Part shown: in pieces, positions 1 to 64,000 of the stretch
How the letters are laid out: every line of letters begins with the position of its first letter
Position numbering within the stretch: the first letter of the stretch is position 1
Source: Picosynechococcus sp. PCC 7003
GTDB lineage: Bacteria > Cyanobacteriota > Cyanobacteriia > Cyanobacteriales > MRBY01
Assembly (NCBI RefSeq): GCF_001693255.1
Contig: NZ_CP016474.1
Span: 638,661-702,660, forward strand
Length of the DNA stretch: 64,000 nucleotides
Direction of reading: 5' to 3'
Notes under the pieces: generated by a model
Databases searched by the model: none
Told to the model about the DNA's origin: nothing
What the model saw: the letters and a program-made list of their open reading frames with translations, nothing else
Made by a program: the position numbers and the translations under genes

Positions 1-1
1 T

Positions 2-85
2 ATTGCGCCGCCATTTCTGCGTCTGGTCTTTAAAGAACCCCAGGCGGCGATCGCCACTGGAGAGACGCCGGAGAAGCTACAATAA
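2..85 (+). CDS. 3' end of an upstream gene (partial)
   Basis: One frame is open from the window edge to a TAA at 83-85 and encodes a C-terminal tail ending in TPEKLQ. Its composition looks like ordinary protein, and it ends about 110 bases before the amidase start. Another frame is open for longer but gives an improbable arginine-rich peptide. The family cannot be recognised from 27 residues. Confidence 0.4.
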   Translation: MAPPFLRLVFKEPQAAIATGETPEKLQ

Positions 86-194
86 TTCAGCCTTGGGCAA
101 CAAATTGAAACATATCCTAAGCGACCCACGTCCCTTGGGAGAATGGTAGGAAGACGTTTTTCTCTCCACCGGAGTTGTTCTATACCTTGAGGGC

Positions 195-2048
195 GTGGCA
201 TTTTCCCTTGTGAGTCGAGGATTTTTAACTGTGAGATTTTTCTGGTTTTTTCTGACGCTACTGGCGCTATCCACTTGGCAACTGCCGGCTTGGGCGGGTC
301 AATTGGTTTTTTGGGAATTTAATACCCAACGACGTCAACTGCAATTTCGCACCAATGAACGGGTGCAACCTGAAGCTCAACTCATCCCAGATCCGAGCCG
401 TCTGGTGATTGATTTACCAGGTACTGTCCTGGGAAGCTCTACGGTCAATCGCAGCTATGGTGGCAAGATTACGAGTGTGCGGTTGGGTCAGTTTGCGCCG
501 GATGTCACACGGTTAGTAGTGGAGCTCGCCCCTGGTTATACCTTAGATCCTGAGGCAATTCGTTTTGAGGGGCGATCGCCGACGGATTGGGTTGTGAATT
601 TACCCGAACCCGAACTCATTCCCGTGGCCCCAGTGGCCCCGAGCACCCCAGAAATTTTCAACAATTCCGCTACGCCTAGGAGTTCTAGTAATCCGGCCCC
701 AGAAGAAGCCTTTTTTAATAACTTGGTGCGGGTGACCCAACAGGGATTCCTCGTTGACTTGGATCCCCGACCCGGTAGTCGTATTACCACCGACCAAGAT
801 GGCGATCGCCTCGTTTTTACCCTGCGGGATCTGCAATTGCCCCGGAGCCTAGAAAATCAGACTTTAGATATTAATCGCTACAAAGTCCGCCAAATCAAAT
901 TTGAGCAGCCCAGCCGTACCGAGGCACGTATTACCTTAAATTTAGAACCCGGTAGCCCCCGGTGGCGCGCATTGTATACCACCTACGGCGATGGTGGTTT
1001 GGTGCTGCTTCCGGACGGAGGCACCAGTGGCTTAGGGGGACGAGAAACTGGGGCGATCGCCGTACCCACTCAACAGTCAGTCGCCACAGCCCAACCCCAA
1101 CAAACCATCGTTGAAGCCCTAGAACTCGCCCGCAATAGTACCCAGTTAGTGATTCGTGGGAGCGATCGCCTCCAGGCCAATGGCGGCTGGAATCGGAACG
1201 AAGGCCTCTACCAAATCCGAATCAACAACGCCCAACTCGCCCAACCTGTTCGCGGCCCCCAGTGGGGGGGGGATAGCCCCATCTCCCGCATTGCTATCCG
1301 CCAGGAAACGGCCAATACCGTGCTCGTCCAGATTGAACCCGCCGAGGGGGTACAAATTGGCAGCCTCAGTCAACCCAGCGCCCAGTTTCTTGCCCTAGAC
1401 CTCAATCGCCCCCAGACGGCGAGTCCCCTGTTTGTGCCACAAGCACCGGCAGCCCCTCCCCCCCAAACCCAAGCCGTGTTGCCGAATTTTCGTCCGCCTC
1501 GGAGCAATATTATGGTCATGATTGACCCCGGCCATGGCGGTCGCGATCCGGGTGCTGTGGGGATTGGCGGTTTACAGGAAAAAAATGTGATTCTCCCCAT
1601 CTCCCAGGAAGTGGCCCGAATTTTACAGCAAAGTGGCATTACCGCCCGAATGACCCGGGATACGGACTATTTTGTCAGCCTAGAAGGACGTACCCAACTG
1701 GCGAATAATGCCAATGCTGATTTATTCGTAAGTATCCATGCCAATGCCATCAGCATGAGTCGCCCCGATGTGAACGGTTTTGAAGTGTACTATCACCAAA
1801 GCGGTCGAGCCTTAGCGGAAAGTATCCACCGGAATGTAATGGGACGGCTTCAGATGCGAGACCGGGGGGTGAGAACGGCGCGTTTTTATGTATTACGGAA
1901 TACGTCAATGCCTTCAGCGCTTGTCGAAACGGGATTTGTCACAGGCCGAGAAGATGCACCCCGCTTGAATGACCCTGCTTTTCGGAGTCAAATGGCCCAG
2001 GCGATCGCCGCTGGCATCCTGGAATATATCCAAAACAACGTACGCTAG
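195..2048 (+). CDS. amiC: N-acetylmuramoyl-L-alanine amidase, AMIN domain (AmiC-like)
   Basis: This is a periplasmic zinc amidase that cleaves the lactyl-amide bond between MurNAc and the stem peptide, used in daughter-cell separation. The N-terminus has a hydrophobic signal segment (about residues 12-34, ending AWAG). AMIN-type beta domains follow (about 36-140, with further AMIN-like segments up to about 410), and then a proline/glutamine-rich linker. The Amidase_3 domain starts at about residue 438 with IDPGHGG. It continues with GLQEKN, SIHAN and ALVETGF, which supply the zinc-binding and catalytic residues. The GTG at 195 is preceded by GAGG; in-frame GTGs at 210 and 231 are possible alternatives and would still leave a signal peptide. 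murI follows on the same strand after 104 bases, a sensible wall-metabolism neighbour. Confidence 0.92.
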   Translation: MAFSLVSRGFLTVRFFWFFLTLLALSTWQLPAWAGQLVFWEFNTQRRQLQFRTNERVQPEAQLIPDPSRLVIDLPGTVLGSSTVNRSYGGKITSVRLGQFAPDVTRLVVELAPGYTLDPEAIRFEGRSPTDWVVNLPEPELIPVAPVAPSTPEIFNNSATPRSSSNPAPEEAFFNNLVRVTQQGFLVDLDPRPGSRITTDQDGDRLVFTLRDLQLPRSLENQTLDINRYKVRQIKFEQPSRTEARITLNLEPGSPRWRALYTTYGDGGLVLLPDGGTSGLGGRETGAIAVPTQQSVATAQPQQTIVEALELARNSTQLVIRGSDRLQANGGWNRNEGLYQIRINNAQLAQPVRGPQWGGDSPISRIAIRQETANTVLVQIEPAEGVQIGSLSQPSAQFLALDLNRPQTASPLFVPQAPAAPPPQTQAVLPNFRPPRSNIMVMIDPGHGGRDPGAVGIGGLQEKNVILPISQEVARILQQSGITARMTRDTDYFVSLEGRTQLANNANADLFVSIHANAISMSRPDVNGFEVYYHQSGRALAESIHRNVMGRLQMRDRGVRTARFYVLRNTSMPSALVETGFVTGREDAPRLNDPAFRSQMAQAIAAGILEYIQNNVR

Positions 2049-2152
2049 CCTAGGGGGTTGCCGAAAAATCAGTAATTCGCCATAGAAATAGGCGCAAATA
2101 CCTTAAAACTGCGCTAATCTTTGTTTAATTTATTTGGTGTGAACGAGAATCT

Positions 2153-2992
2153 ATGGGCAACCAACAGCAACACCCCATTGGCATTTTTGACAGTGGCTTA
2201 GGGGGCATTACCGTCCTTCGAGCCCTTTACCGACAACTCCCCCAAGAGTCAATTATCTATTTCGCAGATACGGCCCGTTTACCTTATGGTGATCGTTCGC
2301 CCGAAGAGTTAATCCAATATGTGCGCGAGATTTTGACTTGGATGGAAGCCCAAGGGGTGAAGATGGTGGTGATGGCCTGTAATACCAGTTCGGCGATCGC
2401 CTTGGATGTGATCCGCTCAGAATTCAAAACCCCCGTTTTAGGGCTGATTCTCCCTGGAGCGAGGGGCGCGGTCAGTCAGGGGAAGCGGATCGGGGTCATT
2501 GCAACCCAAGCTACGGTGAACAGCGGCGCTTACCAAAATGCAATCCTTGAGGCGAGCCCAGAGGCGGCAGTGTGGCAAATGCCCTGCCCAGAATTTGTCC
2601 CTCTCATTGAGGCCAATCGAATTAATGATCCCCACACGAAACGCATTGTCCAAAAACGTCTGCAACCGCTCCTAGAACAGGGCATTGATACCCTGGTTTA
2701 TGGCTGTACCCACTATCGCCACTTGTCCGGGGTGATTCAATCAATTTTGCCAAGCCATGTTACTTGTGTTGACCCGGCGGAATATGTGGTTAATGCCACG
2801 GAACAGGAATTGGAGTTAATGGGTTGGAAAAATCCCCAACCACCTCTCCCGACCCGCTTTGCAGTGAGCGGCTGCCCAGATCAGTTTGCCCAATCTGCGA
2901 AGGGCTGGCTTGGGTATCAGCCCCTAGTGGAACAAGTGGATTTGAAAACCTTAACGGTGAATTCATCGCCCCTTTCGATCACCAATGGCTAA
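2153..2992 (+). CDS. murI: Glutamate racemase
   Basis: The enzyme converts L-glutamate to D-glutamate for peptidoglycan stem peptides, in the cytoplasm and without a cofactor. The N-terminus carries the family signature IGIFDSGLGG. The two catalytic cysteines lie in MACNTSS (about residue 75) and YGCTHY (about residue 185). At 279 residues the length is typical. The ATG at 2153 is the natural start because IGIFDSGLGG follows within 10 residues. It lies downstream of amiC and upstream of the prenyl synthase gene, all on the plus strand, with enough spacing for separate promoters. Confidence 0.95.
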   Translation: MGNQQQHPIGIFDSGLGGITVLRALYRQLPQESIIYFADTARLPYGDRSPEELIQYVREILTWMEAQGVKMVVMACNTSSAIALDVIRSEFKTPVLGLILPGARGAVSQGKRIGVIATQATVNSGAYQNAILEASPEAAVWQMPCPEFVPLIEANRINDPHTKRIVQKRLQPLLEQGIDTLVYGCTHYRHLSGVIQSILPSHVTCVDPAEYVVNATEQELELMGWKNPQPPLPTRFAVSGCPDQFAQSAKGWLGYQPLVEQVDLKTLTVNSSPLSITNG

Positions 2993-3143
2993 AGGGCGAT
3001 CGCCTGCCTGAAACAGGGATCACCACAGCCGATCAGCCCAGGGTAGACCCGCAAAAAAGAGCCGTTTTCTGCTGAAACGAATCCATTGCCATACAATATA
3101 AGATATGTAAATTTTCGTAAATTTCGTTTCCCTCGGCTTAATA

Positions 3144-4115
3144 ATGATTTCAGCGACTACCCTTTTTTCTCCCGTCGAAGCCGACCTTAAGGAGCTCAGT
3201 GAAAATCTGACGCGGCTAATTAGCGCCCGACATCCGATTTTGGGGGCCGCGGCAGAGCATCTGTTTTCTGCGGGGGGGAAACGAGTTCGACCCGCCATTG
3301 TTCTTTTGGCCTCCCGGGCGACCCTGGGCGATCGCCCCTTAACCCAGCGGCACCGTCGCCTGGCAGAAATTACTGAAATGATTCACACGGCAAGCCTTGT
3401 CCACGATGATGTAGTCGATGAAGCTGCCCTCCGCCGCAGTGTACCCACCGTTAACAGTCTCTTTGATAATCGCATCGCTGTTCTGGCCGGGGATTTTCTC
3501 TTTGCTCAATCCTCTTGGTACCTCGCCAATTTAGATAATCTCACCGTGGTGAAATTGCTATCTGAGGTAATCAAAGACTTCGCCGAAGGGGAAATTCAAC
3601 AGGGACTGAATCGCTTTGACACCGGGATGAATCTCGAAATTTATATCGAAAAATCCTATTACAAAACAGCTTCGTTGATTGGGAACAGTGCAAAAGCGGC
3701 GGCTGTTCTCAGTGAGGTTGACTCAGAAATTGGCGATCGCCTCTACGACTATGGCCGCAACTTAGGTTTAGCCTTTCAGATTGTCGATGACATCCTCGAT
3801 TTCACTGGCTCCACCGATGTTCTGGGAAAACCCGCCGGATCCGATTTAATCGGTGGCCATATCACGGCCCCCGCCCTGTTTGCCATGGAAGAGCATCCCA
3901 ATTTGACTCAATTGATTGAGCGGGAATTTGCCGAAAATGGCGACCCTGAAAAAGCCCTCGAAATTGTCCGCAACAGCAATGGAATCAGCCGCGCCAAGGA
4001 ACTCGCTGCTCACCATGGTCAATTGGCTCGCCAAAGTTTAGAGTGCCTAGATCCCTCTCCCTCTAAGGATGCCCTCACGGATCTGGTTGACTATGTCCTG
4101 GGCCGGATGTACTAG
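3144..4115 (+). CDS. sds: Long-chain all-trans polyprenyl (solanesyl-type) diphosphate synthase
   Basis: This prenyltransferase elongates allylic diphosphates with IPP to make the side chain of plastoquinone. Both aspartate-rich motifs are present: HDDVVDEA at about residues 87-94 and VDDILDFTG at about 214-222. The GGKRVRP box lies near residue 45. The 323-residue length fits the cyanobacterial solanesyl diphosphate synthase family. Product chain length cannot be read from sequence alone. A TACAAT hexamer at 3092-3097 is a reasonable -10 element in front of the ATG. Confidence 0.9.
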   Translation: MISATTLFSPVEADLKELSENLTRLISARHPILGAAAEHLFSAGGKRVRPAIVLLASRATLGDRPLTQRHRRLAEITEMIHTASLVHDDVVDEAALRRSVPTVNSLFDNRIAVLAGDFLFAQSSWYLANLDNLTVVKLLSEVIKDFAEGEIQQGLNRFDTGMNLEIYIEKSYYKTASLIGNSAKAAAVLSEVDSEIGDRLYDYGRNLGLAFQIVDDILDFTGSTDVLGKPAGSDLIGGHITAPALFAMEEHPNLTQLIEREFAENGDPEKALEIVRNSNGISRAKELAAHHGQLARQSLECLDPSPSKDALTDLVDYVLGRMY

Positions 4116-4177
4116 GCCGCAAGCTCAAGCAAAAAAGCAGTTTGAAAAAATGCGACCTCCAGTGGCGATGATTAACC

Positions 4178-4327
4178 ATGGCACGACAGCGTAAAAAAGC
4201 CGATCTCCCCACAAAAATTTGCACCGTTTGCGGACTCCCGTTTACCTGGCGCAAAAAATGGGAAAAATGCTGGGATGACGTGAAATATTGTTCGGAGCGG
4301 TGCCGGCGGCGGCGTAACCAGGGGTAA
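4178..4327 (+). CDS. DUF2256 small zinc-ribbon-like protein (49 aa)
   Basis: This short frame begins ATG GCA CGA CAG and ends TAA. The product is very basic, with paired cysteines CTVC near residue 16 and CSERC near residue 40, plus an isolated cysteine in EKCWDD. That arrangement is typical of DUF2256, a family of about 50 residues common in cyanobacteria and proteobacteria and often found near photolyase/cryptochrome genes. Function is unknown. It starts 62 bases after the prenyl synthase stop and ends just before a decayed insertion element. Confidence 0.85.
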   Translation: MARQRKKADLPTKICTVCGLPFTWRKKWEKCWDDVKYCSERCRRRRNQG

Positions 4328-4337
4328 TTTTCTCCTA

Positions 4338-4706
4338 GGTTGACATCCTCCCTTACGTAAACGAAAGGGATTCCTAAACCTCACGATTTAGGTTTCTGCT
4401 TCATCGCAACTGCCTCCACCCACTAGGAGTTTTATGGCCTTACGTTCGCTCCACAGACTATCCCCGCAAGCCCTGCGGTTCTTAAGTATCGATTTTCAAC
4501 AGAAAGACTACTGTTGGTTGATTCAAGGGGTGGACTGTCCATTGCCCGATCCTCTTTTCCCGGTCTACCGATTTGTCTGCGCCGCCAGTTTCCCTGGACT
4601 TCGCTCGTTAGGCTGTCTGAATCCATCGTCTCGGGTGGGTCAGTGACCACCTTCATTCTACCTTGTAAACTTATAAAGCCGTCCTGAAGGACGGGGTTTC
4701 AAACCC
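4338..4706 (-). mobile_element. Decayed IS200/IS605-type (TnpB-only) element, about 370 bp
   Basis: Both ends resemble IS605/IS1341-family termini, read on the minus strand. The left end carries the hairpin CCGTCCT-GA-AGGACGG (4679-4694). The right end carries a CCCTT/AAGGG hairpin (4350-4369) followed by GGGAGGATGTCAACC. Between them are scraps of a TnpB C-terminus: a frame ending GLAGIVCGANVRP (stop near 4432) and, in another frame, the tail MKQKPKS with a stop at 4381. Neither a transposase nor the catalytic core of TnpB is present, so the copy cannot move on its own. It fills most of the 418-base gap between the DUF2256 and DUF39 genes. Confidence 0.75.
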
Positions 4707-4746
4707 ATTTTTCTGATGAAAGGGTACGCTTCCCCTCTGTTCAACC

Positions 4747-5940
4747 ATGAGAACGATCGCCAGCATTAACGAAAAGATCCTCACCCACCAGGCCGTCGTT
4801 TGGACGGTGTCTGAAGTGAAAGCACGGGTAGCGGAATGGGGCATCAAAAAAATTGCCGAAACTGTCGATGTGGTGACGACAGGTACCTTTGAGCCGATGG
4901 AATCTTCGGGGGCAATACTCAACCTCGGCCACACGGATCCCCCCATTAAAATTCGCAAGTGTTGGCTTAATGGGGTGCCCGCTTATCCTGGCCTGGGAGC
5001 GGTGGATATCTACCTAGGGGCAACCATGATGGAAGATCCCCTGGAAAATGAAACCGCTGAAATCGGCGATCGCCCCCTCTCCCAAAAAGGCGGTGGCCAT
5101 GTGATTGAAGATCTGATCGCGGGTAAAACCGTCCATCTCCATGCCCTGGGCCACGTGACAGATTGTTATCCGCGCGCCACCTGGGACAATACCCTCACCA
5201 AAGATCAAATTAATCAGTTTTATCTGTTTAATCCCCGCAATCTTTACCAAAATTTTATTGTGGGCGTTAACGGTGGCGATCGCCCCCTCTATACTTACCT
5301 CGGCCCCCTGCAACCCCATCTAGGAAACGCTGTCTATGCCTGTGCTGGGGCGATTTCTCCCCTGTTAAATGATCCCGATCTGGAGTTAATTGGAGTCGGT
5401 AGCAAAATTTTCTTGGGGGGCGGTATCGGTTACGTGGCCTGGGAAGGCACCCAACATTTTCCCCTCCAAAAACGCCTGGCCAATCGCACCCCCCTGGGGC
5501 CAGCCTCCACTTTGGCTTTGATCGGCGACGCGAAACAAATGGATCCCAAGTGGGTACGGGGTTGTTATTTCACCAAGTACGGCCCTTCTTTGATGTTGGG
5601 CGTGGGGGTACCGTTGCCCGTTCTCCATGAGGAAGTCATCGCCCACTGTGCCGTCCAAGATAAAGAAATTGTTGCCCCTGTGATGGATTTTTCAATTCCG
5701 CGCCGGGTGCGGCCCACCTTTGGGTTGGTGAGCTATGGCCAGCTTAAAACTGGGAAATTAACCATTGAGGGAAAAACTGTGAAGGTCGCTCCGGTCACAA
5801 GTCTATATCTCGCGGATCAAGTGGCAGCAACCCTCAAGCAGTGGATTGAAGCGGGAGATTTTACTCTCACCGAACCCGTGGCGACCATTAGTGGCGATCG
5901 CCCCTTTTTGTCCCAAGACCAATGGAGTCAACGCCTGTAA
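4747..5940 (+). CDS. DUF39 / homocysteine biosynthesis (HcyBio) family protein
   Basis: The 397-residue protein belongs to the DUF39/HcyBio family. In methanogens this family has been linked to direct conversion of aspartate semialdehyde to homocysteine together with an iron-sulphur partner. Recognisable segments include VVTTGTFEPMESSGA near residue 40, YLGATMM near 95, and the glycine-rich IFLGGGIGYVAWEGTQH near 220. Several conserved cysteines occur in the middle. No ferredoxin-like partner is adjacent, so its reaction in an oxygenic phototroph is uncertain. It starts 40 bases after the decayed IS end, so its upstream region may have been altered by that insertion. Confidence 0.8.
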   Translation: MRTIASINEKILTHQAVVWTVSEVKARVAEWGIKKIAETVDVVTTGTFEPMESSGAILNLGHTDPPIKIRKCWLNGVPAYPGLGAVDIYLGATMMEDPLENETAEIGDRPLSQKGGGHVIEDLIAGKTVHLHALGHVTDCYPRATWDNTLTKDQINQFYLFNPRNLYQNFIVGVNGGDRPLYTYLGPLQPHLGNAVYACAGAISPLLNDPDLELIGVGSKIFLGGGIGYVAWEGTQHFPLQKRLANRTPLGPASTLALIGDAKQMDPKWVRGCYFTKYGPSLMLGVGVPLPVLHEEVIAHCAVQDKEIVAPVMDFSIPRRVRPTFGLVSYGQLKTGKLTIEGKTVKVAPVTSLYLADQVAATLKQWIEAGDFTLTEPVATISGDRPFLSQDQWSQRL

Positions 5941-5950
5941 TACTTCCCAC

Positions 5951-5981
5951 AAAAAAGTCACCCGCTTGAAACAGTGGTGAC
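5951..5981 (-). terminator. Rho-independent terminator for gifA
   Basis: Read on the minus strand, a GTCACC/GGTGAC stem (5957-5981) with a 13-base loop is followed by six T (5951-5956). It lies 45 bases past the gifA stop and between converging genes. Confidence 0.7.
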
Positions 5982-6026
5982 CATCGGTAATTTACGAGAA
6001 AACGAAATTTTCCCAAGACAATCTTG

Positions 6027-6224
6027 TTAGCTCATGGTGGCATGACTGGGGCCGCAGTCCGCACGCACTTGACGGGGAAGTTTACCCTGGATCGTGCCTT
6101 GGTAGTCCCCTTCTGGTGCCATGCCAATTTCCGCGGCAGAACGGTTCAGGAGGGACATCTGGCGATTTTTAATGGCGTGGTGATGGCGCATCATTAATGC
6201 ACGGGCTTGTTGCTGAGTTTTCAT
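6027..6224 (-). CDS. gifA: Glutamine synthetase inactivating factor IF7
   Basis: This small basic protein binds and inhibits type I glutamine synthetase (GlnA) when nitrogen is plentiful. At 65 residues it has the length known for IF7, and it contains the arginine/histidine-rich core RALMMRHHHAIKNRQ followed by AAEIGM. Basic residues of this core mediate contact with GlnA in the studied homologue. NtcA represses gif genes during nitrogen limitation, and a perfect NtcA box lies over the likely promoter here. It diverges from proA, another glutamate-consuming gene. I assign it by recognising the family pattern; no alignment was run. Confidence 0.85.
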   Translation of the reverse strand: MKTQQQARALMMRHHHAIKNRQMSLLNRSAAEIGMAPEGDYQGTIQGKLPRQVRADCGPSHATMS

Positions 6225-6288
6225 GGCTTTGCTCCTGACCGACCGCGAAACACGGGGGATTTACGTTTTATCTCTTGCTGCTTACCCC

Positions 6289-6319
6289 ATTATATTTTAT
6301 TTTCTGTAAAATTTGATAC
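6289..6319 (-). promoter_or_regulatory. gifA promoter with an NtcA-binding site
   Basis: The palindrome GTA-N8-TAC occupies 6306-6319, and a TATAAT -10 box (minus strand) occupies 6289-6294, exactly 11 bases away. The NtcA box therefore covers the -35 region. That is a repressor geometry rather than the activator spacing of about 22 bases to the -10 box. It fits NtcA repression known for gif genes. Confidence 0.82.
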
Positions 6320-6472
6320 AGAAAAACATATTTTAATACAGATGACTGGTCTTTTTTTTTAAAAGTTGGAGAAGAGCAGCCCGGTGAGCGGAGAGGTTCT
6401 TGCGATCCCCTAGGGCAATCAGTATGATCTGGTGAGGCTTTACGCAAACTTTCGCGAGTACATTGGGACTTC

Positions 6473-7759
6473 ATGGGTAATCAAATGGCTTCTACTCCCC
6501 CGTTAGAGAGCAGTGATCCGATTACGACTGCCTTGCAGCGGGCCCATCAGGCTTCCCTCGAATTAGAGTTATTAAAAGGTAGTGAACGTCATCTGGGCAT
6601 TGAGGCGATCGCCACCGCCCTAGAGGCCAATATTTCCGTCATCCTCGAAGCCAATACAAAAGATTTAGAGGCCAGCCGCGAAATGGCTGTGCCGAAGCTG
6701 ATTCTGGATTGGTTGAAATTAACCCCAGAACGGCTCCAAAAAACAGTGCGCCTGCTGCGCCAACTACCGAAACTGCCCGATCCCCTGCAACGGGTCAAAA
6801 ATGCCACCTATCAAATTAGTGGTTACCAGACCTATTCCCAGCGGATGCCCCTGGGGGTAATCTGCCTGATCCATGAAGCTTTACCCGAATTGGGGGCGAT
6901 CGCCGCAGGACTGTGTTTAAAAACGGCGAATAGCCTCGTGGTTCGGGGCTGTGGTGAGGCCAGCCATACCAATCATCTAATCGCCGAGATTATGCAAACA
7001 GCCCTTATTGACCAAGGCTTGCCCGAAGGCTGTTTAGAATCCCTGTCTTCCGAGGAAGGTTGTACCGTACAACAACTGGTTGCCCAGGATCGTTACTTAA
7101 ACCTGATCATTCCCTATGGCCGTCCCAACATGATTCAACAGGTGGTGCAACATGCCACCACCCCCGTCCTGAGAACCACCGTGGGCAATTGTTACCTCTA
7201 CCTCGCCCCCAGCGGTGATCTAGAATTAGCCAGTTGGGTAATCCGAGACAGCCATAACTACGAACCCGATGCTGTCAACGCCATTGAAAAAGTCCTAGTT
7301 AGCCCTGAGCAAAAAACTTCCCATTTAATTAGTCTGTTTAAATCCCTCCAAGAACAAGACTTTGAGCTGCGGGGGGATGCGTCCCTCGTTGAAGAATTTC
7401 CAGAACACCTCACCCCCATCGGCACCGAAGAAGAATGGCAACAGGCTTATTTAGAAAAAATTGTGGCGTTTAAACGGGTGCCGGATCTGGCGGCGGCCAT
7501 CACTGAGATTAATTGCAACTCCGGTGGCCACGCCGATTGTATTGTGACGGAGTCCTACCAAGAAAGTCGGCAATTTTCCACAGGACTCGATAGTGCTTTG
7601 ATCTACATCAATGCTTCCCCTTGTTTTGCGCGTCATCCCCAGGGGAGCGATTCGGTATTTCTGGGGGTCTCGAACCAGAAAGGAAATCGCCGGGGTTTAA
7701 TTGGCCTCGAAAGTTTTACGACCATTAAACAGGTGGTTCAGGGGGATAGTACCCTCTAG
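6473..7759 (+). CDS. proA: Gamma-glutamyl phosphate reductase
   Basis: ProA reduces gamma-glutamyl phosphate to glutamate semialdehyde with NADPH, the second step of proline synthesis. The aldehyde-dehydrogenase-like fold is shown by LGVICLIHEA near residue 125 and by the catalytic-cysteine segment TTVGNCYLYL near residue 240. The GPR signature region ITEINCNSGGHADCIV is near 345. The 428-residue length is usual. An in-frame ATG at 6485 could also be the start. The gene diverges from gifA across 248 bases. Confidence 0.93.
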   Translation: MGNQMASTPPLESSDPITTALQRAHQASLELELLKGSERHLGIEAIATALEANISVILEANTKDLEASREMAVPKLILDWLKLTPERLQKTVRLLRQLPKLPDPLQRVKNATYQISGYQTYSQRMPLGVICLIHEALPELGAIAAGLCLKTANSLVVRGCGEASHTNHLIAEIMQTALIDQGLPEGCLESLSSEEGCTVQQLVAQDRYLNLIIPYGRPNMIQQVVQHATTPVLRTTVGNCYLYLAPSGDLELASWVIRDSHNYEPDAVNAIEKVLVSPEQKTSHLISLFKSLQEQDFELRGDASLVEEFPEHLTPIGTEEEWQQAYLEKIVAFKRVPDLAAAITEINCNSGGHADCIVTESYQESRQFSTGLDSALIYINASPCFARHPQGSDSVFLGVSNQKGNRRGLIGLESFTTIKQVVQGDSTL

Positions 7760-7830
7760 GGTTTCACCCCTCAAAGAAAGCTGTCTCACTGGAGATGGCC
7801 TTTGTTAGTTCAAAAACAAGGACAAAATTT

Positions 7831-9606
7831 ATGTTTAAAGCGATCGCCCTCAGTTCTGGTGTTGCCGTGGCCCTGGCTTTTCCGGTAATGGCCCAATTTC
7901 CCCGCCAAAGCGATCGCCTCCAACTGGTCTACCCGCCAAACAATCACCAGACCAGCGCCGCCCAAATTTTCTTGATTGGTTCGGCACCCGCAACCGGCAC
8001 CGTGACGATCAATGGTCAACCCATTACCCGGAGCGACTTGGGCCACTTTGCCCCCAGTTTACCCTTGGCGGTGGGTCAAAACACAATCACCCTGACCTAT
8101 CGCCAACCTTCGGGACAGACGGAAACGAAAACCTTCACCGTTGAACGTTTGGCTAGCAACACGATACCGCCCAACCAACTCGAAGCCCCTTTACCGGCGG
8201 TGGATATTGCCCGGCAAGCCAACGAGACAATTTGCTTCCAAGTCCAGGGGCCAGCCCAAGCTCAAGTGAGTGTCGCCCTGGGTGGTGAATCTTTTTCCCT
8301 ACAACCCCAGACCACGGTGACGCTCCCCAGCAATGCCGCTGTCCTAACCCTCGAAAATGAAGCCCCCACCGAAGTCTTTACGGGAACCTACGGGGGCTGC
8401 CATCGCTTCACCCAAGTTGGTAACCTCGGTCAGGCCCGTTACCAGATGAATGCCCAGGGGCGAACCAGCACCGTCACCAGCCCAGGCCGTGTAGAAATTT
8501 TAGATCCCCAAAAAACCGAGGCGATCGCCGTCACCAGTCTCGCAGGAGTAGCCCGCACAGGCCCCAGCACCAGTTTTTCGCGCCTCACGCCCTTGCCCCA
8601 GGGAACCCAGGCCCTGGTCACCGGTAAGGAAGGAGATTGGTTGCGTTTAGATTATGGCGCTTGGATTCGCGCTTCGGAGACTACACCACTCCAAGGTTCA
8701 GTGCCGCCAACAACGTTAATTCGCAGCCTGCGATCGCAAACCACAGCCACGGAAACAAACGTCATTTTTCCGCTCCAAAGACCTGTGCCAGTCACCGTTA
8801 GTCAAAATGACGACACCTTTAGCCTGACCCTCCACCAGGCGATCGCCCAAACCGACACCATTTACCTAGACGAAAGTCCAATTATCCGCCGCCTCGACTG
8901 GGCGCAGATTGATCCAGAGACAATCCGCTATGATTTTCGCCTCAAAACAGACCAACAGTGGGGTCATTCGCTCCGCTATGAAGGCAGCAATTTAATTCTG
9001 TCCCTCCGCCACCCGCCACAACTCCAGAGAAATTCGCTCCGGGGAGCCACCATTTGGCTCGATCCTGGCCATGGGGGGTCTGAATCCGGGGCTCTAGGGC
9101 CGACAGGTTACCCCGAAAAGGCGATCAATTTGCTAATTTCTCAAAAAATCCAAAAGCAACTGGAAGCTAAGGGGGCTGAAGTGATCCTCAGTCGCACCAC
9201 GGATCAAGATCTATCCTTGGGCGATCGCCAGGCCGCGATCCGTGACCTCAAGCCCACTTTGGCTCTGTCTGTCCATTACAATGCCCTGCCCGATGCGGGG
9301 GACGCGGAAAATACGGCGGGAATCGGGATGTTTTGGTACCATCCCCAGGCCCATGACTTGGCGCAGTTTCTCCACGATGACTTAACGATGCAGTTAGGCC
9401 GCCCCAGTTACGGTGTCTTTTGGAATAATCTGGCCTTGACCCGGCCCCAGGAAGCCCCAGCAGTCTTAATGGAGTTGGGCTTTATGATTAATCCCACGGA
9501 GTTTGAATGGATTACTAATCCCCAGGCCCAGGAAGCACTCGCCGTGGCGATCGCCAATGGAATTGCAAACTGGCTGCAAACCAAGACAGAAATCACTCCC
9601 CAGTAA
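7831..9606 (+). CDS. Secreted N-acetylmuramoyl-L-alanine amidase (SH3-like and Amidase_3 domains)
   Basis: This is a second zinc peptidoglycan amidase with a different architecture from the AMIN enzyme at 195. A signal peptide ends at VMAQF. Beta-rich and SH3-like segments follow in the first two thirds (AGVARTGPSTSFSRL near residue 255). The C-terminal catalytic domain begins WLDPGHGG and continues with YPEKAIN, SVHYNA and VLMELGFM, which hold the zinc ligands and catalytic glutamate. The ATG at 7831 is preferred because AAGGAC lies at normal distance, while the in-frame ATG at 7795 has GGAG almost touching it. It starts 71 bases after proA. Confidence 0.88.
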   Translation: MFKAIALSSGVAVALAFPVMAQFPRQSDRLQLVYPPNNHQTSAAQIFLIGSAPATGTVTINGQPITRSDLGHFAPSLPLAVGQNTITLTYRQPSGQTETKTFTVERLASNTIPPNQLEAPLPAVDIARQANETICFQVQGPAQAQVSVALGGESFSLQPQTTVTLPSNAAVLTLENEAPTEVFTGTYGGCHRFTQVGNLGQARYQMNAQGRTSTVTSPGRVEILDPQKTEAIAVTSLAGVARTGPSTSFSRLTPLPQGTQALVTGKEGDWLRLDYGAWIRASETTPLQGSVPPTTLIRSLRSQTTATETNVIFPLQRPVPVTVSQNDDTFSLTLHQAIAQTDTIYLDESPIIRRLDWAQIDPETIRYDFRLKTDQQWGHSLRYEGSNLILSLRHPPQLQRNSLRGATIWLDPGHGGSESGALGPTGYPEKAINLLISQKIQKQLEAKGAEVILSRTTDQDLSLGDRQAAIRDLKPTLALSVHYNALPDAGDAENTAGIGMFWYHPQAHDLAQFLHDDLTMQLGRPSYGVFWNNLALTRPQEAPAVLMELGFMINPTEFEWITNPQAQEALAVAIANGIANWLQTKTEITPQ

Positions 9607-9609
9607 TCC

Positions 9610-11382
9610 CTAGGGCGTCTCCGGTGCGATGACCGCATCCCCTAAACCCACCTCCCGCTTCAGTTGGGCGAAGGCGCGATTGTAATCGGTGACTGCTTGG
9701 AGATAGTTCCCCCGGGCGGTATTCAGACCCGTTTGGGCAGAAATAACATCGGTTTGGGTGCCGACCCCCGCATTGAAACGCAGACGAGCGAGGCGTAAAC
9801 TTTCTTCTGCTAAGGTGACTGCCGCTGCCGCCGTCGTGATGTTTTGTTCGCTGGCTTCAAAGTTATAGTAGGCCGTTTCCACCGCAAGGCGAATTTGGTT
9901 TCTCTGGCTGGCAAAACGATTTTCGGCGATCGCCTGGTCAACTTTTTCTTGATTTGCCCGGGCAGCCGCTGCGCCCCCATCAAAGAAATTCCAACGCATC
10001 CGAGCACCAACTGTTAACCCGTCAGCAGGGCCAAGGCTGTCATCAAAAACTTCCAAGACATCATAGTTCGCAAAAACACTGACTAACGGTCGGACAGCAG
10101 CGAGGGCAATCCGTTCTTGGTAGCCATCTATTTCCCGTTGGAGGAGCTGTTGGCGTAATTCTTGGCGGTTTTGCAGTGCCAGAACAATGGTGTCTTCCAA
10201 AGAGATTTCCCATTTGCCGGCGAGGTTAATCTCATCGGCAGTACGAGGATCAATGGTCGGTTCCAGACTTAGGAGTTGAGCCAGTTGACGCCGGGCGGTT
10301 CTTTGGGTGGCTTCAGCCCTAGTAAGACGCTGTTGGGCACTGGCACGTTCGACCTCGGCCCGCAAAACGTCAAATTTTGTCCCCAGGCCTGCCTGCTCTA
10401 ACAAAGTGGCATCCCGTAAGCTCTGGGTGGCATCAAAAACCGAACTTTGCTCAATCACCACCTGGGCATCGGCACTTTGGAGGTTGTAATAGTTTACTGC
10501 GGCGGCCAAGCGGGTTTCTTCGGTTAAGCGCTCAATGTCTAGTTCAGCAATCTTGAGTTGGGTCTGGGCGGCTTCAATTTGGGCCGAGCGACGCCCGCCG
10601 GTATAGATGTCATAGCTCACTTCCAGGCGACCATTGATCGCCGTGGTGGCGTCGTTGTCTCCCCCTAGTCTCCGGGCCTGGAGTTCCCCATTGGCGCTGT
10701 CGGTGCGGGTAATATCGACCTGGTTGCTGAGGTTTGGGGATTCGGCGGCGATCGCCTCTCGCACCAGTTCCTCTGATCGGTCATAGTTCAGACGGGCTTC
10801 CTGGAGGGTTTCATTGCGCTCTAAGGCCAGACGAATCGTTTCTTCGAGGGTGAGATCCACCACATTGTCAGTCGTTACTGCCGTCGCATCCCGGGGAACC
10901 GTTACCGCTGGGTTATCGATGGGTTCTAGGAGCTGATTTAAATCCCCATTAATGACCTGATCTGGGGGTAAGGGTTGTACGAGGGGAATGGTGCGATCTG
11001 CCTCTGGGGTGGGCAGTGTTACATCGACTCCCGTTGTCGAGGGGGTTGCCGTTGTGTCTACCTGGGCAAGGAGCGGCGAGGGAGCTTGAATTGTGCCGAG
11101 GTGGGCAGTCGGGGATAAATTGAGATCTGGGGAAGGTAGAGGTAAAGCAGCCAGGGTTGTGGGTTGGCTGAGACCCCCGAGACTGGGTAAAAAGGCTGCT
11201 GTATCGAGGGATTCAACGCTAGGAGCGGCCAATGGTGGCAATGGCTCCTGGGGGGTCTGGCCGACGAAAGGTTCTGGCGTAGCGATTTGCGGCGGGGTTG
11301 TTTGGGCGATCGCCACCCCACCACCAGAGAGAACCACAAGGCCACTAGTACTGAAAGTCAGAAAATCTCGAAAAGCGAACAT
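9610..11382 (-). CDS. tolC: TolC-family outer-membrane efflux protein
   Basis: This is the outer-membrane channel component of type I secretion and RND efflux systems. The N-terminus is a signal peptide ending AIAQ. A low-complexity Pro/Thr/Ala stretch of about 150 residues precedes two OEP repeats, beginning LTLEETIRLALERNETLQ near residue 177 and LEDTIVLALQNR near 395. Each repeat contains long heptad-like helices. The 590-residue length matches cyanobacterial TolC homologues with an N-terminal extension. It lies at the downstream end of a minus-strand block that also carries an RND pump and its adaptor, so all three parts of an efflux pump are present locally. Confidence 0.9.
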   Translation of the reverse strand: MFAFRDFLTFSTSGLVVLSGGGVAIAQTTPPQIATPEPFVGQTPQEPLPPLAAPSVESLDTAAFLPSLGGLSQPTTLAALPLPSPDLNLSPTAHLGTIQAPSPLLAQVDTTATPSTTGVDVTLPTPEADRTIPLVQPLPPDQVINGDLNQLLEPIDNPAVTVPRDATAVTTDNVVDLTLEETIRLALERNETLQEARLNYDRSEELVREAIAAESPNLSNQVDITRTDSANGELQARRLGGDNDATTAINGRLEVSYDIYTGGRRSAQIEAAQTQLKIAELDIERLTEETRLAAAVNYYNLQSADAQVVIEQSSVFDATQSLRDATLLEQAGLGTKFDVLRAEVERASAQQRLTRAEATQRTARRQLAQLLSLEPTIDPRTADEINLAGKWEISLEDTIVLALQNRQELRQQLLQREIDGYQERIALAAVRPLVSVFANYDVLEVFDDSLGPADGLTVGARMRWNFFDGGAAAARANQEKVDQAIAENRFASQRNQIRLAVETAYYNFEASEQNITTAAAAVTLAEESLRLARLRFNAGVGTQTDVISAQTGLNTARGNYLQAVTDYNRAFAQLKREVGLGDAVIAPETP

Positions 11383-11767
11383 TAGCTTCTAAGGGTCCAG
11401 CTGAAAATAGTTTTAAAATTGCCCACTAGCGAGCTTGGCAACGGGAAAAATTGCGCGGCTTAGGAGCTAATGACTTAGTTTAAGTCAAAAAACTTTAAAC
11501 TACTACTGGCCATTAAATCCTGCGGCAAAAACCGATTGATCTCACCAAAAGAACTGGGTAGATCACCGGAATGCCTGCAATTTCTCTGTCATTGAATGTC
11601 ATTGGCCATGGTTCGCCATTATCTGCGTAACTCTGCAAGATCCCGTGCCGTCATCTAGATAAAGCACTTAATAATTGGGCGATTTTTACCCCTTTATTTT
11701 TTTGACGACCAGCAGCATCAATGACAGTAATGCAACTTACTGAAGCTGCACAATCTCAACGCAAAAC
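11383..11767 (-). other. 385-base intergenic region upstream of the TolC gene
   Basis: No credible gene is visible. Small frames such as ATG 11,721 to TAG 11,771 on the plus strand (16 residues) have no recognisable homology. The stretch is moderately AT-rich and probably holds the tolC promoter, read toward lower coordinates, but I cannot assign its boxes with confidence. Confidence 0.5.
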
Positions 11768-12211
11768 CTAGTGAGTTTCAGGGCGATCGCCAATTTCGGT
11801 GATTTCTCGCCCGCCGAAAATTGCCTCTGGATGGCGATACCATTTAAATTCCAATAGATTAAAAAACGGATCTTCGAGAAAAAAAGTACGATGTTCCGTT
11901 AATTTTCCAGGGAACCGCAGGCGGGGACGATCGCGGAAGGGAAGTTGAGATTGTTCTGCCCGATCTAAGACCTGTTGCCAATCCTGTTCAGCGAGAAAAT
12001 TTAGACCAAAATGGCGCGGATAAACCCCCTTTTGGGGGCTGAGGGGTTCCTGGGTGACATGGCCCACCAGTTGATGGCCAAAGAAGTTGAAAATCACCGC
12101 CCCGCTATTTTCTCGGCCCACCGTACAACCGAGGGCATCGGCATAGAATTTTTTGGCGACAACTGGGTCAGTAATCGGAATTGCAAGGTGAAACAGGAGG
12201 CGATCGCCCAT
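11768..12211 (-). CDS. VOC (glyoxalase/bleomycin-resistance) superfamily protein
   Basis: The 147-residue protein has the paired beta-alpha-beta pattern of the vicinal oxygen chelate fold. Telling segments are LLFHLAIPITDP at the start, AKKFYADALGC, and FFLEDPFFNLLEFKWY near the C-terminus. The His near residue 8 and the Glu in NLLEFK are probable metal ligands. Substrate cannot be predicted. It lies 69 bases downstream of the RND pump gene on the same strand, which might suggest detoxification, although co-transcription is not shown. Confidence 0.8.
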   Translation of the reverse strand: MGDRLLFHLAIPITDPVVAKKFYADALGCTVGRENSGAVIFNFFGHQLVGHVTQEPLSPQKGVYPRHFGLNFLAEQDWQQVLDRAEQSQLPFRDRPRLRFPGKLTEHRTFFLEDPFFNLLEFKWYRHPEAIFGGREITEIGDRPETH

Positions 12212-12280
12212 GGCAATTTTTTCTCATAACGAAGATCATTTCCCCATTGTAGAGGGATTTTTCTCAGCAATTTTTTAGCG

Positions 12281-15200
12281 CTAACGTAAGATTTTGCTTG
12301 GGAGTTCTTCATCCAAAATCACCGGGCGGGGGCGCTTGGTGCGGGGCGTACCCAGTTCATGGAGCAGGGTATAAAAACAGGGAATGATAAAAAGAGTCAG
12401 TACCGTTGCCAAAGAAAGGCCGGAGAAGACCACAATTCCCAAGGGCTGAAGAAATTCTGAGCCTTCGCCAATACCCAGGGCCAGGGGAAATAAGCCCAAG
12501 ACCGTCGTAATCGTTGTCATCAGGATCGGCCGGAGACGCTGGGGAGCAGCCTCTAAAATCGCCGCCCGGTAACTGAGGCGATCGCGTTCTCGAATTTGGT
12601 TCGCCAGTTCCACCATGATGATCGCGTTGTTGACGACAATCCCTACCAAGAGCACCGCCCCAACAATCACCGTTGCCCCAATCGCTGTCTGGGTGATGAA
12701 TAAACCTAAAATTCCACCTGCCAAAGCCAAGGGCACCGTGAGCATGATCACCAACGGATCAATGAGGGAGTTGTATTGCACCGCCATCACCACAAACACC
12801 AAGAAAGCGGCCATCCCCCCCAGAAGTTGGAGAGCCAGTTGAATTTGACGGTTGGTTTCCGCCGCCGAACTGGGCAAGAGGCTCACCCCTGCGGGCAACT
12901 CAAGACCGGCGATGATTTGATTCACTTCGGTGAGGGCTTCACTCAGGCTGGCTCCTTCCACCAGGTTCCCTTCAAGGATCAACACCTGCCGTTGGTTAAT
13001 GCGCTGGATTTCCCCTGGGGCGTCCCCGGAAGTAATGGTGGCAAGATCCCCCAGTTGCACTGGTTGTCGGGTGCTCGTAAATAGCGGAATACTCCGTAAT
13101 TGGGCCGCCCGTTGGATGGTCTGGGGTTCGAGTTGGACGCGGATATCAACTAGGCGATCGCCCCGTTGCAGTTGGGTAGGTACAGAGCCATCGAGGGCCG
13201 TTTGAATGGTGTTGCCAATGGCCTCGGCAGACAGTCCTAGGGCAGCAGCCCGTTGCCAATCGGGGCGAATCTGCACTTCCGGTTGGGGGGGCGCTGCATC
13301 GGGTTCATAGCTAGCGAGGGTTGCCTGGGACTCAAGGGCCGCTAAAACCTGGGCTCCTGCTTGTTCGAGGATGTCCGTATTTGCGCCTTGGAGCATCACA
13401 TCCACGTCAGCCCGGGACGGAGAATTGCTTAAGATAAGGCCCCGCACACTGCCCGGTCGCATCCGAATCGAGGTGCCAATCACTTGGATTTCCTGGGCAA
13501 TCAAACGATTCACCCGGTCGGCATAGGCTTGGACATTACTGCCGGGCTTGAGGGTGATGCTACTGGAACCCCGGAGGGCATTACTTACGGTGGAACTCCC
13601 AAACAAAGCACCGCCGGAGGTGGTAAAGACATATTCCGTTTCCGGTTGCGCGAGCAGCAAATCTTCCACGGCTTGCATCACTCGGCGGTTTTCTTCGACT
13701 GTTGTCCCTGGGGGGAAAGTGGCCCGTAATTCCGCTTGGCCTGTATTGATCCGGGGCAAAATTTCCTGGGGTAGTTGGCCCACCATCCACAAACTACTGC
13801 CCCCAAAAATGGCGATCGCCCCGGCAATGACCAACAATTTCCGCCGCAGAATCAGCCCCAGAACGCGACTATAGAGGGTCGTTAAACGGCTGATAAAAGC
13901 GCCAAACCACTGAATTGGCAAGGCCCGCTGGAGATTGCTTGACCAACGCACTGCGAGTAGTCGTGACGAAAGGGCGGGGACCACCGTCAGAGCAATGACC
14001 AAAGAAGCAGCCACCGAGAAACTAATGGTCAAAATTAGTTCACTAAAAATCAGCGCTAAAAATCCCCCCACCAAGAGAAAGGGCAACACAGAAACAAGGT
14101 TGGTGGTCGTCGAGGCAAATAGAGCCGATTCCAACTCCTGACTACTGGCTTCGACGGTGCGTTGTAGTTTCCGCCGTGATCCATGCTCAGATTTAACTTT
14201 TTCAGCGCCGGCAGTGATATTTTCGAGCATCACAATGGCGTTATCCACCACCACCCCGACCCCCAGGGCCAAGCCCCCTAAACTAAAAACGTTGAGGGAA
14301 AGATTGAAGGTAAACATCAAGATCAGCGCTGTCAACGTCGCCAGGGGAATGGACAAGACAATAATGAGGGTTTGGCGCACTGACCCTAGAAATAATAAAA
14401 CGGCGATCGCCGCGAGGGTTGCCCCTGTTAAACCCGATACCGCCACATTTTGAATCGAACTGCGAATAAACACCGACTCGTCTAAGGTTGCCGTTCTGTC
14501 CATATCCGCAGGGATGAGGCCAGATTGTTGTAGTTCTGCTAACTTCGCTTTTACCCCATCGACTACTTGCACCGTATTGGCATCGGGTTGTTTCTGGACG
14601 CTCACCTTCACCGCCGGTTGGCCATTGAGGGTCACGATTAACCGCTCCTCCACCGTGCCATCGGTAATCTCGGCCACATCCTGGAGGGTGATTATCTGGG
14701 GATTTTCTGGGGTGCCCAGGCGAATCGGGAGGTTGCGAATTTCCGTTACGTCGTTAAATTGCCCTAGCAGTCGGGTGAGGGATTCTTGATCACCACCGCG
14801 CAGCAAACCACCAGAAGCATCTTGGTTCCGTTCTCCCAGGGCGTTGAGTACCGTGGGGACATCTAAACCGAGGGCTTGGAGTCGTTCTAGATCGAGGTTG
14901 ACTTGGATTTCTTCTTCGACCCCACCGGAAATATCCACATTGGCGACCCCCGGCACCCGAATTAATTCTCGCGCCAGATCATTATCGGCAAAAATTCGGA
15001 GATCCACTGGCGCTAGGGTGCTGGAAGTTAAAGCCATCTCGTAGACGGGCAGTTGGGACGGATCAAACTTAAATACCCTGGGCTGACTGATGTTGTCGGG
15101 GAGAGAATTGCGGGCTCGGTTGAGGGTTGCTGTGGTGTCGTTGAGGGCTTGATCCACATCAGCCCCGGGCTGGAAAAAAAGATCGATACTAATCCGGCCC

Positions 15201-15475
15201 TCCCGCGTCTGGGAAAAAATTTGAGTGACCCCTTCCGTGGCGGCAAGGGCTTCTTCGAGGGGTCTGGTAATTTCATTGACAGCCACTGCGGGGACAACCC
15301 CGGGGGCATCAGCTCTTACGCCAATGCGCGGATAGGTAATGGAAGGGAGTAAATCCACGGGCATCCTGAAGATGGCATAAAATCCCATCACCACGACGGC
15401 GATCGCCAACATCAGAGTGCCGATATGACGCCGGATGGCGAGGGTCGTTAAGCTCAGATTCGATTTTGCGCTCAT
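12281..15475 (-). CDS. RND (HAE1/AcrB-like) efflux transporter
   Basis: This is an inner-membrane proton-driven drug/solute exporter of 1064 residues. The layout is one N-terminal membrane helix, a large periplasmic porter domain, six helices, a second periplasmic domain and further helices. The proton-relay segment LGVGVVVDNAIVMLENI lies near residue 400 and keeps the key aspartate. Other family features are PLEEALAATEGV near residue 70 and VGIVVNNAIIMVELAN in the second membrane half. The adaptor gene normally next to such pumps is located beyond the arsRBC genes at 17568-18827. Substrate range is unknown. Confidence 0.92.
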   Translation of the reverse strand: MSAKSNLSLTTLAIRRHIGTLMLAIAVVVMGFYAIFRMPVDLLPSITYPRIGVRADAPGVVPAVAVNEITRPLEEALAATEGVTQIFSQTREGRISIDLFFQPGADVDQALNDTTATLNRARNSLPDNISQPRVFKFDPSQLPVYEMALTSSTLAPVDLRIFADNDLARELIRVPGVANVDISGGVEEEIQVNLDLERLQALGLDVPTVLNALGERNQDASGGLLRGGDQESLTRLLGQFNDVTEIRNLPIRLGTPENPQIITLQDVAEITDGTVEERLIVTLNGQPAVKVSVQKQPDANTVQVVDGVKAKLAELQQSGLIPADMDRTATLDESVFIRSSIQNVAVSGLTGATLAAIAVLLFLGSVRQTLIIVLSIPLATLTALILMFTFNLSLNVFSLGGLALGVGVVVDNAIVMLENITAGAEKVKSEHGSRRKLQRTVEASSQELESALFASTTTNLVSVLPFLLVGGFLALIFSELILTISFSVAASLVIALTVVPALSSRLLAVRWSSNLQRALPIQWFGAFISRLTTLYSRVLGLILRRKLLVIAGAIAIFGGSSLWMVGQLPQEILPRINTGQAELRATFPPGTTVEENRRVMQAVEDLLLAQPETEYVFTTSGGALFGSSTVSNALRGSSSITLKPGSNVQAYADRVNRLIAQEIQVIGTSIRMRPGSVRGLILSNSPSRADVDVMLQGANTDILEQAGAQVLAALESQATLASYEPDAAPPQPEVQIRPDWQRAAALGLSAEAIGNTIQTALDGSVPTQLQRGDRLVDIRVQLEPQTIQRAAQLRSIPLFTSTRQPVQLGDLATITSGDAPGEIQRINQRQVLILEGNLVEGASLSEALTEVNQIIAGLELPAGVSLLPSSAAETNRQIQLALQLLGGMAAFLVFVVMAVQYNSLIDPLVIMLTVPLALAGGILGLFITQTAIGATVIVGAVLLVGIVVNNAIIMVELANQIRERDRLSYRAAILEAAPQRLRPILMTTITTVLGLFPLALGIGEGSEFLQPLGIVVFSGLSLATVLTLFIIPCFYTLLHELGTPRTKRPRPVILDEELPSKILR

Positions 15476-15591
15476 GGCAGATGCACCGTGGGATTGAACA
15501 AAAAAAAGCTACTTTTTAGGCATCAGGGGGCAATCTTTGGTTCAAAATTTGTCAATTTAGCCAAAAAACCGCTAACCCTTTGCAATTCACC

Positions 15592-15990
15592 CTAAGATGT
15601 TAACTTTTTTAGCAACCGGTTGACTTGTCCTTGTACTTCATCTCTGACATTCCGGAAAATTTCGGGGGGCTGCCCATCGGGATCTTGAATGTGCCAATCT
15701 TCAAAAATGGGCCGTGTCACCCAGGCGGTGGGTAAATTGACCCCGCAACCACAGAGGGAAATCACCGCATCGTAATCTTCTGGGTTAAATTCGGCCAAAG
15801 CGTTAGAGGTTTGTGAGGTTAAATCAATGCCCACTTCGACCATGGTGGCGATCGCCCCTGGATGTACCCGCGAAGCTTCGAGACCAGAACTATGGACAAT
15901 TACATCTCCTGATCCAAGATGTTTTGCCCAACCCTCCGCCATTTGGGAGCGACAGGAATTGCGCCGACAGACGAACATAATTTTTTTCAT
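15592..15990 (-). CDS. arsC: Arsenate reductase, low-molecular-weight phosphatase fold
   Basis: ArsC reduces arsenate to arsenite so that it can be exported. The N-terminal P-loop has the C-X5-R motif with Cys8, in FVCRRNSCRSQMAEG. The shuttle cysteines Cys80 and Cys82 lie in SLCGCGV. Those three positions match the Synechocystis enzyme, which uses glutaredoxin as reductant although it has the thioredoxin-family fold. The length of 132 residues also fits. The gene starts 16 bases after arsB and is presumably co-transcribed with it under ArsR control. Confidence 0.93.
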   Translation of the reverse strand: MKKIMFVCRRNSCRSQMAEGWAKHLGSGDVIVHSSGLEASRVHPGAIATMVEVGIDLTSQTSNALAEFNPEDYDAVISLCGCGVNLPTAWVTRPIFEDWHIQDPDGQPPEIFRNVRDEVQGQVNRLLKKLTS

Positions 15991-16006
15991 GGCAGGTTTT
16001 GCTCCC

Positions 16007-17146
16007 CTAAAAATTGCCGGAATTAAGACAACGGGGATCGGGTAAGGTCGCCTTTTCCGGCTCCCGGGGAAACCAAAAAGCCGTTTTTTGACACACCTTC
16101 ACCAACATCAACATCACCGGTACTTCGATCAAAACGCCCACCACCGTTGCCAGGGCCGCCCCGGAGTTTAAACCAAACAGCACTACTGCCGTGGCGATCG
16201 CCACCTCAAAATGATTACTCGCCCCAATCAAGGCCGCCGGGGCCGCATCTTCATAGGTAAATCCCAACTTTTGGGCCGCAACATAGGCGATCGCAAAAAT
16301 GACATTGGTTTGGATCAGGAGCGGGATGGCGATCAGCAGAATATGTAGAGGTTGATTAATGATCAATTCTCCCTTGAGGGCAAAGAGCAGCACCAAAGTT
16401 GTCAGTAATGCCAGCACCGCCACCGGGGTGAGAAACTGCAAAAACTGGGTTTCAAACCAAGCGCGACCATAACGACGGAGGAGCCATTGCCGACTCAAGA
16501 TGCCCGCCGCTAAAGGGAAACCCACATAAATCAAAACCGAGTACACAATGGTCTGCCAGGGCACCGTTAAATTATTCGTCGCCAGGAGCCATTTCCCCAA
16601 GGGCGCATAGACAAAGAGCATCATCAAAGAATTCACTGCCACCATCACCAAGGTGTGACCCTGGTTGCTGTAGGACAGATAGCCCCACATCAGCACCATC
16701 GCCGTACAGGGAGCAATCCCCAACAAAATGCAGCCTGCAATATACGAATCCGCCAGGGCAATTTCCGTCCCCCGGATGATTTCCGTGGCGCTGAGCAAAG
16801 GCCGAAATAAATACCCCAGAAAAAACTGAGCGAAAAATACCATCGTAAAAGGTTTAATTAGCCAATTAATCACCAACGTGAGGGTCACCGGTTTTGGCGT
16901 TTGGGCCGCTTTAACCGCTTGGGAAAAATCAATTTTCACCATAATCGGGTACATCATAAAAAACAGACACACCGCAATCGGCAACGACACATTGTAGATA
17001 CTGAGGGCATCGAGGCTTTGAGCGATCGCCGGAAAAAGACGACCGAGCGAAATTCCCACCACAATACAGAGAGCAACCCAGAGGGTCAGGTATTTCTCAA
17101 AAATATTGAGCTGCCCCCCTGCCTGCACCGCCTTGGTTTTGACCAT
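16007..17146 (-). CDS. arsB: ACR3-family arsenite efflux permease
   Basis: This membrane transporter exports arsenite or antimonite. About ten hydrophobic segments are evident. The conserved cysteine motif [14 protein letters not shown] near residue 130 is diagnostic of ACR3. I place the start at the ATG at 17,146 (MVKTKAV), which has AGGATCC upstream. A longer frame begins with TTG at 17,182, but that start is close to the ArsR operator and has no clear ribosome site. Many annotations name this protein arsB although it is not homologous to the E. coli ArsB antiporter. Order arsR-arsB-arsC. Confidence 0.93.
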
Positions 17147-17185
17147 GTCTAAAAGGATCCTGCCGAAGTTTACAGGATTCAATAT

Positions 17186-17201
17186 ATCAAAAAAAATTGA
17201 T
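17186..17201 (-). promoter_or_regulatory. ArsR operator between arsR and arsB
   Basis: A perfect ATCAA-N6-TTGAT inverted repeat lies 39 bases upstream of the arsB start. This is the operator pattern reported for cyanobacterial ArsR. The flanks are very AT-rich, consistent with a promoter. Confidence 0.85.
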
Positions 17202-17221
17202 TTATATTTTAGATTGAAGTT

Positions 17222-17539
17222 TTAGTCTGCACAGGGGCGAGCGGGTAAGATTTCTCCAAAGCGGCGATATTCTGCCAAATAGGCTTCTAGGGCGATAAAT
17301 TGGGCCAAATTCAACCGATAGTAAATCCAGCGCCCTTCTTGGCGGGTCAGTACCAACTCACTCTCTTTGAGGATTTTTAGGTGGAAAGAAAGTTTGGACT
17401 GCTTTAAATCCAAGACATCACACAACTCACAAACACACAATTCTTGGACCCGTAGCCGTTCTAGGATCTCCAGACGAATGGGATCTCCTAGGGCTTTGAA
17501 GCCCTGCAAAATTAGGGTTAGGTCTTGGGTGAGGGGCAT
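17222..17539 (-). CDS. arsR: ArsR-family metalloregulatory repressor
   Basis: This is a winged-helix repressor released from DNA by arsenite or antimonite. The 105-residue protein contains the metal-binding motif ELCVCELCDVL (about residues 32-42). It is followed by the recognition helix region KQSKLSFHLKILKESELV and a beta wing around QEGRWIYYRL. The ATG at 17,539 is only 3 bases from a perfect ArsR operator, so autoregulation is very likely. The same operator occurs again in front of arsB. Confidence 0.93.
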   Translation of the reverse strand: MPLTQDLTLILQGFKALGDPIRLEILERLRVQELCVCELCDVLDLKQSKLSFHLKILKESELVLTRQEGRWIYYRLNLAQFIALEAYLAEYRRFGEILPARPCAD

Positions 17540-17542
17540 TGA

Positions 17543-17558
17543 ATCAAAAATAATTGAT
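17543..17558 (-). promoter_or_regulatory. ArsR operator upstream of arsR
   Basis: This second perfect ATCAA-N6-TTGAT repeat lies in the 28-base gap between the adaptor gene stop (17,568) and the arsR start (17,539). Bound repressor would block arsR initiation and might act as a roadblock to transcription arriving from the adaptor gene. Confidence 0.85.
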
Positions 17559-17567
17559 ATTTGGTAG

Positions 17568-18827
17568 TTATTCGGACAGCAGACTTAAGCGGACTGTTTG
17601 GCCAGTTTCCAGGGGGCGATCGCCTTGGACAACATACCGTTCCCCAGCACTAAGGCCACTCAGGATAGCAACCATGCCATTATCTTCCGGGCCAACTTGC
17701 ACCGGACGCGCTTGCACAGTCGTTGTTTCTCCTTGGGTAACGGGCACAAATACCGTCGTCTGGTTGGCATTACTGCCCGTGTTGAGGGCGGACACCGGAA
17801 TCATGACAGCGGTTGTGAGGTTGGGATTTGTGAGGCTGACCCGCGCCAATAACCCGGTGGCAATTTTTCCTTCGGGATTGGGGATGGTAATTTCAATGGG
17901 AATTAAACGGGCGGCGGCATCAGCCACGGGAGAAATGCGGGTGACTTCGCCGGGAAAGGTTTCTCCAGGGAAGGCATCGAGGGCCACATTAACCAGTTGG
18001 CCTTGGGCAAATTGGCTCAGATCCCGGTCAGAAATCTGGACTTCAACTTTAATGGCGCTGAGATCACCGATTTCGACGAGGGTTTGTCCCCCTTGAATCG
18101 TGTCGCCAGCTTCGGCCTGCTGACTAAGGACAATGCCACTTTGGGGCGCTGTAATTTGGGTATAGGTGAGGCGTTCCTGGGCCTGGGCGAGGATGGCTTG
18201 TTGGGCGGTGACGCGTTTTTTGGTGGCGGCGATCGCCTGTTGGCGGGTAATGACTTGCTCTTGGCTGGCTTTTAACACCTGGGCGGCGGTGGCCTGTTGG
18301 GTTTGGGCAACCTCGGCTTGTTGGGCAGTGATCGCTCCCGCTTCGGCTAACTGTTGGAGGCGACGAGCATCGGCTTCAGCTTGTTTGAGTTCGGCCCGGT
18401 TCCGTTCTACCTGGGCTTTGGCTTCGGCGAGAACTGATTCTGCTTCTTTAACTTCAAATTGTCGGGCGGCCAGTTCAGCTTGGGCTTCACTAACATCGGT
18501 ACGGGGGAGATCCTGTTCTACGGCGGCGAGCAGTTGACCTTGGCGAATAAAATCACCCACTTCTGCATTGAGGGTGAGTAATTGCCCTTCGACCCGGGAG
18601 CGGACTACTACTTTTTTTAGGGCCATGGTGGTGCCGGTGTAGCTGGCAGTGGGCGCGGTTTCTGTGCCAGTGGCGATCGCCACCTCGACTAAGGGGGGTT
18701 GTTCTGCCTGTTCTGGGCGGCCCGCCGGCTGGGCATTACTATTTTGTTCGAGGGCACACCCCGTCGAGAGAAACGCCAACGAAAGGAAAAGACAGAGACC
18801 GATGGGGGCTTTGAGTTGCTGAACCAT
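17568..18827 (-). CDS. RND efflux membrane-fusion (adaptor) lipoprotein
   Basis: This periplasmic adaptor links an RND pump to a TolC channel. A lipoprotein signal ends with the lipobox LSTGC (Cys24). A barrel-sandwich half (VVVRSRVEGQLLTL, near residue 72) leads into a long glutamine/alanine-rich coiled-coil hairpin (about 115-215). The second lipoyl half (YTQITAPQSGIVLSQQAEAGD) and a beta-barrel follow. At 419 residues it is typical of the AcrA/MdtA family. Its pump partner is most likely the gene at 12281-15475, separated from it by arsR, arsB and arsC. Confidence 0.9.
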   Translation of the reverse strand: MVQQLKAPIGLCLFLSLAFLSTGCALEQNSNAQPAGRPEQAEQPPLVEVAIATGTETAPTASYTGTTMALKKVVVRSRVEGQLLTLNAEVGDFIRQGQLLAAVEQDLPRTDVSEAQAELAARQFEVKEAESVLAEAKAQVERNRAELKQAEADARRLQQLAEAGAITAQQAEVAQTQQATAAQVLKASQEQVITRQQAIAATKKRVTAQQAILAQAQERLTYTQITAPQSGIVLSQQAEAGDTIQGGQTLVEIGDLSAIKVEVQISDRDLSQFAQGQLVNVALDAFPGETFPGEVTRISPVADAAARLIPIEITIPNPEGKIATGLLARVSLTNPNLTTAVMIPVSALNTGSNANQTTVFVPVTQGETTTVQARPVQVGPEDNGMVAILSGLSAGERYVVQGDRPLETGQTVRLSLLSE

Positions 18828-19032
18828 GGGAGAGCACCACGAAGATTTAAAAGTGAAAATGATGAAAGAAGAAGCTGGAAAAACTTAATGTTTCTTAAAG
18901 GTTTTGTCGCCGCTGATTCTAACATCTCAACTTTGAGACTGCCGCTAACCCTGGCCTTTCTCCCATAACTCCGATGGCGATCGCCTACAATAGCTAAAAC
19001 GTAAAAAATCACTACAACATCAAGAGAACGTT

Positions 19033-20124
19033 ATGTCCGTACTGGCGGCGATCGCAGTTTTGGCACTCCTCATCGTGATCCATGAGTTGGGTCACTTCTC
19101 AGCAGCCCGACTTCAAAATATCCATGTCAACCGCTTTTCCATTGGCTTTGGGCCGACCCTACTCAAATACCAAGGCAAAGAAACCGAGTATGCGGTGCGA
19201 GCCTTCCCCCTCGGTGGCTACGTGGGCTTTCCCGATGACGACCCAGACAGTGATATTCCCCCAGAAGACCCGAATCTCTTGCGTAACCGTCCCGTCTTTG
19301 ACCGGGCCATTGTGATCAGTGCCGGGGTCATTGCCAATTTAATTTTTGCCTACTTCCTCCTCGTCGTACAGGCAGGCACCGTGGGCTTCCAAGACATTAA
19401 CTATCAACCAGGTGTACGCATCCCCCAAGTATTAACGGAAGTCGCTTCCCCGGCAGCAGCAGCAGGCATCCAAAACGAAGATGTTGTCCTGGCCGTTAAT
19501 GGCAAAACCCTCCCCAGTGGCCAAGCCGCCCTTGAGGAATTGCGGGTGCTGATTCAAGAAGCCCCCAACGAAACCCTCAATTTGCAACTCCAACGGGGCG
19601 AAGAAACGCTCACCCTAGATGTAACCCCCGATGCGGGTAGTGATGGCCAAGGAAAAATTGGTGTGATGTTAGCTCCCAATGGTGAAATTGTGCGCAACCG
19701 CGCCGGTAATCCCATTGCCGCTCTCCAGGCGGGCTCTCGGGAATTTCAACGGCTTGCAAGTCTTACGGTGCAAGGATTTGGTCAACTGATTTTCAATTTC
19801 CAAGAAACAGCCCAACAGGTAGCTGGTCCCGTGGCGATCGTGGCGGTGGGAGCAGATTTAGCGAAAGATGATTTGAGCAATTTGTTCCAATTCGGTTCAC
19901 TCATTAGCATTAACCTGGCGATTATTAATATTTTGCCCTTACCCGCTTTAGACGGCGGCCAACTGGCCTTTCTCCTAGTAGAAGGAATTCGTGGTAAACC
20001 TCTGCCGATGCGCCTCCAGGAAAACATTATGCAAACGGGCTTAGTCCTGTTGCTTGGTCTTGGGGTCTTCCTCATTGTGCGCGACACTGTGAATCTGGCT
20101 TTTTTCCAGAATTTAATTCGTTAA
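19033..20124 (+). CDS. rseP: RIP site-2 zinc metalloprotease
   Basis: This intramembrane protease cuts membrane-bound regulators such as anti-sigma factors. The active-site motif HELGH occupies residues 17-21 in the first membrane helix. A PDZ domain (about 130-210; EVASPAAAAGIQNEDVVLAVNG) follows. The second catalytic motif, LPLPALDGGQ with its LDG aspartate, lies near residue 312. At 363 residues it is standard length. A TACAAT -10 box at 18,986-18,991 precedes the ATG. Downstream is a small DUF3493 gene. Confidence 0.93.
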   Translation: MSVLAAIAVLALLIVIHELGHFSAARLQNIHVNRFSIGFGPTLLKYQGKETEYAVRAFPLGGYVGFPDDDPDSDIPPEDPNLLRNRPVFDRAIVISAGVIANLIFAYFLLVVQAGTVGFQDINYQPGVRIPQVLTEVASPAAAAGIQNEDVVLAVNGKTLPSGQAALEELRVLIQEAPNETLNLQLQRGEETLTLDVTPDAGSDGQGKIGVMLAPNGEIVRNRAGNPIAALQAGSREFQRLASLTVQGFGQLIFNFQETAQQVAGPVAIVAVGADLAKDDLSNLFQFGSLISINLAIINILPLPALDGGQLAFLLVEGIRGKPLPMRLQENIMQTGLVLLLGLGVFLIVRDTVNLAFFQNLIR

Positions 20125-20178
20125 TTTGTTTGTTCAGTCGGGGTTGATCATGATTAACCCCTCACAATTGATAAAACC

Positions 20179-20445
20179 ATGAGTCAAAAGTTCACCCCCG
20201 AAAAAATGGCGCGTCTGCGGGCGGAAGCCAAAAATCCCTACCGTTCGCTCCGCCAATTTATTTACCTATGCTTTGGGTTATCTGGGGGCGTTGGAGGAAT
20301 GATTTTTTTGTTGCAAATTGCCGCTGGTCGGGATTTAGAACAGGCGATTCCGAATCTTGCGGTGCAGGCTGGGGTTGTGGGCTTAATGATTTTTCTCTGG
20401 CGCTGGGAGAACAAAAATAAACTCGCCAGTCAAGAGAAAAAATAG
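20179..20445 (+). CDS. DUF3493 small membrane protein (88 aa)
   Basis: The protein begins with a basic, soluble region (PEKMARLRAEAKNPYRSLRQF). Two membrane helices follow (IYLCFGLSGGVGGMIFLL and LAVQAGVVGLMIFLW), with a lysine-rich tail. This pattern fits DUF3493, a family found in cyanobacteria and plastids. Function is unknown. It lies between rseP and an LD-carboxypeptidase gene, all on the plus strand with gaps of 54 and 33 bases, so co-transcription is possible. Confidence 0.8.
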   Translation: MSQKFTPEKMARLRAEAKNPYRSLRQFIYLCFGLSGGVGGMIFLLQIAAGRDLEQAIPNLAVQAGVVGLMIFLWRWENKNKLASQEKK

Positions 20446-20478
20446 GCTTGATCTCGCCACTTGACCCGTTGATTGTAG

Positions 20479-21414
20479 ATGGATAAATTAATGCTGCCCC
20501 CTTGGTTACAACCAGGGGATTTATTGAAAGTGATTGCCCCTAGTGGTCGTTTGTTAGAACAGGACGCCTTTTGGGCTGGGGTAGATATTTGGCGATCGCA
20601 GGGGTATCGGGTAGAACTGACGACAGGTTGGGATACGCGCTGGGGTTATTTGGCCGGCACTGATCAGGGACGACGGCAAGCCTTGGCCGAAGCATGGTTT
20701 GATCCGGACTGCAAAGGGATTTTGTGTGCGCGGGGCGGCTATGGGGGGATGCGCCTTTTAGAAGCTTGGGACTGGAAAATTGACCAAGTGACTCCCAAAT
20801 GGCTCATTGGTTTTTCGGACATCACCAGCTTGCTCTGGAGCTTAAGCACCGTAGGCATTGCCAGCATCCACGGCCCCGTTTTAACGACTTTTGCGGCAGA
20901 ACCCAATTGGTCAAAGCAAAGATTATTTGATTTCTTGGTGGGAAAACCCCTCGAGCCGCTTCAGGGTAGGGGCTGGGGTAATGGCCAAGTTGCAGGGGTG
21001 CTATTACCTGGAAATTTGACAGTGGCGACTCACATTCTGAAAACACCATTGCAGCCAGATTTTGATAACGTAATTTTGGCCCTCGAAGATGTGACGGAAG
21101 CGCCCTACCGGATTGATCGCCTGTTAACTCAATGGCGACTGCTGGGGGCTTTTGAAAAAATCAAAGGCATTGCCCTCGGTCGTTTCAGTCAATGTGACGA
21201 GTTGGGTTCAGCCGATAGTTTTAGGGTGCTAGAAGTGCTAGGCGATCGCCTGCGGGATTTAAACATTCCCATTGTTGCCGAGCTGCCCTTTGGCCATGAT
21301 GGTGTGAATGCTGCCTTACCCGTGGGGGTTCCGGTGATTTTAGATGGCGATCGCGGTTTACTCTCTTTCCCGGAGAAGCTGCCCCCCATTAGCACCGCTT
21401 CGGCAATGGGGTAA
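20479..21414 (+). CDS. ldcA: LD-carboxypeptidase (peptidase family S66)
   Basis: This is a cytoplasmic serine peptidase that removes terminal D-alanine from recycled murein tetrapeptides (LdcA), or acts as the related MccF hydrolase. The opening [10 protein letters not shown], the nucleophile-elbow segment [14 protein letters not shown] near residue 80 and [15 protein letters not shown] near residue 112 are characteristic of S66. The catalytic Glu and His are expected in [15 protein letters not shown] and in the C-terminal LPFGHDG. The 311-residue length is usual. tpiA starts 44 bases after its stop. Confidence 0.87.
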
Positions 21415-21458
21415 ACTGGATCCCTGTGCATTGTAAGGAAAGCATTAGTAGGAAAGCC

Positions 21459-22184
21459 GTGCGAAAGATCATTATTGCGGGTAATTGGAAAATGTATAAG
21501 ACTCAAGCCGAGTCTTTAGACTTTCTCAAAGCATTACTGCCCAAAATCGCCGATGACCATGAAGAACGAGAAGTGGTGCTCTGTACGCCCTTTACCGATT
21601 TAGGCTTAATGTCCAAGAGTCTCCACGGGACGCGGGTACGCCTGGGGGCACAGAATATCCACTGGGCTGACGAAGGTGCCTTTACCGGCGAGATTTCTGG
21701 GTCAATGCTGACCGAAATGGGCGTCCGTTACGTCATTGTGGGCCACAGCGAAAGACGGCAATATTTTGGCGAAACCGATGAAACTGTGAATCAGCGCCTC
21801 AAAGCGGCCCAACGCCATGGTTTAACGCCGATTCTTTGTGTTGGTGAAAGCAAAGCTCAACGGGACGCTGGTGAAACAGAAGCAGTAATTTTTGCCCAGC
21901 TCGAAAAAGATTTAGTCGATATTGATCAAAATAACTTGGTCGTTGCCTACGAACCCATCTGGGCGATTGGTACGGGTGATACCTGTGATGCCACCGAAGC
22001 AAACCGGGTGATTGGTCTAATTCGCGAAAAACTCACCAACAAAAATGCCACTATTCAATATGGTGGTTCCGTCAAGCCAAATAACGTTGATGAGATTATG
22101 GCCCAGCCCGAAATTGATGGGGCCTTGGTGGGTGGAGCAAGCCTAGAGGCAGAGAGTTTTGCCCGCTTGGTAAATTATATGTAA
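21459..22184 (+). CDS. tpiA: Triosephosphate isomerase
   Basis: TpiA interconverts glyceraldehyde-3-phosphate and dihydroxyacetone phosphate in glycolysis and the Calvin cycle. Catalytic segments are present: IIIAGNWKM at the N-terminus (Asn and Lys), [10 protein letters not shown] with the electrophilic His, and [14 protein letters not shown] with the catalytic Glu. A phosphate-binding GGSVKPNN and the final GALVGGASL also fit. I choose the GTG at 21,459 because IIIAGNWKM then starts four residues in, as in other family members. A longer frame from GTG 21,426 would add 11 atypical residues. A strong terminator follows at 22,245. Confidence 0.95.
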
Positions 22185-22244
22185 CGATGCTTAGGTATTT
22201 CGTTCTCAATATCCTAGGCTCCGTGAAAAATACGCACTTTACTT

Positions 22245-22286
22245 GAGGAGAAAGCTCTCGACTGCGGGATATTTCTCCTCGTTTTT
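22245..22286 (+). terminator. Rho-independent terminator downstream of tpiA
   Basis: A perfect 9-base stem GAGGAGAAA/TTTCTCCTC (22,245-22,253 and 22,272-22,280) with an 18-base loop is followed by GTTTTT. It separates tpiA from chlD. Confidence 0.82.
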
Positions 22287-22358
22287 ACAAAATTTTTTTA
22301 AATTTCTTTTCCCTTTTACTTTTAACCCGACATTTTTTTAGCGCAACTTTTTAGATAA

Positions 22359-24407
22359 ATGCCTACTCTCACGACATCGCGCACGACCTTTCCCCTCACA
22401 GCGGTGGTTGGTCAAGATGTAATTAAAACCGCTCTCCTGCTGGGGGCCGTTGATCCTGCCCTGGGTGGGGTGGCGATCGCCGGGAAACGGGGCACCGCAA
22501 AATCCGTGATGGCCCGGGGAATTCATTCCCTTTTGCCCCCCATCGAAGTCATTAAAGATAATCCCTTTAACTGTGATGTCCATAACCGCAGTGACTGGGA
22601 TGATCTCACCGAAGTGGCCTATGGCGAGACGGCCAGCGAAAACATTTCCACGGAAGTAATTGCCGCGCCTTTTGTACAAATTCCCTTGGGCGTTACCGAA
22701 GATCGCCTTTTGGGTTCTGTGGATGTCGAAGCCTCTGTGCGTCAGGGGGAACCCGTCTTCCAACCGGGTCTATTAGCCCAAGCCCACCGGGGTGTGCTGT
22801 ACATCGATGAAATCAACCTCCTCGATGACCAAATTGCCAACCAACTCCTAACAGTCTTAACAGAAGGCCGCAACCAAATCGAACGGGAAGGCATTAGTTT
22901 TTCGCACCCTTGTCGGCCCCTGCTGATTGCCACCTATAACCCTGAGGAAGGCAATCTCCGAGAACACCTCCGCGATCGCATTGCCATTACCCTGTCTGCC
23001 GATCGCCCCCTCAGCCTCGAAGAACGGGTGGCAGCGGTGGATCAAGTGGTGCAATATGCCACCGCCCCCAAAGAGTTTTTGCAGCGGTACGACGAAGATC
23101 TCGATGCCCTCCGCACCCAAATTATCCTGGCGCGGGAATGGCTCAAAGAAGTCAAAATTAGCAAAGACCAAGTGGCCTACCTCGTGAGCGAAGCTGTGCG
23201 TGGCAGCGTCGAAGGTCACCGAGCCGAACTTTTTGCTGTGCGTGTTGCCATGGCTGCCGCTGCCCTTGATGGCCGTAATGTGGTGATTGCCGATGATCTC
23301 CGGACAGCGGTCGAGCTGGTGATTTTACCCCGTGCTACGACGATCCCCACCCCAGAAGATGAGGATATGCAGCCTCCCCCACCACCGCCACCGCCTCAAT
23401 CCCAGGATGATCAACAGGACGAAGAAGATCAATCCCAAGATGAAGATCAAGAGGATCAAGACGACGACGATCAAAACGAAGACCAAGAGGAACAGCCGGA
23501 ACAGGAGCCGACGATTCCCGAAGAATTTGTGTTTGACCCAGAGGGAGTTGTACTTGACCCAGGGATTCTCGCCTTTGCCCAAATGATGCAGAACAAAGGC
23601 AACTCTGGGAAACGGGGCTTAATTTTCTCCGATGACCGTGGCCGTTACATTAAGCCGATGTTACCCCGGGGGAAAGTACGGCGTATTGCGGTGGATGCGA
23701 CCCTGCGGGCGGCGGCTCCCTACCAAAAGGCGCGACGACTGCGACACCCTGACCGGAAAGTGATCGTCGAGCAAAGTGACCTGCGCTCTAAACGGATGGC
23801 TCGTAAAGCGGGGGCTTTGATGATTTTCCTCGTTGATGCCTCTGGTTCTATGGCCCTGAATCGGATGCAGGCGGCCAAGGGGGCGGTGATGCGTTTGTTG
23901 ACAGAAGCCTATGAAAACCGCGACCAAATTGCGTTGATTCCGTTCCGGGGCGAAATGGCAGAGGTGCTGTTACCCCCTACCCGTTCGATTACTTTGGCGC
24001 GAAATAGACTGGAAACGTTGCCCTGTGGTGGTGGTTCGCCGTTGTCCCATGGGTTAACCCAGGCTGTGCATATTGGTGTAAATGCCCAAATGTCCGGTGA
24101 TGTGGGGGAAGTGGTGATCGTCGCGATTACTGATGGTCGAGGCAATATTCCCCTCTCGCGTTCCCTCGGCGAAAAACCAGAGGAAGGCGAAGAAAAACCT
24201 GATATCAAAGAGGAGCTTCTAAATATTGCCGGTAAAATTCGTGCTTCTGGGATGAAGCTGCTGATTATTGACACAGAGAAGAAATTTATTTCCTCTGGCT
24301 TTGGTAAAGAGCTGGCGGCTAAAGCGGGCGGCAAGTATTACCGATTACCGAAGGCTACGGATCAGGCGATCGCCGCCATGGCAAAGGGTGCAATGGCCGA
24401 AATTTAG
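22359..24407 (+). CDS. chlD: Magnesium chelatase ATPase subunit D
   Basis: ChlD works with ChlI and ChlH to insert magnesium into protoporphyrin IX, the first committed step of chlorophyll synthesis. The N-terminal AAA+ domain has the P-loop-like segment AGKRGTAKS near residue 42 and [12 protein letters not shown] near 145. A proline run and a very acidic Asp/Glu/Gln linker (about 340-385) lead to a von Willebrand A domain. That domain carries the MIDAS sequence DASGSMA near residue 495. The 682-residue length is normal for the family. Confidence 0.96.
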
Positions 24408-24448
24408 GCGATTTTGAATCCGTAAAAGTTTCATGGGCGATTGTCTGT

Positions 24449-24470
24449 AAGGGCGATCGCCTTTATTTTT
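24449..24470 (+). terminator. Possible terminator containing a HIP1 palindrome, downstream of chlD
   Basis: AAGGGCGATCGCCTT forms a short self-complementary stem whose core is the HIP1 octamer at 24,452. It is followed by TATTTTT. The stem is short, so this is a tentative call. Confidence 0.45.
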
Positions 24471-24523
24471 CCCTCTGGGAGCAAGGCTAAAATAAAACCA
24501 TCTGGCTCACGGGAAAACGTACC

Positions 24524-25129
24524 ATGGCAACCACTTTTCTGATTCAAAGTGATTTGACTCCTCTTGAGGTCTCCTTTCCGGCGATCGCCAAAATGGGAAA
24601 AGACGAATTTTTTGCCTTTTGCCGCGCTAACCCGGAACTACGCATCGAACAAACTGCCACAGGAGAAGTCATCATTATGTCCCCTGCCGCCTCGGATACT
24701 GGCAATCGAAATTTTAATCTCGCTGCTTATCTTTGGTTATGGAGCGAACAGGATGGTACAGGATTAGGCTTTGATTCGAGTGCAGGTTTTACGTTGCCTA
24801 ATGGCGCGATCCGTTCCCCCGATGCGTCTTGGATGCGTCAGGAAAAGTGGGACAGCCTAAGCGATGAGGAAAAAAAATCCTTTGCGCCGACTTGTCCTGA
24901 TTTTGTGATTGAGTTGCGCTCCAAAAGTGATGCCCTCAAAACGCTACAAGCAAAAATGGTGGAATATCTGGAAAATGGTGTGTCTTTGGCTTGGCTAATT
25001 GATCGCCAAAATCGCACTGTCCACATTTATCGACCCCAACAATCGCCCCAAATCCTCGAAAATCCGGAAACAGTCAGTGCTGATCCTGAACTGTCAGGGT
25101 TTACGTTATCCCTGGCGAAAATTTGGTAG
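24524..25129 (+). CDS. Uma2-family (DUF820) putative endonuclease
   Basis: This 201-residue protein belongs to a PD-(D/E)XK-fold family greatly expanded in cyanobacteria; biological role unknown. The expected catalytic layout is visible: RSPDASWM near residue 103, then the strand PDFVIELRSKSD near residue 130 with the E-X-K pair. Upstream segments MGKDEFFAFCRANP and ATGEVIIMSP are typical of the family N-terminus. TAAAAT at 24,488-24,493 is a plausible -10 box. Members usually occur as stand-alone genes, as here. Confidence 0.88.
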   Translation: MATTFLIQSDLTPLEVSFPAIAKMGKDEFFAFCRANPELRIEQTATGEVIIMSPAASDTGNRNFNLAAYLWLWSEQDGTGLGFDSSAGFTLPNGAIRSPDASWMRQEKWDSLSDEEKKSFAPTCPDFVIELRSKSDALKTLQAKMVEYLENGVSLAWLIDRQNRTVHIYRPQQSPQILENPETVSADPELSGFTLSLAKIW

Positions 25130-25232
25130 TGGTCAGGCGATCGCCTTTTAGTTAAAGAATTTTTGGTGGCTAAACCCCGTAGGCTATACTAAAAAGCTGT
25201 GCCAAACGCCATCCAAGATTACTGCCTTTACC

Positions 25233-25616
25233 ATGACTGTTAACGCCGAAGAACGGACTAAACTCGACAACGAATTGTCTAATCGGTTTATTGACCTCGA
25301 TCCCGACGGTTATTTTATTATCTATCTAGACCGTGAACAGGGTTTAATTTGCGCGAAACATTACACCAATACGATTAACGATAAAGGTTTAGCCACAGAC
25401 CCAGAAACCGGCGAAGTCCTTGCCTGCAAAGGTAGTTTAGAACGGACTCATACCACCGTTTATACAGGCCGTACTGCAAAAGAATTAGGCATTGAAATCA
25501 CCGAAAAAGCCGATCCCTGTCCCATTTCCAAGCTAGATCATGCCCTATATCTCGGACGGGAATTTATGAAAGCAGAAATCGCCCTTCTCTCTGGCACAGA
25601 ATATATTCAAGATTAA
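25233..25616 (+). CDS. DUF4346 domain protein (127 aa)
   Basis: This small soluble protein is of the DUF4346 type, found mostly in cyanobacteria. Recognisable parts are DLDPDGYFIIYLDR near residue 22, the segment ICAKHYTN, and a C-terminal helix DHALYLGREFMKAEIAL. No catalytic motif is evident. A good extended promoter lies just upstream (TATACT at 25,195-25,200, start predicted about 25 bases before the ATG), so it is probably transcribed on its own. Function unknown. Confidence 0.78.
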   Translation: MTVNAEERTKLDNELSNRFIDLDPDGYFIIYLDREQGLICAKHYTNTINDKGLATDPETGEVLACKGSLERTHTTVYTGRTAKELGIEITEKADPCPISKLDHALYLGREFMKAEIALLSGTEYIQD

Positions 25617-25767
25617 TTCAATTGAAATATATCCAGAATAAGTCTTTTATTAATGTGATCTAAAAATAGAATAATCTTTCAGTAAACTAACCTGTCTATT
25701 TCTTGCAACAAACAAAATATAAACATTCTTTATTATATCTAAAAAATTTAACGATTAATTATTTATT

Positions 25768-27525
25768 ATGAAATCTATTCTATTTCAGTTAAAAGCGGCT
25801 GTTTCCAAAGCTCTAATCAAGGCATTTGGCGAAGATCTAAAGGATACTGATCCCCTTGTTGTCCCTGCCAGCAATCCGAAATTTGGTGATTATCAGTCTA
25901 ATGTCGCCCTATCGCTAACGAAAACCCTTAAGAAAAATCCTAGGGAAATTGCCCAAAGTATTATCGAAGCTTTAGACGTTGCTGATATTTGCGAACCGCC
26001 GACTATTGCCGGGCCTGGTTTTGTGAACTTCAGCCTCAAACCGAGCTATTTAGCCACGCTTTTAAAGGAAGTCCAACAAAGCGATCGCCTTGCCATTGAC
26101 CCAGCAGACAATCCCCAGAAAGTCATTGTTGATTTTTCTAGTCCGAATATTGCCAAGGAAATGCACGTGGGCCACCTCCGCTCAACGATTATTGGCGATT
26201 CGATTGCACGGATTTTAGAGTTTCGGGGCCAGGATGTTCTGCGCCTAAACCATGTAGGGGATTGGGGTACCCAATTCGGGATGTTAATTACCTATTTAAA
26301 GGAAGCCTATCCCGATGCTTTAACGAAAGCAGATGCCCTCGACATTGGTGATTTGGTGGCGTTCTATAAAAAAGCAAAGGTGCGTTTTGATGAAGATGAA
26401 GCCTTTAAAGAAGCTTCTCGCAATCAAGTTGTAAAATTGCAATCGGGCGACCCTGAAAGTCAGCAAGCTTGGCAACTATTGTGTGATCAATCCCGCCGAG
26501 AATTCCAAAAAATTTACGACATTCTAGATATCAAATTAACGGAACGGGGCGAATCTTTTTACAATCCCTACCTGGCGGATGTCCTAACGGCATTGGATGA
26601 AGTGGGCTTGCTCGAAGAAGATGCCGGGGCGCAATGTGTTTTCCTCGAAGGCTTTAAAAATAAAGATGGCGATCGCCTGCCATTGATCGTCCAAAAATCC
26701 GACGGTGGGTTTAACTATGCCACCACCGATTTAGCGGCAATTCGTTATCGCATCAAAGAAGATCAAGCCAAACGAATCATTTACGTGACAGATTCTGGTC
26801 AAGCCGGACATTTCGCCCAAGTATTTCAAGTGGCCGAGCGCGCCGGATTTTTCCCCGATGATGTGGAAGTCGTCCATGTGCCCTTCGGTTTAGTGCAGGG
26901 GGAAGATGGCAAGAAGCTCAAAACCCGCGCCGGCGATACAATTAAGCTCAAGGATCTCCTCGATGAAGCTGTTAACCGCTCCCGTGCCGATTTGGAAAAA
27001 CGTCTTGCCGAAGATGAGCGCCAGGAAACACCAGAATTCATCGAAAAAGTTTCTCAGGTAGTGGGCATTGGAGCCGTAAAATACGCCGATCTCAGTCAAA
27101 ATCGAACCAGTAATTACATCTTTAGCTTCGATAAAATGTTGGCGCTCCAGGGTAATACCGCTCCCTATATGCTCTATGCCTATGTGCGTGTCCAGGGAGT
27201 CAGCCGTCAAGGCGGCATTGACCTCAGTACCCTACCCACCGATACCCCCATCATCCTCGAAGAAGCGGCCGAACTAACCCTAGCCAAACACTTATTACAA
27301 CTAAGTGAAGTCCTCGTGAGCGTTGAGCAAGATCTGATGCCCAATCGCCTCTGTGAATATCTCTATGACCTCAGCCGCAAATTCAACCAATTTTATGAGG
27401 CTTGCCCGATCCTCAAAGCCGAAGGCGATCGCCGCATTTCCCGGTTAATCCTCGCCGACACCACAGCCCGCACCCTCAAGTTGGGTTTATCTCTCCTCGG
27501 CATCGAAGTCCTCGACCGGATGTAA
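25768..27525 (+). CDS. argS: Arginyl-tRNA synthetase
   Basis: ArgRS charges tRNA-Arg and is a class I synthetase. The N-terminal Add-1 domain holds [13 protein letters not shown]. The HIGH signature appears as [20 protein letters not shown] near residue 130. The KMSKS position is occupied by GKKLKTRAG near residue 380, a variation normal for ArgRS. The C-terminal DALR anticodon-binding domain ends LGIEVLDRM. Length 585 residues. The 150-base gap in front is very AT-rich and presumably holds the promoter. A tRNA-Arg gene for the AGA/AGG codons lies at 38,676. Confidence 0.96.
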
Positions 27526-27969
27526 CTGCCATCAGTCTCCCTAGTGGCCTCGGTGCAGTCAATGGGGAGAAATCAATAAGCAAACATTAAGAGATATGAA
27601 GCACCTATCACCTAAGCCTATATTTCCTGATAACTTATAGACAAGGTACAAGATAAAAGTTCTGAAAAAGCTTTTATTCGGACGAAGAGATTGAGCGGTT
27701 GTACCTCCTTTGTTCGGTCTCGCCCAGAAGTCCTTCTCAACACTTCAAGTTGAAGATAGACTCGATTATTCCCCCTAACGGAATCGGGTAGTCGGGCTAT
27801 AATCACCGCCTGTTAGGCACTGTTTTTCGAGAGGCGCTTGTTGGGTTCGTTGTTAACCTCGTTTTGTTGTTTGGTAAATCTTTTTGTTAGTTAAATTTGG
27901 ATTGAAAGCCTGCTCCCCTGAGTAGGCTTTCGCCTTGTCTAGGGGAAAATCACCCCAAACAGCGGTAGA
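27526..27969 (+). other. 444-base intergenic gap with a possible small RNA gene (about 27,810-27,935)
   Basis: No convincing protein gene is seen; a 62-codon minus-strand frame (27,618-27,806, GTG start) lacks a recognisable product. On the plus strand a clean TATAAT lies at 27,798-27,803. About 100 bases downstream is a perfect 8-base hairpin GAAAGCCT/AGGCTTTC (27,904-27,931) followed by GCCTTGTCT. This could be a short non-coding transcript of about 120 nt. No -35 box is obvious, and the sequence does not match 6S, Yfr1, tmRNA or SRP RNA motifs as I know them. Confidence 0.35.
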
Positions 27970-28773
27970 TTAATCTTGGGTTAATACCTCTGGCAGAGGG
28001 GTATATTCACCGATGGGGTAGCCCCTTTGCTGAATCAAGGTTTTGAGATGTTGTACTCGTTTTGCCGGGGCCGGGTGGGTCGCCAGGAAATCCCAATTGG
28101 CTCCTTGTTGTTGGCTCATTGCTTCAAAGAAATCTGTGGCGCCAGCGACCTGACCATAGGTGGCGTAGAGCAAATCTAAACCATATTCATCGGCTTGTTT
28201 TTCTTGGGCTTGGGAAAAGCGTGAGCTGCTGACAATTTGTGCGGCATCTCCCAGCCAACTGACATCGCCAAAAATAGAGGAGATCACTGTACGGATCACG
28301 AGGGCCCGACCAATATTACGCAGGTGATCCCGGTGGGCAAAGTGACCGATTTCATGGCCCAATACCATCATGAGGGCATTTTCTGAGTCCATTTGATCTA
28401 ACAAGCCTTGATAGACCAGTACCGTATCCCCCGGCAGAGCAGCGGCGTTAACCACATCCTGGGGGATGTAGAGGAGCTGGTAGTCACGTTTTTCTTTAGC
28501 GCCTTCAGGAATTTCTGCCTCTAGGCGATCAAGCAAGGCATTCAATTCATCTTGGGCGGGCGAGGGTTGGGCTTGGGGTTCGTAAATTTTAACCAGGGCT
28601 TGCCCCAACCGTTGCTCCCAACTCACGGGCATCTGGACAATGAGCCAGTTGACGCTGAAGTTTAATAGCCAAATCAAGAGGGCGATCGCACAGACAAACA
28701 TCCCCCCAAGGGTGAGGAGTTCCCGCAGGGAAGCTTCAGGATTGCGATCTTCTGGGGCTGGGGGAGCAGGCAT
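27970..28773 (-). CDS. M48-family membrane zinc metalloprotease
   Basis: This 267-residue protein has one N-terminal membrane helix (about residues 18-40) and a peptidase M48 domain. The zinc site HEIGH lies near residue 140 in VLGHEIGHFAHRDH, and the third ligand is expected in EKQADEYGLDLL near 195. It is shorter than HtpX and resembles Oma1/YcaL-type quality-control proteases. The active site probably faces the periplasm or lumen. Its start is 2 bases past the rdgB stop on the same strand, suggesting co-transcription. Confidence 0.87.
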   Translation of the reverse strand: MPAPPAPEDRNPEASLRELLTLGGMFVCAIALLIWLLNFSVNWLIVQMPVSWEQRLGQALVKIYEPQAQPSPAQDELNALLDRLEAEIPEGAKEKRDYQLLYIPQDVVNAAALPGDTVLVYQGLLDQMDSENALMMVLGHEIGHFAHRDHLRNIGRALVIRTVISSIFGDVSWLGDAAQIVSSSRFSQAQEKQADEYGLDLLYATYGQVAGATDFFEAMSQQQGANWDFLATHPAPAKRVQHLKTLIQQRGYPIGEYTPLPEVLTQD

Positions 28774-28775
28774 AG

Positions 28776-29357
28776 TTAATCGAGGAGATTGGCAAGACGC
28801 GGCAAAAGCAGTGCAAAGGCTTGGCCCCGATGACTCACGTCATGTTTGAGCGCCGCTGACATTTCCGCAAAGGTCTGTTGATATTCTGGCACATAAAAAA
28901 TGGGGTCATAGCCAAAGCCCCCGTCTCCCCGCAGTTCCGTGAGGATTTCTCCAGGACAGTCTCCTTGTACCTGGGCGGCAATGGTGCCGTCTGGTTTGGC
29001 GATCGCCACAGCGCAGATAAACTTCGCGCGTCGATTGGAATTATTTCCCAGTTCCGTTAACAGACGTTCAATGCGTTCTTGGTCGGTGGTGCCGTAGCGC
29101 GCCGAATATAGGCCAGGGGCACCATTGAGGGCTTCAACGGCTAAACCAGAATCATCGGCGATCGCCCATTGGTTGAGGGCTTTGGCTACCTGGGATGCCT
29201 TGAGAGCCGCATTTTCAAGGAACGTTGTCCCTGTTTCTTCAATATCGAGTTCCGGGGGCTTGAGGCGCAATTCCCAGGGCAAATCCTGGAGATAGGCTTG
29301 CATTTCTTGTAATTTACCGGGGTTTCCGGTGGCGACGACGAGGACGGGCATAGGCAT
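28776..29357 (-). CDS. rdgB: XTP/dITP diphosphatase (non-canonical purine NTP pyrophosphatase)
   Basis: The enzyme removes deaminated purine nucleotides (dITP, XTP) from the pool. The substrate-binding opening LVVATGNPGKLQEM, the metal-binding segment AIADDSGLAVEALNG near residue 68 and GFGYDPIF near 150 are all diagnostic. The true start could be the ATG at 29,357 or the one at 29,351; a TTG at 29,360 also extends the frame. The downstream M48 protease gene follows directly. Confidence 0.93.
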   Translation of the reverse strand: MPMPVLVVATGNPGKLQEMQAYLQDLPWELRLKPPELDIEETGTTFLENAALKASQVAKALNQWAIADDSGLAVEALNGAPGLYSARYGTTDQERIERLLTELGNNSNRRAKFICAVAIAKPDGTIAAQVQGDCPGEILTELRGDGGFGYDPIFYVPEYQQTFAEMSAALKHDVSHRGQAFALLLPRLANLLD

Positions 29358-29512
29358 CAAAATCTGAACAAAAAATTAAAAAAGTTAACCAGAATCGCAG
29401 GGCAGCGACTTCCATTTTAAGGAAATTTGCCGAAAAAAAAGACGACCAAGGGCCGCCAGGTGCAAACTTATGCTGTTGAGGTGTTGTTTGAAAAAGTTAA
29501 AAGCTGTTGGTC

Positions 29513-29725
29513 TTACTGAAAAATACCAATGACGCCGTGGCCGGTGAAAATTTCGAGGAGAAGTAGAGAAGCAAAGCCGATCATCGCGGCCCGACCATTG
29601 AATTTCTCTGCATATTCGGTGAAGCCGACGCGGGGATTTTCTTGGACGTAAACGGTGGGCTCTACGGCAAAGGTGTTCAGCTTGCCTTGGTCGTCGACGA
29701 TGTTGCCTTGGTATTTTCTAGCCAT
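29513..29725 (-). CDS. hli: High-light-inducible (small CAB-like) protein
   Basis: HLIPs are single-helix thylakoid proteins of the light-harvesting superfamily that bind chlorophyll and carotenoid and protect photosystem assembly under stress. The 70-residue protein carries the chlorophyll-binding helix motif EKFNGRAAMIGFASLLLLE with the conserved Glu-Asn-Arg residues. The acidic N-terminal half has no membrane segment. An HLR1-like element lies upstream, fitting RpaB-controlled light induction. The gene stands alone on the minus strand. Confidence 0.94.
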   Translation of the reverse strand: MARKYQGNIVDDQGKLNTFAVEPTVYVQENPRVGFTEYAEKFNGRAAMIGFASLLLLEIFTGHGVIGIFQ

Positions 29726-29780
29726 CTTGTTATCTGGGGTAAATTAGGTTGCTTTTTATCTTGATCCAAGATTAACAACT

Positions 29781-29798
29781 TTTGTAACAATTTGCAAC
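29781..29798 (-). promoter_or_regulatory. HLR1-like RpaB-binding element upstream of hli
   Basis: On the minus strand the sequence is GTTGCAAA-TT-GTTACAAA. This is a direct repeat of the HLR1 half-site (G/T)TTACA(A/T)(A/T) spaced by two bases, with one mismatch in the first half. It ends 55 bases upstream of the hli start codon. HLR1 elements are known to control high-light genes through RpaB. Confidence 0.75.
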
Positions 29799-29972
29799 AT
29801 TTTATTTTTCGAGGTTGACAAAAGCTATTGACGTAAGCACCTACTTTGTTTTAGAGAAAATTGCAAACTTTTTCTCGATGTTCTGGGAGATGGTGCCATG
29901 GGCTACAGATTTTTGGCCCATATCTTTTTAGGTTGATATTTGATATGTCCTGCACCTGAGAGGCTGCGGTCT

Positions 29973-30962
29973 ATGGTCTGCTCGGATTTCCCCGTCATTT
30001 ATTCCACACTATCGGCGATCGCCCTCCGGGAGCGTGTGCTACCCCAATATGGCCTCAAGACCGTCAGCCAATGCGAGTTATGGAATCGGGGCTTGAGTGA
30101 TATTTACTTTGTTCAGGCAGCGCAGGATGTGTTTGTGTTGCGGGTTTCCCATCACCATTGGCGATCGCCCACAGAAATTTTTTTCGAGCTAGATTTTCTG
30201 AATTTCCTCAAGAATCAGGGTTTACCAGTGGCGGCTCCTCTACCGACGGAAACCGGTGAATGGGCAGTGAAAATTCAAGCTCCAGAAGGCGATCGCTATG
30301 CCACCCTGTTTCCCTTTGCCCCAGGGGAAATTGCCCTAGGAGGGTGGAACGAAACCCAAAGTCGTCACCTGGGAGCAGTGGTGGCTCAGATCCATCAGGT
30401 CAGCCAAGACTTTATCTGCGACCATCCGCGCAAACCCCTAGACCTAGATTATTTGTTGGATGAATCCTTGGGCGTGATTTTGCCCTTTTTTGGCGATCGC
30501 CCCCGGGACTGGGGATTTATGCAGGATACCGCCCACAAAATCCGCGAGACCCTGGCCCAACTGCCTAAAGAAAAGCCCCTCTGGTCTGTCTGTTGGGGTG
30601 ATGCCCACTGCGGCAATGTCCACTTCACCGAAGATCACCAGCTCACCCTCTTTGATTTTGACCAATGCGGCTATGGGTGGCGCGCCTTTGAAATTGGTAA
30701 ATTTTTCCAGGGGGCCCTCACCACAGGTCTCCAGCGACGGGTACGGGAAGCGTTTATCGCGGGCTATGAGTCCCAAACCACCTTTGTTACCCAGGAACAA
30801 GCTGCACTCCAAGCCCTCACCCAGCTCGCCTATATTTGGTCGTGGCGCATCAGTCTCATCAGCATTCAAATTTTTAACAATAGCCAACTGGATCGTCACT
30901 ACCTCACCCAGCGCCTAGAACGGCTCAAGGCCTTATCTTCACGGGATTGGCAATTATTCTAA
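29973..30962 (+). CDS. APH-fold phosphotransferase (aminoglycoside phosphotransferase / homoserine kinase II-like)
   Basis: A protein-kinase-like fold of about 329 residues. The catalytic loop is SVCWGDAHCGNVHF near residue 210, followed by the metal-binding LTLFDFDQCGYGW near 225. Together these give the family pattern of catalytic Asp, Asn and second Asp. The N-terminal lobe includes LWNRGLSDIYFVQ and VFVLRVSHHHWR. The substrate is not predictable; relatives act on antibiotics, homoserine, choline or proteins. The ATG at 29,973 has GAGAGG upstream and is preferred over a TTG at 29,940. Confidence 0.8.
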   Translation: MVCSDFPVIYSTLSAIALRERVLPQYGLKTVSQCELWNRGLSDIYFVQAAQDVFVLRVSHHHWRSPTEIFFELDFLNFLKNQGLPVAAPLPTETGEWAVKIQAPEGDRYATLFPFAPGEIALGGWNETQSRHLGAVVAQIHQVSQDFICDHPRKPLDLDYLLDESLGVILPFFGDRPRDWGFMQDTAHKIRETLAQLPKEKPLWSVCWGDAHCGNVHFTEDHQLTLFDFDQCGYGWRAFEIGKFFQGALTTGLQRRVREAFIAGYESQTTFVTQEQAALQALTQLAYIWSWRISLISIQIFNNSQLDRHYLTQRLERLKALSSRDWQLF

Positions 30963-31075
30963 AGGGATTGTCTCCAGTGATAGATCCGTGCCCTGTGGCC
31001 CGGCCTAGGGAAGAATGTCGCGAAAAGTTGAAAAATTCCCTGATCAAAAATGGTATGTTCTGCTACACTTACCGT

Positions 31076-31196
31076 TGTGTAAAGAAATATTTCGGGCTTC
31101 GTGCTGGGAACGCGTAGTTTGAAATCTTGATATTTTTTCGATGCAAAAACAACAACAAGCTTGAGTCATGCCAGCGATCGCCTCGCTGGTTTTTTC
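31076..31196 (+). ncRNA. Candidate small non-coding RNA with a strong terminator
   Basis: The 331-base gap between the phosphotransferase and ycf51 holds an extended -10 box, TGC-TACACT, at 31,061-31,069. About 100 bases on is a textbook terminator: stem CCAGCGA/TCGCTGG (31,171-31,189) followed by seven residues rich in T. The stem includes a HIP1 octamer. A separate GATAAT at 31,213-31,218 can serve ycf51, so the upstream unit looks like an independent transcript of about 120 nt. There is no sensible open frame and no match to an RNA family I know. It could also be a short leader or an antisense signal. Confidence 0.45.
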
Positions 31197-31293
31197 TTGG
31201 GGCCCTTGCTGGGATAATGGAAGCCACAACTTTTAATGATCCCTTAATTAACTGCACTGGCCTTGTGCCAAAACGTTTTTACCGAACTGACCC

Positions 31294-31815
31294 ATGGAAA
31301 ATTTAGATTTTGCCCTTTATACCCAGTGGTCTGCCTATGCCACCTTGTTTTTTGCGGTCTTGGCGATCGCCGCGTTTCTTTTTAAGTGGGGCATCCGTTT
31401 CCGCTTGGTCGGCACCACCGGCTTTATGATTGTGCTCACCATTGGTTTGTTTGGCCTCAGCCTAGGACTCTTTAGCCGGAGTGTGGTGCCGGGAGCCGTG
31501 CGCTATGCCCTGGTTTACGACAATGGTGCAAACTTAGCCGTCGTCTCCGTGAAGCCTGAAGTGACCACCGAAGCGGTGAATGCGACCCTCCGCCAAGCTT
31601 CCAATGACCTCTTTTCCTACGGGCGCATTGGCAATGGGGATAATAAATTTACCGTGCGTCTCCGGGTGATGAGCCACCCCGAACCCGGCGTTTCCGAGCC
31701 CCTCTATTTGGGTCAAGTCCAACGCGCCATTGCCGACCGCGAAAATGGTGCCCTGGACATCCAGCTCTACCCAGAAAATCTCAAAAAGCTGCCCCAATCC
31801 AAGGCGATTAGTTAG
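31294..31815 (+). CDS. ycf51: Ycf51 (DUF2518) family protein
   Basis: This 173-residue protein is conserved in cyanobacteria and in some algal plastids; function is not known. Two membrane helices occupy the N-terminal third (YATLFFAVLAIAAFLFKWG and TTGFMIVLTIGLFGLSLGLF). A soluble alpha/beta domain follows, beginning GAVRYALVYDNGAN near residue 67. A GATAAT -10 box at 31,213-31,218 is a reasonable promoter. Confidence 0.83.
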   Translation: MENLDFALYTQWSAYATLFFAVLAIAAFLFKWGIRFRLVGTTGFMIVLTIGLFGLSLGLFSRSVVPGAVRYALVYDNGANLAVVSVKPEVTTEAVNATLRQASNDLFSYGRIGNGDNKFTVRLRVMSHPEPGVSEPLYLGQVQRAIADRENGALDIQLYPENLKKLPQSKAIS

Positions 31816-31872
31816 GATCTAGGGAAGTTTACTGCATCTGTTTCGTCGCCATTTTTTCGATACCCAATACCC

Positions 31873-33048
31873 ATGAAAAAGCCTACTGCTGCTCCCCAAA
31901 CCCAAACTGTTCCAATGCAAGTGTTGATTGCGCCGGCCCAAGTGCTCAAGGGAAATAATGCCCTGGCCCAAGCTGGCGCGGCGATCGCCCGTTGGGGGAA
32001 ACGTCCCTTTGTGGTGGGGGGGCAGCAGAGCCTCGAAAAACTGGCAATCCCGCTCCAGACCCTAGCCGAACAAGAAAAACTCGATCTCGCGACCGGTAGT
32101 TATAGCCCCGACTGTTCCGAAGCGTCCCTCAAAGAACTCAATAAAAAGTTCAAAGCCCACAAGGCGGATTTTGTCATCGGCATCGGCGGCGGCAAGGCCC
32201 TAGATACGGCCAAACTGCTCGCCCATCAGCAACGTTGCCCCATTGTGACTGTGCCCACTTCGGCGGCTACCTGTGCTGCTTGGACGGCTTTGTCGAATAT
32301 TTATTCTAACCAGGGGGCCTTTCAATATGATGTGGGCTTGGATCAATGCCCGAATCTTTTGATTCTGGACTATGACTTGGTACGTACTGCGCCGCAACGA
32401 ACTCTGATTGCGGGGATTGGGGATGCGATCGCCAAATGGTACGAAGCTTCCGTCAGCAGCGGTCATTCCCCCCAGACCCTTACCATTGCCGCTGTCCAAG
32501 AAGCACGCATTCTCCGGGACCTCCTCTTCCAAAAATCCCCCCAGGCGATCGCCGATGTCCACAGTTCCGCCTGGCAAGAAGTGGTTGATGCGACGGTTCT
32601 TCTCGCCGGCGTGATCGGTGGCTTAGGGGGAGCCAATTGTCGTACCGTGGCTGCCCATGCAGTTCACAACGGGTTAACCCATCTGCCTGCCGCCCATGGC
32701 ATCTTGCACGGTGAGAAAGTTGCCTACGGAATTTTGGTGCAGCTCCGTCTCGAAGAAATTTGCCAAAAAAGTCAGTTGGCTGAAACAGCCCGCCAACAGC
32801 TCCTACAGTTTTACCGAGACATTGGCTTACCGAAGAGCCTCGCTGATCTCGGTCTGAATACGATGACCTTGGCCGAATTACGCCAGGTGGCAGAGATTAC
32901 CTGTCAGCCCCAGTCAGACATCCACCGTTTGCCCTTCACTGTTAGCCCAGACCAGTTAATGGCGGCGATGGTTTCCACAGAAGCGACCAGAGAAAACGCT
33001 TCCCTTGAAGTCCATCCTGCCGCCGAAGCAACCAAAGCACAGGCTTAG
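31873..33048 (+). CDS. gldA: Iron/zinc-dependent glycerol dehydrogenase-like oxidoreductase
   Basis: This is a member of the GldA / iron-containing alcohol dehydrogenase family. The NAD-binding core has VIGIGGGKALDTAKLLAH near residue 103 and PTSAATCAAWTALSNIY near 128. Metal ligands are expected at Asp in LIAGIGDAIAKWYEA and at the histidines in AHAVHNGL and AHGILHGEKVAYG near 255-280. The C-terminal part ends with a non-conserved alanine-rich tail. The reaction in a phototroph is uncertain, since related enzymes act on glycerol, glycerol-1-phosphate or other polyols. It starts 57 bases after ycf51. Confidence 0.85.
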   Translation: MKKPTAAPQTQTVPMQVLIAPAQVLKGNNALAQAGAAIARWGKRPFVVGGQQSLEKLAIPLQTLAEQEKLDLATGSYSPDCSEASLKELNKKFKAHKADFVIGIGGGKALDTAKLLAHQQRCPIVTVPTSAATCAAWTALSNIYSNQGAFQYDVGLDQCPNLLILDYDLVRTAPQRTLIAGIGDAIAKWYEASVSSGHSPQTLTIAAVQEARILRDLLFQKSPQAIADVHSSAWQEVVDATVLLAGVIGGLGGANCRTVAAHAVHNGLTHLPAAHGILHGEKVAYGILVQLRLEEICQKSQLAETARQQLLQFYRDIGLPKSLADLGLNTMTLAELRQVAEITCQPQSDIHRLPFTVSPDQLMAAMVSTEATRENASLEVHPAAEATKAQA

Positions 33049-33138
33049 GATTTCCAGGTCTAGACAATTGACATCTGGCGGCATCCCTAGGGTTTAATGG
33101 GGCACGGGCAATCCATATAAAAACGGCAAAACAAAAGC

Positions 33139-34281
33139 ATGAAACACAAAGTGGGCGTCATTGGCGGCGGACAACTCGCCTGGATGATGGGGGCAGAAGC
33201 CCGGAGCCTTGGCATGGAACTGTGGGTACAAACACCCAACGCCAGCGATCCAGCGGTTTCCAATGCCGATCAAGTGATCATCGGGGCGATCGACGATCTA
33301 GCATCTACGGCCAAGCTGGTGGAAAACTGCCATGTGGTCACCTTCGAAAATGAATTTGTTGATCTCGAAGCCCTCGATACCCTCGTTAAACGAGGAGCAA
33401 AATTTTTCCCTTCTCTGCCCTTTCTCGCCGCCCTCCTGGACAAATATGATCAACGGCGCTGCTGTCAACGGTTTGATATTCCGGTGCCGACCTTCGTCCC
33501 TTGGCAACTGGGTGAACCGCTGCCCCCTGGTTGGGAATTTCCGTTGGTCGTGAAGGCCCGTCGTCATGGTTATGACGGTAAAGGTACATTTATCGTTAAA
33601 GATGCGGCTGCTTTACAGGCTTTACCAACGGATTTAGCCGATACGCCTCTACTTTTAGAAGCGTTTGTGCCCTTTGAGCAGGAATTGGCGGTGATGGTGA
33701 CCCGCAACCGTCGAGGAGAAATTCGCACCTTTCCGACGGTGGAAACCCAGCAAATTGATCAAGTGTGTCGTTGGGTTCTTGCCCCTGCGGCAGTTCCTCA
33801 GGCGGTGGTGGATCAAGTTGAAAAGATTGCCCACACCTTAGCTGAGGGGTTAAATCTGGTGGGCATCATGGGGATTGAGTTGTTTCTTACCCCCGAGGGA
33901 CAAGTATTAGTGAATGAGATTGCCCCCCGCACCCATAATTCGGGGCATTTTAGTTTGGATGCTTGTCAGACGTCGCAGTTTGCGATGCAACTCCAGGCGA
34001 TCGCCGATTTGCCCCTGGGGAATCCGAAGATGCTTAGTGCTGGGGCGGTGATGGTAAATTTACTGGGGTTTGAGCACAGCACGGGGGATTATGCCCACAA
34101 ACGGCAGATGTTGACCCAATTTCCCCAGAGTCATATCCATTGGTATAACAAAACAAGTGCCAGTCCGGGACGAAAACTAGGTCATGTCACGGTTTTAAGT
34201 GAAACCAATGACCGAGAAACCCTGATGGCGATCGCCAAGCAAATTGAAACCATTTGGTATGGCAATGCTAGCCCCACCTAA
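33139..34281 (+). CDS. purK: N5-carboxyaminoimidazole ribonucleotide synthase
   Basis: PurK uses ATP and bicarbonate to make N5-CAIR from AIR in purine synthesis. The N-terminal nucleotide loop is GVIGGGQLAWMMG. An ATP-grasp core follows: VVKARRHGYDGKGTF near residue 138, ELAVMVTRN near 182, and the metal-binding NEIAPRTHNSGH near 258. At 380 residues it is normal in length. In several cyanobacteria the 6S RNA gene sits near purK, but the 90-base upstream gap here is too short to contain one. Confidence 0.95.
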   Translation: MKHKVGVIGGGQLAWMMGAEARSLGMELWVQTPNASDPAVSNADQVIIGAIDDLASTAKLVENCHVVTFENEFVDLEALDTLVKRGAKFFPSLPFLAALLDKYDQRRCCQRFDIPVPTFVPWQLGEPLPPGWEFPLVVKARRHGYDGKGTFIVKDAAALQALPTDLADTPLLLEAFVPFEQELAVMVTRNRRGEIRTFPTVETQQIDQVCRWVLAPAAVPQAVVDQVEKIAHTLAEGLNLVGIMGIELFLTPEGQVLVNEIAPRTHNSGHFSLDACQTSQFAMQLQAIADLPLGNPKMLSAGAVMVNLLGFEHSTGDYAHKRQMLTQFPQSHIHWYNKTSASPGRKLGHVTVLSETNDRETLMAIAKQIETIWYGNASPT

Positions 34282-34290
34282 AACTTTTGG

Positions 34291-34692
34291 TTAGCGCTGG
34301 CGACCGGTCCAGTGGGAGCCAGAAAAAGGCGTCCCTCCCAGCTGAGTAACCTTTTCTGGGGTCATCACATACACCCAAGCCTCCGTTAGAATCGTTTTTG
34401 TCTCTGTGTAAACAGGAGCTTGGAGTCGCTGATATTCATTGAGGGAAGGCGATCGCTCCGGTTGATAATCTTCGAGGACATCTAGGTTCACTAACACACC
34501 GGGATCCGTGAACCGTAGCAAGTAACCTTCTACCCAGCCTGGCTCTGGGGTGAGGGCCGGATAACCCACAGGCAACTGGTAAAGCTTCCCTGGGATTAAG
34601 GCTTTTTCAATATGGGGATGATGGGGGGCACAGTAACGGGGAAAATTAACTTCTCCCGGCTGAAGAGTGCCATAGACAAAAACCTTTAGCAT
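34291..34692 (-). CDS. Gamma-glutamylcyclotransferase-fold protein
   Basis: A 133-residue protein with the GGCT-like opening VFVYGTLQPGE, which is the substrate-binding loop of the fold. The expected catalytic glutamate lies in the DVLEDYQPE segment near residue 75, and AWVYVM marks the last core strand. Relatives release 5-oxoproline from gamma-glutamyl compounds, but substrate is not certain. I take the ATG at 34,692 (MLKVFVYG); the longer frame from a TTG at 34,716 adds residues not usual for the family. Confidence 0.85.
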   Translation of the reverse strand: MLKVFVYGTLQPGEVNFPRYCAPHHPHIEKALIPGKLYQLPVGYPALTPEPGWVEGYLLRFTDPGVLVNLDVLEDYQPERSPSLNEYQRLQAPVYTETKTILTEAWVYVMTPEKVTQLGGTPFSGSHWTGRQR

Positions 34693-34786
34693 GGGGAGAT
34701 TTCCGACCAAGAACAACAGGGGGTGAAACCGTGAAAAGCTATAATCAGGGGCAAAATCATGTGCTTTCGTAAGGGGAAAATGGGCA

Positions 34787-35485
34787 ATGGCTAAACGCTA
34801 CAATATTTTGCTCGTCGATGATGAACCGGGTGTCCGGGAGGCTGTCCAGGCCTATTTAGAAGATGATGAAGCCCTCACCGTCACCACCGCCGAGAATGCC
34901 ACCAAAGCCTGGGACGTTCTGCAAACGTTTACACCGGACTTGGTGATTTCTGACATTATGATGCCCCAGGTGGATGGTTATCAGTTTTTGGGCCAACTGC
35001 GCGACGATCCTCGCTTTAAAACTCTCCCGGTGATTTTCCTGACGGCCCGTGGCATGACTGGCGATCGCATTCAAGGCTACCAAGCAGGCTGTGATGCCTA
35101 TTTACCAAAACCCTTTGAACCCGAAGAACTCGAAGCGATTGTGAAAAATCTTCTGACCCGGGAAGCGGCGATCGCCGAACAGCAAGAAGGCGGCGGCAGT
35201 AACCTCGAAGGCATTGCCCAGGATCTCCGGGAGATTAAACAATTTCTGGGCCAGCAAAATCAACTGGTCACTACCCCACCGCCCTTGAAAATTGACCTGA
35301 CCCCCAGGGAACAAAGCGTTCTCGACCTCGTAGCCCAGGGACTAATGAATAAAGAAATTGCCAAGGAGCTCGAAACCAGCGTCCGCAACGTCGAAAAGTA
35401 CGTTAGTCGCCTATTTAGCAAAACGGGAACCAATAGTCGGACAGAATTGGTACGCTACGCCCTCAAGCATGGTTTAACGCAATAG
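34787..35485 (+). CDS. rre1: NarL-type response regulator, Rre1/Ycf29-like
   Basis: This is a DNA-binding response regulator of 232 residues. The receiver domain has the acidic pair at residues 11-12, the phospho-acceptor Asp56 in LVISDIMMPQVDGY, the TAR switch residue region and the PKPF lysine. A linker (about 125-165) leads to a LuxR-type HTH (LTPREQSVLDLVAQGLMNKEIAKELE, about 167-192). The sequence resembles Rre1 of Synechocystis and plastid Ycf29, which controls stress genes with the sensor Hik2. A TATAAT box at 34,740-34,745 fits transcription starting about 35 bases before the ATG. Confidence 0.88.
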   Translation: MAKRYNILLVDDEPGVREAVQAYLEDDEALTVTTAENATKAWDVLQTFTPDLVISDIMMPQVDGYQFLGQLRDDPRFKTLPVIFLTARGMTGDRIQGYQAGCDAYLPKPFEPEELEAIVKNLLTREAAIAEQQEGGGSNLEGIAQDLREIKQFLGQQNQLVTTPPPLKIDLTPREQSVLDLVAQGLMNKEIAKELETSVRNVEKYVSRLFSKTGTNSRTELVRYALKHGLTQ

Positions 35486-35562
35486 TTAACGAGGGTAGGT
35501 AATCCCTCAGTCTTACGCCATGATTTAGCCCTTTTTTTGTAGTTTTAGTCCAACAAGCGACG

Positions 35563-35850
35563 ATGCCCCAACAAGATCAAGTCCATCCCCAAGCCAACCG
35601 CGATCGCCTGATTGTGGATAGCCTCCTCAAAGGAGAACCCACAGAACAGGCCCTGGTGGAATTGGCACGGCTCCATCTGCGCTATGAGGGCTTTCCGGGG
35701 GCGAGGGAAATTCAGCAGGATTTGAAATTGCTGTTTCAACAGTGGGGCCTGACGGAGGACGTTTTATTCGCTAAAACCAGGGAAATCCATGCGGCTGGGC
35801 GAGCCTATAAACATCTACGCCATGGCGAGGAGCAACAGGATTGGAGTTAA
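35563..35850 (+). CDS. DUF3288 family protein (95 aa)
   Basis: This small cyanobacterial protein of unknown function is predicted to be mainly helical and soluble. Typical family stretches are RDRLIVDSLLKGEPTEQAL, ELARLHLRYEGFPGAREIQ and EDVLFAKTREIHAAGRAYK. Its last 10 bases overlap the TTG start of the pyrimidine fusion gene, suggesting translational coupling. No motif suggests an enzymatic role. Confidence 0.82.
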   Translation: MPQQDQVHPQANRDRLIVDSLLKGEPTEQALVELARLHLRYEGFPGAREIQQDLKLLFQQWGLTEDVLFAKTREIHAAGRAYKHLRHGEEQQDWS

Positions 35851-37289
35851 CACCCGCAACCTTCACCGAAAAACTCACCGGGGCGATCGCCGCCCAAAAG
35901 ACCCTCCTCGTGGCCGGTCTCGATCCAAACCCGGAAATGCTGCCGGATTCTTTACGCACCGGCGATTTAATTCAAAACCTCAAAACGTGGCTCCTGGGGA
36001 TCATTGACCAGACCCAGGATCTCGTCTGTGCCTACAAGCCGACCCTCGGTTTTTATCAAGCCTTGGGGGTGCCGGGGTTGCAACTCCTAGAAACGGTATT
36101 GGAACATATCCCCTCCCACATTGCCGTAATTCTCGATGCGAAACACGCGGATCTCAACACCAGCAGCATTTTCGCCCAGGCCATATTTGAGACGTGGCAA
36201 GTGGATGCAGTCACCCTCAGCGCCTACCCCGGCCAAGACCATGTTGCGCCCTTTCTGCTATATCCCGACAAAGGTGTTTTCTTGCAATGTCGCACCTCTA
36301 ACCCCGGTGCCTTTCCCCTCCAAAATTACCCCGATCTGGAACGGCCTTTTTATCTGCACCTGATCCAAGAAATCAAACAGTGGGGCACCCCCGAACAACT
36401 TTTCTTAGAAATTGGAGGCGATCGCCCGGAGGTTTTTCGCCAAGTGCGTGCCATTGCCCCAGAACGCTGGATCCTCGCCCGTAGTATCTGGCAACGGAGC
36501 GAAAACCTCGAAGAAATCATTCACCAGGGTTTAAATTCCAATGGGTCTGGCCTCTTAATTCCCATTCCTAACGATGACCTCAGTCAAACAGATTGTCGGC
36601 AACCCGTCGCCCAGCTACGGCAAAAAATTGAAGACATCCGCCGGCGTTATACCCCCAGCAATGCCCGTTGTGATTTGCTCCAAACGCCGACGAATTTCCC
36701 CACAGCCCACCCCCAGGCGGAGTTGATTGTGCAGTTGTTTGACCTGGGCTGTTTGCTCTTTGGGGAATATGTTCAGGCCTCCGGGGCGACGTTTTCCTAT
36801 TACATCGATCTACGCAAAATTATTTCTAACCCCCAGGTCTTTAACCAGGTGCTCAATGCCTATGGGGCGATCGCCAAAACCCTAAAATTTGACCGCATCG
36901 CTGGGATTCCCTACGGTTCACTCCCCACGGCAACGGGGCTGGCTCTGAAATTAAACTACCCGATGATTTTTCCCCGTAAGGAAGTCAAGGCCCATGGCAC
37001 CCGGCGGGTGATCGAAGGCCATTTCGAGCCAGGGGAAACGATTCTGGTCGTCGATGATGTGCTGATTACGGGCAAAAGTATCGTTGAGGGGGCCAAAAAA
37101 CTGGAGTCAGCGGGACTAGCAGTTAAAGATATGGTTGTCCTCATTGACCACGAAGCAGGCGTTAAGGACCGGCTCCAGGCCCAGGGGTACCAAGCTCACG
37201 CCATTTTAACCATTTCTGAAATCACAGAAACCCTTTTTCAGGCGGGCCGCATTGACCAGAATCAATATGATTGCCTCGTGAGCCATTGA
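35841..37289 (+). CDS. pyrFE: Bifunctional orotidine-5'-phosphate decarboxylase / orotate phosphoribosyltransferase
   Basis: This fusion catalyses the last two steps of UMP synthesis. The N-terminal half (about residues 1-270) is a type 2 OMP decarboxylase: LLVAGLDPNPEMLP near the start and the catalytic segment ILDAKHADLNTSS near residue 97. The C-terminal half (about 290-482) is an orotate phosphoribosyltransferase, with the PRPP-binding motif ILVVDDVLITGKS near 400. The order, decarboxylase then transferase, is opposite to animal UMP synthase. The TTG at 35,841 is the only start that keeps the complete barrel; AGGA directly precedes it, and it overlaps the DUF3288 stop. Confidence 0.92.
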   Translation: MELTPATFTEKLTGAIAAQKTLLVAGLDPNPEMLPDSLRTGDLIQNLKTWLLGIIDQTQDLVCAYKPTLGFYQALGVPGLQLLETVLEHIPSHIAVILDAKHADLNTSSIFAQAIFETWQVDAVTLSAYPGQDHVAPFLLYPDKGVFLQCRTSNPGAFPLQNYPDLERPFYLHLIQEIKQWGTPEQLFLEIGGDRPEVFRQVRAIAPERWILARSIWQRSENLEEIIHQGLNSNGSGLLIPIPNDDLSQTDCRQPVAQLRQKIEDIRRRYTPSNARCDLLQTPTNFPTAHPQAELIVQLFDLGCLLFGEYVQASGATFSYYIDLRKIISNPQVFNQVLNAYGAIAKTLKFDRIAGIPYGSLPTATGLALKLNYPMIFPRKEVKAHGTRRVIEGHFEPGETILVVDDVLITGKSIVEGAKKLESAGLAVKDMVVLIDHEAGVKDRLQAQGYQAHAILTISEITETLFQAGRIDQNQYDCLVSH

Positions 37290-37370
37290 GCTTTTTCCAG
37301 ACAAAATGCTGCCAGTGCTTGGGTCTTTTGCGTACAGTAGAAGAGAAAAACCTTCACCGACGACGACCCC

Positions 37371-38594
37371 ATGGGATTACATCTGTTTGAGCATTTACAA
37401 ATGGCGATCGCCACCCTCCGCACCAACAAAATGCGCAGTGGGTTAACGATGCTCGGCATCATCATCGGTAATGCGTCCGTGATTGCCATGGTCGGTTTAG
37501 GTCAAGGTGCCCAAAAACTTGCCACAGAACAGTTTGAATCCCTGGGTTCCAATGTTTTGTTTATCATTCCCGGATCGCGGGCCGCCCAGCGCACCACCAT
37601 CGATTTACCGAAGACGTTGGTTTGGGAAGATGCCAAGGCGATCGCCGAACAGGTGCCAAACGTAGCGGCGGTGGCTCCCCAGATTAATAGTCGCGGTTTA
37701 GTCACATTTCGCGGGATTAATAAAGATTCCTTGCTCTTGGGGATTACCCCCGAATTCATTGAGGTGCGCGAATTTACCCTGGCCCAAGGCCGGTTTGTGA
37801 CCGATAGTGATGTGGAGCGCAATAAGCGCGTTGCTGTGATTGGGTCTGAGATTGCCACGGAGCTTTTCCCGAACATCGAGCCGGTGGGTCAAAAACTCCG
37901 GGTTAAAAATCTCACCTTTGATGTGATTGGCGTTTTAGAAGAAAAAGGAGCTTCCTTTGGTACCAACCAGGACAACGCCGTTTATATGCCCCTAACCACG
38001 ATGTCCAACCAGGTGGTGGGCCGTACGTCTCCCTATGGCACCGAATTAACCTTTATTTCCGTTTCCAGTGAAAGCGAAGACCGGGTCAGGGCGATGACCT
38101 TTCAGATCAAAAACCTGCTGCGGCTGCGCCACAAGATCGTCGATGAGGATGATTTTAGTGTCCAAAGTCAACAGGATCTATTGGATGTGGCGAATACAAT
38201 TACCGGGGCTTTAACCACAATGTTGGCGGCGATCGCCGGTATTTCTCTTCTGGTGGGGGGCATCGGCATCATGAATATTATGTTGGTGTCTGTCACCGAG
38301 CGCACGAAAGAAATTGGTCTCCGTAAAGCCCTTGGTGCCACAGAAAACGACGTTTTATATCAATTCCTAATTGAATCGGTGATCCTGGCGGGAATCGGTG
38401 GGATCTTTGGTACGAGCCTAGGCCTAGGAGGTATATTTCTCGCCAATGTCTTGACTCCCCTGGCGGCCCCGGTTTCTGTGACAGCGATTGTGATGGCGGT
38501 AGGTGTTTCTGGGGGAATTGGCTTATTTTTTGGGGTGTTTCCGGCACGACAGGCGGCCCGTTTAGACCCAATTGTTGCCCTCCGCAGCGAGTAG
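37371..38594 (+). CDS. MacB/FtsX-type ABC transporter permease
   Basis: This 407-residue membrane protein has one N-terminal helix (about 22-44, LTMLGIIIGNASVIAMVG), a large periplasmic MacB_PCD domain (about 45-265) and three C-terminal helices forming an FtsX domain. The segment LLVGGIGIMNIMLVSVTERTKEIGLRKALGA near residue 290 is a hallmark of MacB-like mechanotransmission permeases. No ATPase or adaptor gene is adjacent, so its partner must be encoded elsewhere. Substrate unknown. Confidence 0.9.
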   Translation: MGLHLFEHLQMAIATLRTNKMRSGLTMLGIIIGNASVIAMVGLGQGAQKLATEQFESLGSNVLFIIPGSRAAQRTTIDLPKTLVWEDAKAIAEQVPNVAAVAPQINSRGLVTFRGINKDSLLLGITPEFIEVREFTLAQGRFVTDSDVERNKRVAVIGSEIATELFPNIEPVGQKLRVKNLTFDVIGVLEEKGASFGTNQDNAVYMPLTTMSNQVVGRTSPYGTELTFISVSSESEDRVRAMTFQIKNLLRLRHKIVDEDDFSVQSQQDLLDVANTITGALTTMLAAIAGISLLVGGIGIMNIMLVSVTERTKEIGLRKALGATENDVLYQFLIESVILAGIGGIFGTSLGLGGIFLANVLTPLAAPVSVTAIVMAVGVSGGIGLFFGVFPARQAARLDPIVALRSE

Positions 38595-38675
38595 AATTTT
38601 GCCCCTAATTACAGGGATGGATCGGGGTCTACAGCCAAACTTCAATCTGCTATACTTTATTAGCCCAAAACCCTT

Positions 38676-38748
<73 letters not shown>

Positions 38749-38774
38749 TTTTTCTCGACAAATACATATCGTCT

Positions 38775-41700
38775 ATGGCACTGGTACACGGCACTTGGAT
38801 TTTTCAGGCACAGCAATCCTACTTTTTTCTGTGGAGTGAGGCCTGGCGCAGTGAGTCCGGAGTAACCCCGCCAGATTATCCCTTTGGGGGCGATCGCCAA
38901 AGCCTCGAAACCCAACTCCAGGACTATGGGGTGACGATGCCCGAAAACGCCCAGTGGCTAGAAACAACGTTTTTTCTGCCCAGCACCAAAGGCACCAAGA
39001 CAAAACCCTCGATCCCGCTCCTTTCCAATCAAACCCAGATTCCGGATCAACTGGATTGGGCCGACTGGCAAATTTGGGGCCTCGCCCTAAACCCCCGCCA
39101 GGCAGCGAATATTATTCAGTCCTTGCCCCTCACCGATGATGCCCTTGCGGGGGATCTCCGGTTTTGGTGGCAGGTGTGCCGCTGGAGCCTTGATCTAGTC
39201 GTGCGGCGCAAATTTCTCCCCCATGTCACCCCCCTCCCGACGGGAGAGGCCCTGGCGACTTGGGTGCCCCTATTGGATAGCGTCACAGAACAGCAGCGGT
39301 TTGCTCAGTTTTTGCAACAAATGCCAGGGATTTGTACGGTCGGCCAAACACCCGCCCAAGTGTTACTGAGTTTTCTCACGGCGATGGTCGATGCCCAGGT
39401 ACGCCCCCATGGGAAGCCCCTGCAAAATTTTCCGAAAACCTCCGTTGTGTTCCCCTGGTGCGATCGCCTCTCCAAAGCCAAAGCGACCTTTGAGGATTTG
39501 CCCCGCCAACTGGGCCATGCCTATGAAAATTGGACCTTTCCCGTGCGGGAATATCTGGTGGAACCGCCGGATTTTGCCCTAAATCAGCCCCTATTTCGCG
39601 CCTGTTTTCAACTGTTGCCCCCCACCGCAGACCAAGACCGTTGGCAATTGCAATATGGTTTGCAGGCCTTGGGAAATGCGGAAAGTATTGTCACGGCGGA
39701 TCAGGTTTGGCAAGATCCCAGTCAACCCCAGGAAATTTTATTAAAGGGTCTGGGCCTTGCTTCGCGTTTATACGGCCCCATTGGCGAAAGTTTAGGGGGG
39801 CCGCAGCCCTGTGGTTGTCCTCTGGATGCGATCCAAGCCTATGAGTTTATCCGTTCGGTGGCCTGGCAATTGCGAGATAAAGGCCTAGGGGTAATCCTGC
39901 CGGAGGGTTTGGAAGCCGGGAGCAATGAGGTGCGCCTTGGCATTAAAATTTCTGCCCGGGTGAAAGATGAAAGTCGTTTAAATCTCCAGAGTCTGTTGCA
40001 GTACAAACTGGAGGTGGCCGTTGGCGAAACGACTCTCACAGAACGGGAATTTCAGGATCTGCTGGCACGGCGATCGCCTCTGGTAGAAGTGAAGGGGCAA
40101 TGGCTAGCTCTCCAACCCACCGATGTGCGCGCCGCCCAGGAAATTTACCAAACAAAAATGGCTGAACAGCCCCTGCGGGTCGAAGATGCCCTGCGCTTGG
40201 GGGCAGAACCGGGCCAGGTGTTTGCGAAGTTGCCCGTGGTTGGCTTTGAGGCTTCCGGAGCCTTGCGGGAACTCCTCGATCATCTGACGAATAATGAATC
40301 CCTCAAGCTAATTGAGCCACCGGACTCGCTCCAGGGGACGCTCCGGCCCTACCAGCACAAGGGGATGAGTTGGCTGAGCTTTTTACAAAAATGGGGCTTA
40401 GGGGCTTGCCTCGCCGATGATATGGGTCTGGGGAAAACAATCCAGGCGATCGCCTTTTTATTGACCCTCCAGGAAAACAAAAAACTGACCCAGCCGGTGC
40501 TGTTGGTTTGTCCGACCTCCGTGGTGAGTAATTGGGAACGCGAAATTAGCAAATTTGCCCCCAGCTTAAAAACGTTGATTCACCATGGCGATCGCCGCGC
40601 CAAAGGAAAAACCTTTGCCAGTACAGCCCAGCAATATGATGTGATTCTCACCAGCTATTCCTTGGTTTTCCGGGACCAAAAAGACTTGGCCACAGTATCT
40701 TGGCAGGGCATGATCCTTGATGAAGCTCAAAATATCAAGAATCCCCAGGCGAAACAGGCCCAAGCGGTGCGCGCCCTCGATAGTGGCTTTCGCATTGCCC
40801 TCACGGGAACCCCCGTGGAAAATCGCCTCAGGGAACTCTGGTCAATCCTTGATTTTCTCAACCCCAATTTCCTCGGCACCCAACAATTTTTCCAACGGCG
40901 CTTTGCGATTCCCATCGAAAAATATGGCGATCGCCAAACCCTCCAGAGTCTCCGTAAGCTCACCCAACCCTTTATCCTGCGCCGCCTCAAGACCGACAAG
41001 ACGATTATCCAAGACCTGCCCGAAAAACAAGAAATGGAAGTCTTTTGCAGTCTCTCGAAAGACCAAGCCAATCTTTATCAAAAACTGGTGGATGAATCCC
41101 TCGCGGAAATCGAAAACACCGACGGCATTAAACGGCGCGGCCTAATCCTTACCCTGCTGCTACGGCTCAAACAGCTTTGTAATCACCCTGTACTGCTCCA
41201 GAGCAAGCCCAAACTTGGCAAAAACTTTGCCCCCCGTTCCGGCAAACTGCTCCGCCTCGAAGAAATGCTCGAAGAATTGATCTCCGAAGGCGATCGCGCC
41301 TTGATCTTCACCCAATTTTCTGAATGGGGCAAGCTGCTCCAACCCTACCTCCAGGAACGCCTCGGCCGGGATGTCCTCTTTCTCTATGGCGCAACCCGAC
41401 GGGAAGCCCGCCAACAAATGTGCGATCGCTTCCAAAACGATCCCAATGGCCCGCCCATTTTCATTCTGTCCCTCAAAGCAGGGGGCACCGGGTTGAATTT
41501 AACCCGCGCTAACCATGTGTTCCACGTCGATCGCTGGTGGAATCCGGCCGTAGAAGACCAGGCCACCGACCGCGCCTTCCGCATCGGCCAGAAGCAAAAT
41601 GTCCAGGTGCATAAATTCGTTAGCACCGGCACCCTCGAAGAAAAAATTAGCGCGATGATCGCCAGCAAAAAAGAACTGGCGGAACAAACTGTCGATACCG

Positions 41701-41783
41701 GTGAAAATTGGCTGACGGAACTAGATACAAATCAACTGCGAGATTTACTGCTCCTAGAGCGCGATCGCCTCATGGAGGAATAA
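38775..41783 (+). CDS. SNF2/HepA-family DNA-dependent ATPase (helicase-like)
   Basis: This is a SWI2/SNF2 translocase of 1002 residues. The N-terminal half (about 1-520) is the bacterial SNF2-associated region, with no catalytic motif. The first RecA-like lobe has LADDMGLGKTIQAIAFLL near residue 550 and the Walker B box LDEAQNIKN near 650. The second lobe includes LKAGGTGLNLTRANHVFHVDRWWNPAVEDQATDRAFRIGQ near 900. It probably remodels protein-DNA or transcription complexes; its biological role is not established. It begins 26 bases after tRNA-Arg and is followed by rpoZ. Confidence 0.92.
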   Translation: MALVHGTWIFQAQQSYFFLWSEAWRSESGVTPPDYPFGGDRQSLETQLQDYGVTMPENAQWLETTFFLPSTKGTKTKPSIPLLSNQTQIPDQLDWADWQIWGLALNPRQAANIIQSLPLTDDALAGDLRFWWQVCRWSLDLVVRRKFLPHVTPLPTGEALATWVPLLDSVTEQQRFAQFLQQMPGICTVGQTPAQVLLSFLTAMVDAQVRPHGKPLQNFPKTSVVFPWCDRLSKAKATFEDLPRQLGHAYENWTFPVREYLVEPPDFALNQPLFRACFQLLPPTADQDRWQLQYGLQALGNAESIVTADQVWQDPSQPQEILLKGLGLASRLYGPIGESLGGPQPCGCPLDAIQAYEFIRSVAWQLRDKGLGVILPEGLEAGSNEVRLGIKISARVKDESRLNLQSLLQYKLEVAVGETTLTEREFQDLLARRSPLVEVKGQWLALQPTDVRAAQEIYQTKMAEQPLRVEDALRLGAEPGQVFAKLPVVGFEASGALRELLDHLTNNESLKLIEPPDSLQGTLRPYQHKGMSWLSFLQKWGLGACLADDMGLGKTIQAIAFLLTLQENKKLTQPVLLVCPTSVVSNWEREISKFAPSLKTLIHHGDRRAKGKTFASTAQQYDVILTSYSLVFRDQKDLATVSWQGMILDEAQNIKNPQAKQAQAVRALDSGFRIALTGTPVENRLRELWSILDFLNPNFLGTQQFFQRRFAIPIEKYGDRQTLQSLRKLTQPFILRRLKTDKTIIQDLPEKQEMEVFCSLSKDQANLYQKLVDESLAEIENTDGIKRRGLILTLLLRLKQLCNHPVLLQSKPKLGKNFAPRSGKLLRLEEMLEELISEGDRALIFTQFSEWGKLLQPYLQERLGRDVLFLYGATRREARQQMCDRFQNDPNGPPIFILSLKAGGTGLNLTRANHVFHVDRWWNPAVEDQATDRAFRIGQKQNVQVHKFVSTGTLEEKISAMIASKKELAEQTVDTGENWLTELDTNQLRDLLLLERDRLMEE

Positions 41784-41806
41784 CCAGGGGAATCCCCCCG
41801 CACCGT

Positions 41807-41812
41807 TATAAT
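41807..41812 (+). promoter_or_regulatory. -10 box of the rpoZ promoter
   Basis: A perfect TATAAT overlaps the first possible ATG (41,811) of the rpoZ frame. Transcription would then start near 41,819, downstream of that ATG. This argues that rpoZ translation begins at 41,856. No clear -35 hexamer is present. Confidence 0.6.
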
Positions 41813-41855
41813 GGAAAGCCTGAACACCCAACCCACAAATTTACTACCACCTCGT

Positions 41856-42083
41856 ATGCAAAAACGTAGCTCCTTCGATTCTGCAGAAATTATGCACCGG
41901 GCTGAAGATCTAATGCAGGCCGCATCCAATCGTTACCGCATTACCGTGCAGGTGGCTCAGCGGGCTAAGCGCCGCCGTTATGAAGAATTTGATGCCGTTG
42001 AAGATCCGTTAATGAAGCCGCCGATCCGCGCCATTATCGAGATGTCCGATGAACTGACCCAGCCTGAAATTATTGGCGAATAG
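41856..42083 (+). CDS. rpoZ: RNA polymerase omega subunit
   Basis: Omega binds the beta-prime subunit and helps core enzyme assembly and sigma choice. The 75-residue product reads [19 protein letters not shown], followed by the conserved [19 protein letters not shown] and an acidic tail, as in cyanobacterial RpoZ. An in-frame ATG at 41,811 would add 15 residues, but it lies inside the TATAAT promoter box, so I prefer 41,856. It follows the SNF2 gene by 72 bases. Confidence 0.9.
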
Positions 42084-42244
42084 TTCAAACCATATTCTTG
42101 GTTAGGTTTGCCGTTCCTAAGGGGTTAACGAGCGACCTTTAACCAGAAAATCCGCAAGAAGTTTGTGGGGAGCGATGTATTACAGGCGTCAACCAGTACA
42201 CTGGGATCGTTGGCAACTCAGTGTAAGACATTCGTAAGCTTCCC

Positions 42245-43891
42245 ATGAAACTGCTGTTGGTAGATGATGACCCCATTTTTCGTCTAGGCTTTTGTACCGC
42301 TTTGGCCCAGGAAACGGATTGGGCGATCGCCGCAGAAAATTTCAGCACCATTTTGGCAGCATCCCCCCGCAAGGATTTGGATCTAATTCTCTGTGATCCA
42401 GCCTGGCAGGGGGATCGTTATTGGCGTCGATATCGCGAACTGCAACTTCTTTATCCGACAACGCCCCTAGCTCTCTGCACGGCACAACTGGATCCAGAAC
42501 GGATTTTACAGGCGAAACGGGATGGACTGGCGGGTTATTTTCCCAAAGGATTGGCGATTACCGATCTCGTCCCAGAGCTGAGTACCATCGCCGCTGGCGG
42601 TAAAGTTTGGTCTCAACGTCCCCAGGGTATTAACCAAAATCTGTTCGCTGGGATGCGTCGCCGGGGTCTTGACCAGATTTACACGGCCCTAGATCGCGTC
42701 GAAACTTACCTCGCCCAAGAGAACCTCTCGCCCATATACCGCGCGGTTTTCGCGGGACAACAACGAGAACTCAAAACAGTCGCCTGGCTCCTGCGCCATT
42801 GCCTGCCCCAAAGTGCTATTTTCCTGAATACAATTCCTCCTGCCCAGCCCCAGACCTCTCCTGCTGGTGCCCTTACCATCGCTCCGCCCGTAGACATTAC
42901 GACGACCAATACCCGCTGGCAAACCCTCCTCGAAAAGACCTTTGGGAAGCTCAATGGCTCCCTGAAAAATGCCACTGGCGGTAGTTTAGAACTAGAGATT
43001 GTTACCCCAGAAAAACGGCGGGAACTGCTCTACATCATTCTGCAACAACTCAATTTTATTTTTAATGATCCCCAGTGGAAAACTTTAGACCCCGAAGCTT
43101 TCCAGGCCCAACATCAACGCAGCATTCGCAACCTCTGGAAATTTAGCGCCCAGGAATTTATTGGCCGTTACCATCTCACCGCTGACAATCAGGCTGAAGG
43201 CTTTTTAGAGTTGCTCAATCGGGTGGCGATCGCCAATGCCCCAGACTTAAACCAGAGACTACCCCAAAGCGACGACTTATTTGCCTATTTACTGCAAGAC
43301 CAACCCCTCACCATCGATAATGTCACCTATCGCCTTGAGGCCAGGGAAACCCTACTGCGCAGCCAACTCATTTTAGAAAATTTGTTGATTGCTATTGGTA
43401 ACGATATTCTACAATTTATTTTAAATACCTTGCCAGAGCCGGAGTTACTCAAAGCAGAAATTTACCAACCAAAGCTACGTTCTTCCCGCAACATTGCTCG
43501 TTTTCGCAATGATCTATCGTGGGCCTACCGCCTGCGCAAATATTGGTTAGAACCGAAGGCCATTTTTGAAAGTCAACATCAATTTTTGAGCGTTAGTCCA
43601 AGCGGCATTGTCCAAACCGCCGTTTACCAGCCCCGCTCCGCAGAACTCGCAAACCTTGAGGGAATTCCCTGGCTGGTGACAATTCTCCTGGAATTGAGGG
43701 ATGCCCTTGCCCCTCGAATTCGTGCCCTCGTAGCCTGGCTCGGTGAAATTTTAGTTTACGTGCTAACCAATGTGATTGGCCGAGCCCTTGGGTTAATCGC
43801 TAGGGGCATCGTCGAAGGAGCTGGCAGCAGTTGGCAACATCTCCGGGCGCGCCAAATTGAGCTAGCAAACATGGCCCGGAAAAATTCCTAA
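42245..43891 (+). CDS. Response regulator receiver fused to DUF3685
   Basis: This 548-residue protein starts with a receiver domain. The acidic triplet LLLVDDDP (residues 7-9) and the phospho-acceptor position Asp51 in LILCDPAW are visible. Most of the rest (about 150-548) matches the cyanobacteria-specific DUF3685 region, with no DNA-binding or known enzymatic output domain. Near the C-terminus a hydrophobic, helical stretch (LVYVLTNVIGRALGLIARG, about 500-520) could associate with membrane. Role unknown. Confidence 0.8.
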   Translation: MKLLLVDDDPIFRLGFCTALAQETDWAIAAENFSTILAASPRKDLDLILCDPAWQGDRYWRRYRELQLLYPTTPLALCTAQLDPERILQAKRDGLAGYFPKGLAITDLVPELSTIAAGGKVWSQRPQGINQNLFAGMRRRGLDQIYTALDRVETYLAQENLSPIYRAVFAGQQRELKTVAWLLRHCLPQSAIFLNTIPPAQPQTSPAGALTIAPPVDITTTNTRWQTLLEKTFGKLNGSLKNATGGSLELEIVTPEKRRELLYIILQQLNFIFNDPQWKTLDPEAFQAQHQRSIRNLWKFSAQEFIGRYHLTADNQAEGFLELLNRVAIANAPDLNQRLPQSDDLFAYLLQDQPLTIDNVTYRLEARETLLRSQLILENLLIAIGNDILQFILNTLPEPELLKAEIYQPKLRSSRNIARFRNDLSWAYRLRKYWLEPKAIFESQHQFLSVSPSGIVQTAVYQPRSAELANLEGIPWLVTILLELRDALAPRIRALVAWLGEILVYVLTNVIGRALGLIARGIVEGAGSSWQHLRARQIELANMARKNS

Positions 43892-43962
43892 GAAGACAAT
43901 AAGTCTGCTAATTAGCTTCAGAGAAACTGCTATGATCCTGGTTGCAATTGCCTTTCTCTGCC

Positions 43963-44397
43963 ATGGCTTACCGTAATCCTGCTCCCACCGTCGATATCAT
44001 TGTTGAACTCTGCGATCGTCCCCATCGGCCAATTATTTTAGTTGAACGCAAATATGAACCCTTTGGCTGGGCGATTCCAGGGGGTTTTGTGGATTATGGT
44101 GAAACGGTGGAGGGGGCCGCAAAACGGGAAGCCCTAGAGGAAATTTCCCTGGAGGTGCAATTGGTTGAGCAATTTTGTGTGTACTCTGATCCCGCCCGTG
44201 ATCCGCGCCAACACACCATTAGTGTGGTCTTTATCGCCACGGCAACGGGAGACCCCAAAGCGGCAGATGATGCCAAAACAGTCGGCATTTTTCAGCCGTG
44301 GGACGTCCCGCAAAATTTATGTTTTGATCATGGGCGCATTTTGCAGGATTATTGGTCTTACCGCCACCACGGGATGCGTCCCCGTTTGGGTGCTTAA
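43963..44397 (+). CDS. NUDIX hydrolase
   Basis: This 144-residue protein hydrolyses nucleoside diphosphate-linked compounds. The Nudix box is complete: [21 protein letters not shown] (first residue near 46) followed by ISLEV. The region [16 protein letters not shown] is like ADP-ribose pyrophosphatases, but the substrate is not certain. The start is taken at the ATG 43,963. A TGC-TATGAT promoter (43,928-43,936) puts the transcript start near 43,943, which makes the upstream TTG at 43,942 unlikely. ridA follows after 39 bases. Confidence 0.9.
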
Positions 44398-44436
44398 TGT
44401 GATCTGCAATTTTTAAACGGTTTTGAGAGTTTAGTG

Positions 44437-44823
44437 ATGGAAAAAAAAGTTATTCAAACTAATAATGCCCCCGCCCCCGTTGGCCCCTATAACCAGGCGA
44501 TCGCCGCTTCCGGAAAGATGTTATTTTGTTCTGGCCAAATTGCGCTTGATCCCGCCACGGGCCAAATTATTGATGGGGATGTGCAAGCCCAAACCAAACA
44601 GGTCATGGCAAATTTAGCGGCGGTGTTAAAAGAAGCTGGTGCCACTTGGGAAAATGTGGTTAAAACGGGCGTTTTCCTAAAGGATATGAATGATTTTGCA
44701 GCGGTTAATGCTGTGTATGCCACCTATTTTGATGAAGCTACAGCCCCTGCCCGCGCCTGTGTCGAAGTGGCCCGTCTGCCGAAGGATGTCCTTGTCGAGA
44801 TTGAATGTATTGCCGTGCTTTAA
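44437..44823 (+). CDS. ridA: RidA-family enamine/imine deaminase
   Basis: RidA hydrolyses reactive enamines and imines such as 2-aminoacrylate formed by PLP enzymes. The 128-residue protein contains the family segments [24 protein letters not shown] near the start, [12 protein letters not shown] near residue 74 and the C-terminal signature [20 protein letters not shown] with the catalytic Arg. Both a GTG (44,434) and an ATG (44,437) could start it; I use the ATG. A terminator follows and also serves the converging crhR gene. Confidence 0.95.
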
Positions 44824-44871
44824 ACACACAACTAAAGCTGCATTCTTGATCAAGTCCTACCCAAAGAAAAA

Positions 44872-44906
44872 CCTCCACTTCTCATCGGAAATGGAGGCTC
44901 TTTTTT
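44872..44906. terminator. Bidirectional terminator between ridA and crhR
   Basis: The stem CCTCCA/TGGAGG (44,872-44,877 and 44,892-44,897) with a 14-base loop is followed on the plus strand by CTCTTTTTT. On the minus strand it is followed by TTTTTC. It can stop transcription from both converging genes. Confidence 0.82.
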
Positions 44907-44969
44907 ATTTTTATACTTGTCACATTCTCCTAGGTTTAGTTTGTTATCTAGCCCTAGGTGTTGGGATTT

Positions 44970-46439
44970 CTAGGAGCGGTTGGAACTGTAGGAACGGCGT
45001 CCCCGGGAGCGATCGCCTTTGTAGCCACCGCCACCCCCTTTGTAGTTAGAAGAGCGACGTCCGCTGCTGCGGCCACCTTTTTTCGTGGGCTTGGGTAAAC
45101 CAGTCGTCGTGCTGACTTCTGGCACTTCCCAATCTTCATTGAGCCATTCAGGGGAATTGGTGTCGTACATCATCTGCAGTACCGCCGCGGCGATCGCCTG
45201 GGGATCATACTCATCACCCAAACGCTTCACAATCGGTAAGAAAGAAGCCATGCGTTCGCCAGCTAAAGCTTCCCGTACCTGGGTTTCCAGGCGGGTTACC
45301 CGTTGGGCTTCCACTTCAGTCCGACTGGGAATCGTTGAAACCTTGAGGGACTGTTTGACGCGCCGTTCAATTTGACGCAACAGACGGCGATCGCTGGGTT
45401 CAACAAGGGCGATCGCGGTACCCGTTTTCCCAGCCCGGCCTGTCCGACCGATCCGGTGGATGTAACTTTCCGTATTATCCGGCAAATCAAAGTTGATGAC
45501 GTGGCTGAGGTTTTCCACGTCAAGACCCCGGGCCGCAATATCCGTGGCGACAATCATCTTGATCTTGCCTTCCTTAAAGCGACGTACCAGTTTTTCCCGT
45601 TGGTTTTGGTTGAGGTCACCGTGGTATTCATCGGCACTTTGGCCTGCTTCAACCAACTCGTTGGTCAACTCCGAAGCCGTGCGTTTGGTGCGCACAAAGA
45701 TGATCGCCGATTCCGGGTCTGCCATTTCCAAGATTGGCAGTAGCGCCTTGGTTTTTGACCAACCACGCGGAATCATATAGACCTCTTGGGCAATGCGGTC
45801 GGGGGTTACCTGGGGCTGTTTGATCGTGATGTTGATCGGATCATTGAGGAAATTTTCCACGAGATCCCGGATTGCGGGGGGCATGGTCGCCGAGAAACAA
45901 ACCGTTTGGCGAGTTTTCGGGGACTGACGCAAAATCTTTTTCACATCATCAATGAAACCCATGCTGAGCATTTCATCGGCTTCGTCGAGCACTGCCCAAC
46001 GGAGTTCCTCAAAGGACAACTTACCCCGTTCGAGGAGATCGATCACTCGGCCCGGAGTCCCCACAACAATGTGGACGCCTCTTTGCAAGCTGCGAATTTG
46101 CCGTTCCATGGATTGGCCACCACAGACGGTGAGCACCCAGAGACGACGGTCTACGGCGAATTCCTTGAGGGACTGGGTCACCTGCACTGCCAGTTCACGG
46201 GTGGGCGTGAGGATCAAGCCCTGGACAGTCTTTTGTTCTAGGTCGATTTTTTCGAGGAAAGGCAGAGAGTAGGCGGCGGTTTTACCCGTACCTGTTTGGG
46301 AAAGCCCGACTACGTCCCGTCCTTCAAGGATTGCGGGGATCGCTTTACTTTGAATCTCGGTGGGCTTTTCGAAGCCGATATTTTCTAACAGGTCAACGCG
46401 AGCGTCGGATAAGCCGATGGTTTGAAAAGAAGTGGTCAT
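44970..46439 (-). CDS. crhR: DEAD-box RNA helicase, CrhR-like
   Basis: CrhR is a redox- and cold-regulated RNA helicase of cyanobacteria. The Q motif and GLSQTGTGKTAAYSLP lie near residues 20-55. The DEAD box AVLDEADEMLSMG is near 153, the SAT motif near 183, and the helicase motif HRIGRTGRAGKTG near 320. The C-terminal tail is rich in Gly, Arg and Ser, as in RNA-binding RGG regions. The 489-residue length closely matches the Synechocystis protein. It lies 179 bases downstream of rimO, the same gene pair that forms the rimO-crhR operon in Synechocystis. Confidence 0.93.
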   Translation of the reverse strand: MTTSFQTIGLSDARVDLLENIGFEKPTEIQSKAIPAILEGRDVVGLSQTGTGKTAAYSLPFLEKIDLEQKTVQGLILTPTRELAVQVTQSLKEFAVDRRLWVLTVCGGQSMERQIRSLQRGVHIVVGTPGRVIDLLERGKLSFEELRWAVLDEADEMLSMGFIDDVKKILRQSPKTRQTVCFSATMPPAIRDLVENFLNDPINITIKQPQVTPDRIAQEVYMIPRGWSKTKALLPILEMADPESAIIFVRTKRTASELTNELVEAGQSADEYHGDLNQNQREKLVRRFKEGKIKMIVATDIAARGLDVENLSHVINFDLPDNTESYIHRIGRTGRAGKTGTAIALVEPSDRRLLRQIERRVKQSLKVSTIPSRTEVEAQRVTRLETQVREALAGERMASFLPIVKRLGDEYDPQAIAAAVLQMMYDTNSPEWLNEDWEVPEVSTTTGLPKPTKKGGRSSGRRSSNYKGGGGGYKGDRSRGRRSYSSNRS

Positions 46440-46618
46440 AAAAAAGTTGTAAGGTTTATGGATGGGTTTTTGCTAAGGTTTGACAAAAATTGGGAATGAC
46501 TTTTTTTGAGTACAATCCCTCCCCCAACCCTTTTCCCAAACTGGGTTCTTTGGAATAAAACCGATTGGATGCTTCTTAGCAGTCTGGACAATGCCGGGGG
46601 TGTGGCTGAACGGTCTAG

Positions 46619-47938
46619 TTATGCTTCCACGATAGTGCCGTAGAGGTCATAAATATCCGCAGCGGTAATTTGAACAGGGACAATACTGCCGAGGGAGGCT
46701 TCTCCGGTGACATATACGAGTCCGTCAACGTCTGGGGCAAACCGGGGCGATCGCCCGATTAATTCACCAGTCGCTGGGTTTTCCTGTTCGATCAGCACAT
46801 CCACCGTTTGTCCGACACAAAGTTCATTGCGGCGGGCAGCAATCGGCTGTTGAATTTCCATCAGAGCATCCCGACGGCTATCTTTGACAGATTGCGGTAG
46901 TTGGTTCGGTAAATCAATGGCAGGGGTTCCTTCCTCAGCGGAGAAAGTAAACACACCCACATGATCAAACTCGTGACGTTTCACAAAATCCACGAGGTGC
47001 TGGAAGTGTTCTTCCGTCTCGCCGGGGAAACCCACGATAAAGGTGGTGCGCAAAATTGCATCGGGTAACGCCTCTTTCAGGTCTTCAATGATGCGATCAT
47101 TGACGCGACCTTGCCAAGGACGATTCATCGCCCGAAGAATATCTGGATGAGAATGTTGTAGCGGGAGATCCAGATAGGGAATAACGTTGGGGGTATCACG
47201 CATCGCCGCGATTACCTCAGGGGTTAACCCCGTCGGATAAGCGTAATGGATACGGATCCAAGGTACATCGACGTCCCCCAAGGCTCTGAGAAGTTCAGCC
47301 AGTTTGGGTTTGCCGTAGATATCTTTGCCGTAGTTGGTGGTGATCTGAGAAATTAGAATAATTTCCTGGACACCCTGTTCTGCCAGTTGTTTAGCTTCAG
47401 CAACGATGGATTCAATGGGGCGCGATCGCTGATCCCCTCTAAGGTGGGGGATGATGCAAAAGGCACAGCGGTAATCACAACCTTCAGCCACCCGGAGATA
47501 AGCGACCGCTTCGTTGGTGGTGCGGTACCGGGGCACAGTTTCGTCGGCGATGTAAGTGATTTCTTGGGAAACTTCTTTGACGATCTCGCCCTGCTCAGTG
47601 CGTTGGATCACGTCAACAATCTTGTGGTAATCTCCAGTGCCTACAAGGGCGACGGCTTCAGGGAGTTCTTCTAAGAGTTGCTCCTGGAAGTGCTGCGCCA
47701 TACAACCGGAAATGACAATTTTTTTATTAGCTTCAGCGAGTTCGACTAGGGTGCGCACAGATTCGGCACGGGCATCCTCGATAAAGCTACAGGTGTTGAC
47801 GATGACGTAATCGGCCAGTTCCTCGTTTGCATCGACTTCATAACCAGCATTTACCAATAGCCCAATCATATGTTCGGAATCGATGCGGTTTTTTTCGCAA
47901 CCAAGATGGGAAATGGCGATTGTCGGTTTTGTGGTCAT
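46619..47938 (-). CDS. rimO: Ribosomal protein S12 methylthiotransferase
   Basis: RimO adds a methylthio group to an aspartate of ribosomal protein S12, using two iron-sulphur clusters. The N-terminal UPF0004 domain carries cysteines in [18 protein letters not shown] and SGCMA. The radical-SAM cluster motif is CDYRCAFC near residue 155. A C-terminal TRAM domain begins near 370 and contains [11 protein letters not shown]. The 439-residue length is usual. It heads a probable operon with crhR, as in Synechocystis. Confidence 0.94.
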
Positions 47939-48074
47939 GCAGTTTCTAGTAAAGAACGGAGTTCAGGTCAAGATCTAGGAACGATTTCTTAATGCATTTT
48001 AACGGATCTTGTCGCGATGCTGAAATATTTTTTGGGGATTTGTCAGCAAACGTTGTTACCATTTGCCCAAAAAT

Positions 48075-48707
48075 TTAGAGGAGTTGCTCCAGTTTTTGTA
48101 CCCAATCGAGCATGTTGTGACGATTGGCACGGTAGCTGGTGGGGTGGGCAATGAGTCGGACGGTGCTATGGAAGAGGACTTCAACTTCTTCGAGGTTATT
48201 TTCCCTGAGGGTATTCCCGGTGGAGACGAGGTCAACGATCGCCTCGGACATTCCAGTGATCGGGCCAAGTTCGACGGAGCCATGGAGGGGGATGACTTCG
48301 ATGGGGAGATCGAGATCGCGGAAATAGTCTTTGGCGCAGTTGACAAATTTAGAGGCCACACGGCAGTTGGGGGGAAGTTGCCGGGGATTTTTGTAGGGGC
48401 TGGCCTTGGGGACGGCAACGGATAGGCGACAACCACCGAATCCTAAGTCTAACAGATTTGCGACATCAGGTTTTTTCTCCCGGAGGACATCGTAACCCGC
48501 AAAGCCCAGTTGGGCCTGGCCATATTCGACATAGACGGGAACATCGTGGGTGCGCACCAGCATGGCCCGGGCGGTGCCACTGGGATCGGTAATTTGCAGT
48601 TGGCGATTTTTTTTATCGAGGAAGGCGCTAAAGTCTAACCCGATTTGTTGGAGGAGGGCGATCGCCTCTGGGAGGAGTCCACCTTTGGGAATGGCAATGG
48701 TAAGCAT
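48075..48707 (-). CDS. hisG: ATP phosphoribosyltransferase, short form catalytic subunit
   Basis: HisG begins histidine synthesis by joining ATP and PRPP. At 210 residues this is the short form without the regulatory ACT domain, which depends on HisZ. Family segments are [18 protein letters not shown] at the start, [12 protein letters not shown] near residue 90 and the PRPP-binding [14 protein letters not shown] near 160. The hisZ gene lies 43 bases upstream on the same strand, which fits the required partnership. Confidence 0.95.
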
Positions 48708-48750
48708 TTTTTCGTTAGCAGTGGTTCAAAAATCTTTTAAGAAATGGGAT

Positions 48751-49965
48751 TTAGAGGGTTTCGAGTTTGGGTTCGCCACTGGGGTCAATCCAGGCGAGGT
48801 GGGTGATGTGGCTACTGCGGGCATAGGCATAAATTTCGGCCGGCGATCGCCCTCCCAGTTCTACCTCGACGCGCACCATTTCATCCCCTTGGCGCAGGGT
48901 TTGGGCATAGTGAAATACCTGTTGTTGGGCCTTGGGTTCCGTCGCAATCACTAGCCAGGCACTGCCAGCGAGTTGTTTTGGCAATTGGGGGCTCGCCAAC
49001 AGGCAGGTGTGTAATTCTTCAATATTTAAGCAAAAGCCAATGCCTGGATGATTTTCCCGTTGGGGATGGTACAGACCCAGCAGCTGATCATAGCGGCCAC
49101 CTTGACCCAAGATATAAGACTGATGATTGGCAAAATTAACCACTTCAAACACAATGCCTGTGTAGTAATCAAAGGTCTGAATTAAGGTCAAATCCAAGAT
49201 TATTGGCAATTGTCTGCGGGTACTCCCAGTTAATAACGCAAAGAGGGCCTTAAGATTAGCAACGATTTCCTGCGCCTCTGGCCCTAGGTCAAACTGACTC
49301 ACCCGCGCCAATACGGTTTCTGGCTCGCCCCGCAGATCAAAAATATCCAGGGCATAGGCCTTCAGTTCCGCGTCCAGGGGCAGCGTTTGTAAACCCACCC
49401 GGTCTAAATTGGCCACACAATGACGGACTGTTTCCCGTACAGTCTCTGGGAACGGCTCTAAAAGCGATCGCCCCAGGGCCGCCTCCCCTAAAATTAACTG
49501 CCAATCTTCTAGGCCCAGAGCATCTAGGGAATCCGCCAGGAGCAATAAAATTTCTGCATCGGCGACGATCCCCGCCGCAAAGAGTAACTCTACTCCCGCT
49601 TGGTAAAACTCCATTTGTTTACCGTGGCTGCCCCGGGGGGGATGGCGAAACACATTGGCCCGATAACAAAGCCGTTGGGGAAAAGTATTTTCGGCCATTC
49701 TGGTGACAGCCGCCCTGGCGATCGAGGCCGTTAACTCTGGGCGCAAACCCAAAGCTTGACTTTCTGCCGTTTGTAGTTGAATGACCTTTGTGCGATCCAC
49801 CGCCCCGCCAGCCGTGAGCGTCTCCAACCATTCCAAAGTAGAGGTGACGATTCGCTGATAGCCCCACTGTTGAAAAACCCGTTGGAGATTGTCATTAATC
49901 CAAGCCTTTTGAGCAACTTCGAGGGGTAATAAATCCCTGGCACCTGCGGGGGGTTGATGAATCAT
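48751..49965 (-). CDS. hisZ: ATP phosphoribosyltransferase regulatory subunit
   Basis: HisZ is a catalytically inactive paralogue of histidyl-tRNA synthetase that forms a complex with short HisG. The class II synthetase-like core is shown by PAGARDLLPLEVAQK, TSTLEWLETL and the motif 2-like region LCYRANVFRHPPRG near residue 100. Instead of charging tRNA it gives feedback control by histidine. The 404-residue length and a position just upstream of hisG support the call over a true HisRS. Confidence 0.92.
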   Translation of the reverse strand: MIHQPPAGARDLLPLEVAQKAWINDNLQRVFQQWGYQRIVTSTLEWLETLTAGGAVDRTKVIQLQTAESQALGLRPELTASIARAAVTRMAENTFPQRLCYRANVFRHPPRGSHGKQMEFYQAGVELLFAAGIVADAEILLLLADSLDALGLEDWQLILGEAALGRSLLEPFPETVRETVRHCVANLDRVGLQTLPLDAELKAYALDIFDLRGEPETVLARVSQFDLGPEAQEIVANLKALFALLTGSTRRQLPIILDLTLIQTFDYYTGIVFEVVNFANHQSYILGQGGRYDQLLGLYHPQRENHPGIGFCLNIEELHTCLLASPQLPKQLAGSAWLVIATEPKAQQQVFHYAQTLRQGDEMVRVEVELGGRSPAEIYAYARSSHITHLAWIDPSGEPKLETL

Positions 49966-49998
49966 GAAATCCGTTGTTGAGCTTTGCCGTCGCCTATT

Positions 49999-50931
49999 CT
50001 ACTTCTTTTTCCCGCCAAACAAACCGCCAAATAAACCCCCTTGCTTATCGGAGCTCCTTTTCTTGGCCCCTGGTTGGGTCTCTAGAGCACTGCCCATTAC
50101 TTTTTCTAGGGCTTGCTTGGCTTGGCGCACCAGGGGATCGGTTGGTTTTGAGAGATAGGCTTTTTTGATATGAACCTTGGCCATTGCCAGTTGGTTTTGG
50201 CTGAGATAGGACAGTCCCATGAGGGCGTGAGCCTTGATGCAGTTGGGATCGAGTTGGAGGGCGTCCCGAAATTCCAACACGGCCTTGGCGTAATTTTTCT
50301 TTTTTAGGTGTTCTTCACCCCGCCAGAGGGCTGCGTCTAGGGAAGATGTACTGGTATTTTTCGGCGGCGGCGGACTGGCGGTAGCACCTGGGGTGGCCAT
50401 GGTTTCCCCTGGATATTGGGGCATGGTCTCTTTGGTCTCGACTTTTTTAACCTTGCCGAGGTATTGGAGATAGACGAGGTTCAGTTCACTTAAGGTGGCG
50501 ATCGCCTGGGGAACTGCGGTCATCGATTGGTAATTTCCCTGGGCTAAAGCAGCCACCTTCTCACGATAGAGCGCCGCAATATTACCGGGGGTATTGAGGA
50601 GTTCCTGGGCTTCGGCTGTGGTGAGAGCCAGATTATCTGTTTCATTACTCAGTTGTTGGCTCAACTGCACAAGGATCACTTGGTATTCCGACCAGGAAGC
50701 TGGTTTAGACAATTTCTCGTAGGCCGGATTGACGAGCTTTGATAAAAATTCACTGGCCAAGCGTTTATCCATGGCCTGGGCTAGGGGGCAGGTATCTGGA
50801 TGAAGCCGTTGGGCAATTTGTAAATAGGCTTTGCGCACGACTTTTGGGTTCGCATCAATGGGCAAGCCGAGTACCGCAAAATGATCGACAATTTTCCGAG
50901 CAAATAATCCTTGGTTAATGGCAAGCGACAT
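49999..50931 (-). CDS. J-domain protein with C-terminal TPR region
   Basis: A 310-residue protein with a DnaJ-like N-terminus (about 14-75), FAVLGLPIDANPKVVRKAYLQIAQRLHPDTCP, that contains the HPD tripeptide needed to stimulate Hsp70. A central helical stretch leads to a tetratricopeptide segment (about 210-285; AVLEFRDALQLDPNCIKAHALMG). The tail is lysine/glycine-rich. It probably recruits a DnaK to client proteins held by the TPR; the client is not known. Confidence 0.85.
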   Translation of the reverse strand: MSLAINQGLFARKIVDHFAVLGLPIDANPKVVRKAYLQIAQRLHPDTCPLAQAMDKRLASEFLSKLVNPAYEKLSKPASWSEYQVILVQLSQQLSNETDNLALTTAEAQELLNTPGNIAALYREKVAALAQGNYQSMTAVPQAIATLSELNLVYLQYLGKVKKVETKETMPQYPGETMATPGATASPPPPKNTSTSSLDAALWRGEEHLKKKNYAKAVLEFRDALQLDPNCIKAHALMGLSYLSQNQLAMAKVHIKKAYLSKPTDPLVRQAKQALEKVMGSALETQPGAKKRSSDKQGGLFGGLFGGKKK

Positions 50932-50993
50932 ATGTTTGTGGGGGTCCCATTGACCTAATTATGACTAATTCTACAAAAGGTACAACCGTTTAA

Positions 50994-51845
50994 TTATGGT
51001 TTATATGAATCCGCAGCGTAATAGCTCTGAAACCATCCTTGGGCCTCCTGGAGCGCGGCACTTAATGGGGTGTGAATTTTTCCATTCGTCGCCAAGAGTC
51101 GGCCACTGCCCATGTCGAGGGGGGTTTGATCGTAGCTGGTGACGATGCCGCCTGCTTCCCGCAAGATACAGATTCCCGCCGCCATGTCCCAGGGTTGAAT
51201 TCCCCGCTCCCAGTAACCATCTAAACGACCACAGGCCACATCGGCGAGATCAAGGGCCGCCGATCCACCCCGTCTGACCCCCTGGGTTTGGTGGGTGAGG
51301 TAACAAAATTCACGATAATTATTGTCTTTGGTTTGGCGGCGATCGTAGGCAAAACCAGTGGTCAGGAGACTGTTTTGCAGCTGATCTGTTTTTGAAACTT
51401 GGATTGGTTGGCGATTTAAGGTGGCCCCTAATCCTTGGGCGGCGCGAAAGAGTTCATCGCGATAGGGATTGTAGACGACACCCACTAAAGGCTCGCCGGC
51501 ATATAGCAGGGCAATGGAGACCGAAAACATCGGATAGCCATGGGCATAGTTCACCGTGCCATCGAGGGGATCAATCATCCAGAGATAAGGGCTAGGTTGA
51601 TTTGTGGCTAACTGGCCAGTTTCTTCGGCGTGGATGGGAAAATCCGGTAGGTGTCTTTGGAGCAGTGCGATGATGGCCGCTTCGGAGGTGGTATCTGCTT
51701 CTGTGATCAGATCGCCAGGGGTTGCTTTTTCCCGAATCTGTTGGAGATTGCCGTAGTATTTCCTGAGGATTGCGCCGGCAGTGAGGGCGGCCTCTGTGGC
51801 AATGTCGAGGTAGGTTTGGCGTTCAGATAGGGAGGGAAGAGCCAT
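50994..51845 (-). CDS. Inositol monophosphatase-family phosphatase
   Basis: This is a magnesium-dependent, lithium-sensitive-type sugar phosphatase of 283 residues. The metal site is formed by HAEETGQ near residue 68, WMIDPLDGTVNYAHG near 85-98 and the C-terminal IQPWDMAAGICILREAGG near 215. Cyanobacterial relatives act on inositol, fructose-1,6-bisphosphate or histidinol phosphate, so the substrate is open. I use the ATG at 51,845 (MALPSLSERQ) instead of a TTG at 51,884. Confidence 0.9.
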   Translation of the reverse strand: MALPSLSERQTYLDIATEAALTAGAILRKYYGNLQQIREKATPGDLITEADTTSEAAIIALLQRHLPDFPIHAEETGQLATNQPSPYLWMIDPLDGTVNYAHGYPMFSVSIALLYAGEPLVGVVYNPYRDELFRAAQGLGATLNRQPIQVSKTDQLQNSLLTTGFAYDRRQTKDNNYREFCYLTHQTQGVRRGGSAALDLADVACGRLDGYWERGIQPWDMAAGICILREAGGIVTSYDQTPLDMGSGRLLATNGKIHTPLSAALQEAQGWFQSYYAADSYKP

Positions 51846-51937
51846 AGAGATATTTAAAGAAAAGAGATGAACAGAGTTGAACAAAAAAAGCGGCGATCGC
51901 CCCAGGATCAGAATTGGTAGTGGGGAGCTAAATGCCG

Positions 51938-52306
51938 TTAGTCTTCATCGAGGGGCAGACCAAAACGAATCTTACCTTTACCGAAGTTGCGCCCAAACTG
52001 GAGTTCATAAACCTCGTCCTCATCCTGGGTTTCTACCACCAAATCACTTTTGGCATGACTCACACACATGAGCGCGTAACCCTGGCGTTGCAGATCCGGT
52101 GAAAGCCCCATGGCATATTTTTGTTCGAGATCTCCCGACAAGACCCGCACAGCACAGGTGGTGCAGGCGCCATTGCGGCAGGAGAAGGGAATCTGGAACC
52201 CTTGTTTTTCGATGCTCCGCAAAATAAATTCGTCCTCAGGGACGGTAAAAGTCTGGGTTTCGTTAATTTGACGGTAATTAATCGTGATTTTGTGAGTTTT
52301 AGCCAT
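51938..52306 (-). CDS. Plant-type [2Fe-2S] ferredoxin with extended C-terminus
   Basis: A soluble electron carrier with the cluster ligands Cys43, Cys48 and Cys51 in SCRNGACTTCAVR and Cys81 in ALMCVSHA. At 122 residues it is about 25 residues longer than PetF, with an acidic then basic tail (EDEVYELQFGRNFGKGKIRF). This suggests a specialised, non-photosynthetic ferredoxin with a particular partner rather than the main PetF. It ends 92 bases before the stretch leading to the phosphatase gene start. Confidence 0.9.
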   Translation of the reverse strand: MAKTHKITINYRQINETQTFTVPEDEFILRSIEKQGFQIPFSCRNGACTTCAVRVLSGDLEQKYAMGLSPDLQRQGYALMCVSHAKSDLVVETQDEDEVYELQFGRNFGKGKIRFGLPLDED

Positions 52307-52377
52307 GGTTACAGCAGAAAAAATAAAAATTTGCCTTTTCCTTTAGTTATTGTATAATCATTAACCGTGCCCCATCT

Positions 52378-52464
52378 GGAGAGATGGCCGAGCGGTTGAA
52401 GGCGCAGCACTGGAAATGCTGTTTAGGGGTAACTCTAACGAGGGTTCGAATCCCTCTCTCTCCG
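52378..52464 (+). tRNA. trnS-GGA: tRNA-Ser (anticodon GGA)
   Basis: A class II tRNA of 87 bases with acceptor GGAGAGA/TCTCTCC and discriminator G. The D arm contains GGCCGAGCGGTTGAAGGC, the anticodon stem is CAGCA/TGCTG, a long variable arm is present, and the T arm has GGGTTCGAATCCC. The loop CTGGAAA gives GGA at 52,412-52,414, reading UCC/UCU. CCA is not encoded. A perfect TATAAT lies at 52,353-52,358. Confidence 0.97.
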
Positions 52465-52490
52465 TTCTACTAATTTAGAATCTATTTTTG

Positions 52491-52522
52491 AAAGCCTTAG
52501 ATGTATTGTCTAGGGCTTTTTT
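52491..52522 (+). terminator. Terminator downstream of tRNA-Ser
   Basis: AAAGCCTTAG and CTAGGGCTTT (52,491-52,500 and 52,510-52,519) form a stem with one mismatch and are followed by further T. It may also act on the converging ABC-F gene. Confidence 0.65.
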
Positions 52523-52541
52523 GTGGCTTTGAAGGCAATAG

Positions 52542-54461
52542 TTAGTGTTCCATTTCTGCCAGTTCTAACCACCGTTCTGTTTTCGCTTCGATGTCTTGGT
52601 TGAGGGCTTCTAATTTTAAAGAAAGGGCTTGTAATTGTTCGTAATCGACTTGGTTACTGAGTTCCGTTTGCAATGTTTCCCGCTGAATTTCTAGCTCAGG
52701 AATGATTTCATTTTCGAGGCGTTCTAGTTCCCGCCGTTGGTAGTTTGACAGGCGACGGGATGGGGCAGCTTTAGGTTTGCTAGGGGTTTGTGGTTTGGCG
52801 ATCGCCTCCTTTTGGGGAGGAGTCTCTGGTGGATTTTGGGCGGCTTCGGCCTGTTTGTAGTCTAAATAAAGGGAATAATTACCGGGGTATTGTTTCAGGA
52901 GTCCATTGCCTTCGAGGGCGAAAATCATATTCACGGTGCGGTCGAGGAAATAACGGTCGTGGGCAACAATAATCACGCAACCATTAAAATCTTCGAGATA
53001 ATCTTCCAAGATAGAAAGGGTTTGCACATCTAAATCATTTGTTGGTTCATCAAGGATGAGCAAATTTGGTGCCCCCATCAACACTTTTAGTAAAAATAAA
53101 CGCCGTTTTTCGCCCCCTGAAAGTTTGTGGATCGGGGCATATTGTTGGTCTGGAGGAAACAAAAATCGCTCCAGCATTTGGGAAGCAGTAATCTGGGTGC
53201 CGTCGGCGGTTTGCACGTAGGTCGCCACATCTTTTATGTAATCAATAACCCGTTGATTTTGTTTGTCTTCACCCAATAGATCATCGGAATGTTGATCAAA
53301 GTAGCCAATGTGGATCGTGCTGCCAATTTCGACGGTGCCGTGATCAGGTTCTAACTGTTGAGTAATCAGGTTTAAAAAGGTCGTTTTACCCGCCCCATTG
53401 CCACCGATAATCCCCAGGCGATCGCCAGGATTAAATTCATAACTAAAGTCTTTAATAATTAGGCGATCGCCAAAGCTTTTACAGAGATTTTCGACGACAA
53501 CAACTTTTTTGCCAATGCGCCGCCCCGGTGTATCAATTTCAACTTTATCTTGGGCTTCTTTGAAGGTTGTATTTTGCATATCGGCGATCCGATCAATGCG
53601 CGCTTTTTGTTTAGTACTTCTCGCCTTTGGCCCCCGCTTGAGCCATTCTAATTCCCGCCGCAAAACCCCTTTATGTTTTTGTTGGCTGCTAGCTGCTGCC
53701 TCTTCTGCCAGTGCTTTTTTCTCTAGGTAATAGGAATAATTTCCGGCATAGGTATACAGATCACCCCGATCAATTTCAATAATTCGGTTGGTGACTTTAT
53801 CGAGGAAATAACGATCGTGGGTAATTAACAGTAATGCCCCCGAAAATTGAGTTAAATAGCCCTCCAACCATTCCACTGAATCGGCATCTAAATGGTTCGT
53901 CGGCTCATCCATTAAAAGTAGATCGGGTTCCGAGAGAAGGGCAGAAGCAAGGGCAATGCGTTTGCGGTAGCCACCGGATAAATCACCGACTTTTGTTTCA
54001 AAATCATCAATGCCTAATTTACTTAAAATAATCTTGGCATTGGTTTCCACTTCCCAAGCATTGAGGGCATCCATTTTCTCGGTAATACTGGATAATTTGC
54101 CCATGAGGCTAGTCAATTCATCACCAGAAGCCTTTGCCATTTTATGGGATAAATCTTCGTAGGCTTTAACCCATTTCATCTGTTCGCTACAATTGGCAAA
54201 GATTTGATCTAAAACAGTATTTCCTGGATCGATTTCTGGTTGTTGCGGTAGATAGATAATTCTTGCCCCAGAACGAACCAACCGTTGCCCGCCATCAATG
54301 GGTTCAATCCCTGCAATCATTTTTAAAAGGGTTGATTTGCCACCCCCATTGACCCCAATTAAACCAACCTTTTTCCCATCATCAATACTAAAACTGGCGT
54401 CCCGCAGGATTTCCTTAATGCCAAAATCTTTCTTGATGGATTGCAGGGTGATAATACTCAT
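52542..54461 (-). CDS. ABC-F family ATPase (Uup/EttA-like translation factor)
   Basis: A 639-residue cytoplasmic protein with two ABC domains and no membrane segments. The first domain has GVNGGGKSTLLK near residue 38, LSGGYRKR near 163 and DEPTNHLD near 186. The second has GGNGAGKTTFLN near 356, LSGGEKRR near 443 and DEPTNDLD near 467. The linker between them carries the P-site tRNA-interaction region, and the C-terminus is a coiled coil (about 560-639) as in Uup. ABC-F proteins act on the ribosome, and Uup is also linked to DNA branch metabolism. Confidence 0.93.
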   Translation of the reverse strand: MSIITLQSIKKDFGIKEILRDASFSIDDGKKVGLIGVNGGGKSTLLKMIAGIEPIDGGQRLVRSGARIIYLPQQPEIDPGNTVLDQIFANCSEQMKWVKAYEDLSHKMAKASGDELTSLMGKLSSITEKMDALNAWEVETNAKIILSKLGIDDFETKVGDLSGGYRKRIALASALLSEPDLLLMDEPTNHLDADSVEWLEGYLTQFSGALLLITHDRYFLDKVTNRIIEIDRGDLYTYAGNYSYYLEKKALAEEAAASSQQKHKGVLRRELEWLKRGPKARSTKQKARIDRIADMQNTTFKEAQDKVEIDTPGRRIGKKVVVVENLCKSFGDRLIIKDFSYEFNPGDRLGIIGGNGAGKTTFLNLITQQLEPDHGTVEIGSTIHIGYFDQHSDDLLGEDKQNQRVIDYIKDVATYVQTADGTQITASQMLERFLFPPDQQYAPIHKLSGGEKRRLFLLKVLMGAPNLLILDEPTNDLDVQTLSILEDYLEDFNGCVIIVAHDRYFLDRTVNMIFALEGNGLLKQYPGNYSLYLDYKQAEAAQNPPETPPQKEAIAKPQTPSKPKAAPSRRLSNYQRRELERLENEIIPELEIQRETLQTELSNQVDYEQLQALSLKLEALNQDIEAKTERWLELAEMEH

Positions 54462-54487
54462 AAAAAGTGTAGTGATTATTTAAAGAT

Positions 54488-54937
54488 TTAATTATTCTGA
54501 GCTAATGAGTCCGTGAGAAGCTTCTCGAATTCCATTGGAAAAGGATACTGAGATGGAAAGCTTGCGTCATACTCAAACTGCATATTTTCAAGGGCTTCCT
54601 GATAGCAGTTAAGAAAAATATTTTGGAGGTGATTTTTTAAACTAGGGGAATCTCGGAGGATTTTCAGGATTTCTTTTTGGGTACGTCGAATGGTGACTTC
54701 CCAACCTCGATAGCATTCTTCTAAAGGGACATATTTTCGTTTGAGGGCATGTTCAAATAAAGTGGTTAAACGGCTTTCTATCTCGCGTTTTTCTCGCTTC
54801 CCCAAAGCCTCTATCTCCTCAATTAAATTCTCTCGATCAAGGGCTTGTAGGTTGCCTAATTTTAAATCAGAGATGGTTTGTTCAATCCATTGATAAAAGT
54901 CTTGATCATAGAGGGTTTTTGATTTTGCATGGGTCAT
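54488..54937 (-). CDS. DUF29 family protein
   Basis: This 149-residue, mainly helical protein belongs to DUF29, a family expanded in cyanobacteria. Characteristic parts are LYDQDFYQWIEQTISDLKLGNLQALDRENLIEEIEALGKREKREIESRL at residues 9-57 and the later FLNCYQEALENMQFE. Function is unknown. The gene is independent in context, between an ABC-F ATPase and thrS. Confidence 0.88.
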   Translation of the reverse strand: MTHAKSKTLYDQDFYQWIEQTISDLKLGNLQALDRENLIEEIEALGKREKREIESRLTTLFEHALKRKYVPLEECYRGWEVTIRRTQKEILKILRDSPSLKNHLQNIFLNCYQEALENMQFEYDASFPSQYPFPMEFEKLLTDSLAQNN

Positions 54938-54998
54938 AATCTCGCCCTCGTAATGGTGTTAAAAGGGGCTTACCACAGTAAACCCCTACAGATTCTAT

Positions 54999-56813
54999 TT
55001 AAAAATTGGTGTGGTTGGTGTTGGCTTCGACGAGACGGGAAATCACTTCATCCATCGAAATTGCCCCCAGTTCCCCAGAAGCACGGGTACGGATGCTCAA
55101 GCTGTTGGCTTCCACTTCCTTCGCGCCGGCGATCGCCATCACGGGGATTTTTTGTTTTTCGGCGTTGCGGATTAATTTACCGAGACGTTCCCCAGAGGCA
55201 TCAGCCACGGCCCGAATTCCCACAGCTTGTAGTTTGTCGGCTTGGGCTTTGGCGTAGTCGTAAAACTCATCACTGACGGGGAGAATACGCACCTGTTCAG
55301 GAGCGAGCCAGAGGGGGAAATCACCCGCATATTCTTCGATCAGAATGCCGATCAATCGCTCCAAGGAACCGAAGGGCGCGCGGTGGATCATGATCGGCCG
55401 TTGGCGGGAACCATCCTCAGCGACATATTCCAGTTCAAACCGTTCGGGGAGATTGTAGTCCACCTGCACCGTGCCCAGTTGCCATTCCCGTTCGAGGACA
55501 TCTTGGAAAATAAAGTCCAGTTTCGGCCCGTAGAACGCCGCTTCCCCTTCCGCTTCAAAGTAGTCCATGTCGAGCTTGGTGACGGCTTTACGGATTGCGT
55601 TTTGCGCCTTTTCCCAGACCTCATCGGAACCAATATATTTATCGGAGTTGGGGTCACGGAAACTGAGGCGGGCTTTGAAATTCTTCAGTTGCAAACTCTT
55701 GAACACGGTCAGGATCAAATCCACCACGTTAAAGAATTCTTCTTCGAGTTGGTCGGGGGTGACAAACAGGTGAGAATCGTCCACGGTAAAGCCCCGCACC
55801 CGCGTTAATCCGCCCAATTCACCGGATTGCTCATAACGGTAAACCGTGCCAAATTCTGCCAAACGGATCGGCAATTCTCGATAGGAACGCAGTTGATCTT
55901 TATAAATCTGAATGTGGAAGGGGCAGTTCATCGGCTTCATCACAAAACCCTGTTCTGCTGCCCGTTCTGCGTCGCCATCCGCCATCATCGGGAACATATC
56001 CTCGCGGTAGTTTTGCCAGTGACCGGATACTTTAAATAAATCCACACGGGCAATGTGAGGAGTCACGACACCTTGGTAACCGCGTTTGGTTTGTTCTGCC
56101 TTGAGGAAATTTTCGAGGGTGGAACGGATTAATGTACCTTTGGGAGTCCAGAGGGGTAAGCCAGGCCCGACTTGATCGGAAAACAGAAACAAGCCCAGTT
56201 CTTTACCGAGTTTGCGGTGGTCGCGTTTGAGGGCTTCTTCTTTGCGGCGTTGGTATTCTTTGAGTTGTTCGGGGGTTTCCCAAGCGGTGCCATAAATGCG
56301 TTGGAGCTGTTGTTTGGTTTCATCGCCGCGCCAGTAGGCTCCGGCAACGGATTCGAGGGCGATCGCCTTGGGGTTGATGTCACCGGTATTTTCGACGTGG
56401 GGGCCAGCGCACAGATCCCACCACTGATCGCCGAGGTAGTAGAGGGTGATCGGGTCGTGAATCCCTTCGAGGATTTCGAGTTTGTAGGGTTCGTTGATTT
56501 CTTTAATCCGTTTTTCGGCTTCGGCGCGGGAAATTTCTTCGCGGATGATGGGTAATTTTTTCTTGACGATTTTCACCATCTCTTTTTTGATCGCCTTGAG
56601 ATCCGCTTCGGTGAAGGGTTCTGGCTTGTCGAAATCGTAGTAAAACCCATTCTCTGTCCAAGGACCAATAGTGACCTGGGCGTCGGGAAATAGCTTTTGC
56701 ACTGCCATCGCCATGACGTGGGAGGTGGTGTGACGAATCCGCTTGAGGGTGTCTGATTCACTGGTTTTGGGAAGTTTCATCGGTTCGAGTTGTTCACCAT
56801 TCACCTGATCCAT
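54999..56813 (-). CDS. thrS: Threonyl-tRNA synthetase
   Basis: This class II synthetase charges tRNA-Thr. It has the editing domain (HTTSHVMAMAVQKL near residue 30 and DLCAGPHV near 130) and the catalytic core (motif 2 region TRVRGFTVDDSHLF near 330, motif 3 RAPFGSLERLIGILIEE near 475). An HGTP anticodon-binding domain follows at about 500-595. There is no N-terminal TGS domain, which accounts for its 604-residue length. That form occurs in other cyanobacteria. Confidence 0.95.
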   Translation of the reverse strand: MDQVNGEQLEPMKLPKTSESDTLKRIRHTTSHVMAMAVQKLFPDAQVTIGPWTENGFYYDFDKPEPFTEADLKAIKKEMVKIVKKKLPIIREEISRAEAEKRIKEINEPYKLEILEGIHDPITLYYLGDQWWDLCAGPHVENTGDINPKAIALESVAGAYWRGDETKQQLQRIYGTAWETPEQLKEYQRRKEEALKRDHRKLGKELGLFLFSDQVGPGLPLWTPKGTLIRSTLENFLKAEQTKRGYQGVVTPHIARVDLFKVSGHWQNYREDMFPMMADGDAERAAEQGFVMKPMNCPFHIQIYKDQLRSYRELPIRLAEFGTVYRYEQSGELGGLTRVRGFTVDDSHLFVTPDQLEEEFFNVVDLILTVFKSLQLKNFKARLSFRDPNSDKYIGSDEVWEKAQNAIRKAVTKLDMDYFEAEGEAAFYGPKLDFIFQDVLEREWQLGTVQVDYNLPERFELEYVAEDGSRQRPIMIHRAPFGSLERLIGILIEEYAGDFPLWLAPEQVRILPVSDEFYDYAKAQADKLQAVGIRAVADASGERLGKLIRNAEKQKIPVMAIAGAKEVEANSLSIRTRASGELGAISMDEVISRLVEANTNHTNF

Positions 56814-56906
56814 GGTTGAAATATGCTCCTTAAAATTGCTCCAAAAAGTTTAGCAGGTCGCCATTCTATGTTATCCGTTGTCCCTGCTGGACTGGGGAAT
56901 TTTCAT

Positions 56907-57392
56907 TTACCGGATATCGTTGCGTAAGCCACAGGCGGCGGCATAGGCGATCGCAATGGCATCGACGCTGTCATCGATAGGCATCGCCTCCATCCCAAAA
57001 ATCGACTGTACTAGAGTTGCCACTTCCCGCTTATCGGCCTTCGCGTTACCGATGTGGCATTTCCAACTGGATTGGTGCAGATAAATGGGTTCGATGTTTA
57101 ATTCTCGCAGGCTGACGAGATTTAAAATGCCTAGGCCCTGCAATACGCCTCCTGCAGCTTTGATCTGACGACTAAAAAAAGGCATTTCGATGGCGATCGC
57201 CTCTGGGTGAAATTCCCCCAAAATTTCTGTGTAATCTTGTTCAATCTCCAGCAGTCGTTGGGGCGTCGATAAATCTTTGGCCGTTTCGATAATGCCGTAA
57301 TCAAGAATGTGCGGCAGCGTTTGCCCTTGTTCTTCGAGGACAGCCCAGCCAATAATCGCTAAACCAGGATCAATGCCAAGCCAACGCTTCAT
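56907..57392 (-). CDS. ruvC: Holliday junction resolvase RuvC
   Basis: RuvC cuts four-way DNA junctions made by RuvAB. The 161-residue protein has catalytic acids at the start (LGIDPGLAIIGWA, Asp7), in AIAIEMPFF (Glu near 68) and in the C-terminal DDSVDAIAIAYAA (Asps near 139-142). It is the last core gene before the HIP1-free, AT-rich stretch. Confidence 0.94.
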   Translation of the reverse strand: MKRWLGIDPGLAIIGWAVLEEQGQTLPHILDYGIIETAKDLSTPQRLLEIEQDYTEILGEFHPEAIAIEMPFFSRQIKAAGGVLQGLGILNLVSLRELNIEPIYLHQSSWKCHIGNAKADKREVATLVQSIFGMEAMPIDDSVDAIAIAYAAACGLRNDIR

Positions 57393-57433
57393 GGCAAAAT
57401 AATTTTTATAAGGTATTTATTAATCATCTTTTC

Positions 57434-57490
57434 TCATAAGCTAGAAAATACCGTACTTCCACTAATAATTAATGTTAGATAGCGTGTCAT
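57434..57490 (-). pseudogene. Remnant of a Doc-type toxin gene
   Basis: The antitoxin stop TGA (57,487-57,489) overlaps an ATG in the ATGA arrangement usual for toxin-antitoxin operons. The frame starts MTRYLTL, like the N-terminus of Doc/Fic death-on-curing toxins, but then diverges and stops after 18 residues. No HXFX(D/N) Fic motif follows before ruvC. This looks like a deleted toxin; the identification rests on seven residues plus position. Confidence 0.45.
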
Positions 57491-57684
57491 GCTAGACGGC
57501 GATAAAGTTCAACATTTTTCTTCAGTACATAGCTTGATGCTTGGGGAAAATCTTTTTTAGGGCTAGTCAACAAGTCTTCTATGCTAACGCCCAGAAACTC
57601 TTCAGGAGAAACTTGGTTACTCCGAGCCAACTCTTGCAATCGGCTCAACTGTTCATTTGAGAGATTAATGGTAATAGAAGCCAT
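57487..57684 (-). CDS. Antitoxin-like protein, partner of Doc-family toxins (65 aa)
   Basis: The N-terminal part ASITINLSNEQLSRLQELARS resembles ribbon-helix-helix antitoxins. The C-terminal segment SSYVLKKNVELYRRLA is typical of small antitoxins encoded just before Doc toxins in cyanobacteria. It would bind DNA and neutralise the toxin, but only a vestige of the toxin frame remains downstream. The gene thus appears orphaned. It sits at the edge of the AT-rich island. Confidence 0.72.
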   Translation of the reverse strand: MASITINLSNEQLSRLQELARSNQVSPEEFLGVSIEDLLTSPKKDFPQASSYVLKKNVELYRRLA

Positions 57685-57875
57685 GAGAAGCCCCGAATTT
57701 AGAACGATATTTAAAAAGCACTTCCAGTGTACTTGACTCCTTAGAAACGACTAAAATCCTCAAGGTTTTTTAATGCTCAAAGCAAGGTGATCATCTTCTC
57801 TAATAACTTCTCAACGCCTAAACCATGTCACCTATGCATCGCAAAACATGGCTTGCATCCGAACAAGCGCCATAT

Positions 57876-58127
57876 TTACGTGATGGATTTATCCGTGGCA
57901 TTAATTTTGGTGAGTAACAGAGAAATAATTTTTTGCTGGAGATCGACTGTTGTCTTGTTTTTATACTGAGGAAATGATTGCTTATCTATATCTAGCCTCT
58001 TTGCAAGATCGCTATCAAATCTGTCTCCTGTCAAAATCTTCACTTGCTCTATTATTTCTTTAGGTGATAGTACGTCCATGACAAAAGTAAATAAATCATT
58101 TACAATGGCAGATGTTTCATTTACCAT
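57876..58127 (-). CDS. Putative CI-like helix-turn-helix regulator (83 aa)
   Basis: A small protein whose central part (GDRFDSDLAKRLDIDKQSFPQYKNK, about 34-58) resembles the HTH of bacteriophage CI-type repressors. A helix LQQKIISLLLTKINA follows. It lies divergently only 36 bases from the methyltransferase start, the usual place for a controller gene of a restriction-modification system. Whether it controls the methylase is inference. Codon use is AT-rich, like the neighbouring methylase. Confidence 0.6.
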   Translation of the reverse strand: MVNETSAIVNDLFTFVMDVLSPKEIIEQVKILTGDRFDSDLAKRLDIDKQSFPQYKNKTTVDLQQKIISLLLTKINATDKSIT

Positions 58128-58163
58128 AAAGCTTTAAACTGAATATAACAAGAGATTACTTCT

Positions 58164-59219
58164 ATGGCTCAACACTATTCCTCTATCGAACTATGTGCTG
58201 GTGCGGGTGGACAGGCCCTTGGGCTTCATTTGGCTGGGTTCAAGCATAAAGTTTTAATTGAAATAGAAAAATCTGCTTGCAAAACACTCACACATAACAA
58301 CAATGTTCACTCACTTGGATGGGGAGAAATAATTGAAGGATGTGTGGAGCATTTTGCTAAAAATGAAGCGCACAATTACAAAGGGGTAGATCTTGTTGCC
58401 GGTGGTGTACCATGCCCACCTTTTTCAAAGGCAGGTAAGCAGCTAGGAAAAGATGACGAAAGAGACCTTTTTCCTGCAGCAATTAAAATCGTAGCCAAGG
58501 TTTTACCTAAAGCTGTAATGCTAGAAAACGTTTCAGGCTTACTAGACTCAAAATTTGATTCATATAGAGAAGAAATTGATTTTTCACTTAATACCTTGGG
58601 TTATAAGACATTTTGGAAACTACTGAATGCTTCCGATTTTGGAGTTCCCCAGTTAAGACCGAGAGTTGTACTGGTTGCATTGAGAGGAAAGTATGCGCAG
58701 TATTTTTCATGGCCAGACTATACGATTGAACCTCCAACAGTAGGAGAAGCATTATATGATTTAATGGCTGCGAACGGCTGGGATCAAGTAGATGAATGGA
58801 AGAAGAAAGCCAACAAGATAGCACCAACGTTAGTCGGTGGCTCTAAGAAACATGGTGGGCCTGATCTAGGCCCTTCGAGGGCTAGACGTGCTTGGCAAGA
58901 GCTTCACGTTAATGGAAATATTGTTGGCAATGATGCACCGGAACAAAACTATAGAGGATATAAAAACAAAGAAGAATATAGAAATATGCCATTACTAACA
59001 GTAAAGATGGCCGCAAGGATTCAAGGTTTTCCAGACTGGTGGGAATTTTATGGTAAAAAAACTCCCGCATATCGACAGGTTGGAAATGCTTTTCCTCCTC
59101 CTGTTGCGGAGGCAGTTGGGAAAGAAATATTTAAAGCACTTAAAGCTATTGATAGAAAAAAAATGTCGCCTAGTCTTTGTTTTTGTCGTCAAGATAATAA
59201 TTTGATGCATCTTCCATAA
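58164..59219 (+). CDS. dcm: DNA (cytosine-5-)-methyltransferase
   Basis: A type II modification enzyme of 351 residues. Motif I is SIELCAGAGGQALG (about 7-20). Motif IV holds the catalytic Cys84 in GGVPCPPFSKAG, motif VI is MLENVSG, motif VIII is QLRPRVVLVAL and motif X is YRQVGNAFPPPVAEAVG. The target site cannot be read from sequence. The gene overlaps the converging HNH endonuclease gene by 50 bases at the 3' end. It is AT-rich and without HIP1 sites, unlike the core genes around it, so acquisition by transfer is likely. Confidence 0.93.
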   Translation: MAQHYSSIELCAGAGGQALGLHLAGFKHKVLIEIEKSACKTLTHNNNVHSLGWGEIIEGCVEHFAKNEAHNYKGVDLVAGGVPCPPFSKAGKQLGKDDERDLFPAAIKIVAKVLPKAVMLENVSGLLDSKFDSYREEIDFSLNTLGYKTFWKLLNASDFGVPQLRPRVVLVALRGKYAQYFSWPDYTIEPPTVGEALYDLMAANGWDQVDEWKKKANKIAPTLVGGSKKHGGPDLGPSRARRAWQELHVNGNIVGNDAPEQNYRGYKNKEEYRNMPLLTVKMAARIQGFPDWWEFYGKKTPAYRQVGNAFPPPVAEAVGKEIFKALKAIDRKKMSPSLCFCRQDNNLMHLP

Positions 59220-59847
59220 CTTTATCGCGAGTAGTTTTATTTCTGATTGAATACTCGTCTATTCGGCGAAGAGTTTTCTCACTTATTGACACCACGGTTA
59301 TAACGCCGAATTTTTCAGGATATGCCCAGGAACAGGTTTCGCATTCTAATTCGCAACCCTCGCAGGCACGCCTTTTTCCCACATTACAGTTATTGCACAT
59401 AGGTTGCCAATTTGTAAGCTCGTTTGAACCGCCTCTAGATAGCGGTACTTTGTGATCTGCTTGTAAACCCTTTATACCAGCAGATATTTGTATTCCACAA
59501 GTTACACAAGTGTAATTATGATCCTCAAATAGTTTGTTTTTTTGTCTTTGTGTTAAATAACCTCTATCTTGTGGTGGGGATAGGCTGCTAGATTTAAGTC
59601 TCCAACCGTGGCCATTGAATTGCTCGATATACGAACTTTCTATGTCACAACCAAGCTCATCTCTTAACTCTCTTGTTCGTCTATCGAAGTATTTTTGGCC
59701 AGTGAGTTCCAACAGTTCATCCGATGATACCCATGGTTTTGGGAAAGCATCAGATGTATCACCCCATAAACGAGTTAATATTTTCGATTTGACGTCACTA
59801 AGCTTTCTTTTCGTTGGTAGAGACTGGAGGTAACTATCTAGCTGCAT
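59170..59847 (-). CDS. HNH restriction endonuclease (partner of the cytosine methylase)
   Basis: A 225-residue nuclease. The N-terminal region (about 36-86) looks like a winged-helix domain (VSSDELLELTGQ, FDRRTRELRDELG), probably for DNA recognition. The HNH core has Cys114/Cys117 in CVTCG, the catalytic pair Asp131-His132 in ADHKVPLSRGG, and Cys151/Cys154 in MCNNCN. Another cysteine cluster follows (C162, C165, C169, C172). Position tail-to-tail with the methylase supports a type II restriction-modification pair. Cutting specificity is unknown. Confidence 0.85.
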   Translation of the reverse strand: MQLDSYLQSLPTKRKLSDVKSKILTRLWGDTSDAFPKPWVSSDELLELTGQKYFDRRTRELRDELGCDIESSYIEQFNGHGWRLKSSSLSPPQDRGYLTQRQKNKLFEDHNYTCVTCGIQISAGIKGLQADHKVPLSRGGSNELTNWQPMCNNCNVGKRRACEGCELECETCSWAYPEKFGVITVVSISEKTLRRIDEYSIRNKTTRDKVMEDASNYYLDDKNKD

Positions 59848-60007
59848 AGCTTGTGGGAACTAATCACATAACTATGTATTGTACGAATGCCTTTCATATA
59901 AAGTTGCTTCTGTTACTTTTGTATGAAATATTTTGGCATAAATTCTTTGATGTTTATTTACGCTATCACAATAGTCAAGAGAAGCAAATCCCCATCTATA
60001 AGCTTTG

Positions 60008-61060
60008 TCAACGATGGCGACGCAAAATTAAAATGACAATAATCGGTGCGCCGAACATTGCCGTAACCGTATTCAAGGGTAACGTTAATTCACTCCCTGG
60101 CAATTGCACAATAATATCCGCGAGCAACGCCAGACTAGATCCCAATAAAGTCACCGCTGGAACCAAAAGCCGATGATCGACGGTTTTCAGTAAGCCCCGA
60201 CAGAGGTGCGGCACCGCAATCCCCAGAAAAGAAATCGGGCCACAAAATGCCGTTACTGATCCCGCCAAAAGAGCAGTACTGACAATGATGTGACGACGGG
60301 TTGCTTTTAGGTTGAGGCCGACGCTTTGGGCGTATTGTTTGCCGAGAAGGAGCGCGTTCAAGGGTTTTGCCTGGAAAAAAGCCAGCAGCCCCCCCGCAAA
60401 AATTAACACCATAAAAATGGGCAACTGCTCCTGCTGGATTTCGGCGAAACTGCCAAATGTCCAACTTAGATACAGGCGCAGCGCCTCTGTGGGGCTAAAG
60501 TGCAACAGCAATGTCACCAAAGAATTACTGACGTAGCCGAGCATCAACCCCAAAATTAGTAGGGTGCCATTGTGGGGAATCCGACGGGCGATCGCCAAGA
60601 CGAGCAGCAACACCACCACCGCCCCCAAACTCGCCGCCATCGCCACACTCAAATTTCCGAACAGACCGCCCATAAAACCCGTTCCCAACAGCACCAGGGC
60701 GACCCCCAAACTTGCGCCAGAATTGATGCCCAGCACAAAAGGGCCAGCGAGGGGATTGTTAAACAGGGTTTGCATCTGGAGGCCGCTAATGCCGAGGGCA
60801 GCCCCGGCAAAGGTGGCAGCGATCGCCCGTGGAAAGCGCAGTTGCCAAACGATTTCTGCCCACACCGGATTGTCAATGGGTTGGCCTAAGGCGATCGCCA
60901 AGAGTTGATCCCAGGGAATGGTCGTCGAGCCAAGACTCAAGCTAAGGAAAAATAAGACCCCCCACAGGCCCCCCAGCAGAATAAATAACGAAGGCGATCG
61001 CCACCGTAGTTCCGGTAGAGACAAACAAGTTAAAGGGGTCGTGGTGTAGGGAATTTTCAC
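60008..61060 (-). CDS. FecCD/BtuC-type ABC transporter permease
   Basis: An inner-membrane permease of 350 residues with about nine or ten hydrophobic helices, for siderophore-iron, haem or vitamin B12. Family marks are LRFPRAIAATFAGAALGISGLQMQTLFNNPLAGPFVLGINSGASLG near residues 70-115 and the region GPISFLGIAVPHLCRGL near 270. Its GTG start overlaps the TGA stop of the binding-protein gene (GTGA), implying translational coupling. No ATPase gene follows before the AT-rich restriction genes. Confidence 0.9.
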   Translation of the reverse strand: MKIPYTTTPLTCLSLPELRWRSPSLFILLGGLWGVLFFLSLSLGSTTIPWDQLLAIALGQPIDNPVWAEIVWQLRFPRAIAATFAGAALGISGLQMQTLFNNPLAGPFVLGINSGASLGVALVLLGTGFMGGLFGNLSVAMAASLGAVVVLLLVLAIARRIPHNGTLLILGLMLGYVSNSLVTLLLHFSPTEALRLYLSWTFGSFAEIQQEQLPIFMVLIFAGGLLAFFQAKPLNALLLGKQYAQSVGLNLKATRRHIIVSTALLAGSVTAFCGPISFLGIAVPHLCRGLLKTVDHRLLVPAVTLLGSSLALLADIIVQLPGSELTLPLNTVTAMFGAPIIVILILRRHR

Positions 61061-62271
61061 GGGGAATTTTGCAGGTGGCGGTAATAATAAAGCTCGTGGT
61101 CAGGTAATTGATCAGGGTGGGCAATTTTAATCACATCGGCGAGGATCACATCGGGATTGAGAATGCCCCCTTCCCAAAAATCATTGCCTCCCCCTGGCGC
61201 TACCCGGTTGTTGGCGGCATAGACTTGCTGGTTTTGCACTGCTTCAAACAGTTCATAGCGTTGGTCTTCCTGGAAAATATCGGCGGTGGTTTGCCAAGCG
61301 GGATTCACATTTAGCCAAAGATCCGCTGTCTTTGCCCGACCTAAAACAGCCTCAAAATCAAGGGGTAAACTCAAGCGAGCCGCTGTAGCATCCCAGGGAT
61401 AATTCACGTTGGCATCCCGCAGCAGTTGGGCCACATAGCTTTTTCCTCCTGGCACATACCAGACCCCTTGGTAGGGCGACCCACTGAGTACCGTTGGCGT
61501 TGTTTCTAAATCTTTGACTTGGTTCACGAGGGCTTGGTAACGGTCGGCGATCGCCCCAAAAATCTCATTGGCTTCAGCTTCTTTGTTAAAGAGGAGAGCC
61601 GTAAACTTGAGCCATTCCGCCCGGCCCAGGGGAGTGGGTTCCAGGTGCGCTGCGTCTAACACCACCGTTAACCCCAAGGAATCTAGGGCGCTGGTATTGT
61701 TCCCCTCACTGGCATCGAGGCGATAGTTCAAAATCACATCGGGCTGGAGACTGAGGATCGCTTCCCGGTCTAGCTGGAGATTGCCGACTTCTTGGATATC
61801 GCCCGCTTCAATGGCCGCCCGAATTTCAGGACTATAGATCAGTTGGCGATCGCCGACCCCAATTAAATTTTCTAAATGACCTAAAACGTCTAAGTGGGGT
61901 AAATAGGTTGTCGAAAGGGCAATCACCCGGTTGACGGGCACTTCAACGATGGTCGCCTCTGGATAATCCTCCGGAATGGGCGTACCACACTGCACAAAAA
62001 CATAAGTTAAATCTTGCTGGGCTGTTTCCCAGGGCTGCCGCACCGTCACCACTTTGTAATGGTCGTGGTATGTCACCTGGAAGCCACTGGCAAATTCTGG
62101 CGTTACCTTATTGGGAAAATAATCCACCGCCGGATCATAATTTTCGACACAAGCTGTCGTCGGTGCTGGGGTCTCCGTGAGCGGTTGGGTGGGGCCACAA
62201 CCCCCTAGCCAGAGGGATAAACCCAGGCCCAGCAGAGGAAGCGAACGGTGTGGCAATAGGGGAAAACGCAT
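61057..62271 (-). CDS. Periplasmic iron-siderophore/B12-type substrate-binding lipoprotein
   Basis: A class III (FecB/BtuF-like) binding protein of 404 residues. A lipoprotein signal ends in LGGC (Cys25). The two lobes are shown by VNRVIALSTTYLPHLDVLGHLENLIGVGDRQ near residue 112 and by LSLQPDVILNY near 183, joined by the usual long helix. The start is placed at the ATG 62,271 with GGAG upstream; a GTG at 62,295 would extend the frame by 8 residues. It lies 11 bases after the phosphoesterase gene stop. Ligand unknown. Confidence 0.9.
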   Translation of the reverse strand: MRFPLLPHRSLPLLGLGLSLWLGGCGPTQPLTETPAPTTACVENYDPAVDYFPNKVTPEFASGFQVTYHDHYKVVTVRQPWETAQQDLTYVFVQCGTPIPEDYPEATIVEVPVNRVIALSTTYLPHLDVLGHLENLIGVGDRQLIYSPEIRAAIEAGDIQEVGNLQLDREAILSLQPDVILNYRLDASEGNNTSALDSLGLTVVLDAAHLEPTPLGRAEWLKFTALLFNKEAEANEIFGAIADRYQALVNQVKDLETTPTVLSGSPYQGVWYVPGGKSYVAQLLRDANVNYPWDATAARLSLPLDFEAVLGRAKTADLWLNVNPAWQTTADIFQEDQRYELFEAVQNQQVYAANNRVAPGGGNDFWEGGILNPDVILADVIKIAHPDQLPDHELYYYRHLQNSP

Positions 62272-62282
62272 CTTTTTTGCTC

Positions 62283-63050
62283 CTATGTAAACCACGGAAT
62301 GCGTTGTACCGTTGTTGCAAAGTGACCATCGTCCTGGAGTTCAAACAGACGGAAACCCGGTTGTTCCCACAGTTGGCGATCGCCTGCGATGGGTTCCTGA
62401 TCCGGCGGCGTCACTTGGGTGCAAGTTGATGGTGTACCAAAGCAGGGAATTTCCCCTTGGGTGACGCTGTATTCCAGATGCACATGGCCAAAGAAAACCG
62501 TTTTCACCTGGGGATGGTTTTGGATAATTTCCCAAAACTCAGCGCGGTTGGTCACATCAATTTGATCAAGCCAATCAACCCCCGCTGGCACCACATGGTG
62601 ATGGATGGCGATCGCCACTGGAGAATTTTGATATTGTTCCAGGTTTTCCGCGAGCCAAGCCAATTGATTCGCATCTAAAAACCCCTCGCCATATTCTGGA
62701 TTTTTAAGAAACGAATCCAACAGCAGCAGTTGCCATGGCCCCAGGGAAACGCTCTTTTCGGGCGAAAGGTAATCTCCCTGTAAAATCTCTGCCATAACTT
62801 TCGGATCATCATGATTCCCCGGCAGCCAATAGCTGGGAATCTGGGTCGCTTCGACTAAATCCCGTAACCGTTTATAGGCGATCGCCTCACCGTGGTGGGC
62901 CAAATCCCCCGTTAGAATCACGCGATCTGGTTTAAACTGTTGCGCCGCCGCCAATACCGCCTGAAAAGACGCATCCGTTTTCACGCCCCGCATTTCGGCA
63001 TCGGGATGGTCGAGGAGGTGGGTATCAGTAATCTGGGCAATGAGAACCAT
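62283..63050 (-). CDS. Calcineurin-like metallophosphoesterase, CpdA-like
   Basis: This two-metal phosphoesterase of 255 residues resembles class III cyclic-nucleotide phosphodiesterases. Metal-binding segments in order are AQITDTHLLD (residues 5-14), ILTGDLAHHGE near 47, WLPGNHDDP near 77, AIHHHVVPAG near 150 and FFGHVHLEYS near 185. ATG at 63,050 is the preferred start (a TTG at 63,068 also fits). It lies inside the uptake operon between the TonB receptor and the binding protein. Possible roles include cAMP breakdown or action on an organic phosphate ligand. Confidence 0.87.
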   Translation of the reverse strand: MVLIAQITDTHLLDHPDAEMRGVKTDASFQAVLAAAQQFKPDRVILTGDLAHHGEAIAYKRLRDLVEATQIPSYWLPGNHDDPKVMAEILQGDYLSPEKSVSLGPWQLLLLDSFLKNPEYGEGFLDANQLAWLAENLEQYQNSPVAIAIHHHVVPAGVDWLDQIDVTNRAEFWEIIQNHPQVKTVFFGHVHLEYSVTQGEIPCFGTPSTCTQVTPPDQEPIAGDRQLWEQPGFRLFELQDDGHFATTVQRIPWFT

Positions 63051-63089
63051 GGGAAATCGTGGGAGCAATAGGGGATGAAACGGAGCAAT

Positions 63090-64000
63090 TTAACGGAATT
63101 GGGCATTGACACCAATCTGAAGCCGACGCCCAACGCCCGGAAACGCTGGGAACGTTTCAAAATCTGCATCAAACAAATTTTCGACACTCGCCGTTAAATT
63201 CACGGTATCACTAATGGGATAACGCGCCCGCAAATCAAGGTTGGTGTAGCCTTCGAGGGATGCAGTATTGGCATTATTTGTGAGGCGATCGCCGACCCGT
63301 TTCAAGAAAATTCCGGCATAAATTCCCTGGGGATTTTCATAGGCGAGGCCAACATTAAAGGAATCCGTCCCGGCAAAGGCGACCTCGTTACCAACCACCG
63401 CCGGATCAGCATCGGCAAGAATTTTAGAGTTGTTCCAGGTGTAGTTAGCAAAGGCAGACAGAGAAGGTGCCAATTGAACCGTTAACTCTGCTTCTAAACC
63501 TTGATTGCGCGCTTTCCGGACATTTTGTGGCGTGAATGTCTCTAGATCAAAAACGATGGCATCATCAAGGGTGTTATTAAAGTAAGTCAGGCGCACCAAA
63601 GCACGGTCTGAAAAACGATGATCAATGCCAAGATCAAAGCTATTCCCAATCTCCGGCACTAAATCAGGATTGCTAAACCCAGGAAAATAAAGATCCACTG
63701 CCGTCGGCACACGGAAGTTACGGGCATAGTTCCCCCGAATTCGCGTCGCGTCTCCCATTTGCCAAGCGAACCCCGCACTAGGCGATGTCACCGAACCATC
63801 AGCCAAACTATTAAAGTCCTGGCGCACGCCCAGATTTAAAGCCAGTTCCGGGGTGATATCCAGGCCATAGCGAGCAAAAATTGCCCCTTGACTGAGATTT
63901 TCGTCGTAACTAAAGCCAAATACACCAGGATCTTCTGCTTTTGCAGTCAAATAGCGGTAATCAAAACCATAGGTGAGATTTTGGGTTTCATTTAGTTGCC
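63090..64000 (-). CDS. TonB-dependent outer-membrane receptor (partial, C-terminal part)
   Basis: The frame is open to the window edge, so the N-terminal plug and TonB box lie outside. The visible part is a beta-barrel with alternating polar and hydrophobic strands: RIRGNYARNFRVPTAVDLYFPG, NSFDLGIDHRFSDRALVRLTYFNN and NLDLRARYPISDTVNLTASVENLFD. It ends with a typical strand, IGVNAQFR. Such receptors import siderophores, haem or cobalamin. Position upstream of a phosphoesterase, binding protein and FecCD permease gene suggests one uptake operon; the ligand is not identified. Confidence 0.92.
   Translation of the reverse strand, partial: QLNETQNLTYGFDYRYLTAKAEDPGVFGFSYDENLSQGAIFARYGLDITPELALNLGVRQDFNSLADGSVTSPSAGFAWQMGDATRIRGNYARNFRVPTAVDLYFPGFSNPDLVPEIGNSFDLGIDHRFSDRALVRLTYFNNTLDDAIVFDLETFTPQNVRKARNQGLEAELTVQLAPSLSAFANYTWNNSKILADADPAVVGNEVAFAGTDSFNVGLAYENPQGIYAGIFLKRVGDRLTNNANTASLEGYTNLDLRARYPISDTVNLTASVENLFDADFETFPAFPGVGRRLQIGVNAQFR

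Follow-up and report, generated by a model that had tools for sequence, protein, structure and literature searches.

The window analysed here is a 64-kb stretch (64,000 bp) of Picosynechococcus sp. PCC 7003. Between ruvC and fecC it carries an AT-rich block with an HNH restriction endonuclease gene (R), a C5-cytosine DNA methyltransferase gene (M) and a small putative regulator gene (C); the open reading frames agree with a preliminary description of the sequence, which had listed a methyltransferase and an HNH nuclease together with two small genes. The locus was compared chiefly with those of PCC 7117 (L043), NIES-970 (L045), a gammaproteobacterial MAG (L052) and a Thiotrichaceae MAG (L053). 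Its features are as follows.

57487..57684, minus strand: antitoxin-like (RHH) orphan gene, 65 aa, outside the proposed cassette and missing from PCC 7117 at this place
57695..57814, no strand: left flank outside the proposed cassette, common to PCC 7117 and NIES-970 (alignment scores 30 and 47, shuffle maximum 20.5)
57809..57815, minus strand: left core GTTGAGA, GTTAAGG in both PCC 7117 and NIES-970
57815..59871, minus strand: proposed integron-type gene cassette of 2,057 bp with R, M and C, a GTT core at both borders
57816..57883, minus strand: putative degenerate attC-like cassette end with a terminator-like hairpin (57851-57868), stem CCATGT/ACATGG
57876..58079, minus strand: C gene, putative regulator, 67 aa, divergent from M; start placed by conservation, the called ORF extending to 58127
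58078..58106, plus strand: promoter-like site for M, ATGACA-17-TACAAT, overlapping operator 1; a consensus match whose count is not above that in shuffles
58087..58103, no strand: putative operator 1, GTAAAT-N5-ATTTAC, perfect, the window's only site with 0 mismatches
58108..58124, no strand: putative operator 2, with 2 mismatches, aligned with the second operator of both MAGs
58164..59219, plus strand: M, C5-cytosine DNA methyltransferase gene, 351 aa, convergent with R and overlapping it by 50 bp
59170..59847, minus strand: R, HNH restriction endonuclease gene, 225 aa, 25 bp from the attI core and the nearest gene to it on the cassette side
59866..59872, minus strand: attI recombination core GTTATGT, predicted cleavage after G59872; homology among attI copies ends within a few bp
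59869..59942, no strand: fossil attI or intI-upstream region, 77% over 74 bp to the intI-upstream region of NIES-970 (E 4e-9, genome search)
59955..59974, plus strand: intI coding scar (codons YLRYHN), 17/20 bases

R matches the Pfam HNH family at 37.7 bits (cut-off 21.4) and the PADLOC profile REase_II (PDLC03478, E 3e-23), and its HNH residues and two CxxC pairs are invariant across 6 aligned homologues. M matches PF00145 at 233 bits over residues 6-324, with the PCPPFS, ENV and QLRPR motifs visible. An intact methyltransferase with its catalytic motifs is accompanied by a conserved adjacent nuclease, as in a Type II restriction-modification (R-M) system: R and M are convergent or paired at all nine related loci, namely those of L052, L053, two Thiothrix, Octadecabacter, Aliiroseovarius, two Endozoicomonas and a Holophagaceae MAG. 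The best PADLOC profiles of M are those of DruM2 (PDLC00029, E 3e-144), from which M might be taken for a part of Druantia type II or for a solitary regulatory methylase. Druantia type II would place a large DruE/F/G gene beside DruM, but the cassette holds three genes only, with no DruE/F/G-like large helicase gene among them, and an HNH gene adjoins the M homologue at 9/9 related loci; both assignments are therefore very improbable.

The C gene occupies the same position in L052 and L053, with 78% and 67% identity, respectively. When its start is set at 58079 and not at 58127, the two putative operators fall outside the coding sequence. Tandem palindromes between C and M recur in both MAGs, two perfect in L052 and one perfect plus one single-mismatch in L053; no other site with fewer than 2 mismatches occurs in the window, and a 400-kb sample of the same genome holds two 1-mismatch sites. 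Three loci thus combine a regulator gene with conserved tandem putative operators, as in C-regulated R-M systems, and C may regulate M and itself through them. No such operator precedes R, either in the window or at the other loci, which gives no sign that C controls R. A Pfam search with C gave no match, a comparison with known controller proteins found no family match, and the PHROG search returned phrog_3626 at E 7e-4, a weak match of unknown function. The AlphaFold model of C (pLDDT 61) was too poor for a fold search, as was that of R. The CI-like HTH gene of the preliminary description therefore stands as a small gene, with weak support for its being an HTH protein and no Pfam match behind the name. 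Rfam gave no match at the island.

HIP1 (GCGATCGC) occurs 117 times in the window, against about 1 copy expected from dinucleotide shuffles, and is missing throughout 57201-60587, the largest HIP1 gap of the window. GC content is 0.39-0.40 across this stretch and about 0.51 otherwise, so that both the HIP1-free span next to ruvC and its AT-richness are borne out. However, HIP1 has a mean spacing of 563 bp in the 400-kb sample, 0.28 gaps of such length are expected per 64 kb, and the sample contains 4 gaps equally long or longer. Because of these frequencies the gap is insufficient as proof of transfer, and HIP1 depletion was rejected in that role; taken singly, the gap is a weak sign of foreign DNA and not significant. 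HIP1-free 2-kb windows make up 18/25 of those with low GC compared with 7/648 of normal ones, and the proposal that HIP1 depletion is a simple marker of foreign DNA thus holds in that depletion follows low GC and fails in that this genome has many such gaps. The use of oligomer counts of the HIP1 type as transfer indicators has been published (PMC3497702). Another AT-rich stretch, at 53000-55000 of the window (GC 0.39-0.44), carries a DUF29 gene.

Codon use is a stronger sign of transfer than the HIP1 gap. Of 189 reference genes, 0-0.5% score as low as R, M and C do, and ruvC and fecB are typical; the check proposed earlier, of GC, HIP1 and codon adaptation, confirmed low GC in the block and foreign codon use of all three genes. 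The full set of R, M and C is 75-84% identical in the gammaproteobacterial MAG (R 80%, M 84%). Full-length R was absent from the 385 other cyanobacterial genomes sampled, and no full-length relative was found in viral contigs, phage records or plasmid records, the single phage match covering half of its length at 32% identity. It is GC content, codon use and relatives, not the HIP1 gap, that settle the foreign origin of the block.

A 78-bp element lies to the right of the blocks of both PCC 7003 and PCC 7117 and recurs in the genus. In NIES-970 it sits directly upstream of an intact integron integrase gene (TIGR02249, 470 bits, cut-off 265), and at several other loci it runs on into truncated integrase sequence, which together identify it as the attI/integrase-promoter region of an ancestral integron. 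Fourteen attI copies agree up to a GTTRRRY-like core and diverge past it, and in most of them a gene starts close by on the cassette side. The insertion in PCC 7003 likewise lies at an integron core beside attI, GTTATGT having 1 mismatch to GTTRRRY. No intact integrase, as a functional integron would possess, is present at the site, which retains just the 20-bp intI scar; 0.01 matches to this scar are expected in the window and 0 were found in the 400-kb sample.

The 78-bp repeat was also considered as a set of attC sites of a cassette array and rejected, since a strict attC finder returned nothing and the repeat is continuous with intI. RNAalifold gave little support on the attI alignment, and the cyanobacterial intI loci yielded no set of attC repeats clean enough to build a covariance model on. 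Several attI copies (L112:5022-5160 and others) contain up to three palindromes of ~23 bp (TTATACGGA...TCCGTATAA type), ~42 bp apart, possibly binding sites of the integrase or of a regulator.

The R-M set of L052 starts in the same way. An identical 8-mer core, GTTATGTG, is found about 25 bp before the start of R, and an attC-like hairpin (fold z -4.0) lies ahead of it; this supports reading the set as a cassette in that genome too. The borders could in principle be explained otherwise, by an ordinary R-M island that recombination, homologous or illegitimate, brought to an intergenic hot spot, with the attI-like repeat being a conserved promoter or regulatory repeat. Palindromes and promoter-like hexamers do occur in the repeat, many unrelated genes begin shortly after it, and the flanks permit homologous exchange in a competent genus. 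Such an island, however, would leave unexplained why at several loci the repeat passes without a break into intI coding sequence, why it lies upstream of an intact intI, why homology stops at GTTRRRY-like cores, and why an unrelated bacterium has its R-M set beginning at the same core with an attC-like hairpin ahead of it; we regard such an island as unlikely.

Comparison of the fec site among relatives revealed the block as an exchangeable unit. PCC 7117, whose ruvC is 98% identical at the protein level, carries an unrelated AT-rich gene of 515 aa in the ruvC-fecC interval; this gene was sought in the PCC 7003 genome and is absent. In NIES-970 the order after fecC is the shared attI, then GNAT and amidotransferase genes as a third cargo, and finally the shared left flank. 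The left flanks start with GTTGAGA in PCC 7003 and with GTTAAGG in PCC 7117 and NIES-970. Outside both cores, pairwise scores are 30-47 against shuffle maxima of about 21 (0/500) for all three pairs at both borders, whereas inside the cores they are at shuffle level, again for all three pairs at both borders. Since the flanks are homologous and the interiors are not, three genomes hold three unrelated cargos between the same two cores, the exchangeability expected of a cassette. The comparison of related strains that had been suggested for this locus thus produced other cargo between the same cores, and no empty attI was seen at the fec site among the loci compared; such a site is predicted to read ...ATACATAG followed directly by TTAAGGGATCATCAC... 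At the left end, the candidate attC comprises a GTT core, a stem, a weak R'' box (5/7) and a fold z of about -1 (not significant), the cassette's own attC being degenerate or putative only. NIES-970 also has two identical-scoring ruvC copies 20 kb apart (G001:C1:860742-861221 and 880798-881277), which suggests a duplication or an assembly repeat.

The horizontal transfer between ruvC and the permease gene that the preliminary description proposed is supported by codon use, by phylogenetic distribution and by a close relative in which other DNA takes the place of the block; cargo differs among relatives and codon use is foreign, rather than the same genes recurring in all of them with core-like codon use. 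For the epithet "recent" the sequence gives no support, the integrase being gone and the flanks having diverged 28-35% from those of PCC 7117. The "TA remnant" does not belong to the island, as the antitoxin-like gene lies outside the borders at 57815 and 59871. Its homologue in NIES-970 precedes a Fic/Doc toxin gene; no toxin gene adjoins it at the PCC 7003 locus. What the earlier reading overlooked is the mechanism: by their sequence, both edges are cores of integron recombination, accompanied by a fossil attI and a remnant of the integrase gene.

We therefore interpret the island as an integron-type mobile cassette that carries a complete Type II R-M system and sits in the attI of an ancestral Picosynechococcus integron which has since lost its integrase (probability roughly 0.8). 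R-M genes can occur as integron cassettes. This interpretation is built on the GTT cores at both borders, the right one being that of the attI homologue and adjoined by the intI scrap; on the two relatives with the same outer flanks and unrelated genes between the same cores; and on the gammaproteobacterial MAG, where an attC-like hairpin and the same core stand ahead of the same R-M set. Weighing against it are the weak attC of the cassette, the 1-mismatch attI core, the missing integrase and the unseen empty site. Mobility at present is not supported, because no integron integrase scores above the cut-off in the PCC 7003 genome or in PCC 7117; across the order, 16/195 species have one above it.

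An integron integrase, then in the lineage or in a donor strain, would have joined a circular cassette through its attC to attI, and the lineage would have lost its integrase afterwards. Alternatively, the last step may have been a homologous swap at the ancestral integron site, natural transformation with other Picosynechococcus DNA replacing an earlier cassette across the shared flanks without a local integrase. The lack of an integrase in both PCC 7003 and PCC 7117 favours this variant, and so do flanks that by the cores (66-72%) are more diverged than ruvC, as if they had been imported together with the cargo. Nothing decisive speaks against it; as a sub-case of the cassette interpretation, with which it is not exclusive, it alters the last step only and leaves the cassette nature intact, and we give it slightly less than an even chance.

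Once inserted, M would protect a site with 5-methylcytosine and the HNH enzyme would cut unmethylated phage DNA, while the C protein would bind the two putative GTAAAT-N5-ATTTAC operators and probably set the level of M and its own. As R is the first gene behind attI, the attI scar or its surroundings probably supply the promoter of R. M, with its own divergent promoter under C, would keep the host protected wherever the cassette lands, and expression of R would depend on the sequence upstream of the landing site, here the attI scar.

Other attI scars in the genus are followed by further cargo. One scar in NIES-970 precedes Gabija (GajA 454 bits, GajB 839 bits), and a pPIWI-associated nuclease gene (PF18165, L116:7559-8719) of the same strain starts about 15 bp from an attI core; in another genome of the genus, a scar and truncated integrase lie beside an NNH2-NACHT-HEAT gene encoding a NACHT NTPase of 970 aa (G005, L152:8006-11386). 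Further scars carry YaaC-like, GFA, glyoxalase-like, cupin, GNAT or unknown genes. The cargo looks rich in defence genes. It is conceivable, at a little under even odds, that scattered, solitary and mostly integrase-less attI scars serve Picosynechococcus as interchangeable docking sites for phage-defence genes, swapped at many loci instead of being collected in one array. An attC-like hairpin and the same GTTATGTG core as in the R-M cassette stand ahead of the Gabija operon (L114:7335-11109). Beside the intact intI of NIES-970 (L112:6200-9620), a sequence of ~80 bp (GCGATCGCCCCGAAACAAGTGGTTGCTGCGCGGAATAGTTATGGTGG...) occurs about four times between small cassette-like genes, and we take it to resemble the 3' end of argH.

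As far as the literature found shows, three things are new: that solitary attI scars lie scattered in Picosynechococcus, that cargo is exchanged at the fec site, and that one such scar holds an R-M set also present in proteobacteria; no published report of Picosynechococcus attI scars with defence cargo was found. A vague foreign island is thereby turned into a defined event, the arrival of a cross-phylum R-M set at a recognisable recombination core. If attI scars are general, the conserved attI with its core would provide a sequence handle for new cyanobacterial defence genes, and would raise the questions of how an integron multiplies its docking site round the chromosome and whether the integrase of NIES-970 is still active in supplying these sites.

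Like PvuII, AhdI and Esp1396I, the R-M system has a small regulator gene beside M and tandem palindromic putative operators in the shared intergenic region; unlike in those systems, R is not downstream of C but convergent with M at the far end. Chromosomal integrons are known in cyanobacteria, with intI in Synechococcus sp. (PMC3607928) and a set of attC sites (PMC8352920; see also PMC2426708), so that integrases and attC sites have precedents in the phylum. The eroded integrons of Xanthomonas, in which the integrase has been inactivated in many lineages and cassettes have been retained (PMC12444791), share with our case an ancestral integron, integrase decay and the keeping of cassettes, but they occupy a single fixed locus (ilvD) with arrays, whereas the attI scars here are many and dispersed. 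Sedentary chromosomal integrons store antiphage systems (Darracq et al. 2025, cited in PMC12409362). As far as that citation describes them, their defence genes are cassettes behind the attI of a chromosomal integron, as proposed here; unlike the large Vibrio array, the attI sites of Picosynechococcus are solitary, scattered and integrase-less, hold one or few cassettes and belong to a cyanobacterial host.

Follow-up and report, generated by a model that had tools for sequence, protein, structure and literature searches.

A phosphoesterase subfamily kept with vitamin B12 import genes in Picosynechococcus sp. PCC 7003 and other cyanobacteria

The btu locus and its riboswitch

The window analysed here is a stretch of 64,000 nucleotides (G000:C1:638661-702660) from the 3.35 Mb genome of Picosynechococcus sp. 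PCC 7003; the closest genome in the comparison set is G029. Four minus-strand genes lie at its end, encoding a TonB-dependent receptor (BtuB), a metallophosphoesterase (MPE), a cobamide-binding lipoprotein (BtuF) and a FecCD/BtuC-type permease (Table 1). All four Pfam matches (PF00593, PF00149, PF01497 and PF01032) exceed their own cut-offs, and BtuF contains, by eye, a lipobox-like LGGC. Mechanical open reading frames place the starts of the phosphoesterase and btuF at TTG 63068 and GTG 62295, respectively; the ATG starts given in Table 1 were preferred.

Table 1. Features of the btu locus; positions refer to the window unless a genome (G) or locus (L) coordinate is given
Feature	Position	Strand	Evidence and remarks
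btuB, TonB-dependent receptor, C-terminal part	63998-63090 (feature 63090..64000)	-	PF00593, 165.7 bits; runs off window end
btuB, complete gene	G000:C1:703720-701750 = L003:6721-4751	-	full ORF, 656 aa; start beyond window
btu-linked metallophosphoesterase ('cpdA' of PCC 7002)	62283..63050, ATG 63050	-	PF00149, 60.6 bits; 255 aa
btuF, cobamide-binding lipoprotein	61057..62271, ATG 62271	-	PF01497, 75.5 bits
btuC, FecCD/BtuC-type permease	60008..61060, GTG 61060	-	PF01032, 241.5 bits
Cobalamin riboswitch RF00174	G000:C1:704230-704084 = L003:7231-7085, ~1.4 kb past window end, upstream of btuB		68.7 bits, E 7e-16, gathering 31.5

A preliminary description of the window had reported gaps of 39, 11 and -4 bases between the four genes, in agreement with both the ORF list and the sequence, and had suggested a single transcript. 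That suggestion had been staked beforehand on conservation of the gene order, and the four-gene order is present in all six genus genomes examined, so that the arrangement is not due to chance. Together with the gaps and the single upstream riboswitch, this conservation argues that the four genes are probably transcribed as one unit. As to a separate promoter for the phosphoesterase, a sigma-70-type scan detected no promoter-like minus-strand match between btuB and the phosphoesterase gene; across 6 kb and both strands the scan, a weak test limited to that promoter type, gave four matches where 6.7 are expected by chance.

The match to the cobalamin riboswitch upstream of btuB is the only one in the whole genome. 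Because a cobalamin riboswitch precedes the receptor gene, we conclude that the operon serves vitamin B12 and not iron: btuB, the phosphoesterase gene, btuF and btuC together form a vitamin B12 (cobamide) import operon. Siderophore or haem uptake, entertained in the preliminary description, is rejected on this ground. A riboswitch before the receptor gene, and a TonB receptor, binding protein and FecCD permease side by side, are what an operon of this kind should contain; the btuD of the textbook set is missing, there being no ATPase gene adjoining btuC. The earlier remark that B12 uptake does not usually involve a phosphoesterase holds for the E. coli set of the textbooks; in cyanobacteria the association is widespread, and for PCC 7002 it has been published.

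Elsewhere in the genome, contig C3 carries another TonB receptor gene, accompanied by genes for a FecCD permease, a FecE ATPase and a binding protein (L057, G000:C3:205000-224000), a set that is probably a siderophore system. The site downstream of btuC (window 58164-59847) is strain-variable. In PCC 7003 btuC is directly followed by a pair of genes that overlap at their 3' ends, one for an m5C methyltransferase (58164-59219, plus strand; PADLOC DruM2/MTase_II, 478 and 390 bits) and the other HNH restriction-enzyme-like (59170-59847, minus strand; REase_II, 80.5 bits); at the same site PCC 7117 has a 515-aa ORF (L037:2950-4497) with no Pfam or PADLOC match.

Distribution and descent of the linked enzyme

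The linkage was surveyed in 148 genomes of the order, with BtuC orthologs defined by a score of at least 214 bits (the next best match scores 119). Orthologs occur in 26 genomes, one of them (G065) with a broken gene, and in 17 of these 26 the phosphoesterase gene adjoins btuF or btuC. The 17 genomes and 14 further named loci make up 31 distinct linked loci (the listing comprises 38 rows, of which seven named rows repeat genome rows). The linkage survives gene rearrangement: 20 of the 31 loci read btuF-MPE-btuC, with or without btuB and a gene for a DUF7676 protein, while six have the order btuB-MPE-btuF-btuC, three consist of MPE-btuC alone, one shows MPE-btuF-btuC at a contig edge and one, from a Gloeobacterales MAG, is convergent.

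The DUF7676 protein has a ferredoxin-like C-terminal part and fits the ferredoxin-like alr4030 of Anabaena. Twelve of the 31 linked loci carry its gene between btuB and btuF, and the gene is also found in the btu locus of seven of the eight unlinked genomes with intact btuC (examples of the gene are L043:3392-4312, L046:1482-2375 and L053:5993-6862).

Riboswitches were sought in 28 of the linked loci (all except L104, L124 and L145). In 20 of them btuB is preceded by one; in G144 (L046) the riboswitch comes after btuC instead, and no match reaches the gathering score in L042, L045, L049, L202, L095, L101 or L102. An Acaryochloris MAG (L119) carries tandem cobalamin riboswitches before btuB (L119:3084-3226 and 3565-3707).

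An ATPase gene adjoins btuC in none of the 17 linked genomes, as against five of the eight unlinked genomes with intact btuC (five of nine if the broken gene is included); four of these five ATPase genes are on the same strand and one is on the opposite strand. The contrast has a Fisher p of 0.001, a value that ignores kinship (the linked cases span six families and the five others three). The best FecE-type ATPase on the PCC 7003 chromosome (G000:C1:1700649-1699633) matches the operon-borne btuD of G058, G085 and G111 at 290-294 bits, and on the basis of this similarity it is the likely BtuD candidate. An intact operon-type BtuD is confined to five of the six genus genomes and to G058, G085 and G111, where its gene is part of the operon. 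The sixth genus genome, G106, has a BtuD-like ATPase in two pieces with stop codons between them (L220 and L238, G106:C137) and an intact btu operon; the split is either a draft error or a real loss. In the remaining 11 linked genomes BtuD matches score 142-172 bits at best, and none is found at E 1e-40 in G028 and G143. In PCC 7003 the candidate btuD follows, on the same strand, a Fur-family regulator and a CobQ-like gene whose score is below the NCBIfam cut-off (L243:6631-9842), a neighbourhood that may link B12 uptake or salvage to metal sensing.

The descent of the phosphoesterase was examined in two trees, of 99 and 103 rows. The first is free of rows identical to one already included; the second includes all 60 stronger CpdA-like matches and dispenses with 30 of the 42 mainly proteobacterial outgroup rows; eight weak matches (at most 89.5 bits) were omitted from both. 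In both trees, with support of 100/100, all 31 linked enzymes and three unlinked ones form a single clade of 34 rows, separate from ordinary CpdA and from the proteobacterial CpdA proteins. By genome, clade members occur in 18 of the 26 with a BtuC ortholog (G065 included), leaving eight without, and in just one of the 122 others: 19 of 148 in total.

The three unlinked members differ in their surroundings. In Phormidium (L116, one MAG contig) the enzyme gene follows cbiD at a distance of 66 bp, and the stretch examined contains neither a transporter gene nor a riboswitch. In G065 (L044) a btuB fragment and the DUF7676 gene adjoin the enzyme gene, and the broken btuC lies elsewhere. The member from G013 (L054) comes from a genome with no BtuC ortholog, and its neighbours are unrelated to B12. 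Three genomes (G005, G065 and G144) hold both a clade enzyme and an unlinked CpdA-like paralog, so that the two cannot be treated as interchangeable labels.

The enzyme and its possible substrates

The motif of class III phosphodiesterases (D-x-H, GD, GNHD, H, GHxH) is present, and the catalytic residues D9, H11, D49, N79, H80, H150, H189 and H191 are universal. Around the active site, however, the clade departs from CpdA: D53 and Q192, conserved in other CpdA-like proteins, are mostly lost, and the clade has gained R21, W26 (replaced by D in the protein of PCC 7003), G121-E122 and D159. The nearest curated family is the CpdA equivalog PRK11148, yet the score of 196 bits is below the curated cut-off of 225 and, given also the separate clade, we rejected a plain CpdA identity. 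The AlphaFold model (pLDDT 96.0) has its nearest folds in GpdQ (Z 32.0) and Rv0805 (Z 30.4), although a common fold does not show the substrate. The enzyme thus shares fold and two-metal catalytic motif with CpdA, the class III cyclic-nucleotide phosphodiesterases and GpdQ, and is distinguished from CpdA by clade, score and clade-specific residues. No signal peptide is evident by eye, and the protein should therefore be cytoplasmic. Pfam matches are confined to PF00149 and PF12850; neither a histidine-phosphatase domain nor the AP-endonuclease-2 domain (pfam01261) is among them.

Because the clade tracks the B12 transporter, we favour processing of an imported ligand as the role that genome comparison suggests for the enzyme. 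Under low cobamide the riboswitch would permit expression of the operon, and corrinoids would be brought in by BtuB, BtuF and BtuC together with a BtuD ATPase whose gene lies outside the operon. The phosphoesterase, a two-metal phosphodiesterase with the GpdQ/Rv0805 fold, would then act in the cytoplasm as a specialist of the import pathway, hydrolysing a phosphoester of the incoming cobamide; our best guess is the phosphodiester of the nucleotide loop. The product would be cobinamide-phosphate or cobinamide, from which CobU and CobS could rebuild a cobamide with the cell's own lower base. We give the whole account, a riboswitch-controlled cobamide import operon with a cobamide-cutting phosphodiesterase, a probability of about 0.4. 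That the substrate is a cobamide seems somewhat probable; that cleavage falls in the nucleotide loop and serves remodelling is put forward tentatively.

A cobamide phosphodiesterase is favoured because the clade is tied to import, because cbiD is the neighbour in L116, because CbiR offers a precedent and because the nucleotide-loop genes are kept. CbiR of Akkermansia muciniphila is described as a phosphodiesterase that opens the nucleotide loop and so starts cobamide remodelling (passages of PMC7733943). The likeness would be one of action, namely loop opening with CobU and CobS acting afterwards: CbiR belongs to the AP-endonuclease-2 superfamily, a TIM barrel, whereas the btu-linked enzyme is calcineurin-like, of unrelated fold, and not a CbiR member. 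CobS and CobU are present in all 26 BtuC genomes, PCC 7003 included, with or without the enzyme, and were accordingly discarded as discriminating markers. The precorrin-8X methylmutase CbiC, found in 25 of the 26 including PCC 7003, does not decide on prototrophy either. Its presence in PCC 7003 sits badly with a pure auxotroph; auxotrophy has been reported only for the relatives PCC 7002 and PCC 11901. In PCC 11901, which is closely related to PCC 7002, B12 auxotrophy is reported along with CobA, CobQ and CobS (passages of PMC7205611); nucleotide-loop genes thus persist in this auxotrophic group.

The main rival, which we regard as unlikely, is genuine 3',5'-cAMP (or 2',3'-cNMP) phosphodiesterase activity; encoded in the operon, such an enzyme would bring a cyclic nucleotide down as well when B12 runs short. 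CpdA is, after all, the nearest curated family, fold and motif are shared with Rv0805 and other class III cyclic-nucleotide phosphodiesterases, and PCC 7003 has no second CpdA-like gene at E 1e-10. Set against this are the sub-cut-off score, the separate clade and the loss of D53 and Q192, as well as the three genomes that have kept an ordinary CpdA-like paralog too, and a clade that follows the B12 transporter.

Improbable, in our view, is removal of the 5'-phosphate of AdoCbl-5'-phosphate or alpha-ribazole phosphate, with the enzyme replacing CobC or CobZ in salvage. The enzyme lacks the histidine-phosphatase domain of CobC phosphatase. Calcineurin-like enzymes can be monoesterases, and CobS, the maker of the phosphorylated product, is in every BtuC genome. 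Present in only 19 genomes, of which 18 have a BtuC ortholog, the clade is too rare to be the general CobC of these cyanobacteria. Least probable is a role as regulator or partner of the permease, filling the position of an ATPase gene in the operon, with catalysis secondary. The absence of an ATPase gene beside btuC in linked genomes would fit such a role, yet no clade member has lost the metal-binding motif, five of six genus genomes encode a BtuD-like ATPase elsewhere (the sixth, G106, has it in two pieces), and L116 retains the enzyme with no adjoining transporter gene.

Published operons and significance

The primary source for the btu operon of PCC 7002 is reportedly Perez, Rodionov and Bryant 2016. 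A review describes a riboswitch-regulated 'btuB-cpdA-btuC-btuF' in this B12 auxotroph, Synechococcus PCC 7002 (passages of PMC8123684), and the transport role of its btu genes, earlier annotated as siderophore genes, has been shown experimentally (passages of PMC5668215). The operon of PCC 7003 is alike in its four genes, genus and preceding cobalamin riboswitch; the passages of these sources that deal with PCC 7002 leave btuD unnamed, and the review places btuC before btuF where PCC 7003 has btuF before btuC. From the PCC 7002 locus numbers A0634/0635/0637, which leave a gap, we infer that the phosphoesterase is A0636. Similar too is the Btu cluster of Anabaena PCC 7120, with riboswitch-controlled btuB2, the ferredoxin-like gene alr4030, btuF and btuC, although unlike PCC 7003 it has btuD in the operon; the words cpdA, phosphoesterase and phosphodiesterase do not appear in the text on this cluster (passages of PMC10878165).

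A search of the open-licence PMC literature found no paper on the role of the btu-linked phosphoesterase. Within that literature the operon is already known, but the dedicated, widely conserved phosphoesterase subfamily seems to be undescribed and, as far as searches show, so does its alternation with an operon-borne btuD.

Cyanobacteria mostly make pseudocobalamin and the surrounding heterotrophs make cobalamin (passages of PMC4850488). The btu-linked enzymes could represent a new, calcineurin-like class of cobamide phosphodiesterase: the nucleotide loop of scavenged cobalamin would be opened and then rebuilt via CobU and CobS to give pseudocobalamin, the form normally used by cyanobacteria, even where a strain lacks corrin-ring synthesis, a proposal that we consider doubtful. 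A dedicated enzyme in B12 import operons provides one gene to delete, one protein to assay and a clear corrinoid readout, and PCC 7002, a genetically tractable B12 auxotroph, is suited to such work. Should the enzyme cut cAMP instead, B12 supply would turn out to be coupled, unexpectedly, to a cyclic nucleotide. Kept with B12 import genes across many cyanobacteria, the phosphoesterase family is a good candidate for a B12-processing enzyme that acts after import and has so far escaped recognition.
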